Shown piece after piece: positions 1 through 41,826 of a stretch of DNA of 41,826 bases. Both the position numbers and the translations under genes were made by a program. The notes under the pieces are model-generated. The model made no database searches, had not been told where the DNA came from, and worked only from the letters and a program-made list of their open reading frames with translations. This DNA is from Oscillospiraceae bacterium (GTDB lineage: Bacteria; Bacillota; Clostridia; Oscillospirales; Ruminococcaceae), in the NCBI GenBank assembly GCA_015067125.1, contig SVNB01000002.1, positions 1 through 41,826 on the forward strand, in the 5' to 3' direction. Numbering within the stretch: the stretch's first letter is position 1; each line of letters starts with the position of its first letter.

Positions 1-1
1 C

Positions 2-145
2 GAAAGGGACGCAATTATCGAATTTGTTTCTTCCCTGCCGGGTGCGCAGTATAATGTTATGAAATGCGATTTTCTCAACAGGCCGAACGACCCGCCCTTT
101 CCGATTTTTATAGTAAAGGATCCGGAATATTTTAAAACCCGTTAA
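2..145 (+). CDS. C-terminal fragment of a protein of unknown function, truncated by the window edge
   Basis: Open frame from base 2 to TAA at 143-145: ERDAIIEFVSSLPGAQYNVMKCDFLNRPNDPPFPIFIVKDPEYFKTR*. Followed directly by a terminator hairpin. Confidence 0.6.
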   Translation, partial: ERDAIIEFVSSLPGAQYNVMKCDFLNRPNDPPFPIFIVKDPEYFKTR

Positions 146-152
146 CTAAAGC

Positions 153-186
153 AAAAAAATCCTCCGCCGCGCGGAGGATTTTTTAT
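153..186. terminator. Intrinsic terminator, possibly bidirectional
   Basis: AATCCTCCGC-CG-GCGGAGGATT stem with flanking A- and T-runs between convergent genes. Confidence 0.8.
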
Positions 187-198
187 TTTGCTGTGCAG

Positions 199-507
199 TT
201 ATTTGATTATTTCTATTCCGCCGATGAGAGGAAGAGGTTTCATTTTGCCTGTTGCGGCATTTACGATTCCAAGAATCATAAGTACAAAAAGCGCAATGCT
301 GATGATCCAGCTGATGATGCCGCCCACAAAAGGAATAAATCCAAGAATAAATCCGGCAACAACAGATGCAATGTTGGCAATAAGAAGAACCAGCCCCTGG
401 TTTGCGTGATAACGCGCAAAGGCATCATCTTTTGCGCAAAGAATGGTTACAATGCAAAGTATCCATATATAAGAAATTGCCGCAAGAAGTTTATTTCCGT
501 TTTCCAT
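199..507 (-). CDS. DUF4870/Tic20-like small membrane protein
   Basis: 102 aa, three hydrophobic segments, 'FARYHANQGLVLLI...FIPFVGGIISWI' pattern typical of DUF4870-like proteins. Confidence 0.7.
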   Translation of the reverse strand: MENGNKLLAAISYIWILCIVTILCAKDDAFARYHANQGLVLLIANIASVVAGFILGFIPFVGGIISWIISIALFVLMILGIVNAATGKMKPLPLIGGIEIIK

Positions 508-532
508 AACAGCTCTCCCTTATTCAGTATTT

Positions 533-1843
533 TTATTTAATGTCCTCGTCGGTAAAAGGATCTCCGCATTCCGGACAGAATTTAGGCGGATTTTTGGGAT
601 CTTCCGGTTCCCAGCCGCATTTATCGCATTTATAAAGGGGTTCTCCCGCAGGCTTTTTAGCTCCGCATTCCGAACAGAACTTGCCTTTATTAATGTTTCC
701 GCAGGAACACACCCAGCCGTCGGCCGGCTTTTTGCCGCCGCATTCGGTGCAGAATCTGCCGGTATTTACCGCTCCGCAGGAACAGGTCCAGCTATCCGCC
801 TTCGGTGCCGGTGCGGGCTGCTGTGCAGCCTGCTGCTGGCCCATGGCATAAAGGTTCTGGGCGTTAACGCCGCCGGCAGTCTGGGCCATATTCATACCCA
901 TAAACGCCATGGCCGGGCCTGCGTTTTCGTTTGCCGCTGCCGCCTGCATTGCGGAAGCCTGCGCTCCGACAAGGTGTGCCGCCGCTCTGGTGGGATCCAT
1001 AAACGCCGCGTTGCGCTGAAGTTCCTTGATCATTTTTTCGTCTTCTTCTTCCGCTTTTACGGAAGAAACGCCGAAGGATACGATTTCGATTCCGCGAAGG
1101 CCGCGCCATTTTTCAGAAAGCACATCGTTAAGCGCATCTGCCATTTCCGCGGTATGGCCGGGAAGCGCGGAATAGCGCACACCCATGGCGGAAATTTTAG
1201 CAAACGCCGGCTGAAGGGCGGTAAGAAGCTCGGATTTAAGCTGGCTTTCTATATCCGTTCTGGTAAACTGATACGCCACATTGCCGCAGACATTTGTATA
1301 GAAGAGAATAGGGTCGCAAAGGCGATAGCTGTATTCGCCGAAGCAGCGGATATTGATATCAATATCAATTCCTGCTCTTTCGTCAACTACTCTGAACGGT
1401 ACCGGGTTAGGTGTGCCGTATTTGTTGCCGATAAGTTCCTTTGTATTGAAATAATAAACGCGCTGATCCTTTGCGGTATCTCCTCCAAAGGTAAAACGTT
1501 TTCCGATGGTTTTAAAGGAATCCAGAATGCTTTCGCCCAGTTTGCCCGCAAAGATGGAAGGCTCGGTGGAAGAATCGTATGTGAATTCGCCGGGTTCGGC
1601 GCAAACTTCAACAACCTTGCCCTGTTCCACAATGCACATACACTGGCCGTCCGCAACGGCAATTACGGAACCGTTGGAAATGATATTTTCTTCTCCGCTT
1701 GTATTGGAACTGCGTCCGCTTATTCTTTTTGCGCCTTTTCTGGCAAGAACGTCGTTCGGAAGAGCATCGCAATAAAAATACTCCTTCCACTGATCGCCCA
1801 GCACGCCGCCGACCGCTCCGCCGATTGCTTTAATAAGTCCCAT
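533..1843 (-). CDS. SPFH/Band-7 domain protein with three C-terminal zinc ribbons
   Basis: SPFH-like body plus CSCG..FCTECG, CSCG..FCSECG and CDKCG..FCPECG ribbons. Start placed at ATG 1843 by the GGAG site. Confidence 0.8.
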   Translation of the reverse strand: MGLIKAIGGAVGGVLGDQWKEYFYCDALPNDVLARKGAKRISGRSSNTSGEENIISNGSVIAVADGQCMCIVEQGKVVEVCAEPGEFTYDSSTEPSIFAGKLGESILDSFKTIGKRFTFGGDTAKDQRVYYFNTKELIGNKYGTPNPVPFRVVDERAGIDIDINIRCFGEYSYRLCDPILFYTNVCGNVAYQFTRTDIESQLKSELLTALQPAFAKISAMGVRYSALPGHTAEMADALNDVLSEKWRGLRGIEIVSFGVSSVKAEEEDEKMIKELQRNAAFMDPTRAAAHLVGAQASAMQAAAANENAGPAMAFMGMNMAQTAGGVNAQNLYAMGQQQAAQQPAPAPKADSWTCSCGAVNTGRFCTECGGKKPADGWVCSCGNINKGKFCSECGAKKPAGEPLYKCDKCGWEPEDPKNPPKFCPECGDPFTDEDIK

Positions 1844-1920
1844 GAAAAACATCTCCTTTTCAGTAAATTATTACAGTTATAATTATAGATTTTTTTATTG
1901 GATTTATCAATAGTTTTAAA

Positions 1921-1952
1921 TAAAAAAGCGGCAGGGTATATTACCCTGCCGC
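1921..1952 (-). terminator. Intrinsic terminator of ABC exporter operon
   Basis: GCGGCAGGGTA...TACCCTGCCGC stem with minus-strand T-run. Confidence 0.8.
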
Positions 1953-1959
1953 ATAGGCT

Positions 1960-3783
1960 TTAAGAAAGCTCTGTCATATTGGTATATAGCTGATAGTATT
2001 TTCCTTTTTGGGCAAGAAGATCATCGTGGTCGCCGCGTTCCACAACCTTTCCGTGTTCCAGAACAAGAATGGCATTGCTGTTGCGCACTGTGGAAAGGCG
2101 ATGAGCGATAATAAATACCGTTCTGCCCTTCATAAGACCGTCAAGGCCTTTTTCTATCAGTTTTTCCGTTCTGGTATCTACGGAAGAAGTCGCCTCATCA
2201 AGAATAAGCACAGGCGCTTTGGAAACCGCCGCCCTTGCTATTGCCAAAAGCTGACGCTGACCCTGGGAAAGATTTGCACCATCGGAATGAAGCATTGTAT
2301 TATAGCCCTGGGGCAGATGGGAAATAAAATAGTGAGCGTTGGCGATTTTTGCCGCTTCTATGCAGTCTTCGTCCGTTGCTTCAAGGTTGCCGTAACGGAT
2401 ATTTTCCATAACCGTTCCGGTAAAAAGGTGGGTATCCTGCAAAACAATACCCAAAGAACGGCGCAGATCATCTTTTTTGATATCTTTTACGTTTATACCG
2501 TCATAGATGATTTCTCCGCCCTGAATATCATAAAAGCGGTTGATAAGGTTTGTTATGGTTGTTTTGCCCGCTCCGGTGGAACCTACAAAGGCTATTTTAT
2601 GTCCCGGCTTTGCAAAAAGAGAAAGATCGTGCAGAACGGGTTTTCCTTCCACATAAGCAAAATCCACGTTATTAAAACGGACGTCACCCCTGAGTGGAAC
2701 TCTTTTTCCATCCGGAAGCACCCAGTTATAATCGTTTTCCACTTTTTCAAGAGTTACTTTGCCTTCGTCAACTTCCGGTTCAAGGTCAAGCACTTCAAAA
2801 ATACGTTCCGCACCGGCAAGAGCCAGCATTATGGAGTTGAACTGTTCCGAAATCTGGCTTACCCTATCCGCAAAAGTTCGTATATACTGCAAAAACGCAA
2901 TAAGAATACCGCCCACTTCCTCACCGGTCAGCCACAAAACGCCGATGGCACAGGTAAGGGCATAAAACATATGAGAAAGGTTGTTAAGCAGCGGGCCCAC
3001 AACAGAAGTTGCAATAGTCGCCCTTGTGGAAGCGGCGTAAAGCTTTTCGTTTATGGGTTCAAAATTTTCCATAACTTCTTTTTCGTGAGTAAAAACTTTT
3101 ATATCACGCTGGCCGGAAATCATTTCTTCGATATATCCGTTTACGGAAGCTGCGTGTTTTTGCTGTTCGCGGTAGCTTTTGCTGCTTATTTTTGTGGTAA
3201 CGCGCACAATAACAACAACTATTGCCGCAAGCACAACCATTATTGCAAAAAGCCGCATGGAAAGTGCCAGCATCATTCCGATGGTTCCCACAAGGGACAT
3301 GACGGAAATCATAAGCTGGGTTATGCTGTGCTGCAAAAGTTCGTTTGTGGCCTCTATATCATTTGTAAAATAGCTCATAAGGCTTCCGTGGGTGTTGTTG
3401 TCAAAATATCTTATGGGAAGCCTTTGCATCTTTGTAAAAAGTTCGGAACGCAGTTCGCGCATTATAACGGTGCTGCATTCCAGCATAAGGCGGTTAAGCA
3501 GATAGTTTGTAACCGCGCTTAAAAGGTAAAGCGCCGCAAGCCCTGCCAAAAGAGCCATATATTTTGCGTAAACCTCGTTTGGGGCAATGCCGCTTTCTTT
3601 AAGCAGGTTTACAAGGGGTTTCATACAATAGGAAGAACCTATCGTTGCCGCAGCATATATTGCTATGGAAACAACCGCCGCAGCAAGAATCGGCGCGCAA
3701 TGACGGAAGTATCTGAAAAGCCTGAAAAGCGTTTCCATCGGGGAAGAAGCGGCTTTATAATTGCGAAGTTCAACTCTTGGCAT
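1960..3783 (-). CDS. ABC exporter half-transporter (TMD-NBD), canonical Walker B Glu
   Basis: 607 aa; Walker A GSTGAGKTT, signature LSQGQRQ, Walker B VLILDEATSS. Confidence 0.92.
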   Translation of the reverse strand: MPRVELRNYKAASSPMETLFRLFRYFRHCAPILAAAVVSIAIYAAATIGSSYCMKPLVNLLKESGIAPNEVYAKYMALLAGLAALYLLSAVTNYLLNRLMLECSTVIMRELRSELFTKMQRLPIRYFDNNTHGSLMSYFTNDIEATNELLQHSITQLMISVMSLVGTIGMMLALSMRLFAIMVVLAAIVVVIVRVTTKISSKSYREQQKHAASVNGYIEEMISGQRDIKVFTHEKEVMENFEPINEKLYAASTRATIATSVVGPLLNNLSHMFYALTCAIGVLWLTGEEVGGILIAFLQYIRTFADRVSQISEQFNSIMLALAGAERIFEVLDLEPEVDEGKVTLEKVENDYNWVLPDGKRVPLRGDVRFNNVDFAYVEGKPVLHDLSLFAKPGHKIAFVGSTGAGKTTITNLINRFYDIQGGEIIYDGINVKDIKKDDLRRSLGIVLQDTHLFTGTVMENIRYGNLEATDEDCIEAAKIANAHYFISHLPQGYNTMLHSDGANLSQGQRQLLAIARAAVSKAPVLILDEATSSVDTRTEKLIEKGLDGLMKGRTVFIIAHRLSTVRNSNAILVLEHGKVVERGDHDDLLAQKGKYYQLYTNMTELS

Positions 3784-5587
3784 TCGGTTCTTCCTCCTCT
3801 CTCATCTGGCTTTCGTAAACGTCGCGATAGATGGTGCTTCTGGCCATAAGCTCATCGTGAGTTCCGATATCGGAAAGTTTTCCTTCATCAAGCACCGCAA
3901 TGCGGTCACAGGTCATAATGGAAGCTATTCTTTGGGCGATGATGATTTTTGTGGTGCCCGGCATAGAAGTCCGCAGTGCTCTTCTGATATGTTCATCGGT
4001 TGTCATATCACAGGCGCTGGTGGAATCGTCAAGAATAAGTATCTTCGGGTGTTTTACAATCGCCCTTGCAATACGCAGACGCTGGCGCTGGCCGCCGGAA
4101 AGGTTTGCGCCGTCCTGTTCAAGCATGGTTTCGTAACCGTCTTTAAAATTATCGATAAATTCATCGGCACAGGCAATATAGCAGGCCTCTTTCATCTGTT
4201 CCAAAGTGGCGTTCGGGTCGCCCCAGCGCAGGTTATCCGCAATGGTTCCGGAAAAAAGAGAACCGTTCTGCAAAACCATGGAAACCCCGCTGCGCAGTTT
4301 TTCCAGCTTATATTCCCTTACGTCTTTTCCTCCCACTTTTACCGTGCCGGAAAGAGCATCGTAAAACCTTGGAATAAGGTTTACAAGTGTGGATTTTCCT
4401 TCTCCGGTGCCGCCGATAACGCCAAGGGTTTCTCCGCTGTTTATATGCAGGCTTATATTTGCAAGAGCAAGTTTTTCCGCATCACCGGAATAGCTGAAGC
4501 AGACGTTTTCAAAATCAACGCTTCCGTTTGCAACTTCCGCATCGGAAGAACCGTCCGCAATATCTATTTCTTCATCAAGCACTTCGTTGATTCTGTTAAG
4601 AGAAGCCTGCGCTCGGGAAAGGGACATAACAAGCCACGAAAGCATGGTAAGGGAACTTACCGCCTGGGTGGTATATGAAACCATGCTTACCAGTTCGCCG
4701 GTTAAAAGTCCGGTGTTTTCAAAAATAATTTCTCTTCCGCCAAGAAAAAGTATGATTATTGTGCAGCCCCACATAATAACCATCTGAATAGGGCCGGTCA
4801 TGGTAAAAAGCCTTGAAGAAGCCAGCTGGGCATTTCTTAAATCCTCCGCCGTTTCGCGGAATCTTTCGGATTCGTAATCTCCGCGGACATAGGCTTTTAC
4901 TACCCTGCTGTTAACAAGGTTTTCCTGCACGGCTTTATTCATGGAATCCATTTTTTTAAGCATTCGCTTAAATCTTGGCTGGCCTATCTTCATAAGTACC
5001 GCAAGAATTATTGCCAGAAGCGGAATGCAGAAAAGAAAAACCACCGCAAGGTGCGGCGCAATAGTAAACGCCATAACCGTGGACATAACTATCATAATAG
5101 GCGAACGCATAAGGGTGCGCAAAAGCTGCAAAGCGGTCATGCGCATGGTGTTAACGTCCGTTGTTGCCCTGGTGATAAGGCTGGAAGTGGAAAAATGGTC
5201 CGTATTCGCAAAAGAAAAGCTCTGGATTTTTTCAAGAAGCGAAGACCGCAGTTTTTTTGCAAAACCCTGGCTTGCCACCGCGCCGAATTTTGCCGCAAGA
5301 AGACCGCACATCATAGAAACTATCGCAACACATACCATTATAAGGCCAACTGTTATTACAAAGCGGTTTCTGTTTGCAATAAGTTCCGCAGAAAAAAAGC
5401 TTTTAAGCATAAATTCCTCTTCCCGGTAAAGTCCGCCGTCAACTATAACGGACATCAGCATCGGAATAAGCACTTCGAGCATAACTTCCATACAGCCGAA
5501 AAGCATGGTAAGGCCCGTTGCCGTACCATAGCCTTTTATGTTTTTTCCGATATGCCGAAAAATGCCTTTTTTCTTCTTTTCGTTCAA
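3770..5587 (-). CDS. ABC exporter half-transporter (TMD-NBD), degenerate Walker B
   Basis: 605 aa; Walker A GGTGEGKST, LSGGQRQR, ILILDDSTSA. TTG start with upstream GGAG; overlaps the next gene by 14 nt. Confidence 0.92.
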   Translation of the reverse strand: MNEKKKKGIFRHIGKNIKGYGTATGLTMLFGCMEVMLEVLIPMLMSVIVDGGLYREEEFMLKSFFSAELIANRNRFVITVGLIMVCVAIVSMMCGLLAAKFGAVASQGFAKKLRSSLLEKIQSFSFANTDHFSTSSLITRATTDVNTMRMTALQLLRTLMRSPIMIVMSTVMAFTIAPHLAVVFLFCIPLLAIILAVLMKIGQPRFKRMLKKMDSMNKAVQENLVNSRVVKAYVRGDYESERFRETAEDLRNAQLASSRLFTMTGPIQMVIMWGCTIIILFLGGREIIFENTGLLTGELVSMVSYTTQAVSSLTMLSWLVMSLSRAQASLNRINEVLDEEIDIADGSSDAEVANGSVDFENVCFSYSGDAEKLALANISLHINSGETLGVIGGTGEGKSTLVNLIPRFYDALSGTVKVGGKDVREYKLEKLRSGVSMVLQNGSLFSGTIADNLRWGDPNATLEQMKEACYIACADEFIDNFKDGYETMLEQDGANLSGGQRQRLRIARAIVKHPKILILDDSTSACDMTTDEHIRRALRTSMPGTTKIIIAQRIASIMTCDRIAVLDEGKLSDIGTHDELMARSTIYRDVYESQMREEEEPNAKS

Positions 5588-5740
5588 GGATCACATCTCC
5601 TTTTTTGTTTCATATCTAACAAAAAATTATATCAAAAAAGGCGGATTTATTCAATATTTACCATTTATAAATTAAATGGATTTACGCCGCTTTGTTTTGG
5701 TGATTTTAATAACGGAGGTTTCGTTTTTCAACAAAACAAA

Positions 5741-5772
5741 AAAATGCGAAAGCAAAGCTTTCGCATTTTTTA
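5741..5772 (-). terminator. Intrinsic terminator downstream of pepF
   Basis: 13-bp perfect stem AAAATGCGAAAGC/GCTTTCGCATTTT. Confidence 0.8.
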
Positions 5773-5788
5773 TTATTGTGGCAGTATT

Positions 5789-7591
5789 TTATTTATTGAG
5801 TTCTTCCATTTCTTCGATAAGTTCGCCGAAGAGTTTAAGCGCGGAGTTTACGGGATCCGGAGTGCTCATATCTACGCCGGCAATTTTAAGAAGAGAGATG
5901 GGATCTGCGCTGCCGCCGCTGGAAAGGAACTTTTTATATGCGGCAACGGCAGGTTCGCCTTCTTCAAGAATTTTGTTGGCGATGGCTACTGCTGCGGAAA
6001 AACCGGTTGCGTACTGGAATACGTAATAGTTATAGAAGAAGTGCGGGATTCTTGCCCATTCAAGAGCAATGCCGTCATCAGAAACCATATCCGGTCCAAA
6101 ATAAAGTTTGTTCAGTTCGTGATATTTTGCAGAAAGAGCATCTGCGGTAAGTGCCATGCCGCTTTCGGACATTCTGCCCATTTCTCTTTCAAATTCCGCA
6201 AACATGGTCTGGCGGTAAACGGTACCTTTAAAGGAATCGAGGAAGTGGTTGATAAGATATGCTCTTTCGTGTTTATCGGTGGTTTTGCCAAGAAGGTGAC
6301 GCATAAGAAGAACCTCGTTGCAGGTAGAAGCAACTTCCGCAACAAAGATTACGTAACCCGCGGTGTTTACCGGCTGGTATTTAGTGCTGTGATAGCTGTG
6401 AAGAGCGTGGCCCATTTCGTGCGCAAGGGTGAACATGCTGTCAAGGGTATCTTTGTGGTTAAGAAGAACGTAAGGATGGGGCTTGCCGTGGCCGGTGGAA
6501 TATGCTCCGCCGCGTTTGCCTTCGTTTTCATAAACGTCGATCCAGCGGTTTTCAAAACCTTCTTTAAGCAGAGCGACATAATCTTCGCCCAGAACGTGAA
6601 GAGCTTCGAGAACGGTAGCTTTTGCTTCGTCGATGCTGATGGTGGAAGCCGCATCGGAAACGATGGGAGTATAAACGTCGTACATATGAAGTTCATCTAC
6701 GCCAAGCATTTTTTTGCGCAGAGCAACATAGCGGTACATTTTATCAAGGTTGTTGTGAACAGCCTCGATAAGGTTATCGTAAACTTCTTCCGGAACTTCG
6801 GTGCGGTCAAGGGCGGCTTCGCGGGTGGTATTGTATTTTCTTGCTTTTGCAAAGAAATTGCGTTTTTTAAATTCGCCGTCAAGGGTCATGGCGATGGTGT
6901 TTTTAAAATCACCGTAACGGCCGTAAAATGCTTCAAAAGCGTTTTTGCGCAGAACACGGTCGGAACTTTCTTCCAGCGGAACAAAAGAACCGTTGGTAAG
7001 CGCGTGTTCGTTGCCTTCGGAGTCAACTACGTTCGGGAATTTAAGGTCGGCGTTGCGAAGAATTCCGCCGATTTTATCTGCGGAATCTGCCATTTCTTCT
7101 GCGGAAGCAAGAAGTGCTTCTTCCTCTTTGGAAAGAATATGCGCCGCTCTTCTGCGGATTTTATAGATGCTTCTGCGATAGGTTTCAAGTTCCGGACATT
7201 CCGCATAGAACTGTTCCAGCTTTTCTTCGGGAATAGCCATGATTTCCGGAGTGGCAAAAGCGGAAGCGGATTCCATCGCAACAATGGTTGCCATTGCTTT
7301 TCCGCGGAAATCCTGATATTTTGCGTTGCTCATATCCTGGTCGCCGCTGCAGCTTGCATAGGTATAAAGGGTTTCAAGGCGAACGCTAAGCTCGTCATCT
7401 TTTTTGAAAAATTCCAAAAGATTTGCGGCGGATTCACCAAGGGTGCCCTGATATTTCGCAACAACTTCGGGGAATGCTTTAAGCGCTTCGTATTCGGCAA
7501 GCCATGCCTCGTCGCTTTCGAACATATCTTTAAGGTTCCAGGTGTATTCTTCCGGAACTTCGCTTCTTTTAAGGATTTTCTGTTCTGCCAT
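5789..7591 (-). CDS. pepF: Oligoendopeptidase F, M3 family
   Basis: HEMGHALHSYHS zinc motif and full-length PepF-like architecture. Start at MAEQKILKRSEVPEEYTWNLKDMF. Confidence 0.93.
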   Translation of the reverse strand: MAEQKILKRSEVPEEYTWNLKDMFESDEAWLAEYEALKAFPEVVAKYQGTLGESAANLLEFFKKDDELSVRLETLYTYASCSGDQDMSNAKYQDFRGKAMATIVAMESASAFATPEIMAIPEEKLEQFYAECPELETYRRSIYKIRRRAAHILSKEEEALLASAEEMADSADKIGGILRNADLKFPNVVDSEGNEHALTNGSFVPLEESSDRVLRKNAFEAFYGRYGDFKNTIAMTLDGEFKKRNFFAKARKYNTTREAALDRTEVPEEVYDNLIEAVHNNLDKMYRYVALRKKMLGVDELHMYDVYTPIVSDAASTISIDEAKATVLEALHVLGEDYVALLKEGFENRWIDVYENEGKRGGAYSTGHGKPHPYVLLNHKDTLDSMFTLAHEMGHALHSYHSTKYQPVNTAGYVIFVAEVASTCNEVLLMRHLLGKTTDKHERAYLINHFLDSFKGTVYRQTMFAEFEREMGRMSESGMALTADALSAKYHELNKLYFGPDMVSDDGIALEWARIPHFFYNYYVFQYATGFSAAVAIANKILEEGEPAVAAYKKFLSSGGSADPISLLKIAGVDMSTPDPVNSALKLFGELIEEMEELNK

Positions 7592-7711
7592 AAATTCAAA
7601 ACCTCCGTAAAACAGTGTTTTTATCGTTTGGGATTTTTTCCCGCGTACACGCACATTATACTACATATCACAATTAAATGCAAAGAATAATGCTTTTTAA
7701 CTGCTCAAAAA

Positions 7712-7750
7712 CAAAAAACAGAGATGCTTCACTGAAAAGTATCTCTGCTT
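7712..7750 (-). terminator. Terminator downstream of NUDIX gene
   Basis: AGAGATGCTT...AAGTATCTCT imperfect hairpin followed on the minus strand by a T-run. Confidence 0.6.
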
Positions 7751-7758
7751 AAAACATT

Positions 7759-8217
7759 TCACCTGTTTCCGACACTGTAATAATCTTCGGAAACAATTTC
7801 AAACGGTTCTTTTTTAAAGCAAAAGCAGCTTACTTGTTCGCTTCCGGAAAGCATTTCCTCCAATCTCTTTCTTGTCAGCGGAAAAGTAATCATTTCCAAG
7901 GCTTTTTCTTTATTTACCCACATCACTTCTGTGCTTTCGTCACTTGTCGTTAATTTTCCTCCAACCGCCTTACAGCAAAAATCAATATTAACAATATCCT
8001 TCTCAATATTTTTGCAAAGACCAATAAATCCAGTAATTTTCACATCAATACCCGCTTCTTCTTTAATCTCCCGCAGCAAAGCATCTTGAAATGTCTCACC
8101 CGGTTCAACCATGCCACCTGGGTATTCCCAACCCCTCCTTGGACTTTTAACCAACAGTATTTCTCCACTATCATTGATCACCAATCCGGCAACGGATACA
8201 AAATGCGTATAATTCAT
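7759..8217 (-). CDS. NUDIX hydrolase
   Basis: Nudix box GGMVEPGETFQDALLREIKEEAGI. Confidence 0.92.
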   Translation of the reverse strand: MNYTHFVSVAGLVINDSGEILLVKSPRRGWEYPGGMVEPGETFQDALLREIKEEAGIDVKITGFIGLCKNIEKDIVNIDFCCKAVGGKLTTSDESTEVMWVNKEKALEMITFPLTRKRLEEMLSGSEQVSCFCFKKEPFEIVSEDYYSVGNR

Positions 8218-8286
8218 GTTTATTTCCTCGCTAAATTCAAATCAATTATTCCATTTATATTGTTTAACTTAATTCGCCTTTATCCG

Positions 8287-8508
8287 TTATTTTGCTTTTG
8301 CTATCAATTCTTCTATGCCATTTGCAGTGCGCAAAAGTTCGCGATCTATCTGTGTTATCTGCAGCTCTGTGCCCTCGTCCTCCAGCCGGCAAAAAAGCTC
8401 GATAACGGCGTAGGAATCCAGAAGGCCGCTTTCTATCAAATCGGTTTCTTCATCAAAAACCCTTTCGTCCTCGCAGATTTCGTAAAGAATTTTTCTTATA
8501 TCCGTCAC
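8287..8508 (-). CDS. DltC-like carrier protein
   Basis: 73 aa; phosphopantetheine site 'ESGLLDSYAVIELF' resembles DltC GLLDSF. Overlaps the adenylation gene by 4 nt. Confidence 0.8.
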   Translation of the reverse strand: MTDIRKILYEICEDERVFDEETDLIESGLLDSYAVIELFCRLEDEGTELQITQIDRELLRTANGIEELIAKAK

Positions 8509-9860
8509 AGTTTTTCAAGCTCCTTTCTGTCGGTTTTTCCGTTGGTGCTCACGGGCAGGTTTTCCAGTTTTTTTATCGTTTTCGGAATCATATATTCCGG
8601 CAGTTCTTGCAAAAGCACCGCCCTTATTTCTTCTTCCTCGGCCTTTCCGGAATAAAAGGCCTTTATCATGCGCACCTCGCCGTGCTCGTTTCTTTTTGCA
8701 ATAACGGCACAGTTTTCCACGCCTTTTACTGCGCAGATATTGTTTTCTATTTCCAAAAGTTCTATGCGGTAGCCTTTATATTTTATCTGGCTATCAAGCC
8801 TTCCAAAGCAATAAAGCCTGCCGTTTTCTATGCATCCCAAATCCCCGGTTGGATAGCCTTTTGAAAAATCATCATCTTTTCCAAGGTATCCGGCAAAAAC
8901 GCTTTTGCCTTTGAGCACAATTTCTTTGTTTTCGATAAAAATTTCTGCCGCGGCGGAAGAAATTTTTCCTACCGGAAGGATTTCTTCCTGCTCGCACATT
9001 TCTTTTGTAATTTCTATGGCGCAAACGGCAGAGGTTGCCTCCGTCGGGCCATAGGCATTTATTATACGGATATCCGAAAAGCGTTCAAAAATGGCTTTAC
9101 AAAGGGATTTTTGCAGGGTTTCTCCGCAAAAATAGATGCATTTGATAAAAGAAAAATCTTTTTGGCAAAAGCATTTATCCAAAAGACAAAGTTTTATAAA
9201 AGTGGGTGTTGCCACCATAACTTCCGGTTTATTCTGCTTTATTGTATCAATAATTCCGGCAAAATCATTTTTGTTTTCTATCTGCACAATGGCGTGGCCG
9301 CAAAAAAGCGCATAGTATATTGCCGCGGTGCTCAAATCAAAGCTGAACGCCGCCTGGTTGAGCACGTTCGCGTGCTCGAATTTATCCAGCGGTTCAAGCA
9401 AAGTTATCCATTCAATAAAATTATCAAGATTTTTATAAGAAATCGGAACGCCTTTCGGCTCGCCGGTACTTCCGGAAGTAAAAATAATATACGCCGTTTT
9501 GTTTTCTTCCCTGGTTTGAGCACGGTTTTCCGTTTTTTCAAAAGCCGGTTTTTCTTTGCTGCAATCTATAACCGTTCCGGCTTTGGAAAGGGATATTATG
9601 CGGTTTTTCCGTTCTTCCGGAAGAGAAATATCTATCGGAACATAGGCTCTTTTTGCAAAAACGCAGCCAAGAATTGCCGCCATGGTATCGGCGTTTCTGC
9701 CGCCGATTACCGCAACGGGCGAAAAATCATCGTTTTTCAGTTTTTCCGCAAAATCCCGGGCACGGTTATAAAGTTCGCCGAAAGAAAGTTCTTCGTTTTT
9801 GCAGATATAGGCCGTGTTTTCTTTAAACCGAAGCATGGTTTCTGCAAGTTTTTCAATCAT
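8505..9860 (-). CDS. DltA-like amino-acid adenylation enzyme
   Basis: YIIFTSGSTGEPKGVPIS, NAYGPTEATSAVCAIEIT, YPTGDLG, PVSTNGKTDRKEL motifs. Closest by recognition to D-alanine:carrier ligase. Confidence 0.82.
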   Translation of the reverse strand: MIEKLAETMLRFKENTAYICKNEELSFGELYNRARDFAEKLKNDDFSPVAVIGGRNADTMAAILGCVFAKRAYVPIDISLPEERKNRIISLSKAGTVIDCSKEKPAFEKTENRAQTREENKTAYIIFTSGSTGEPKGVPISYKNLDNFIEWITLLEPLDKFEHANVLNQAAFSFDLSTAAIYYALFCGHAIVQIENKNDFAGIIDTIKQNKPEVMVATPTFIKLCLLDKCFCQKDFSFIKCIYFCGETLQKSLCKAIFERFSDIRIINAYGPTEATSAVCAIEITKEMCEQEEILPVGKISSAAAEIFIENKEIVLKGKSVFAGYLGKDDDFSKGYPTGDLGCIENGRLYCFGRLDSQIKYKGYRIELLEIENNICAVKGVENCAVIAKRNEHGEVRMIKAFYSGKAEEEEIRAVLLQELPEYMIPKTIKKLENLPVSTNGKTDRKELEKL

Positions 9861-10691
9861 TCAATCATCTCTAATCTGTTCCAAAGGTATAAGCGCATGG
9901 TCATACATAACAAGGGAATGGTTATCCAGAATAAGTTCTTTTCTTATCTGCGCGCCGCTTTCTTTTTCTATTACAAGGCGGTAAACCTGAGAAATGCGGT
10001 AATAGTTTTCTCCCTCTTTGCGAAAGTGGTGGTTTTCTTCCACAAGGCGGTATCTGCATGGAAAAGGCCTTTCGCTGCGAAGCTCTCCGCAAAGTTCGCC
10101 GTTTTCTATCCACACGTTTATCTGCACTTTTTGTTCCGTATTGTTTTTAAAACGATAATCCACATAATTATTTACAACAGAAGTGCCCGTTCCGAAAGGC
10201 ACTCTTCTTCTTTCATCCGGAAAAAGCGCATCGGAATGGTGGTGCAGTTCCGTAACGGTAAGGGGACTGTTAAGCACAAGCCAGTGCACCATATTTGCCA
10301 TCTGGCAAAGGCCTCCGGCAATATCCGCCCCAAGTTTTCCTCCTCTGCGGATAACAAGGCCTTCTTTATAGCCCTCTTTTTCCGTTGTTTTGCCAATGGT
10401 TTTCCAAAGAGAAAAGGTTTCTCCGGGTTTTATTACGATTCCGTTTATTTTTTCGGCGGCAAGGCGTATATTCGTCACTTTGTTTTCCTGCAAACGGATA
10501 TCCACCCCTTCCAGGTGCCTTACCAGAATGGAACTGTGGCTTTTTACGATGTTCGGAAGGAGCTCTGCCGATTTTTCCTTTGCGATTTTTTCGCTGCTTA
10601 AAAAGTCTTTTATATTGCGCAGCAAAGTTTCTTTTTTTACGGAAATTTTATAGCAGGTAGGATTTATATCGCAGAATAGTTTTCTTCCCAT
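9861..10691 (-). CDS. VanW family protein
   Basis: GETFSLWKTIGKTTEKEGYKEGLVI...GGLCQMANMVHWLVLNSPLTVTELHHHS, characteristic of VanW. Start by CCGGAGG site upstream of ATG 10691. Confidence 0.85.
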   Translation of the reverse strand: MGRKLFCDINPTCYKISVKKETLLRNIKDFLSSEKIAKEKSAELLPNIVKSHSSILVRHLEGVDIRLQENKVTNIRLAAEKINGIVIKPGETFSLWKTIGKTTEKEGYKEGLVIRRGGKLGADIAGGLCQMANMVHWLVLNSPLTVTELHHHSDALFPDERRRVPFGTGTSVVNNYVDYRFKNNTEQKVQINVWIENGELCGELRSERPFPCRYRLVEENHHFRKEGENYYRISQVYRLVIEKESGAQIRKELILDNHSLVMYDHALIPLEQIRDD

Positions 10692-10782
10692 ACGATTTAC
10701 CTCCGGATAAAGCATTTTTTCTTTTCAATAATAAAGTAACCTTTGCTTTGGAATATGTTGCACATTTTTTATAATTTTATCA

Positions 10783-10817
10783 AAAAAGCTCTTCGGTTTT
10801 TTCCCGAAGAGCTTTTT
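10783..10817 (-). terminator. Intrinsic terminator of the ABC importer operon
   Basis: AAAAAGCTCTTCGG...CCGAAGAGCTTTTT. Confidence 0.8.
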
Positions 10818-10819
10818 GC

Positions 10820-11617
10820 TTATTTGGAAAGCATCATTCTGTCGTTGGCAAATTCTTTGCCGCTTACCTCTTCGAACTTTGCAAGAAGATCCGGAACGGT
10901 AAGCTTTGTTTTTTCCTCGCCGGAAATATCAAATATAATATGTCCGTGATCCATCATAATAAGGCGGTTGCCGTATTTTATGGCATCGTTCATATTGTGT
11001 GTGACCATAAGGGTGGTAAGGTTGTTTTCTGTTACAACTTTATTGGTCATTTCCAGAACGGTTTTCGCGGTTTTGGGGTCAAGAGCCGCAGTATGTTCGT
11101 CAAGAAGCAGAAGCTGCGGTTTTTTTATGGTCGCCATAAGAAGCGTAAGCGCCTGACGCTGACCGCCGGAAAGAAGGCCGACCTTGGAATCCAGCCTGTC
11201 TTCAAGGCCAAGATCCAGGGTTTTAAGAAGTTCCACAAACTGTTCGCGTTCTTTATTGCTTATTCCCCAGCGGAAGCTTCTGTTTTTTCCACGGCGAAGG
11301 GCAAAAGCAAGGTTTTCTTCTATCCACATATCCCCTGCGGTTCCGCGAAGAGGATCCTGGAAAACGCGTCCGATATATTTTGCGCGTTTATATTCCGGAT
11401 CTTTTGTAACTTCGTGGCCGTCTATGAAAACATGGCCTTTATCAAGGTCAAAAACGCCTGCCACTGCGTTAAGCATGGTGGATTTGCCTGCTCCGTTGCC
11501 GCCGATGATGGTTACAAAATCGCCTTCTTCAAGGTGAAGGTTAAGGTCGATAAGTGCTTCTTTCTGCACGGGAGTTCCCTTATTAAATGTTTTATATACG
11601 TGTTTTATATCAAGCAT
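10820..11617 (-). CDS. ABC importer ATP-binding protein (TrpX-type system)
   Basis: Walker A GGNGAGKST, LSGGQRQAL, LLLLDEHTAALDP. Confidence 0.9.
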   Translation of the reverse strand: MLDIKHVYKTFNKGTPVQKEALIDLNLHLEEGDFVTIIGGNGAGKSTMLNAVAGVFDLDKGHVFIDGHEVTKDPEYKRAKYIGRVFQDPLRGTAGDMWIEENLAFALRRGKNRSFRWGISNKEREQFVELLKTLDLGLEDRLDSKVGLLSGGQRQALTLLMATIKKPQLLLLDEHTAALDPKTAKTVLEMTNKVVTENNLTTLMVTHNMNDAIKYGNRLIMMDHGHIIFDISGEEKTKLTVPDLLAKFEEVSGKEFANDRMMLSK

Positions 11618-12547
11618 TTAATCTTCCTCCTTTGCAGAAGCCTTTGCAACGGCCGCATCTTTGATTCCGGGCATTACAAGTGCCGCAACAACAATAATCG
11701 CGGTGATAAGCTTCATATCGTCTGCGGTGATTTTGATGAAAGTATCCGCAGTAAGGCTGATGCGAAGAACAAACGCAATGATGATTCTGTAAACAACGGA
11801 ACCTATTACAACGCCTGCAAGGCGGTGAAAATAGGTCTTTTTACTGAACAGCACTTCGCCTATCATAATTGCCGCAAGGCCGATTACAATGGTACCTACG
11901 CCCATATTGATATCAGCATAGCCCTGATACTGTGCAAGCAGCGCACCGGACATTGCCACAAGTCCATTACCCACAACAAGACCAAGCACAATATATACCT
12001 TTGTGTTTGCGCCCATGGCTTTTACCATGTGCGGGTTATTGCCCGTTGCGCGAAGAGCGCATCCGATTTCTGTTCCGAAGAAGCAGTAAACCGCAATAAT
12101 AAGCACAACCACAAAAACAAGTCCGATAAGAAGTCCCGCCCATTTGGAAGGAACGCCCAGTTCTTTTATCTGGCTGAAAATGGTAACTTCGTTAAGAAGT
12201 CCGAAGTTTGCCTTGCCCATAATGCGAAGGTTTATGGAATAAAGAGCAAACTGAGTAAGAATACCTGCCAGAAGATCCGGAATTTTAAATTTGGTGTGAA
12301 GAAAACCTGTTACGGAACCCGCCATCATACCGCCGACGGTGGCAATAAGAATAGCAAGAACAGGCTGTATGCCTGCCGCAACACAAACTGCGGAAATTGC
12401 TCCGCCAAGGGTAAGGCTTCCGTCAACGGTAAGGTCTGCATAGTTAAGTACACGATAAGTGAGATAAAGGCCAAGAGCCATAATTGCCCATATAACGCCA
12501 AGGGTGGCGCCGCCCTGAATATCCCAAAGCCAGCTGATAATGTTCAT
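11618..12547 (-). CDS. ABC importer permease (TrpX-type system)
   Basis: Polytopic; 'YADLTVDGSLTLGGA...GFLHTKFKIPDLLAGILTQ' characteristic of this permease family. Confidence 0.88.
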   Translation of the reverse strand: MNIISWLWDIQGGATLGVIWAIMALGLYLTYRVLNYADLTVDGSLTLGGAISAVCVAAGIQPVLAILIATVGGMMAGSVTGFLHTKFKIPDLLAGILTQFALYSINLRIMGKANFGLLNEVTIFSQIKELGVPSKWAGLLIGLVFVVVLIIAVYCFFGTEIGCALRATGNNPHMVKAMGANTKVYIVLGLVVGNGLVAMSGALLAQYQGYADINMGVGTIVIGLAAIMIGEVLFSKKTYFHRLAGVVIGSVVYRIIIAFVLRISLTADTFIKITADDMKLITAIIVVAALVMPGIKDAAVAKASAKEED

Positions 12548-12572
12548 TTTATACTTTTTCCAATCAATTTAA

Positions 12573-13547
12573 TTAATATACGGTTGCCGCTTTTTCAATA
12601 ATTTCTGCGGGAACTTCTACGCCAACGCTTTCTGCGAAGGTTTTGTTTACTACAAGCGCGCATTCCTTCTGAGTTTCTACAGCGATTTCGGAAGCGGATT
12701 CGCCGTTAAGAACGCGAACTGCCTGTGCGGCGGTCTGTTTGCCAAGCTCGTAATAATCAATAGCGGTGGTTGCAATGCCGCCTTCTGCAATCATAGCTTC
12801 TACTGCGCAGAAAACAGGAATCTGATTTTCCACAGCGGTGTGGTTTACGGTTGCCATTGCGGAAGCAAATGCGTTATCGGAAGGAATATAGATAGCATCT
12901 GCGCTGCCCACTACGGAAGAAATTACCTGAGGAATATCGTTGGAGGAAGAGGAAGTCTGGATAATAACTTCCATGCCAAGAGCTTCTGCAGCAAGTTTTG
13001 CTTCGTCTGCCTGGATGGCGGAGTTGGGTTCGCTGGAAGTATAGAGAATAGCAAGTTTCTGCGCATCGGGAAGAACGTCTTTGATTACGGCGATCTGGTC
13101 TGCGATAACGGGCATATCAAGGGTGCCGGTTACGTTTTTGCCGGGTGCTTCGTTGGATTCCACAAGTCCTGCGCCGACTGCATCGGTTACTGCGGTAAAG
13201 AATACGGGAACATCGGTTTCCTGAAATACGTTTACTGCGGACTGTGCGGCAGGGGTTGCGATTGCAAGAGCAAGGTCAATTCCGCTGTTTGCAAAAATAT
13301 CGCAGATCTGCTGGCAGTTGCTTACTTCGCCGGAAGCGTTCTGGAAATCAATTTTAAGGTTTTCGCCCTCAACATATCCTGCTTCTGCAAGACCGTCCAC
13401 AAAACCCTGGTATGCTTCATCAAGAGAAGCATGCTGCATAAACTGAATAACGCCGATTTTTACAACGTCGGAATCGCTTTCTCCGGAACAGCCGGAAACA
13501 GCAAGCATCATAACAAGGGCCATAAGAACACAGATGATTTTTTTCAT
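12573..13547 (-). CDS. ABC substrate-binding lipoprotein (TrpX/ABC_sub_bind family)
   Basis: Lipobox LAVSGCSGES; VKIGVIQFMQHASLDEAYQGFVDGLAEAGY; AILYTSSEPNS. Start at MKKIICVLMA. Confidence 0.9.
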   Translation of the reverse strand: MKKIICVLMALVMMLAVSGCSGESDSDVVKIGVIQFMQHASLDEAYQGFVDGLAEAGYVEGENLKIDFQNASGEVSNCQQICDIFANSGIDLALAIATPAAQSAVNVFQETDVPVFFTAVTDAVGAGLVESNEAPGKNVTGTLDMPVIADQIAVIKDVLPDAQKLAILYTSSEPNSAIQADEAKLAAEALGMEVIIQTSSSSNDIPQVISSVVGSADAIYIPSDNAFASAMATVNHTAVENQIPVFCAVEAMIAEGGIATTAIDYYELGKQTAAQAVRVLNGESASEIAVETQKECALVVNKTFAESVGVEVPAEIIEKAATVY

Positions 13548-13604
13548 TTTGGTTACCTCCAAAATATAAAGATTGTTTTTATTTAACACCTTTTTGCGGG
13601 CATA

Positions 13605-13890
13605 AATACAATAAAAAAATCCCTGCAAAAATGCAGGGACGAACAAACAAAATCCGCGATACCACTCTGCTTTCGTACCGGCCTCGCAACCGGAACCTTG
13701 ATAGGCTTAAAAGTCTTAGCGATGTAACGGTCGCACCCGTTGTATCTACTGCAATTTTCAACACACTGCTCGCAGAATGAACTTCGAAACGGATATTACG
13801 CTGTTGCCTTGCACCAACCGGCAATTCTCTAAAGCTTTTCTCCGGCCTACTCTTTCTGCTCGAACGCATTTAGCTGGCTATAAAATTATG
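13605..13890 (-). promoter_or_regulatory. T-box leader upstream of ABC importer operon; specifier read as UUC (Phe)
   Basis: Minus strand: Stem I base GCAGAA/TTCTGC, AGAGTAG loop, GGTTGGTGCAAGG distal part, specifier context GAAG-TTC-ATTCTGCGAGCA, T-box AGAGTGGTATCGCGG (13654-13669), terminator GTCCCTGCATTTTTGCAGGGAT-T6. Confidence 0.93.
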
Positions 13891-13896
13891 TATCTT

Positions 13897-13925
13897 ATGT
13901 TAACAACATTCGCGAAAAAAGTCAA
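13897..13925 (-). promoter_or_regulatory. Sigma-A type promoter for the T-box leader
   Basis: TTGACT-17 nt-TAACAT on the minus strand. Confidence 0.65.
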
Positions 13926-14004
13926 GTCTTTTTGAAAAATTATTTTATAACAAAAGCAAAATTTGCATAATTATTCAAAAAGTTTCCAAATTTTTTCATT
14001 TTTA

Positions 14005-14256
14005 TTATTTTAATTTATTTCCGCAATAAGGGCAGTATTCTCCTTCCGAAAATACATTTTTTCCGCAATGGGAACATTTATTTCCCAAAACTCTGCAAAA
14101 CAAACAGATAATTATCACAGCAAAACAAACAGCTCCGATATACGCTTCTGTGGTTATGTTGTAATTTCCGTCAAGAAGTTTTATTCCCATTACGCCCCAA
14201 TCGATGATAAAAACGGCAAAAGCGATAAAAAGAATCCACGCTGCGGTCTTTTTCAT
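14005..14256 (-). CDS. Small membrane protein with C-terminal zinc ribbon
   Basis: Two TM segments then CSHCGKNVFSEGEYCPYCGNKLK. Start at MKKTAAWILF. Confidence 0.65.
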   Translation of the reverse strand: MKKTAAWILFIAFAVFIIDWGVMGIKLLDGNYNITTEAYIGAVCFAVIIICLFCRVLGNKCSHCGKNVFSEGEYCPYCGNKLK

Positions 14257-14260
14257 TTTG

Positions 14261-15493
14261 TTATCTCTTCTTTCTGTAATCCGTTTTTCTGCTCTGCGGT
14301 TTTTTATCAAAGCCTTTTTTGTCATAGGTTTTCTTTTCAAAAGGCTTTTTTTCTTTTGCGGTAAGCAAAACCACTGTTTCGCAGTGGTCCGTAAACGGAA
14401 ACATATCTACCGGCTGAATCTTTTTTACTTCATATCCGTTTTTTGTGATAAATTCCAGATCTCTTGCAAGGGTTGCCGGGTTGCAGGAAACGTAAACAAC
14501 TTTTTTGGGCCCAAGGGTTTTTACCGCAGTAAGAAATTCCTCCGTACTGCCCGCTCTGGGCGGATCCATAAAAACAACGTCCGCTTTTTCTTTTCCCGCG
14601 GCCATTTTCATCATAAAATCTCCTGCATCTCCGCGGAAGAACTCTATATTTTCTATTTTATTTTCTTTTGCGTTTATTCTGGCATCCCGTACCGCTGCGT
14701 AATTAAGTTCCACGCCGATTACATTTTTTGCGTGCTTTGCCGCAACCATTCCTATGGTGCCAATGCCGCAATAGGCATCTATTACGCTTTCTTTACCGGT
14801 AAGTCCCGCAAATTCCACGGCTTTGTTATAAAGCACCTCTGTCTGCGCAGGGTTTATCTGATAAAAAGAGCTTGGAGAAATTCGGAATCTGCATCCGCAG
14901 AGTTCATCGGTAATATAGCCTTTTCCGTAAGAGATTTTTTCTCTTTCGCCAAGCACCATACTGGTTTTTCTTTCGTTTATGTTTACAACAACGGTGGAAA
15001 TTTCCGGATGCCTTTTAATAAGCTCTTTTACAAAATTGTTTCCGGAAGGAAAAATATGCGTTCCCAAAACAAGAACAACCATAATTTCGCCTGTTTTTAT
15101 GCCTCTGCGCACAAGAACGTGGCGCAAAAGTCCCTTGCCGGTATCTTCATTAAAAGGTTCCATTTTAAATCCTTTTAAAAGGCTTTTTATGGTGCGGATT
15201 ATTTCCTGGCATTTTTCGTCCTCTATAAGGCATTTTTCCACCTGAACGATATAGTGTGTGCCTTCCTGATAAGTTCCGCAGATGATATTGCCTTTTTTAT
15301 CCTTGCCAAAGGCCGCCGTTACTTTGTTGCGGTAAAAACAAGGGTAGCGCATGCCGAGTATTCTTTCTACCCTGCCAAATCTTCCAAGCAGGGCTTCTTC
15401 GTTTTTTTGTTTCATTTCCAGCTGTTCCGGATAGGGAACGCCGGTATATTGACAGCCGCCGCATTTTTTATACGCAACGCATACGCTCGGCAT
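14261..15493 (-). CDS. RlmD/RumA-like 23S rRNA (uracil-5-)-methyltransferase, TRAM-less, with basic C-terminal tail
   Basis: CVAYKKCGGCQY cysteines, SFYQINPAQTEVLY, DAYCGIGTIG, VVFMDPPRAGS, YVSCNPATLARDL. Confidence 0.9.
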   Translation of the reverse strand: MPSVCVAYKKCGGCQYTGVPYPEQLEMKQKNEEALLGRFGRVERILGMRYPCFYRNKVTAAFGKDKKGNIICGTYQEGTHYIVQVEKCLIEDEKCQEIIRTIKSLLKGFKMEPFNEDTGKGLLRHVLVRRGIKTGEIMVVLVLGTHIFPSGNNFVKELIKRHPEISTVVVNINERKTSMVLGEREKISYGKGYITDELCGCRFRISPSSFYQINPAQTEVLYNKAVEFAGLTGKESVIDAYCGIGTIGMVAAKHAKNVIGVELNYAAVRDARINAKENKIENIEFFRGDAGDFMMKMAAGKEKADVVFMDPPRAGSTEEFLTAVKTLGPKKVVYVSCNPATLARDLEFITKNGYEVKKIQPVDMFPFTDHCETVVLLTAKEKKPFEKKTYDKKGFDKKPQSRKTDYRKKR

Positions 15494-15564
15494 AAAAACA
15501 CATCCTTTTGTTTTTGATAAAGTGATTATAGCATGGCAGAGTTCTTTTTTCAACGCAAACGGAT

Positions 15565-15598
15565 AAAAAAGCACCTGCCTTGCGGCAGGTGCGAAAAA
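15565..15598 (-). terminator. Intrinsic terminator
   Basis: GCACCTGCC-TTGC-GGCAGGTGC with flanking A/T runs. Confidence 0.8.
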
Positions 15599-15612
15599 TT
15601 AATCAGCGTTTT

Positions 15613-17529
15613 TTATTTTTTCTTTCTTTTACCAAGAACAACAGCAGCGCCAAAAGAAACCACAGCCGCTGCCGCTGCCGGAGCAACAAGGACGGAAACA
15701 CCGGTATTTGGGTTTTCTCCTTCCTCCGTCAGATCCACAACAACGGAATTTGTGGGTTTTTCCACAGGCTTAATGCTTATGCCGTCATCATAAGCAGCAT
15801 AGGTTATGCCAAGCACCATCGGTCCGTAAATTTTTACTTTTATGCCTTTGGTTTCTTTGGTATAATCAAGAATTTCTATATCTCCGGCAGAATTACCTTC
15901 TTCAGCAAGACCGGCAACAATAAAATCATAGCCTTTTCTTGCTGTGCCGGTGGGATAGGAAAGGGTCACTTCCACGCCTTCTGCAGGATAGTCCTCTTCA
16001 TCCATTTCCACCCATTTTTTTGTAATGGGGTTCCATTCAAGAAGATCCACATCTCTGTAAACAATGTAGTAATCAAGACCCATTCTTCCCTCGGCATAGG
16101 CTTCTTTCCAGATGGCTCTCTTCATTTCGTCCGTATCGTCGAATTTATAGCGAAGAGCATACGGAACCTCTATATCTGTTCCAACGCGAAGTTTATATTT
16201 ATCGTTGTTCACATTGGTATCGTCATCCGGTTTAATAACAGTTGTGCCCCTTGCGTATGCAACGCAGAAAGGAGAAAGAGTTTCTGTCTTTACGTGAAGG
16301 CCATCGGAACCTTTGGTGTAGGAAAGCACCTCTACCTCCCCGGCTTTATCTCCATAGGTGATAAGATGGGTAACCACATAGGTATAACCGGTTTTGCCTG
16401 CGCCTTTGGGATAAGGAATTACAAATTCGTGCTCATCATCAGGATATTCGCCCTGTTCCGCGGCTTCCCACTTTTTGGTTTCCTCGTTGTATTTTACAAG
16501 GGTTATTTCCATAAACTCATAGTTATAGTTCTTGTTTTTTTCTTCGAACCATGCGGATTTTCTGATAAGCGCGGTTTTTATGTCTTCTTCGCTCTTATAT
16601 ACGTTTTTCAATCCTTCGGGAACTTCTACGCCTTTGGAAACGGTATAGCCGAATTTTACTTCTTTGGCTTCTTCTTTTCTCCATTGCGCAACAAGGGTAA
16701 CATCGCCGAGGATCGTATAATTTTCGTCGATTTTATCTCCGTTTACATACCAGCCGATAAATTCAAAACCGTCTTTTTCCGGAAGCGGAAGCGCTCCGAT
16801 AGCATGTTTATAAAGCATACCTCTGGAAGCAATCGCGCTGCCGCCGTTGGAATCGAACTTGACGGTAAAAGCGTGTTCCTGCCATTTTGCGGTATAGGCT
16901 GCATCTGCTGTTACTGTCGCGGCCACTGCCGGTTCCCAGCCGATAAAGTCATAGCCGTAAAGTTCCGGAGTGCCTTCAAAGGCCGGCGTTGCGGTGCCTT
17001 CCGGCACGGTATATTTCTGATTTGCAAAAATATCCGCATTTCCGGTGCCGTCGGTATAGGTTACGGTATATTCCCGCGCTGTTTGCTGTTCGTGTTTAAG
17101 CGCAATATTAAGGGCGTTTTCTGTTGGAACCCAAAGACCTGTAACATTCGGAAGGTCCTCATCAACAGCAGAAGGATCCCACTTGTACCTTAAGGTTATG
17201 GCAGAGGAAACATCTTCTGAAAAAACATGGCCGGAATATACCGTATTGAACGCTTCAAGGTAAGCCGGCGTGCTGAAAGTTACAGAAGCATAGTATTCCC
17301 CTGTTTCTTCATCTTTGATAACCTCTTCGGAACTGAAGGCATAAAGCATGCCAAGTTTGTGAGCCTCGTCATCCGCACATACAAAATACGCCCAGGGAGC
17401 ATCGGAAATGTTTCTGTCCGTATCGGAATTTCTGTATGGTTTGGGCGGCGCTGTTTCTTCTGCAAAAGCGGTTACCGCCAAAGAGGCAATCATAATAGCC
17501 GCAAGCAAAAGACTTAATGCTTTTTTCAT
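15613..17529 (-). CDS. Secreted cell-wall-anchored surface protein, InlB-type repeats, two copies of an unnamed ~140-aa module, NPNTG sorting-like tail
   Basis: Signal peptide MKKALSLLLAAIMIASLAVTAFA; 'GYDFIGWEP...YTAKW' and 'GFEFIGWYVNG...LVAQW'; C-terminus ENPNTGVSVLVAPAAAAAVVSFGAAVVLGKRKKK. Confidence 0.88.
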   Translation of the reverse strand: MKKALSLLLAAIMIASLAVTAFAEETAPPKPYRNSDTDRNISDAPWAYFVCADDEAHKLGMLYAFSSEEVIKDEETGEYYASVTFSTPAYLEAFNTVYSGHVFSEDVSSAITLRYKWDPSAVDEDLPNVTGLWVPTENALNIALKHEQQTAREYTVTYTDGTGNADIFANQKYTVPEGTATPAFEGTPELYGYDFIGWEPAVAATVTADAAYTAKWQEHAFTVKFDSNGGSAIASRGMLYKHAIGALPLPEKDGFEFIGWYVNGDKIDENYTILGDVTLVAQWRKEEAKEVKFGYTVSKGVEVPEGLKNVYKSEEDIKTALIRKSAWFEEKNKNYNYEFMEITLVKYNEETKKWEAAEQGEYPDDEHEFVIPYPKGAGKTGYTYVVTHLITYGDKAGEVEVLSYTKGSDGLHVKTETLSPFCVAYARGTTVIKPDDDTNVNNDKYKLRVGTDIEVPYALRYKFDDTDEMKRAIWKEAYAEGRMGLDYYIVYRDVDLLEWNPITKKWVEMDEEDYPAEGVEVTLSYPTGTARKGYDFIVAGLAEEGNSAGDIEILDYTKETKGIKVKIYGPMVLGITYAAYDDGISIKPVEKPTNSVVVDLTEEGENPNTGVSVLVAPAAAAAVVSFGAAVVLGKRKKK

Positions 17530-17705
17530 AAATCTTTCCTCCTTTTTTCGAAAAACCCAAACACGATTTTTCGTTTATATATTAAAAATGGATTTGTATG
17601 AAAATTTTTCCATTTTTTCAATTTAAATTCTACAATAATTTTTTGCAATATTCAATATATTATTCCAAATTGCTATAAATTTATTTTTTTAAAAGATATT
17701 TTTGT

Positions 17706-18110
17706 TTATTTTTCCAGCTGTTCCGCCAAAGTGCCTATTACTCCGCGCCTGGTGATTATTCCGCAGAAAACGCCCCGGCCGTCAACTATCGGCACAAAGT
17801 TCTGGTTCATAACAGCGTCTATAACTTCTTTTTGCTCCGCGGCAATAAGAAGCGAGGGGCAAAAATCCCTGCGGATTATATCTTTGATTTTATATGCTTC
17901 GTGGTCTTTCATTTCCGCGCTTTGCATTTTTATAATATGACGCAGAAAATCCCCTTCCGTAACGGTTCCGGTATAAACCCCGTTTTCATCCAGCACCGGC
18001 ACAGCGGTATAGCCATAGCGGGTAAATTTTTCCAATCCCTGGCGCACGGTGTTGTTTTCGCTTAAATACGCGGTGGAAACCTTCGGGATCATAATTTTTG
18101 CTATATTCAC
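17706..18110 (-). CDS. CBS-domain pair protein
   Basis: 134 aa with two CBS-like units (TRYGYTAVPVLDENGVYTGTVTEGDFLR; NQNFVPIVDGRGVFCGIITRRGVI). Confidence 0.85.
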   Translation of the reverse strand: MNIAKIMIPKVSTAYLSENNTVRQGLEKFTRYGYTAVPVLDENGVYTGTVTEGDFLRHIIKMQSAEMKDHEAYKIKDIIRRDFCPSLLIAAEQKEVIDAVMNQNFVPIVDGRGVFCGIITRRGVIGTLAEQLEK

Positions 18111-18334
18111 GGAAAATCCGCCTCCCTTGCTTTTTCAATTATTTATTTTATTATAACATATATATTCCATATTTTGGTGAAAATACGGTGGCAAATATAT
18201 GAATGAATTATAAATTTTACGCTTTCACTATATAAGTAACGCAGCGGCAGAAAAATGCAGCAAAAAAAGATGCAAAATTTGCGCCGTTTTTGACCAATAG
18301 TAAAATGATAAATTTTAGCTGTAAATAAAAACAA

Positions 18335-18365
18335 AAAACCGGAAGACAAAAAGTCTTCCGGTTTT
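18335..18365. terminator. Intrinsic terminator
   Basis: AAAACCGGAAGAC-AAAAA-GTCTTCCGGTTTT. Confidence 0.8.
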
Positions 18366-18393
18366 AGCTGGCAACAGTTGATAATAATGATAC

Positions 18394-18454
18394 GGTTTCA
18401 TATGGTTTCAAAAGGTTTCACTCAAAAATGAAACTATTAAACGGGAAGTGAAAC
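18394..18454. repeat. Phased array of GTTTCA hexamers (three direct, two inverted)
   Basis: GGTTTCA at 18394, 18404 and 18414 (exact 10-nt period), then TGAAAC at 18429 and 18449 (20-nt spacing). Confidence 0.85.
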
Positions 18455-18505
18455 TCTCTTTTGGGACTAAAACTATGCTAAACAGTTTGTCAAATTGGAA
18501 TTTGG

Positions 18506-19174
18506 TTAACTGTTATCAGAAATCCATTTCTTTGACCAAGTAAACAATGTTTCGGACATCAAATTAAAATCTACCGTTCCGCCATTTTTCAAATTCAAGA
18601 AGGTTTCGACAATGCCCCGTTCATCAAAAGATACAACTTGGAGCAATTCTTTTTGATGGCTGATATAGTTTCCAGTTTGCTTGAAAGCAATTGCCTGTAC
18701 AACAAAAGAGGCAGATTTATACAGTCCCCGCAAAATATCTTCGCTCTTTTCATACAGCATATTGTGTACACATCCGTGGAATATGTTGCAGGCACCGATT
18801 TTGATTGCTCTGTTCACAGCACTTTCCTCAATAACTGCCATCACCTCGTCAAGGCTTCCCTTGATTGGTGTGGTGTCATGGCAAAACTGGAACAGGTCAG
18901 ATGGCTCCCAATTCATAATTTCTTTTTTGCCTGAAAGGAAACCACAAATCAATTCCCTGTGAGACATGGTATCCAGCATGTCATGATAAGTTTGAATGTC
19001 CATAGCAGACAATTCATCCAGAATTACAACAATATCAATGTCGCTCGTTTCTGTTGCTTCACCACGGCCATAACTGCCTTGCAAACCAACAAACCATACA
19101 CGGTTTGCAAATATTTTATTTAACTTCAGCAAAAAATCATTCATCCAAGCAGTAATATCTATCATTTTAATCAC
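18506..19174 (-). CDS. Nucleotidyltransferase-domain protein (MNT/KNTase fold)
   Basis: GSYGRGEATETSDIDIVV active-site pattern; helical C-terminal part. Confidence 0.85.
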   Translation of the reverse strand: MIKMIDITAWMNDFLLKLNKIFANRVWFVGLQGSYGRGEATETSDIDIVVILDELSAMDIQTYHDMLDTMSHRELICGFLSGKKEIMNWEPSDLFQFCHDTTPIKGSLDEVMAVIEESAVNRAIKIGACNIFHGCVHNMLYEKSEDILRGLYKSASFVVQAIAFKQTGNYISHQKELLQVVSFDERGIVETFLNLKNGGTVDFNLMSETLFTWSKKWISDNS

Positions 19175-19201
19175 CTCATCAAATTCAAGTTTGTCGTATA
19201 G

Positions 19202-19230
19202 ATTGTATCAAATTGCTGTGTAAATATCAA
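19202..19230 (-). promoter_or_regulatory. Sigma-A type promoter for the nucleotidyltransferase gene
   Basis: Minus strand TTGATA-17 nt-TACAAT. Confidence 0.6.
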
Positions 19231-19240
19231 CCAATATAGA

Positions 19241-19279
19241 AAAAGCACGATGGTTTTGTATCAAAACCATCGTGCTTTT
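19241..19279. terminator. Perfect 15-18 bp hairpin following the tRNA-tail copy
   Basis: AGCACGATGGTTTTG-TAT-CAAAACCATCGTGCT flanked by A- and T-runs. Confidence 0.8.
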
Positions 19280-19280
19280 T

Positions 19281-19308
19281 TGGTCGAAGTGGCGAGACTG
19301 CGACTCGC
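19281..19308 (-). repeat. Duplicated tRNA-Pro 3' tail (T-arm plus acceptor 3' strand plus CCA)
   Basis: Minus strand GCGAG-TCGCAGT-CTCGC-CACTTCG-ACCA; the last 19 nt are identical to the tRNA-Pro 3' end at 19451-19469. Confidence 0.85.
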
Positions 19309-19414
19309 TTCGCTCCCTGCATAAGTTCCGTCAGCCGCTCGAACATCGCCAAAGGCTTGTTTTCGCGGGTCGTCACTTATCGAACGTCGTTCTCGTCACG
19401 CAAATTTAATAATA

Positions 19415-19449
19415 AAAAAACCGACAGGCCAAAGCCTGTCGGTTTTTTT
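19415..19449 (-). terminator. Terminator of tRNA-Pro
   Basis: AAAACCGACAGGC-CAAA-GCCTGTCGGTTTTTTT. Confidence 0.8.
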
Positions 19450-19450
19450 A

Positions 19451-19526
19451 TGGTCGAAGTGGCGAGACTCGAACTCACGGCTTCCAGTACCCGAAACTGG
19501 CGCGCTACCACCTGCGCTACACCTCG
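19451..19526 (-). tRNA. tRNA-Pro(CGG)
   Basis: CGAGGTGTAGCGCAGGTGGTAGCGCGCCAGTTTCGGGTACTGGAAGCCGTGAGTTCGAGTCTCGCCACTTCGACCA: all arms fold, anticodon loop TTCGGGT, CCA encoded. Confidence 0.95.
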
Positions 19527-19599
19527 ATAGCTTTGTTATTATACTAAAAAAGAAGAGCTTTGTCAAGGTGTGAATAAAGATTTTTTATTTTGCGCAAAT

Positions 19600-19917
19600 T
19601 TATGCGTGCATTTTGTGCGTTGGCCTTTCGCCGAATTTTTTCTCGTAGGCTCTGGCAAAGCCGCTTTGGGTTTCAAAACCATATTTTATGGCAACGCAGG
19701 AAGCCGGCTCGCCGTTTTCTATTTCTTTTTCTGCCTTTTCAAGGCGTTTTTCCCGAACGTAACGCATAAGGCTTTTGCCGGTGTATTCCTTAAAAATCCG
19801 GCAGAAGTGAAAAACGGAATACCCTTCGCTGGCGGCAATTTTTTCGGCAGAAAGCTCGTCTTCCAGATGGGAACATATATAATCCATACTTCTTTTTACG
19901 CTTTCGGTGTAATCCAT
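19600..19917 (-). CDS. Stand-alone AraC/SoxS-type HTH regulator
   Basis: 105 aa; 'LSAEKIAASEGYSVFHFCRIFKEYTGKSLMRYVREKRLEKAE...GFETQSGFARAYEKKFGERPT'. Confidence 0.88.
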   Translation of the reverse strand: MDYTESVKRSMDYICSHLEDELSAEKIAASEGYSVFHFCRIFKEYTGKSLMRYVREKRLEKAEKEIENGEPASCVAIKYGFETQSGFARAYEKKFGERPTHKMHA

Positions 19918-20031
19918 ATATAAAGCCTCTTTTCAGAAAATATTTGCGGGAGGGCGGCGCGGAGAAAAGCGGAGTGAGAAAACTTTTTTCCGCGCCATAA
20001 AGGTTCTGTTTTCATACAGTTCAAAAAAAGC

Positions 20032-20064
20032 AAAAACGGACGCCCCGAAAAACCGGAGCGCCCG
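20032..20064 (-). terminator. Second intrinsic terminator between riboswitch and AraC gene
   Basis: Minus strand GGGCGCTCCGG-TTTTT-CGGGGCGTCC-GTTTTTTGCTTTTTTT. Confidence 0.65.
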
Positions 20065-20082
20065 CTGGTTATAAAAATAAAA

Positions 20083-20112
20083 AGGGCCGCCAGTTAAAAC
20101 CGGCAGCCACCA
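20083..20112 (-). terminator. Terminator downstream of cobalamin riboswitch (candidate expression platform)
   Basis: Minus strand GGCTGCCGG-TTTTAA-CTGGCGGCC-CTTTTTATTTTT. Confidence 0.7.
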
Positions 20113-20159
20113 TTTTGCTTTTATCGAATATGATATGTGGACTCCCCTTAACCCGAGAA

Positions 20160-20341
20160 ACACGATCCTGCGGAAATTATCCTGACTTATGCTTCATCCT
20201 ACAAAGGCGCCTTCCCATCTTTCGACAGTGGCATTGTGCCTTTTTCGTCCGCAAATACAGTTGAGGTAACAGCAACGGATTCACACCGTTTTCCCTTTCG
20301 CTTTTTGGCGAAAGCCACAAATTGGCAACCGCAAGACCCAC
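20160..20341 (-). promoter_or_regulatory. Cobalamin (AdoCbl-type) riboswitch
   Basis: Minus strand GGGAAaacgGTGtgAATccgttGCTGttacc, GCCACTG, GGGAAGGCGCC, B12 box AGTCAGGATAA (20178-20188); P1 GGTCTTGCGG/CCGCAGGATC. Confidence 0.93.
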
Positions 20342-20413
20342 ATTATTAATTTTTCAAACTGCAGTTATATTTTATCATTGCACTGCTTTTATTTCAAGTC
20401 CGAACTTGCTGTT

Positions 20414-20926
20414 TTAAAGTTCCGGAACATGTTTTGGCATTTTTTCGCTTTCCACGGCGGTAACCATATCGCAAAGAGCTTTAAGCTCTTCCGAAGCGTA
20501 TCTTCCGGTAAAAACAAGTTCTGTTCCGGGCGTTTTAAGCGCAACAAGCTCTTTTACCTCATCAATGCTTATAAGGCCGAAGTACATCGGGATTGTAATT
20601 TCATCAAGCACCACAAGACCAAAATTTGCGCTTGCCAAAGCCTGTTTTGCCCTTGTAAGGCCTTTTTGCGCACAGTCCCTATCCTGCTTATCCGGCTCTC
20701 TGCCGGCAATACAGCCTGTTCCGCAGCCAAACTGGGCGGTTACAACCCCGGGAATTGCCTTTCTTAAAGCGGCTATATCGCCTTTCGGGTCGTCTTTTAT
20801 AAATTGCCCGATAAAGACGCGTCTTCCCTCTCCGGCAACTCTTAACGCAAGGCCCAGAGCCATTGTTGTTTTGCCTTTTCCGTCGCCGGTATAAAGCCTT
20901 ACTATGCCTTTGTTCAAAAAACGCAC
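20414..20926 (-). CDS. cobO: Cob(I)yrinic acid a,c-diamide / cob(I)alamin adenosyltransferase (CobO/BtuR family)
   Basis: P-loop YTGDGKGKTTMALGLALRVAGEGRRVFIGQF; LVVLDEI; LVFTGRYA. Confidence 0.92.
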   Translation of the reverse strand: MRFLNKGIVRLYTGDGKGKTTMALGLALRVAGEGRRVFIGQFIKDDPKGDIAALRKAIPGVVTAQFGCGTGCIAGREPDKQDRDCAQKGLTRAKQALASANFGLVVLDEITIPMYFGLISIDEVKELVALKTPGTELVFTGRYASEELKALCDMVTAVESEKMPKHVPEL

Positions 20927-20976
20927 CTCCTTTACGGAACATTACAAAATAAATATACACCCAAAACAAAATTTAA

Positions 20977-21675
20977 TCAAGTTTTTTTATAAACCGGCGG
21001 CACAAGTTTTTCTGCGGTTTTAAGAAGTTTAAAATCCGCCTTGGCCATTTCTATATTATCGCCAGGTTTAAGCACAGGTTTTATTGCTTCTGCAACTTTT
21101 GGGAAAAACTCTTCCCGTTTTCCGTCAAAATCTATTACCATAAAAAGGTGCGGAGCAAGGTCGTTTTCTTTTTGTGCCCAAAGAATATATGCGGAATAGA
21201 CTTTTTCGCAGGAGGAAAGATAGTTTTTAAGCGTTTCCGCCACTCCTGCCGGAACCATGGCTGGCTTCATAAGTTTTATTCCCGTTCCCGGTTTGTTTTC
21301 CGGCACTTTTGCGCCGCTGTGTTTAAACACCATGGATTTTCCGTGGGGATTGATAACTATTCCACCGATCTGGCCATTGCTTTTTTTGACTATATCGTTT
21401 ATTTTATCAAAATGCATAATGCCTGCTTTATCTTTTGGCAACGGGCTTTTTTCAAAAGCGGCATAGCTTGAAAAAGCGGGAATAAGTTTAAGCCCGTCTT
21501 TGGAATTAAAAAGCGGAATGGTGTTGGGCGTATCTCTGAAAGGCACGATAAAATTTGTGTTTTCCGCCTTCATAAAAAAATTTCTTACGGTTTCTTCGTT
21601 ATATTCTTTTGCAATTTCGTCAACGGCGGCATCCACTTCAAGGCCGTTATCAAATTTGGTAATATCTGTTTCCAT
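20977..21675 (-). CDS. SseB-family protein
   Basis: N-terminal SseB-like region (FIVPFRDTPNTIPLFNSKDGLKLIPAFSSYAAF) and a C-terminal SseB-like region. Start set at the ATG after AAAAGGA. Confidence 0.7.
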   Translation of the reverse strand: METDITKFDNGLEVDAAVDEIAKEYNEETVRNFFMKAENTNFIVPFRDTPNTIPLFNSKDGLKLIPAFSSYAAFEKSPLPKDKAGIMHFDKINDIVKKSNGQIGGIVINPHGKSMVFKHSGAKVPENKPGTGIKLMKPAMVPAGVAETLKNYLSSCEKVYSAYILWAQKENDLAPHLFMVIDFDGKREEFFPKVAEAIKPVLKPGDNIEMAKADFKLLKTAEKLVPPVYKKT

Positions 21676-21730
21676 TGGTTTCACATCCTTTTCCGCTTTT
21701 TATTTTATCGCATAAATGTGAATAAATAAA

Positions 21731-21760
21731 GCGGTTTTTGCGATAAATTACAAAAACCGC
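21731..21760 (-). terminator. Intrinsic terminator downstream of the RluA-like gene
   Basis: GCGGTTTTTG...CAAAAACCGC. Confidence 0.7.
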
Positions 21761-22630
21761 CTATTTTTTGATTTCTTCCATAAGCTTTTGCATATCTTCG
21801 GGAAGTTCGCTTTTAAATTCGAGCACGGTGCCGTTTATCGGGTGCTCGAAAACCATTCTGCTTCTGTGCAAAGCCTGGCGGCCTATGTATTCAAGGCTTC
21901 CGCCATAAAGTTCATCTCCGCACAAGGGGTGGCCTATGTGGGCAAAATGCACCCGTATCTGGTGGGTTCTGCCGGTTTTGGGCCGCACCCTTACCGCGGT
22001 GAGCACACCGTTTGCCGCAATGGTTTCATATTCCGTTACAGATGGCTGGCCGCTTTCTGCTATAAAGCTTTTGTGCACGGCGGGGTCGCTGTCATCAATG
22101 GGCGCATCGATTGTTCCGCAGGGGTTTTCGAGCACGCCTTCCACTATGGCAATATATTCTTTTTCTCCGCCGTTTTTGGTGAGCACCGCCGCCGCGTGGG
22201 AATGTCTTCCGATAACGATAATACCGGATGTATCCATATCAAGTCTTCCCACAACGTGGAATTTTGCGTTTCCGTAGCGGGCGGTGCAATAGTTTGCCAC
22301 CGTATCCGTTTGGTGGTTTTTGGAAGGATGAACCGGCATATTCACGGGCTTATCAAAAACTACTATATCCTCGTCCTCAAAAAGCGTCGTTATTTCAAGG
22401 TCAGAGTTGGGAGTAAAATAGCTTTCTCCTTCCGGAATATACGCTTTGAGCACGGAACCTGCTTTTATTCTGTCTATGGTGCGGATAGGCACGCCGTCAA
22501 GCAGCAGGGAATTTTCTGTATGGCGCATTTTTACAATAAGAGCATAGGAAAAATGCTCGCAATAGCGCAGATAATGATAGGCCTGTTTGCCATCGTGCTC
22601 ATCTGTTATATTGAATATAAGTTCGCGCAT
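21761..22630 (-). CDS. RluA-family pseudouridine synthase
   Basis: HVVGRLDMDTSGIIVIG, RVRPKTGRTHQIRVHFAHIGHPLCGDELYGG. Confidence 0.93.
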   Translation of the reverse strand: MRELIFNITDEHDGKQAYHYLRYCEHFSYALIVKMRHTENSLLLDGVPIRTIDRIKAGSVLKAYIPEGESYFTPNSDLEITTLFEDEDIVVFDKPVNMPVHPSKNHQTDTVANYCTARYGNAKFHVVGRLDMDTSGIIVIGRHSHAAAVLTKNGGEKEYIAIVEGVLENPCGTIDAPIDDSDPAVHKSFIAESGQPSVTEYETIAANGVLTAVRVRPKTGRTHQIRVHFAHIGHPLCGDELYGGSLEYIGRQALHRSRMVFEHPINGTVLEFKSELPEDMQKLMEEIKK

Positions 22631-22656
22631 TTTCCCTCTCCTTTCGCGCAAAATAA

Positions 22657-22674
22657 GGCGCCCTTTCGGGCGCC
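22657..22674 (-). terminator. Terminator downstream of mscL
   Basis: GGCGCCC-TTTC-GGGCGCC. Confidence 0.6.
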
Positions 22675-22681
22675 GGCTGGT

Positions 22682-23152
22682 TTATTTTTTAAGCAAATCG
22701 CGGATTTCTGTAAGAAGTTTGACTTCGTCGGAAAGTTCCGGTTCTTTTGCGGCTTCCTCTTCTGCTGCTGCGGCTGCGGCGGCTTCTTCCGCTGCTTTTT
22801 TCTTTGCTTCCGCTTTTTCTTTTGCTTTGTTAAAGGTTTTTACAATAAGGAAAACAACAAAAGCGATAAGTATAAAATCTATTACGGTGGAAATAAAAGT
22901 TCCGATAGCCATTACAACCGCAGGATCCGTAACCTCTCCGGCTTCGTTAACCACTTCGGGAGAAAGAACGATATTAAGTTCGCTCAGATCCACGTCACCG
23001 ATGATCCAGCCGATAAAAGGCATAAAAACATCATTTACAAGAGAAGTGGTGATTTTTCCGAAGGCGGTGGCGATGATAACACCAACTGCCATATCAAGGA
23101 CATTGCCCTTTGCGATAAAAGTTTTGAATTCTTCTATAAATTTTTTCATCAC
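22682..23152 (-). CDS. mscL: Large-conductance mechanosensitive channel MscL
   Basis: EEFKTFIAKGNVLDMAVGVIIATAFGKITTSLVNDVFMP; Ala/Glu-rich linker before the C-terminal helix. Confidence 0.95.
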   Translation of the reverse strand: MMKKFIEEFKTFIAKGNVLDMAVGVIIATAFGKITTSLVNDVFMPFIGWIIGDVDLSELNIVLSPEVVNEAGEVTDPAVVMAIGTFISTVIDFILIAFVVFLIVKTFNKAKEKAEAKKKAAEEAAAAAAAEEEAAKEPELSDEVKLLTEIRDLLKK

Positions 23153-23176
23153 TGTGCTTCCTTTCTTTTTATAAAA

Positions 23177-24622
23177 TCAGTGTCTTCTCCATGTGGAGGG
23201 CATAAAAAGTATAAGAATGGGGAATATTTCCAGTCTTCCGGTAAGCATTAAAAGCGAAAGAAAAAGTTTTTCCGCTCCGTTAAACATATTATAAACGCCG
23301 CTGTGGCCGACGTCGCCAAGGGCGGGGCCAACGTTGTTAAGGCACGAAAGCACCGCGCTGAACGCCGTTTCGTAATCGTGACCCATTACCATTACCGTAA
23401 TACTTGAAACGGCAAGAATAACAAAGAACGCGCTCATATATACCATTATAAAGCTTCTGGTTTCCTTGTCAACAAATTTGCCTTCGAATTTTATGGTTGT
23501 TACCTCGTGCGGGTGAGCAAGGCGATGCGATTCTTTTCGCAGCATTTTAAAAGTCATAATAATACGGCTTAATTTAATTCCACCGGCGGTGGAACCCGCA
23601 CAGGCACCGGTAAACAGAAGTATCAGAATTATTGAATGGCAAAGCATCGGCCAGTTCATAAATTCCACACCGCCGAAACCGGTGGTGGAAATAGTTGCCG
23701 TGGTCTGGAAGAACGCTTTTCTTATAGCAACGCCTAAATCGCCGTAATATTCCGCGCTGTTAACGCCCATAACAACCGTGCAGACCGCGACCATTGCAAG
23801 AAACACGCGCAGTTCTTCGCTTTTAAATACAATTTTGAATTTTCCTATCAGCATAAGGAAATAAAGGTTAAAGTTCACGCCGAAAATCAGCATAAATATT
23901 GCAACTACCCATTCGACATATGCACTGTTATAGGCGGCTATACCCGCATCCCGCACGCTGAATCCACCGGTGCCGGCGGTGGACATGGCCGTTGTGACCG
24001 CATCAAAAACGCCCATTCCGCTGAAAAGCAGCAGAACCGCTTCCAATATGGTAAGGCCGGTATATATTCCGTAAAGAATATGCGCGTTGGAAGAAGACTT
24101 CGGCGCAATTTTGCCGACAGAAGGGCCGGGCACTTCCGCCCTCATAATATAAAGTGTGTGGCCTTCGCTCATCTGGGTAAGCATCATAAGGAACATGATG
24201 ATTCCCATACCGCCGATCCAGTGGGTAAACGCGCGCCAGAAAAGTATTCCCTTCGGCAGATGCTCCACCGTTTCCAGAATAGTTGCGCCTGTGGTGGTAA
24301 ATCCGGAAACCGTTTCAAAAACCGCATCGATCAAAGACGGAATGGCACCGCTTAAATAAAAAGGCATTGCCCCGAAAACAGAAACCAGAATCCAGCCTGC
24401 GGCAACGGCAATATAGCTTTCTCTTGCAAAAACAAGGTCGTACTTCGGTTTTTTAAGCCCAAAAATCGAAGCCGTGCAAAACGCAGCCGCAATGCTGTAA
24501 ACAAATGGCATTATTACCTCGTATTCGCCGTAAATTACAGAAACAAGCATCGGCAGAACCATAAAAGCAGATTCCGCCATCAGTATCATGCCGATGATGT
24601 ATCGAATCATTTTATAGTTCAT
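23177..24622 (-). CDS. trkH: Trk-type K+ uptake protein TrkH
   Basis: Repeated selectivity-filter regions (TVSGFTTTGATI, STAGTGGFSVRD, ATISTTGFGGVE); 'GACAGSTAGGIKL'. Confidence 0.93.
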   Translation of the reverse strand: MNYKMIRYIIGMILMAESAFMVLPMLVSVIYGEYEVIMPFVYSIAAAFCTASIFGLKKPKYDLVFARESYIAVAAGWILVSVFGAMPFYLSGAIPSLIDAVFETVSGFTTTGATILETVEHLPKGILFWRAFTHWIGGMGIIMFLMMLTQMSEGHTLYIMRAEVPGPSVGKIAPKSSSNAHILYGIYTGLTILEAVLLLFSGMGVFDAVTTAMSTAGTGGFSVRDAGIAAYNSAYVEWVVAIFMLIFGVNFNLYFLMLIGKFKIVFKSEELRVFLAMVAVCTVVMGVNSAEYYGDLGVAIRKAFFQTTATISTTGFGGVEFMNWPMLCHSIILILLFTGACAGSTAGGIKLSRIIMTFKMLRKESHRLAHPHEVTTIKFEGKFVDKETRSFIMVYMSAFFVILAVSSITVMVMGHDYETAFSAVLSCLNNVGPALGDVGHSGVYNMFNGAEKLFLSLLMLTGRLEIFPILILFMPSTWRRH

Positions 24623-24624
24623 AT

Positions 24625-25986
24625 TTACCTCATAATATCGTTAAGTTCTTCTATACTTGCAATATCCGGAGTTATTACAACAACAGAATCGCCTTTTTTT
24701 ATGGTATCGAAACCGCCGGGGATAATTGCTTTTCCGTGGCGGACTATTGCCGCCACAAGAACGTTATCTTTTATAGGAAGATCCTTTAACGGAATTCCGA
24801 TAAAGCTTTCGTCTTCGCGCACGATAAATTCCAAAGCTTCTATGCGGTTATCTACTATGCGGCGCAAAGATTCCACCTTGTTTTTGCTGTAAGAGTTCTG
24901 AATAGCGCGGACGTAGGAACTGATGCGTTCCGCCGTAATAAGCTTTGGCGAAACAACGCTTTCTATTCCGCTGCTTTCAATAACCTCCGGGAAGGAAAGA
25001 TGGTGCACCTTTGTGATAACTTTTTCTACATTTTTGGTTTTTGCGTACATTCCGTAAATGATGTTCATTTCATCAAGGCCGGTAAGGGCAACAAAACCGT
25101 CAAAATCCATAATGCCTTCTTCCAGCAAAAGGTCGTTTTCCGTTGCGTTTGCGCAGACTATGGAAGCTTTGGGAAGCATTTCGGAAAGTTCTTCGCAGCG
25201 TTTTGTATTCATATCAACGATTTTTACGTCGATATTCATATCGATAAGCTGATTTGCAAGATAATACGCGATCATGGAACCGCCGACTATCATAACGCTT
25301 TTTACCGGACGTTTAAAACTGCCTATGGCCTCGAAGAAATCGTGAATGTTCTTCGGCGAAGCGGTGATGTTTATTTTATCCCCTTCTTTAAGGATAAATT
25401 CGCCTTTCGGAATGGTGATATCATCGCCGCGGCGAACCGCGCAGATAAGAACCTTTATTTTATATTTGGAATAGATATCCTTTAATGCCAGGTCGCAAAG
25501 CGGACATTCCTTACCGATGGTATATTCAACAAGCTCCACGTGGCCGCGGCAAAAAAGCTCCACGTCGTTCGCGGAAGGAAAACGCAGGATTCTTGAAATT
25601 TCGCTTGCGGCAGAAAGTTCCGGGTTTACTATCATGGAAAGTCCCAGTTCTTCTTTCATAAGTTCCAGCTGATTTCTGTATTCCGGATTTCTTACCCTTG
25701 CGATGGTTTTGGAAGCGCCTATCTGGCGTGCAATAAAGCAGGAAAGAATATTTACTTCGTCTGCAGAGGTCGCGGCAATAACAAGGTCGCTTTCGGCAAC
25801 TTCGGCTTCTTCAAGATATTCTTTGGAAGCTCCGTTTCCGCAAAGGGTCATAATATCTATTCGGTTCTGAAGTTCATCAAGCCTTTCCTGGTTTGTATCC
25901 ATCACAATCACTTCGTGACCTTCTTTTACAAGCTGGGAAGCAAGAGTGCTGCCGACTTTTCCGGCACCGATGATGATTATCCTCAT
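24625..25986 (-). CDS. trkA: Trk system K+ regulatory protein TrkA (two RCK/TrkA_N domains)
   Basis: MRIIIIGAGKVGSTLASQLVKEGHEVIVMD and a second Rossmann unit. Confidence 0.95.
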   Translation of the reverse strand: MRIIIIGAGKVGSTLASQLVKEGHEVIVMDTNQERLDELQNRIDIMTLCGNGASKEYLEEAEVAESDLVIAATSADEVNILSCFIARQIGASKTIARVRNPEYRNQLELMKEELGLSMIVNPELSAASEISRILRFPSANDVELFCRGHVELVEYTIGKECPLCDLALKDIYSKYKIKVLICAVRRGDDITIPKGEFILKEGDKINITASPKNIHDFFEAIGSFKRPVKSVMIVGGSMIAYYLANQLIDMNIDVKIVDMNTKRCEELSEMLPKASIVCANATENDLLLEEGIMDFDGFVALTGLDEMNIIYGMYAKTKNVEKVITKVHHLSFPEVIESSGIESVVSPKLITAERISSYVRAIQNSYSKNKVESLRRIVDNRIEALEFIVREDESFIGIPLKDLPIKDNVLVAAIVRHGKAIIPGGFDTIKKGDSVVVITPDIASIEELNDIMR

Positions 25987-26018
25987 TTATACAATTTCCT
26001 TTCGGATTTATATATTTT

Positions 26019-26579
26019 TCAATCGTTTTCAATATATTTTTTTACTGCCGCCGGAACACCCGCCACAAGGGCGTTTTCCGGAACGTCTTTTGTAACAACG
26101 GCGCCGGAAGCCACCACCGCGCCCTTGCCGATGGTAACGCCGGGGTTGATAAAAGCGCCGCCGCCTATCCATACGTTATCGCCTATGGTTATGGGAAAAG
26201 AAAGTTCTTCTCCTTTTTCGTTTATGCGTTCGCTTGCTTTTGTGGGGTGAGTTGCAGTACAAAGGGTAACACAGGGACCTATCATTACATTATTGCCTAT
26301 TACAACAGGGCCGGCATCATATATTGTGCAGTTAAAGTTGCAGTAAAAATTATCTCCGACAAAAATATTGCTGCCCATATTGCATTTAAAGCCGTTTTCC
26401 ACGGTTGCGTTTTTTCCGACTCCGCCAAAAAAGTTTTTTATAAATGCTGTTCTTTTTTCCGGTTCGGAATAAGGGATATTGCTGTATTCCGTACACTTAT
26501 CCCTTGCGGCAAACATTTCTTTTATACAGACCATGGGGCTGTACATAAGCCCAAGATCCCGTTTTTCAAGTTCGGTCAT
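26019..26579 (-). CDS. Maltose/galactoside O-acetyltransferase family (left-handed beta-helix)
   Basis: Hexapeptide repeats, IGDNVWIGGGAFINPGVTIGKGAVVASGAVVTKDVP. Confidence 0.92.
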   Translation of the reverse strand: MTELEKRDLGLMYSPMVCIKEMFAARDKCTEYSNIPYSEPEKRTAFIKNFFGGVGKNATVENGFKCNMGSNIFVGDNFYCNFNCTIYDAGPVVIGNNVMIGPCVTLCTATHPTKASERINEKGEELSFPITIGDNVWIGGGAFINPGVTIGKGAVVASGAVVTKDVPENALVAGVPAAVKKYIEND

Positions 26580-26698
26580 TTTTGTGTTCCTCTTTTTTAT
26601 ATTTTATAATATAGGATATAATACGCTTTTTCACAGTCAAAATCAAGCACAATTTGGCAAGCTTTTTTGTGCATTTTACCTTTGATTTTTTGCCTTGG

Positions 26699-26727
26699 TT
26701 GACAAAAGCACAAATTTTTACTATATT
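26699..26727 (+). promoter_or_regulatory. Sigma-A promoter for the VanY-like gene
   Basis: TTGACA-17 nt-TATATT. Confidence 0.75.
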
Positions 26728-26774
26728 TGTATATGTGGAAATTTTATTTTCAGAAAAGAAAAGGAGAAAACAAA

Positions 26775-27656
26775 ATGTCCAACGGCACAAGAATCGACCC
26801 GGAAGAGCGCGAACCCCGCGCCATAAAAATACGCCACCCAAAACATACCGGAAGAAAAATCGTTTTTTCGGTACTTTGCTCGCTTCTTATAGTAGCTATC
26901 GGCGGAGGAGTTTTCGCTTTTATTGAATACGGACCCGACCTTGGTTTTTCTATGGTATCCAAAGAAACCTCCAAAGATTCCGAATCGGAAAAACCGGCAG
27001 AGGACGAACCCCTTCAGTCTTCCCAACCGGAAATTCCGGAAGAGCCGGTTTCTGAACCGGAACCGGTTGTTACCGAAGAACCTATTGAGGAAGATCCGGA
27101 ACACGAAGAAGATGTGGATGAACCGGAAGTTCCCGCAGAACCGCCGAAGCCGGAAATTCCAAAGGACGAATGGTATATGCTTTTGGTAAACAAAGAAAAC
27201 CTTTTGCTGGAAGACTATGCCTTTAATACCGCGGTGATAGATAATGAAAACCACACGGTTGATGAAAGAATAGCAGCGGATCTTTCCGCAATGATCGCCG
27301 CCGGCGAAGAAAACGGTCTGCGTTTTGTTTTCTATACCGCATACCGCTCTGTTCAGCGGCAGAACGAGCTTTTTGCCGCCGGCAAAACGGAAATTCCGGG
27401 CAAAGCAAGCGAACACAACAGCGGCCTTGCGGTGGATATCGGAAGCCTTGAAGGCGAATTTGAAGGTTCCGCCGAAGAAGCATGGCTTTTGGAGCACGCC
27501 CACGAATACGGATTTATTCTCCGCTATCCCGAAGGCAAAGAGGATATTACCGGTTTTGCGCACGAACCCTGGCATTACCGTTATGTTGGCAGAGAACAGG
27601 CAAAACTGATTTATGAATCCGGTCTTTGCCTTGAAGAATATCTTGCGCAGGAATAA
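26775..27656 (+). CDS. VanY-family D-alanyl-D-alanine carboxypeptidase, membrane-anchored with Glu/Pro-rich spacer
   Basis: TAYRSVQRQNELF, SEHNSGLAVDIGS, EPWHYRYVG; AAAGGAG upstream of ATG 26775. Confidence 0.93.
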   Translation: MSNGTRIDPEEREPRAIKIRHPKHTGRKIVFSVLCSLLIVAIGGGVFAFIEYGPDLGFSMVSKETSKDSESEKPAEDEPLQSSQPEIPEEPVSEPEPVVTEEPIEEDPEHEEDVDEPEVPAEPPKPEIPKDEWYMLLVNKENLLLEDYAFNTAVIDNENHTVDERIAADLSAMIAAGEENGLRFVFYTAYRSVQRQNELFAAGKTEIPGKASEHNSGLAVDIGSLEGEFEGSAEEAWLLEHAHEYGFILRYPEGKEDITGFAHEPWHYRYVGREQAKLIYESGLCLEEYLAQE

Positions 27657-27666
27657 ATAAAACAGC

Positions 27667-27697
27667 AAAATCCCCGAACTTTTTGTTCGGGGATTTT
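27667..27697. terminator. Bidirectional terminator between convergent genes
   Basis: AAAATCCCCGAAC-TTTTT-GTTCGGGGATTTT. Confidence 0.85.
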
Positions 27698-28714
27698 TTA
27701 TTCTTCGTATCCTTTGGGGTTGTTTTTCTGCCAGTTCCAGGCATCGCGGCACATATCCTCCACAGAAAGTTCCGTTTTCCAGCCAAGCACCCGCTCCGCT
27801 TTGGAAGAATCGGCATAATATTCCGCAAGGTCGCCTTCTCTGCGCGGCACAAACTCATGGGGAATTTTGTTCCCGCAGGCTTTTTCATAAGCCCGGAGCA
27901 TTTCCAGAACGCTTATGCCTTTTCCTGTTCCAAGGTTAAAAACTTCTGTTCCGGCGTGTTTTTCCGCATATTCCAAAGCACAAACGTGACCTTTTGCAAG
28001 GTCCGTTACGTGTATATAGTCCCGCACGCCGGTGCCGTCTTTTGTGGGATAGTCACTTCCGAAAATGCTGAGTTTTTCAAGTTCGCCCACCGCCACTTTG
28101 GAAATATACGGCATAAGATTGTTCGGAATATCCCTTGGGTCCTCGCCGATAAGTCCGCTTTCATGTGCACCCACCGGGTTAAAATAGCGCAGAATCACCG
28201 CTGAAAAATCGCTGTTCGCGGCGGAATAATCGGTTATTATGCGTTCAATAAAAAGCTTTGTCCAGCCGTATGGATTTGCGCAGTTTCCGGTTTCCATATC
28301 CTCTTTATATGGCACCGGTGCTTTTGTTCCGTAAACAGTTGCGGAGGAACTGAAAACAAGCTTTCTGCAGCCGAATTCTTCCATAACTTCAAGAAGCGAA
28401 AGAGTCGTATCTATATTGTTGCGGTAATAGCAAAGGGGCACTTTTACAGATTCTCCGACGGATTTATATCCGGCAAAATGGATTGCGGCATCTATTTGAT
28501 TTTCCTTAAAAACCCGGCGCAAAGCGTTTTTATCCGCAACGTCGATATTATAAAGGGCAAAACTTTTTCCGGTTATTTCTTCAAGCCGTTTTATAACTTT
28601 TGGGCTGCTGTTGCAAAAATTATCCGCTATTATTACGTTATATCCGGCTTTGGCAAGTTCCACAGCCGTGTGGGAACCAATATATCCGGCGCCGCCGGTT
28701 AAAAGGATATTCAC
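27698..28714 (-). CDS. galE: UDP-glucose 4-epimerase
   Basis: MNILLTGGAGYIGSHTAVELAKAGYNVIIADN; FSSSATVYG; NPYGWTKLFIE; RYFNPVGAHESGLIGEDP. Confidence 0.95.
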   Translation of the reverse strand: MNILLTGGAGYIGSHTAVELAKAGYNVIIADNFCNSSPKVIKRLEEITGKSFALYNIDVADKNALRRVFKENQIDAAIHFAGYKSVGESVKVPLCYYRNNIDTTLSLLEVMEEFGCRKLVFSSSATVYGTKAPVPYKEDMETGNCANPYGWTKLFIERIITDYSAANSDFSAVILRYFNPVGAHESGLIGEDPRDIPNNLMPYISKVAVGELEKLSIFGSDYPTKDGTGVRDYIHVTDLAKGHVCALEYAEKHAGTEVFNLGTGKGISVLEMLRAYEKACGNKIPHEFVPRREGDLAEYYADSSKAERVLGWKTELSVEDMCRDAWNWQKNNPKGYEE

Positions 28715-28728
28715 GTTTTTTCACCCCT

Positions 28729-29298
28729 TTACCACACAATAAAATCAAAGGCCAGATTTCCGAGTTTTTCAAGTTCTTTATCCAAAGTGACTTTTTTAAG
28801 CATCTGGTTTATTTTATCCTGAATTTCTTTATATTTTTCTTCCGTAAGTTTGCTCCATACCGCGTTTGATGAAAGCTTTGAAAGCACAACGCTGTCCAGC
28901 GGGCAGTCGCAAAGCGAAAAATCAATCTTTTCATCTATGTATTCCGAACATATATAAAAATTTTTAAAGCACATATTAACAAGCTTTTGGGCAAGGCCGT
29001 ATCTTGTTGCGTATTTATTATCTTTGCCGATAATTTCTTCTCTTCCAAAAAGCAAAAGAGTTTTTTCTATCATCTGTCTTGAAAATTTATAGCCGTGTTC
29101 TTCAAAAATCTTTTTGACCGCAATACAGGTTTCTTCCATATCGCATTTTATATAAAATCTTCCGGCAGAAAGCATATCGATATACGCGTTTTTTATGCAG
29201 CGCATAATTATATCTTCGGAATTTTCAAAATCCGCCTCTCTGCCAAGAAATATTTTCATCAGAAACAAATCTTTGTATGACTTTTCCCCGGTTTTCAT
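28729..29298 (-). CDS. Conserved-looking hypothetical protein (189 aa)
   Basis: Tightly packed in the operon (2-nt and 14-nt gaps). No recognised domain. Confidence 0.7.
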   Translation of the reverse strand: MKTGEKSYKDLFLMKIFLGREADFENSEDIIMRCIKNAYIDMLSAGRFYIKCDMEETCIAVKKIFEEHGYKFSRQMIEKTLLLFGREEIIGKDNKYATRYGLAQKLVNMCFKNFYICSEYIDEKIDFSLCDCPLDSVVLSKLSSNAVWSKLTEEKYKEIQDKINQMLKKVTLDKELEKLGNLAFDFIVW

Positions 29299-29300
29299 AA

Positions 29301-29987
29301 TTATTTCTCCATCAAAAATGCAAAACGCAGAAACTTTTCGATATTTTTTGTTTTTGCCGCAAGATAAACCAAAAAAGCTCCGCTTACGTTAAGAATAAGG
29401 TCGTCTATATCGCAGCTGCCCGCAAGGGTTATAAACTGCAAAAGCTCCACCGCAATAACAATAACCGAACAGGTCAACAGAAAAAAGCCCGTTTGCTTTT
29501 GTTTTTCAAAATTAAGCGGAAGCAATATTCCAAGGGGCATAAGGCAAACGATATTGCCGGCAATATTGATTATAAACTGGCGCATATCCCCTTTTGTAAA
29601 ATATTCCGCTATGGTTCTAAACGGAACAAGATTAAGGCTGTTTTCCGCATACGCCGCAAACAGTTCTTTTGTCCATACAAAATCCGCATTGCCGCTTCTT
29701 CCCCAAAGCGGATCGAAAAGAGTAAGGGCCGCAAAAAGCATTAAAAACAAAGCAAGATATATTCGCAGATTAAGCTTCATCGCTTTACTGCCCCGGCCGG
29801 CTTTATAAAAAAGAAAGCCGCCAAACCACAAAAAAGCGCAGCAAAGGCAAAGTAAAACAAGCCTTCCGGCGGTGGAAAGCAAAAATCCCGGAATAAAATC
29901 CGCCGCTGCGTAAAATAAAAATACAATGGCCGCCGCAATATAAAATAATACGGCGGCCGATTTTTTGATATCAGAATTTTTCTGCAA
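29301..29987 (-). CDS. VanZ-family membrane protein (5' end uncertain)
   Basis: NLVPFRTIAEYF...NIVCLMPLGILLPL...CSVIVIAVELLQFITLAGSCDIDDLILNVSGAFLVYL. The ORF runs to 30077, but the upstream part overlaps the reductase; a TTG at 29987 is a candidate start. Confidence 0.82.
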   Translation of the reverse strand: MQKNSDIKKSAAVLFYIAAAIVFLFYAAADFIPGFLLSTAGRLVLLCLCCAFLWFGGFLFYKAGRGSKAMKLNLRIYLALFLMLFAALTLFDPLWGRSGNADFVWTKELFAAYAENSLNLVPFRTIAEYFTKGDMRQFIINIAGNIVCLMPLGILLPLNFEKQKQTGFFLLTCSVIVIAVELLQFITLAGSCDIDDLILNVSGAFLVYLAAKTKNIEKFLRFAFLMEK

Positions 29988-30549
29988 GTTCAAGTCCCTC
30001 TTTAATGGCAGAAGCGATTTCTTCTTCAATTTCTTCCTGAGGAAGATAATCAAAATTGCACCTTGCCACAACTTCAAATCCCTTTATTCCCCAAAGCCAT
30101 GCAAGGGCTTTAAGGTAAGAAGTAGCCTGTTCCAGCGGATCGCCGGTTTCTATCTTCATTCCGCGGGTGGTGATGAACATAAAATTTTCCGCTTTGCAAA
30201 GGCCAAAACAGGTTTTATCATCACTGTCAAACGTTACGCCGAAAAGCGAGCAAAGTTCGAAAAAAGTTTTAAGTGCCGCAGGAATGGACATATCCCAGAA
30301 CGGCGCGGCAACAACGATTCTTTCGGCGTTTTTTATTTTGTTTGCCCAGCAAAGGGCTTCTTCCGAAACGGTACCGCCCGCTCTGCGGCGGTTTTCTTCG
30401 TACTGCACCGGCGCAAGGTCAAGGTCGTTTATTGTTATGGTTTCCACCTCGTAACGCTCTTTAAGTTTTTCTATAATTGGCGTTGCGATGCGCTTTGTGC
30501 GCGAAAGTTCGTTTCTGATGCAGGAATCAATATAGAGAAGTTTTTTCAT
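29971..30549 (-). CDS. Flavodoxin-like NAD(P)H-dependent oxidoreductase (AzoR/FMN type)
   Basis: LLYIDSCIRNELSRTKRIATPII; VVAAPFWDMSIPAALKTFFE. Confidence 0.88.
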   Translation of the reverse strand: MKKLLYIDSCIRNELSRTKRIATPIIEKLKERYEVETITINDLDLAPVQYEENRRRAGGTVSEEALCWANKIKNAERIVVAAPFWDMSIPAALKTFFELCSLFGVTFDSDDKTCFGLCKAENFMFITTRGMKIETGDPLEQATSYLKALAWLWGIKGFEVVARCNFDYLPQEEIEEEIASAIKEGLELAEKF

Positions 30550-30567
30550 GTTTTTATCTTCCTTTCT

Positions 30568-31260
30568 TTATTTTTCAAAGGGATAAAACGGGCAGCGCGT
30601 TTTTATGCACTGATTATTTTTCTCATAATGTTCGCAGATTATTTTGTGTTTTTCCATTTTTATTCCGAAGTTTTTATAAACAAAATCCACAGCCGTTTCT
30701 ATGGCAAGGTAAGAATCCCTTTTACAGCAGCGCGGCCCGCCGATTTTTCCGATGGCGGCAAGCGAAGCGGAAGTCATAAGGTTGGAAAAGCCCCATTCCT
30801 CCCCTGCCAGCGGATTTGATTTTGAAATTATCGAAATGAACATTCCGCTGCTTATCGCGGCGCCGCAGGCGCCCCAAAATCCACAGGCTCCGCCGGGAAC
30901 TTTTCTTCCGCGGCTTTGCATTTCCATAAGCGCCGCCGGCAAATCTATATCTCCGCCGGCGTTTTTATATGCCGTAAGTAAAGCGGAACCCACCATAACA
31001 TGGTGTTCCGGGCCGTGCATATGACAAAAAGGCATACGCATTATTTTTACGATAATTTCCGCAGGGTCCTTTGATTTTTCCTCAAGGCAAAGCGCCATAA
31101 TGCTATCCATACCCCTTGTGTGACATTCGTCGCAGACGTAGTGCCCGTTTATGCAGACCGCACGGCTTGCTTCTTTTTTATGGCAAAGAACGCACTCCAT
31201 AAGTTCATCTTTTTCAAGATATGTAAGGGGCGCTTTGCAGATAAGACATTCTTCGCTCAT
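30568..31260 (-). CDS. DUF5714-like cysteine-rich protein
   Basis: Cys-rich N-terminus (CLICKAPL..CVLCHKK..CDECH), HGPEHHVMVGSALLTAYKNAGG, GGACGFWGACGAAISSG, GGPRCCKRDS. Confidence 0.7.
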   Translation of the reverse strand: MSEECLICKAPLTYLEKDELMECVLCHKKEASRAVCINGHYVCDECHTRGMDSIMALCLEEKSKDPAEIIVKIMRMPFCHMHGPEHHVMVGSALLTAYKNAGGDIDLPAALMEMQSRGRKVPGGACGFWGACGAAISSGMFISIISKSNPLAGEEWGFSNLMTSASLAAIGKIGGPRCCKRDSYLAIETAVDFVYKNFGIKMEKHKIICEHYEKNNQCIKTRCPFYPFEK

Positions 31261-32636
31261 TAAATCACCGCTCTCTCCAAAAGCCCCACGCCTTCCACGT
31301 GGGCGGTTCTCGGGAACATATCCACCGGCTGAACCTTTACCGGTTTATAGCCAAGTTCGTCAAGAATTTTAAAATCCCTTGCCATGGTGGCGGTGTTGCA
31401 GGAAACGTAAACAATGCGATTCGGCGTCATTTTGGCCACGGCTTCAAGAGTATCTTCGCTGCAGCCTTTTCTGGGCGGGTCAAGAATGACAACGTCCGGA
31501 GCAGTGCCGCGTTTTTCAAGCTCCGCGGCGGCTGTGCCGGCATCTCCGCAAATAAATTCGGCGTTTTTAACGCCCATTCTTTCTGCGTTTATCTTCGCGT
31601 TTTCTATGGCCTGTGGAACAATTTCCACGCCGATGAGTTTTCCGGCTTTTTCCGCCATAGAAAGGCCTATGGTGCCCGCTCCGCAGTAAAGATCAAGCAC
31701 AAGTTCGCCGCCGGAAAGTCCGGCAAAATCCGCTGCCACGCCGTAAAGCTTTTCCGCACCGGAATGGTTTACCTGATAAAACGCTGCCGGAGAAATATCC
31801 ACCGTTACTCCGCAAAGAACATCCGTAATGCCGTCTTTGCCGAAAATTGTTCTTGATTTTTTACCGAGCACCACGTTTGTACGTTCTTTGTTCGTATTGA
31901 GCACGATGCTTGTGATGTTTTCAAACTGCGTGCTCAAAAGAGAAACCAGCAGTTTTTCCTGCGGAAGTTTATCCCCATTGAGCACAAGGCAGATCCCGAC
32001 TTCGCCGGTTGCCTCGCCTTTTCTTATGTAAACAGCGCGCAAAAGCCCGGTGTGAGAAGCTTCGTCGTATATGGAAATTTTGTTCTGTTTTACAAAAAAA
32101 GCAACTGCTTCAAGAATATGCTCAAATTCCCTTGGCTGAAGACGGCAGCTTTTACAGTCCATAACTTCGTGGCTTTTTTTGCGGTAAAAGCCAAAAACCG
32201 ATTCTCCGTTTGCGTTTTTTCCGGCCTGATAAATGGCTTTGTTGCGGTATTCTTCGATTTTTGGCGAATGCATTGCCGGAAAAGGCTCTATATCGAATCC
32301 GCCTATGCGCTGAACGTGGTCGCGCACCCAATCGGTCTTTTCCTTAAGCTCCGCTTTATAATCCATGTGGCGCAAAGCACAGCCGCCGCATTCGCCGAAA
32401 ACCCCGCAATCCGGGTCTATGCGGCATTCTGCCGGTTCGAGCACGGAATCAAGTTCTCCGTATATGCAGTTTTTGCCCACCTTCGCGATTTTTACTTTTG
32501 CGGTATCGCCCGGTGCCGTAAACGGAGTAAAGACCACCATTCCTTCATAACGCGAAACACCGCTGCCCTCGTTTGTGACAGCGGTTATTTCGGTTTTTAT
32601 AAAAGTGTTTTCTTTTGCGATAAGTTTTTTATCCAT
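31260..32636 (-). CDS. rlmD: RlmD-type 23S rRNA (uracil-5-)-methyltransferase with TRAM domain
   Basis: TRAM-like N-terminus, CGVFGECGGCALRHM, DLYCGAGTIGLSMA, VVILDPPRKGCS, YVSCNTATMARDF. Confidence 0.92.
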   Translation of the reverse strand: MDKKLIAKENTFIKTEITAVTNEGSGVSRYEGMVVFTPFTAPGDTAKVKIAKVGKNCIYGELDSVLEPAECRIDPDCGVFGECGGCALRHMDYKAELKEKTDWVRDHVQRIGGFDIEPFPAMHSPKIEEYRNKAIYQAGKNANGESVFGFYRKKSHEVMDCKSCRLQPREFEHILEAVAFFVKQNKISIYDEASHTGLLRAVYIRKGEATGEVGICLVLNGDKLPQEKLLVSLLSTQFENITSIVLNTNKERTNVVLGKKSRTIFGKDGITDVLCGVTVDISPAAFYQVNHSGAEKLYGVAADFAGLSGGELVLDLYCGAGTIGLSMAEKAGKLIGVEIVPQAIENAKINAERMGVKNAEFICGDAGTAAAELEKRGTAPDVVILDPPRKGCSEDTLEAVAKMTPNRIVYVSCNTATMARDFKILDELGYKPVKVQPVDMFPRTAHVEGVGLLERAVI

Positions 32637-34098
32637 TTACTGTTTCCTCCGGGTATGCCACCGCGCCGGAATAAGTCTGGGTAAGAAGGCTTTCTATATT
32701 TGCAATGTGGAAGTTTGTGTTTGCGGCTGCCACGTTGTTGATGATAAGGATATCCGTTATGCCGCGGCTGCTTACAAGTTCCGCAAGGTTTCCGGCATAA
32801 TAGCGTTCGTCCACAACATAGGTTTCCTCAAAACCGGAAGCAATATACGTTGCCGGAGCATTGCCGTAGGATTCTTTGATTATAACAAGTTTTCTGCCGT
32901 TGTTTACGTTTGTTTTTATAACCGTAAGCGGAAAATCTCCGCCAAGAAATACGCCGTAGGCGTTTGCGCCCTTTGCATAGCCCGCCATAACGGAACTTGC
33001 AAAATAGTTTGCAAGATCGCCTTTGTTATACTGCCAGGTTTTGTTTGCAACGGGGAATTCGCACCATTCAACGCTGTCCGGATTATCGTACATACTCTGG
33101 TCGTTGGTGCCGGCATAAAGAGTTCCGCGGAAAGGTTCTATTGTGTGCTTTGTATAACTTTCGTAATCATAATAAGAAAGTCCGGCCGCATCCATAAACG
33201 CGGTATAGGCATAATACGCTCCAAGGCCCGTCCAGTGGTGGTCGGTATTGAAGTAGATATATTCTTCGGAATGTTCTTCCAATACGCTGTAAGCATCCAC
33301 TGCGGTAATTCCGGAATCCAGCATGGAATAGATATTATCTATGCTGTTTTTTTCGGAATTGGAAAGATTTGCGTATTTCCTCGGGAAGGGGTAAAATTCC
33401 GCGTGTTTGGGAACAACCATATTATATACGTTTACGGAATCGCCGAAGGCATCTTCGTATTTATTGATAACAGAAGCATAATATTCCGCGGCCTTTTTGC
33501 TTCCGCCGAAAAGTTCAAAACCAATGCCTTTATAAACGAAAATACCCGCAACGGTTTCGCCGGTGGCTTCTTCGTCTTCCGGAACTTCCGGTTCGGAAGA
33601 TTCTTCCTGACTGAAAGAATCGCTTTCGGAAGAAGCGCTGCTTTCCGGTGCACTTTCGCTGCCGGAAGAAGGATCCACGGCCGGAAGACTTTCCGGCTGG
33701 GAAGAGCTTGAAGCGGAAGAAGAAATTTCTTCGTCTTCGTCATCGCCGGTTACCGGAACAGGGCCGTATATTGCCGCACCTTCCACACGGATTCCCCTTG
33801 CTTCTTCGATAGCCGCCTGAAGTTTTACAAAGCCTTCGCGGAAGGTAAAGGTATCCGCATAGGCAAGCTCCACTCCAAGGGTATATTCGCCTTTAAGCAG
33901 GGATTCCACGCTGAATTCGGGCATCTGGTTAAGATCGCGTTTTTCGTATTCGGAATAGGTCGGCTGGGGCAGCGCCCAGGCAAGTATTCCGATAACAAAT
34001 ATCATAATAACCGGAACGGCAACGCTTGCGATTTTTACAAGCTTATCTTTAAGTTCTTTGTTATAATCTTCGCCATAGGCGTGTTTATCTATCTTCAT
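32629..34098 (-). CDS. DHHW-family (AlgX/AlgJ-like SGNH) exported protein, putative MBOAT partner
   Basis: N-terminal TM; YIYFNTDHHWTGLGAYYAY; internal Ser/Glu-rich insert. Confidence 0.85.
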   Translation of the reverse strand: MKIDKHAYGEDYNKELKDKLVKIASVAVPVIMIFVIGILAWALPQPTYSEYEKRDLNQMPEFSVESLLKGEYTLGVELAYADTFTFREGFVKLQAAIEEARGIRVEGAAIYGPVPVTGDDEDEEISSSASSSSQPESLPAVDPSSGSESAPESSASSESDSFSQEESSEPEVPEDEEATGETVAGIFVYKGIGFELFGGSKKAAEYYASVINKYEDAFGDSVNVYNMVVPKHAEFYPFPRKYANLSNSEKNSIDNIYSMLDSGITAVDAYSVLEEHSEEYIYFNTDHHWTGLGAYYAYTAFMDAAGLSYYDYESYTKHTIEPFRGTLYAGTNDQSMYDNPDSVEWCEFPVANKTWQYNKGDLANYFASSVMAGYAKGANAYGVFLGGDFPLTVIKTNVNNGRKLVIIKESYGNAPATYIASGFEETYVVDERYYAGNLAELVSSRGITDILIINNVAAANTNFHIANIESLLTQTYSGAVAYPEETVNG

Positions 34099-34115
34099 AA
34101 AATGCCGCTCCTTTC

Positions 34116-35516
34116 TTAAAATTTGTAGTAGAGGAAGGGGTTATAGCTCATTCCCACAAGCAGGGCAGTATTTACTATAAGCATAACCGCGTTTGCCGGA
34201 ATCATGGCGATTTTTGCGGGCATCTGCAGCTTTGGACGATTTTCCACAAACTTTTTGGCCGCCGGAAGAATCGGCATACAGAACGCCACCGCAGCGATGA
34301 TCCAGAAAATATTGTTGGTGATGGTAAGTTCCAGAGAAACGTCCCAGAATCCGGTACCCGCGGCACCGAACATAACCGCAAAGCAATCGAACATCTGTCC
34401 CATATCCTCAAAATAGAACATAACCCAGCCCATAACGGCAATAAAAAGGCAATATACGTTGGAAATTACCGGCAGCTTTTTAAGCCATTTAAGCAGGAAG
34501 AGCTTTTCGATGATAATAAGAACGCCGAACCAAAGTCCCCATATAATAAAGTTCCAGCTTGCTCCGTGCCAGAAACCGGTAAGGAACCACGTTACAAGAA
34601 GGTTGAATATCTGGTGCTTTCTGTTGCCGCCAAGGGGAATATAAACGTAATCCCGGAAGAACTGGCCCAGGGACATATGCCATCTGCGCCAGAATTCCGT
34701 TGCGGAGCGGGCAATATAGGGATAGTTGAAGTTTTCGAGGAAGTGGAATCCGAAAATTCTGCCAAGGCCTATGGCCATATCGGAATAACCGGAAAAGTCG
34801 TAATAAATCTGAATGGAAAACATCAGTATTCCGAACCAGACCGCCGCAGTGCTTTGTTTTGTAAGGTCACCGGCAAGATAGGTTTCGGCAAAGCTTCCGG
34901 CAACGTTTGCGATAAACACTTTTTTGGTAAGACCCACAAGAAATCTTGCGGTTCCGGACCAGATATCTTCAAGATTTTCTTTTCTGTTATTTACTTCCAC
35001 CGCAACGTCGGCGTATCTTACGATAGGGCCTGCCACAAGCTGGGTATAAAGAGAAACGTACATAAAGAACTTCATATAATTATGCTGGGGTTCCACGTTG
35101 CCCTTATAAACGTCTATGGTATAGCTTAAAGTCTGGAAGGTATAAAAGCTTATGCCGATGGGCAAAGAAAACGCCGGCACCGGAAGATCAAGTCCTGTTA
35201 TAAAGTTGAAGTTTTCCACAAAAAATCCGCTGTATTTAAAAATCGCAAGCAGACCAAGGTTAAGCACCAAAGAAGAAATAAGCGCAAGCTTTGCGCCGGT
35301 TTTTCCCCGGTATTTTTCAATAATCAACCCATGGAAGTAGTCTATTGTCGCGCTGAAAATAAGCAGGGTAACCCAAACGGGTTCGCCCCAGGCATAGAAA
35401 AACAGCGAAAAGAATATAAGCACCGCGTTGCGGAACGCCCTGTTTTTTGTGCTGAAATAAAGTATGAGGTTTACCGGCAGGAATAAATAGAGAAAAAATA
35501 AGTTTGCAAATACCAT
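34116..35516 (-). CDS. MBOAT-family O-acyltransferase (DltB/AlgI-like)
   Basis: RSATEFWRRWHMSLGQFFRDYVYIPLGGNRK...TWFLTGFWHGASWNFIIWG. Confidence 0.95.
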   Translation of the reverse strand: MVFANLFFLYLFLPVNLILYFSTKNRAFRNAVLIFFSLFFYAWGEPVWVTLLIFSATIDYFHGLIIEKYRGKTGAKLALISSLVLNLGLLAIFKYSGFFVENFNFITGLDLPVPAFSLPIGISFYTFQTLSYTIDVYKGNVEPQHNYMKFFMYVSLYTQLVAGPIVRYADVAVEVNNRKENLEDIWSGTARFLVGLTKKVFIANVAGSFAETYLAGDLTKQSTAAVWFGILMFSIQIYYDFSGYSDMAIGLGRIFGFHFLENFNYPYIARSATEFWRRWHMSLGQFFRDYVYIPLGGNRKHQIFNLLVTWFLTGFWHGASWNFIIWGLWFGVLIIIEKLFLLKWLKKLPVISNVYCLFIAVMGWVMFYFEDMGQMFDCFAVMFGAAGTGFWDVSLELTITNNIFWIIAAVAFCMPILPAAKKFVENRPKLQMPAKIAMIPANAVMLIVNTALLVGMSYNPFLYYKF

Positions 35517-35679
35517 TGTTTCTTTTTCCGTCCTTATCAATTTGTTTTATCTATTGAATGTCGTTTTTTAACGAACTTATTGTTTTTGCAGTAAATTAAT
35601 AATAACTTATTTTTTTTCCTATTTCAATATAATTCTTGCGTTTTAAGATTTTCATCAGAAAATATTAAGAATCGGCATA

Positions 35680-37068
35680 TTATTTAAGCCGGAACAAAAG
35701 CTGCGCTATTCCCTTTGCGGAAAAAGGTATCACCGGAAAAAAATATCCCTTTTTTCCGTGTATTTTTGTGGAAAGCACAAGATAAAGCGTAAGCGCAATG
35801 CCTGCGGCAAATCCCCATATTCCAAAAATTGCCGTTGCAACAAGCATAAACATCCTCATAAATTTTATGGCATAGCCCAGTTCGTAACCCGGCTGGCTGT
35901 AGTTTGCCATTGCCACAAAAGCCATATAAAGCATGGTTTCGGCATCGAACCAGCCGCTTTTTACCGCAAAATCGCTTACTATTATGCCGGCAATTATTGA
36001 AAACGTGGAAGAAAGCATTCCCGGAGTATTAAGGGAAGAAAGCTTTAATCCGTCTATAACAAATTCCAGTATCAAAAGCTGCCATATAATCGGAATATTC
36101 TGTTTTTCTTCCACAAGAACAAATTTAAAAACCTCCGGAACGTATTCCGGATATTCCAGCGCAAGCATCCACACCGGCGTTACAAAAAGGGTTGCAAGCA
36201 TAATAAGAATTCTTGTTATGCGAAGATACGCGCCGGTAAGCGGCGGAAAATAATAATCGTTGGCATCCTCCGCAATATCAAAAACAGTTGCCGGCATTAT
36301 CATCGCTGTAGGAGTATTATCCACCAGAACAATAAGATCACCCTGCATGATCTGCGCCGCGGCAACGTCCGGCCGTTCGGAAAATTTATACTTTGGAAAA
36401 GGGTTCCAGCGCTGTTTGCCGTTTATTACGTTGGCCATATCCTCCTGGCTCATGGTAAGAGCTTCTATTTTGGAATTTTTTATTTTGCTTCTTACATCAT
36501 CAAGCATTTTTCTGTCCACCTTGCTGTTAAGATAGCAAAGCGCAATATCCGTTCTGGAAACGGTGCCGATGCTTTGATACTCTATGCTTAAATCGTTATC
36601 GCGAATACGGCGGCGTATAAGCGCCGCGTTGAAAAGCATGGTTTCCGTAAAACCATCCCTGGAACCGCGCAGAACCTTATCTCTGTCCGGTTCAGCGTTA
36701 TCCCGCTGCGGATAGTTGCGCAGTTCAAAAATATATGCGTTGGCAAAGCCATCCACCATAAGGGCCACCCTGCCGCTGAGCACCGCCGTTACAATATCTT
36801 TGTCGTCGCTCATTTTATCAACGCCGGCAAAGGGAATGTGGTGCTCAAAAAATTCTTCCTCATCATCCGCATCGCCTTTTTTAAGAAAAGAAAATTCCGC
36901 AAGAATACGTTCAAGCACATCGCTTCGCAAAAAGCCGTCTATCATATACATAACGGCTTTTTTGCCCGCAAAGGCAAGTTCCCTTTTCTTTAAATCAAAA
37001 TTTCTTTTGCTGCAAAAAACCGCGTCAAAATGCAGTTTATTAGCTTCTATATCTGTAGAAATATTCAT
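35680..37068 (-). CDS. Spore germination protein, GerA family (GerAA/SpoVAF-like)
   Basis: RGSRDGFTETMLFNAALIRRRIRDNDLSIEYQSIGTVSRTDIALCYL; C-terminal TM block. Confidence 0.9.
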   Translation of the reverse strand: MNISTDIEANKLHFDAVFCSKRNFDLKKRELAFAGKKAVMYMIDGFLRSDVLERILAEFSFLKKGDADDEEEFFEHHIPFAGVDKMSDDKDIVTAVLSGRVALMVDGFANAYIFELRNYPQRDNAEPDRDKVLRGSRDGFTETMLFNAALIRRRIRDNDLSIEYQSIGTVSRTDIALCYLNSKVDRKMLDDVRSKIKNSKIEALTMSQEDMANVINGKQRWNPFPKYKFSERPDVAAAQIMQGDLIVLVDNTPTAMIMPATVFDIAEDANDYYFPPLTGAYLRITRILIMLATLFVTPVWMLALEYPEYVPEVFKFVLVEEKQNIPIIWQLLILEFVIDGLKLSSLNTPGMLSSTFSIIAGIIVSDFAVKSGWFDAETMLYMAFVAMANYSQPGYELGYAIKFMRMFMLVATAIFGIWGFAAGIALTLYLVLSTKIHGKKGYFFPVIPFSAKGIAQLLFRLK

Positions 37069-37175
37069 AAAAAACGCCGCCTTTCCACGGATATTTTTCC
37101 ATAAAAAACGGCGATTATTACTTTATTATTTTATTTTTTGAGCACGCCCTGTTTTTATGAGCACCGTTTTTTATG

Positions 37176-37204
37176 TTGACCGCGAAAAGCTTTTGTGATA
37201 TAAT
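37176..37204 (+). promoter_or_regulatory. Sigma-A promoter of the marR-ABC operon
   Basis: TTGACC-17 nt-TATAAT. Confidence 0.85.
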
Positions 37205-37205
37205 A

Positions 37206-37234
37206 GTTGCATAAGCAACAGTTGCATAGGCAAC
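37206..37234 (+). promoter_or_regulatory. Tandem palindromic operator, predicted MarR autorepression site
   Basis: GTTGCATAAGCAAC-A-GTTGCATAGGCAAC directly downstream of the -10. Confidence 0.8.
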
Positions 37235-37261
37235 AATATACCCGCAAAAGGAGGCGCACTT

Positions 37262-37681
37262 ATGAAAAGTATGAACGTAATAAGCCGCTGTCAGGCGGCG
37301 TTCCGCTCCAAAAAGCTGGATGCGGATATCGGGGCGTGCCATCATTCCCTTATTCTTGCAATATGCCGTGCTCCAGGGCGTTCTCAGGAAGAACTTGCAA
37401 AAGATATCTGCCTTAATAAAAGCACCGTTACAAGGGCACTTGCCCAGCTGGAAAACCTTGGCTATGTTGCAAGAACGCCAAACCCTGCCGATAAACGCCA
37501 GACCCTTGTGGAACCTACGGAAAAACTGCTTTTTGTTCTGCCAAAGGTCAAAGCGGTAACTGCCGAATGGAACAGCCGTATTGCAGACGGCATATCAAAA
37601 GAGGATATGGCGGTTTTTAATTCCGTTATTGCAAAAATGGAACAGAACGCAAGAAAAATCGTAAGCGAAACGGAGGGATAA
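37262..37681 (+). CDS. MarR-family transcriptional regulator
   Basis: wHTH 'QEELAKDICLNKSTVTRALAQLENLGYVARTPNPADKRQTLVEPTEK'; AAAGGAGG upstream. Confidence 0.93.
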   Translation: MKSMNVISRCQAAFRSKKLDADIGACHHSLILAICRAPGRSQEELAKDICLNKSTVTRALAQLENLGYVARTPNPADKRQTLVEPTEKLLFVLPKVKAVTAEWNSRIADGISKEDMAVFNSVIAKMEQNARKIVSETEG

Positions 37682-37689
37682 TCTGAAAA

Positions 37690-39408
37690 GTGAAATTTTT
37701 AATAAAATATCTTGAACCATTTAAACAAAGAATGCTTCTTGGGTTTTCGATAAAAGTTTCCGGCACGGTTGCGGAACTTTTTCTTCCCTATATTTTAACT
37801 CATATTCTTGATAACGTAATCGGCACTTTGCAGATCGAAAAAGTGGTTTTCTTTGGCGTACTGATGATCATTTGTGCTGCTGCCGCCTGTGCGGGAAATA
37901 TAATCGCAAACCGCATGGCCGCAAAAGTTTCCAAGGATTTTTCCAAAAAGATGCGAAAGGATCTTTTTGAAAAAACGCTTTATCTTTCCGCTTCGGATAC
38001 GGATAAATTTACCATTCCGTCGCTGGAATCCAGAATCACTTCGGATACATATAACGTGCACAACTTTGTAAGCATGATGCAGAGAATGGGCGTTCGCGCG
38101 CCGATACTTCTCATCGGCGGAATGGGCATAAGCTTTTTTATGGATGCAAGACTTGCGCTTGTTATGCTTGCCACACTGCCTTTTATATTCGTTACTGTAT
38201 ATTCCATTTCCAAAAAAGGTGTGCCGCTTTATACGGAAGTTCAGCACAGGGTTGATAAAATGGTGCGTGTTGTGCGCGAAGATACCCAGGGCATAAGGGT
38301 TATAAAGGCCCTTTCCAAAAACGATTATGAAAACCGCCGCTATGATGAAGTAAACCTTGCGCTTTCCAACGAAGAACGCAAAGCAGGCGCCATTATGGGC
38401 AGCGTTAACCCCATTATGATGCTTTTGATGAACCTTGGCATAACCGCAGTTATTGCGTTAAGCGCGTTTACTGTTGCAAAAGGCTATTCCACCCCGGCAA
38501 CGGTTATTGCATTTGTGCAGTATTTTACCCTTATTTCCATGGCGATGATGGTAATTTCGAGAATTTTTGTGATGTACACCAAATGCGCCGCTTCCGCGGA
38601 AAGAATAGCGGAAGTACTTGAAACCCCCGAAAGTTTTTTTGTTACAGAGGACGATTCCCCTGACGATGATGAAAACTTTATCTGTTTTAAAAACATTTCT
38701 TTTTCTTATCTTGGCAGAAAAAACAATATAGAAAATCTTTCCGTTTCTGTTCCTAAAGGCGGCACCCTTGGAATAATCGGCGCCACCGGCAGCGGAAAAT
38801 CCACCTTTGTAAAACTGCTTATGCGCGCTTATGAAGCGAATTCCGGAACAATAAAAATCGGCGGAAAAGACATAACCGCTTATAGCCGCAAGGCTCTTAC
38901 GGATATGTTCGGCGTTGCTTTGCAAAACGATTTTCTCTATGCGGATACCATCGAAGAAAACATCCGTTTTGGAAGAGAACTTTCTTTTGAAGAAATAAAA
39001 CGCGCCGCAAAAATCGCCCAGGCTTCGGATTTTATCGAGGCTTTTCCGGAAGGATACAACCACATAATCGCGCCGAAGGGCACAAACCTTTCCGGCGGAC
39101 AGCGTCAAAGAATTTTAATCGCCAGAGCCGTTGCCGCAAGGCCGGATATTATAATTCTGGACGATTCTTCCTCCGCTCTGGACTATAAAACGGATGCCGC
39201 CCTGCGCAAAGCGCTGGAAACGGAACTTTTTGGTTCCTGCGTTATCACAGTTGCCCAAAGGGTAAGCTCCGTTAAAAACTGCGAAAGAATCCTTGTACTT
39301 GACGAAGGAAAAGTTATAGGCAGCGGAACGCATGAAGAACTTATGGAATCCTGCCCGGAATATCGGGAAATCAGCGATTCCCAGATGGGAGGTGCTTTTG
39401 TTGACTGA
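37690..39408 (+). CDS. ABC exporter half-transporter, degenerate Walker B
   Basis: Walker A GATGSGKST, LSGGQRQRI, IIILDDSSSALD. GTG start by ORF context. Confidence 0.93.
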   Translation: MKFLIKYLEPFKQRMLLGFSIKVSGTVAELFLPYILTHILDNVIGTLQIEKVVFFGVLMIICAAAACAGNIIANRMAAKVSKDFSKKMRKDLFEKTLYLSASDTDKFTIPSLESRITSDTYNVHNFVSMMQRMGVRAPILLIGGMGISFFMDARLALVMLATLPFIFVTVYSISKKGVPLYTEVQHRVDKMVRVVREDTQGIRVIKALSKNDYENRRYDEVNLALSNEERKAGAIMGSVNPIMMLLMNLGITAVIALSAFTVAKGYSTPATVIAFVQYFTLISMAMMVISRIFVMYTKCAASAERIAEVLETPESFFVTEDDSPDDDENFICFKNISFSYLGRKNNIENLSVSVPKGGTLGIIGATGSGKSTFVKLLMRAYEANSGTIKIGGKDITAYSRKALTDMFGVALQNDFLYADTIEENIRFGRELSFEEIKRAAKIAQASDFIEAFPEGYNHIIAPKGTNLSGGQRQRILIARAVAARPDIIILDDSSSALDYKTDAALRKALETELFGSCVITVAQRVSSVKNCERILVLDEGKVIGSGTHEELMESCPEYREISDSQMGGAFVD

Positions 39409-41182
39409 AAATAAAAAGAACACAAAAAGCATACTTCTGCGCCTTGGCGGATACGTTTTTAAAGAATGGCCGCTGTTTTTAAGCGCGGTGATATTCACCC
39501 TGCTTTCCAACCAGCTTTCGCTCCTCGGTCCAAAATATTCCGGCGCGGCAATAGACGCAATAGAATTTTCTGCCGGAAGCGACCTTTCCGCCGTTTGGGA
39601 AAACGTAATAAAAATGGCGGTCTGCTATATTTTTTCTGCCCTGCTTTCTTATTTTCTTGCGGTGATTATGATTCACCTTAGCCAGAAAATAGTTTATGCC
39701 ATGAGAAAACAACTTTTTGAAAAACTTAATACTCTTCCGGTAGGGTATTTTGATACCCACCCCACCGGCGATATAATCAGCCGTATTTCTTATGATATCG
39801 ATACCATAAACAGTTCGCTTTCTCACGACCTTGTGCAGGTTATGACAAGCGTTTATACGGTAATAGGTTCGCTTGTTTTTATGTGGAATATTTCCAGACC
39901 CATGATACTTATTTTTGCGTTTACGGTTCCGGCTTCCATTCTTTTTACCCGTTATCGCTCCAAAAAGGTAAGGCCGCTTTTCAGCGAACGTTCCAGAAAA
40001 CTTGGCGAGCTTAACGGTTTTGCGGAAGAAATGCTTTCCGGCACGCGCACCATAGAAGCTTATGGCAAGCAGGGCGTTATTTCCGGAAGATTTAACGAGC
40101 GAAACGAAAGCGCCATGGAAGCCTATTACCGTGCGGAATATTACGGCGCAACCCTTGGTCCTTCCGTAAACTTTATCAATAACCTTTCCATGTCCCTTGT
40201 GGCAATGCTGGGCGGAATTCTTTATATGCTTTCCTTTGGCGGAAAAGTTGACGAAGCTTCGGTTTTCTTCATCACCCTTGGCGGCGTTGCGCAGTTTGTT
40301 CAGTATTCCAGAAAATTTGCCGGACCCATAAACGAATTTGCGAACATTCTGCACGAATTCCAGTCCGCTTTTTCTGCCGCGGAACGCGTTTTCCGCATTA
40401 TTGACGAAGAACCGGAACCTGCGGATTCCGCCAAGGCCTGCGGACTTGACGATGTGGAAGGCTCGGTTGAATTTGATGACGTTTCTTTCGGATATACTCC
40501 CGAAAAAACGATTCTGCACGATATTGATTTTACCGCCAAACCCGGAAAAACCATCGCCATAGTCGGCCCCACCGGTGCGGGCAAAACCACCATTATAAAC
40601 CTGCTTATGCGCTTTTACGATGCGGATTCCGGCGAGATAAGGCTGGATTCTCTGCCCATAAAAAACATAAAGCGCCGCGACCTGCGCAAAGCATATACCA
40701 TGGTTTTGCAGGATACCTGGCTTTTCCACGGAACGATTTTTGAAAACATAGTTTACGGCAGAGAAAACGCCACCTTTGAGGAAGTAAAAGCCGCCGCAAA
40801 AGCCGCAAGAATAGATTCCTATATCGAAAGTCTGCCGGATGGGTACGAAACCGTTCTTTCTGATGACGGAACGAATATTTCCAAAGGCCAGCGCCAGCTT
40901 ATTACCATTGCAAGGGCTTTTCTTTCCGATGCGCCGATGCTTATTCTGGACGAAGCCACTTCCAATGTGGATTCCCGCACGGAGATAAAAATACAGGAAG
41001 CCATGGCGGAGCTCATGAAAGGCCGCACCTGTTTTGTAATTGCCCACCGCCTTTCCACCATACAGAATGCGGATAACATTCTTGTGGTGCAGCACGGCAC
41101 CATTACGGAACAGGGCACCCACGAAGAGCTTATGCAAAAGGGCGGATTTTACAGCACACTTTACAATTCCCAGTTTGCGTGA
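39401..41182 (+). CDS. ABC exporter half-transporter, canonical Walker B; start TTG 39401 or GTG 39392
   Basis: Walker A GPTGAGKTT, ISKGQRQL, MLILDEATSNVD. GGGAGG at 39388 supports a start near 39401 overlapping the previous stop. Confidence 0.92.
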   Translation: MTENKKNTKSILLRLGGYVFKEWPLFLSAVIFTLLSNQLSLLGPKYSGAAIDAIEFSAGSDLSAVWENVIKMAVCYIFSALLSYFLAVIMIHLSQKIVYAMRKQLFEKLNTLPVGYFDTHPTGDIISRISYDIDTINSSLSHDLVQVMTSVYTVIGSLVFMWNISRPMILIFAFTVPASILFTRYRSKKVRPLFSERSRKLGELNGFAEEMLSGTRTIEAYGKQGVISGRFNERNESAMEAYYRAEYYGATLGPSVNFINNLSMSLVAMLGGILYMLSFGGKVDEASVFFITLGGVAQFVQYSRKFAGPINEFANILHEFQSAFSAAERVFRIIDEEPEPADSAKACGLDDVEGSVEFDDVSFGYTPEKTILHDIDFTAKPGKTIAIVGPTGAGKTTIINLLMRFYDADSGEIRLDSLPIKNIKRRDLRKAYTMVLQDTWLFHGTIFENIVYGRENATFEEVKAAAKAARIDSYIESLPDGYETVLSDDGTNISKGQRQLITIARAFLSDAPMLILDEATSNVDSRTEIKIQEAMAELMKGRTCFVIAHRLSTIQNADNILVVQHGTITEQGTHEELMQKGGFYSTLYNSQFA

Positions 41183-41194
41183 TTTTTTCAAAAC

Positions 41195-41226
41195 AAAAAG
41201 CCCCCTTTTTCAAGGAGGCTTTTTTC
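41195..41226. terminator. Bidirectional terminator between convergent genes
   Basis: AAAAAGCCcccTT...AAggaGGCTTTTTT. Confidence 0.7.
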
Positions 41227-41826
41227 TTACGCTGTTTCTTTATGCGGCAAAGAGGTTATGTATTTTACAACGTATCTGCGGATTATTGCGGAATCCATTA
41301 CATTTACTTCGCCGTCAAGGTTTACGTCGCCTGCAAGCTTCTGCCTTTCGTCAAGGGTAAGCAAGCCTGCCGCGTAACGCCTTGCATAGTTTGCGTCTAT
41401 GGTGTTCACCTTGCCGTCGCGGTTGAGGTCGCCTACTTTGTAAGCAGGAATTTTGCATTTTACCGCCACATCAACGCTTGTATAGCCAAAGCGTATTGTC
41501 GCTATGCATTCAAATTCACTGCCGGATTCAAAGGAAGTATCTTCCGGAATAACTACTTTATCCACCGCAAAATCTTCCGGAAGTTTTGCCAGAACCGCAT
41601 TTTTGATTTCTTTGGCGTTTGTATGCTGACCTACGGTAAAAATTTCTTCTTCAAGGGATTCTGCCGCCGCAACCGTCGGATCTTCTTTATATCCGGCAAT
41701 TTCCGTTACCTCAAGGCTGCCGTTTTTCCAGTTTTCCACCGCCGCAAAAACGGATTTCTGCGCAATTTCGGTATATTCCTTCGGAAGTTTACCTATGGAT
41801 TCCGTTACGCGGATATCCGGCAGAAC
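41227..41826 (-). CDS. Dockerin type I-containing protein, N-terminus beyond the window
   Basis: GDLNRDGKVNTIDANYARRYAAGL...AGDVNLDGEVNVMDSAIIRRYVVKYI. The frame stays open upstream of the listed GTG to base 41826. Confidence 0.88.
   Translation of the reverse strand, partial: VLPDIRVTESIGKLPKEYTEIAQKSVFAAVENWKNGSLEVTEIAGYKEDPTVAAAESLEEEIFTVGQHTNAKEIKNAVLAKLPEDFAVDKVVIPEDTSFESGSEFECIATIRFGYTSVDVAVKCKIPAYKVGDLNRDGKVNTIDANYARRYAAGLLTLDERQKLAGDVNLDGEVNVMDSAIIRRYVVKYITSLPHKETA

Follow-up and report, generated by a model that had tools for sequence, protein, structure and literature searches.

A T-box leader with a phenylalanine specifier upstream of a PF04392-family ABC importer operon in an Oscillospiraceae bacterium

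Introduction

Bacterial ABC importers of the family that includes TrpX, CD0873 and VC_1101 use binding proteins of the PF04392 type. In this family the ligand preference has been traced to two positions of the pocket. Glu263 and Tyr279 are found in the tyrosine binder, Ala and Tyr in a phenylalanine binder and Ala and Gln in a tryptophan binder, and Glu263 of C. difficile CD0873 holds the hydroxyl group of the bound tyrosine (PMC6816091). On the side of regulation, a phenylalanine T-box of the Bacillus cereus group appears to be derived from a tyrosine T-box (Wels 2008, PMC2494555). The same study describes this change from Tyr to Phe together with a semi-independent spread of T-boxes, and among the entries of its Table 1 there is no phenylalanine ABC system (PMC2494555). 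The survey of Vitreschak (2008) may already include a phenylalanine T-box that precedes an ABC importer.

We have analyzed a stretch of 41,826 nucleotides (the window) from a gut Oscillospiraceae bacterium with relatives in the ruminant hindgut, in which a T-box leader precedes the genes of such an importer. The source genome (G000) has a size of 1.6 Mb and is 88% complete. A preliminary description of the window had read the leader as specific for phenylalanine, and had concluded that an annotation of the transporter by homology to tryptophan transporters would be wrong.

Results

Anatomy of the leader

The Infernal search proposed in the preliminary description returned a full-length covariance match to RF00230 on the minus strand (Table 1), with an E-value of 1.7e-20 when the search covers the whole genome. 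The gathering score of the model is 93 and the leader stays 3 bits short of it, hence a default Rfam scan is silent here and does not report this T-box. Part of the missing score is probably explained by a mismatch in the antiterminator helix, in which AGAG stands opposite CCCU. The leader carries the landmarks AGUA and AGAGA, the distal loop, CCGUUA (IIA/B), the antiterminator and a competing terminator. The terminator stem has a free energy of -15.3 kcal/mol, and its 5' arm doubles as the 3' arm of the antiterminator, so that the two folds are mutually exclusive. The TTGAC of the promoter -35 element is kept in the orthologous leaders.

Table 1. Features of the leader and the importer operon (positions in the window)
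Feature	Position	Strand	Evidence or remark
Sigma-70-like promoter, TTGACT-17-TAACAT with TG extension	13897..13925	-	sequence pattern
T-box leader, RF00230	13632..13873	-	90.0 bits, E 2.5e-20, model positions 1-219
Stem I basal helix 5' strand, GCAGAA	13854..13859	-	pairs with 13772-13777
Specifier codon UUC (Phe)	13779..13781	-	one base 5' of stem I basal helix
Stem I basal helix 3' strand, UUCUGC	13772..13777	-	pairs with 13854-13859
61-nt stretch (stem II, IIA/B, linker to stem III)	13701..13761	-	identical in 11 species
T-box bulge UGGU	13661..13664	-	would pair with ACCA of tRNA-Phe
Intrinsic terminator, 9-bp stem and U run	13619..13640	-	competes with antiterminator
Lipoprotein substrate-binding protein (SBP), PF04392 (TrpX/CD0873/VC_1101 family)	12573..13547	-	Pfam E 5.6e-75
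ABC permease, PF02653	11618..12547	-	Pfam; gene order same in all orthologous loci
ABC ATPase, PF00005	10820..11617	-	Pfam; orthologous loci
Terminator-like hairpin past ATPase gene	10783..10817	.	14-bp stem, T runs both sides

A 96-codon open frame lies across the leader (13579-13869, minus strand), and 10 of the 11 orthologous leaders keep it open. A ribosome-binding site was looked for in front of this frame and none was seen. We have set the frame aside as a gene and regard it as an unproven by-product of leader conservation.

The specifier frame

The UUC codon named in the preliminary description was recovered in the same position and frame. In the window a spacing of one base between codon and basal helix gives the 6-bp helix GCAGAA/UUCUGC, which is longer than the helix at any other offset; this helix fixes the spacing and therefore the frame as UUC. 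Other T-boxes have different complementary pairs at this site, for example GCAAAA/UUUUGC, UGGGA/UCCCA or GGAGA/UCUCC. The source genome offers a set of controls, because seven of its eight T-boxes are followed by genes that name their amino acid; the specifiers are CUC for leuS, UUC for pheS, UGG for trpB, GCC for alaS, AUG for metNI, UGC for cysE-cysS and GUA for valS. In the pheS, cysE and valS T-boxes no other offset gives as long a helix as the one that begins one base 3' of the codon. For leuS and trpB a neighbouring offset does equally well, and for alaS and metN the helices at this offset are short and the next offset is better by one pair. Over 62 surveyed T-boxes the mean helix is 5.27 bp at the one-base offset versus 3.8-4.6 bp at the others, and the helix reaches 5 bp or more at this offset in 92% of them versus 31-55% elsewhere. 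The percentages are rough and their independence is incomplete, since codons were called with the rule in mind and in a few rows the offset script picked up a UUC or UAC at the wrong place.

A specifier frame shifted to GUU (Val) or UCA (Ser) is extremely improbable. The 3' GAGC motif lies 7 nt away compared to 6 nt in most controls, so that a caller with a fixed distance arrives at UCA, and the UGGU bulge would suit Val as well. However, the Cys T-box, with its known downstream gene, also shows the distance of 7 nt, UUC is spaced by one base from the basal helix, and the protein family binds aromatic residues. Furthermore, tRNA-Ser normally carries G73, which does not favor the serine reading. 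The specifier context GAAGUUCA is identical in the window leader and in the pheS T-box of the source genome. UUC thus stands in the internal loop of stem I, where it would match the function that we propose for the operon.

The T-box bulge and the discriminator base

The UGGU bulge is present as had been described. The general statement that bacterial tRNA-Phe has A73 holds for the genus: tRNA-Phe genes with the anticodon GAA and A73 were read in six genus-mates, and UGGU can pair with this discriminator base. In the source genome itself, which is incomplete, 30 tRNA loci were read and none of them was tRNA-Phe. The preliminary description had gone further and stated that tRNA-Trp, with its G73, would need UGGC. 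This does not hold. Of 39 surveyed UGG T-boxes upstream of related binding proteins, 28 carry UGGU and only 11 carry UGGC. In another genome of the same genus (G061) a UGG T-box with UGGU precedes a PF04392 gene, and the tRNA-Trp of this genome ends in GCCA (G73); this tRNA-Trp was read after pattern searches for tRNA-Trp across the genus had found none. The TBDB likewise gives U for 46% of tryptophan T-boxes and ascribes this to G-U wobble (PMC7778990). UGG T-boxes with UGGU and the TBDB figure together rule out an exclusion of tryptophan by the discriminator, and the argument that two independent sites exclude Trp loses one of its two sites. Every intact UAC and UUC T-box of the survey has UGGU. 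The bulge of the window simply permits phenylalanine, and UGGC would have counted against it. For practical purposes, these figures show that the final base of the T-box bulge is unusable for excluding tryptophan.

The binding protein

The SBP gene starts with an ATG at 13547 preceded by GGAGGT, and its product matches PF04392 with 252.7 bits against a cutoff of 25.9. The AlphaFold model of the protein has a pLDDT of 90.8. The top Foldseek matches are 6hni, 3lft and 3lkv (TM 0.85-0.86 by query length), which correspond to CD0873 with tyrosine, a pneumococcal protein with tryptophan and VC_1101 with phenylalanine. After these three the matches drop steeply to the next distinct protein (E about 5e-10 versus about 1e-32). 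At the two selectivity positions the window protein has Val and Tyr. As far as the residues can tell, this pocket argues against tyrosine and fits phenylalanine. Against tryptophan it carries little weight, since A/Y and E/Y pockets occur in relatives under UGG control. The binding protein gives partly independent support for phenylalanine.

We judge it very unlikely that the leader has been misread and that the operon serves tryptophan import, in line with family annotations (TrpX, "tryptophan/tyrosine transport system"). The UGGU bulge is compatible with tRNA-Trp via the G-U wobble (PMC7778990) and the TrpX of Streptococcus suis is under T-box control (PMC9382623), but the specifier loop of the window has no UGG in any frame, and the source genome's own tryptophan T-box (trpB) combines UGG with UGGC, while its pheS T-box has UGGU. 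The protein scores 312.5 against the cutoff of 390 for the TrpX equivalog NF041285, hence the NCBI rule for TrpX would not assign it this name. The Gln that admits tryptophan in SP1069 (Q284) is replaced by Tyr, a residue change of limited weight as Gln is also absent from the surveyed UGG-controlled relatives. The warning that an annotation by homology to tryptophan transporters would be wrong thus pointed in the right direction and was overstated, since a solved phenylalanine binder belongs to the family and the TrpX cutoff is not reached.

Specifiers and pocket residues across the family

We collected 182 related binding proteins from family, order and GTDB matches, 65 of them with a readable T-box whose specifier was read by eye against the helix rule. 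These specifiers are UGG in 39, UAC in 10 and UUC in 16 cases, and 12 of the latter belong to the window clade, the window included. Glu263 goes together with a UAC T-box in 10 of 10 cases and with a UUC T-box in one of five lineages, when the window clade is counted once; the other four lineages are non-Glu (Fisher p 0.0037, phylogeny ignored). The UUC-controlled relative L260 retains Glu. UGG-controlled relatives mostly have an A/Y or E/Y pocket, which rules out the two-residue code as a sufficient rule. In genome G062 two neighbouring tandem paralogues (L062), which are each other's nearest relatives, pair UAC with Glu and UUC with Ala. Such paired variants of leader and pocket make a ligand code of the family directly testable.

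It is quite possible, if somewhat doubtful, that in Clostridia the T-box specifiers UGG, UAC and UUC are a readable ligand code of PF04392 importers. The use of phenylalanine would then have arisen several times from Tyr-type ancestors, by a single-base change of UAC to UUC coupled with loss of the pocket Glu that binds the tyrosine hydroxyl, and the window might be one such switch, its leader being recruited from a Tyr/Phe T-box lineage foreign to its binding protein.

Another reading accepts a leader that senses tRNA-Phe and takes the importer as broadly aromatic, transporting Phe and Tyr and perhaps Trp, with phenylalanine as the regulatory trigger. We consider this rather unlikely. When a related transporter of C. 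difficile was lost, less Tyr and less Phe were taken up (PMC5951980), the family has binders for each of the three aromatic residues (PMC6816091), and the pocket code separates the Trp members poorly. However, the Glu263 that binds the tyrosine hydroxyl in CD0873 is Val in the window protein, the source genome encodes a separate, second binding protein of the Glu type (L127, Tyr-like), and CD0873 was called exquisitely specific for tyrosine by its authors (PMC6816091).

Conservation of leader and operon

The phenylalanine reading of the leader is also in line with the orthologues. Eleven orthologous operons are found in ruminant-gut Oscillospiraceae, with binding proteins that are 89-94% identical, and the leader with UUC and UGGU is present in all of them. 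The 61-nt stretch that is invariant in these leaders compares to 70% identity at fourfold sites of the downstream gene, and other T-box families in the genus have invariant runs of 23-27 nt at most. This long run could reflect extra constraint or a recent spread. Homologues with 71-80% identity, in Lachnospiraceae and elsewhere, share the pocket residues of the window protein. They have no recognisable T-box and give no regulatory support, thus the T-box belongs to the genus and not to the protein clade. Outside the genus, the nearest relatives of the leader are a UAC leader (L075, 66%) and the UUC leader of L260 (65%). Both precede binding proteins of another subfamily, so the window leader and its SBP gene may have separate histories.

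The hairpin past the ATPase gene is likely to mark the end of the operon. Beyond it, at 8505-10715 (minus strand), lies a VanW-domain gene directly followed by a gene for an adenylation enzyme that resembles DltA, with scores under the DltA cutoffs, and this pair also adjoins the importer in the relative L136. An operon that reaches into these genes is unlikely with the terminator-like hairpin in between. The window also contains a cobalamin riboswitch at 20155-20334 (minus strand, 78.9 bits).

Discussion

We consider it very probable that a tRNA-Phe T-box controls this three-gene ABC importer and that the importer mainly takes up L-phenylalanine. What we have observed directly is the anatomy of the leader, the specifier frame and its conservation, A73 in the tRNA-Phe of the genus, and the family to which the binding protein belongs, with its predicted fold; binding of the tRNA, antitermination and the transported ligand we infer. 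The phenylalanine specificity proposed earlier for the leader is supported by the specifier frame, the pheS T-box as control, the orthologues and A73 of tRNA-Phe.

The leader would act as a canonical transcription-attenuating T-box riboswitch that senses whether tRNA-Phe(GAA) is charged. Under a shortage of phenylalanine, uncharged tRNA-Phe would pair through its anticodon with UUC and through its ACCA end with UGGU. The paired tRNA would stabilise the antiterminator and RNA polymerase would read into the SBP-permease-ATPase operon, while with charged tRNA the terminator should stay. L-phenylalanine is most likely the importer's main substrate.

G000 has a prephenate dehydratase, as do 14 of 15 genomes of the genus. 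We have therefore rejected phenylalanine auxotrophy as the reason for import; the bacteria can probably make phenylalanine, and import might serve economy or as a supplement. G061 is the sole member of the genus in which no prephenate dehydratase was detected. It also has no Phe-type importer and instead has the UGG T-box before a PF04392 gene mentioned above (L126, T-box at 4607).

A separate observation concerns genus-mates of the source organism. Their loci L117-L125 have two tandem T-boxes 2.7 kb apart, with the specifiers AUC (Ile) and GUA (Val). In L118 the T-boxes lie near 3262 and 6034 and the genes at 875-3157 and 3659-5983, and each T-box precedes a fusion protein of about 770 amino acids with HTH, cupin and AMP-binding (acyl-CoA synthetase) parts. 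This arrangement suggests that tRNA-Ile and tRNA-Val control genes whose products activate branched-chain fatty acids, from which Ile and Val would be made by reductive carboxylation. A brief literature search found no precedent for tandem Ile/Val T-box acyl-CoA synthetase fusions, and this system is possibly more novel than the phenylalanine importer.

The value of the importer locus lies in assigning a substrate within a common and vaguely annotated family, which is useful as annotation. Several known systems can be set beside it. The trpXYZ operon of S. suis (PMC9382623) also has a T-box leader before an SBP-permease-ATPase operon of the PF04392 family. Its specifier is Trp and it takes up tryptophan, whereas in the window the specifier is UUC, the pocket has Val/Tyr and the protein scores under the cutoff of the TrpX equivalog. 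The nearest solved structure to the binding protein is CD0873 (6HNI; PMC6816091), with 39% identity and a TM score of 0.85 by query and 0.94 by target length. The two differ in the pocket, where Glu263 binds the tyrosine hydroxyl in CD0873 and the window protein has Val. VC_1101 of Vibrio cholerae (3LKV), crystallised with phenylalanine, has the same fold, and its Ala/Tyr pair comes closest to the Val/Tyr of the window. The two proteins share 35% identity, and the host of VC_1101 differs in being Gram-negative. A T-box would not be expected before VC_1101 in such a host. In the B. cereus group, a phenylalanine T-box precedes an NSS transporter (Wels 2008, PMC2494555), and there the Phe specifier has likewise been used to infer a phenylalanine transporter. 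That transporter is a sodium symporter of the NSS family, whereas the window encodes an ABC importer. The window is a well-supported new example of a type of regulation that is already known, in a family that already has a phenylalanine binder.
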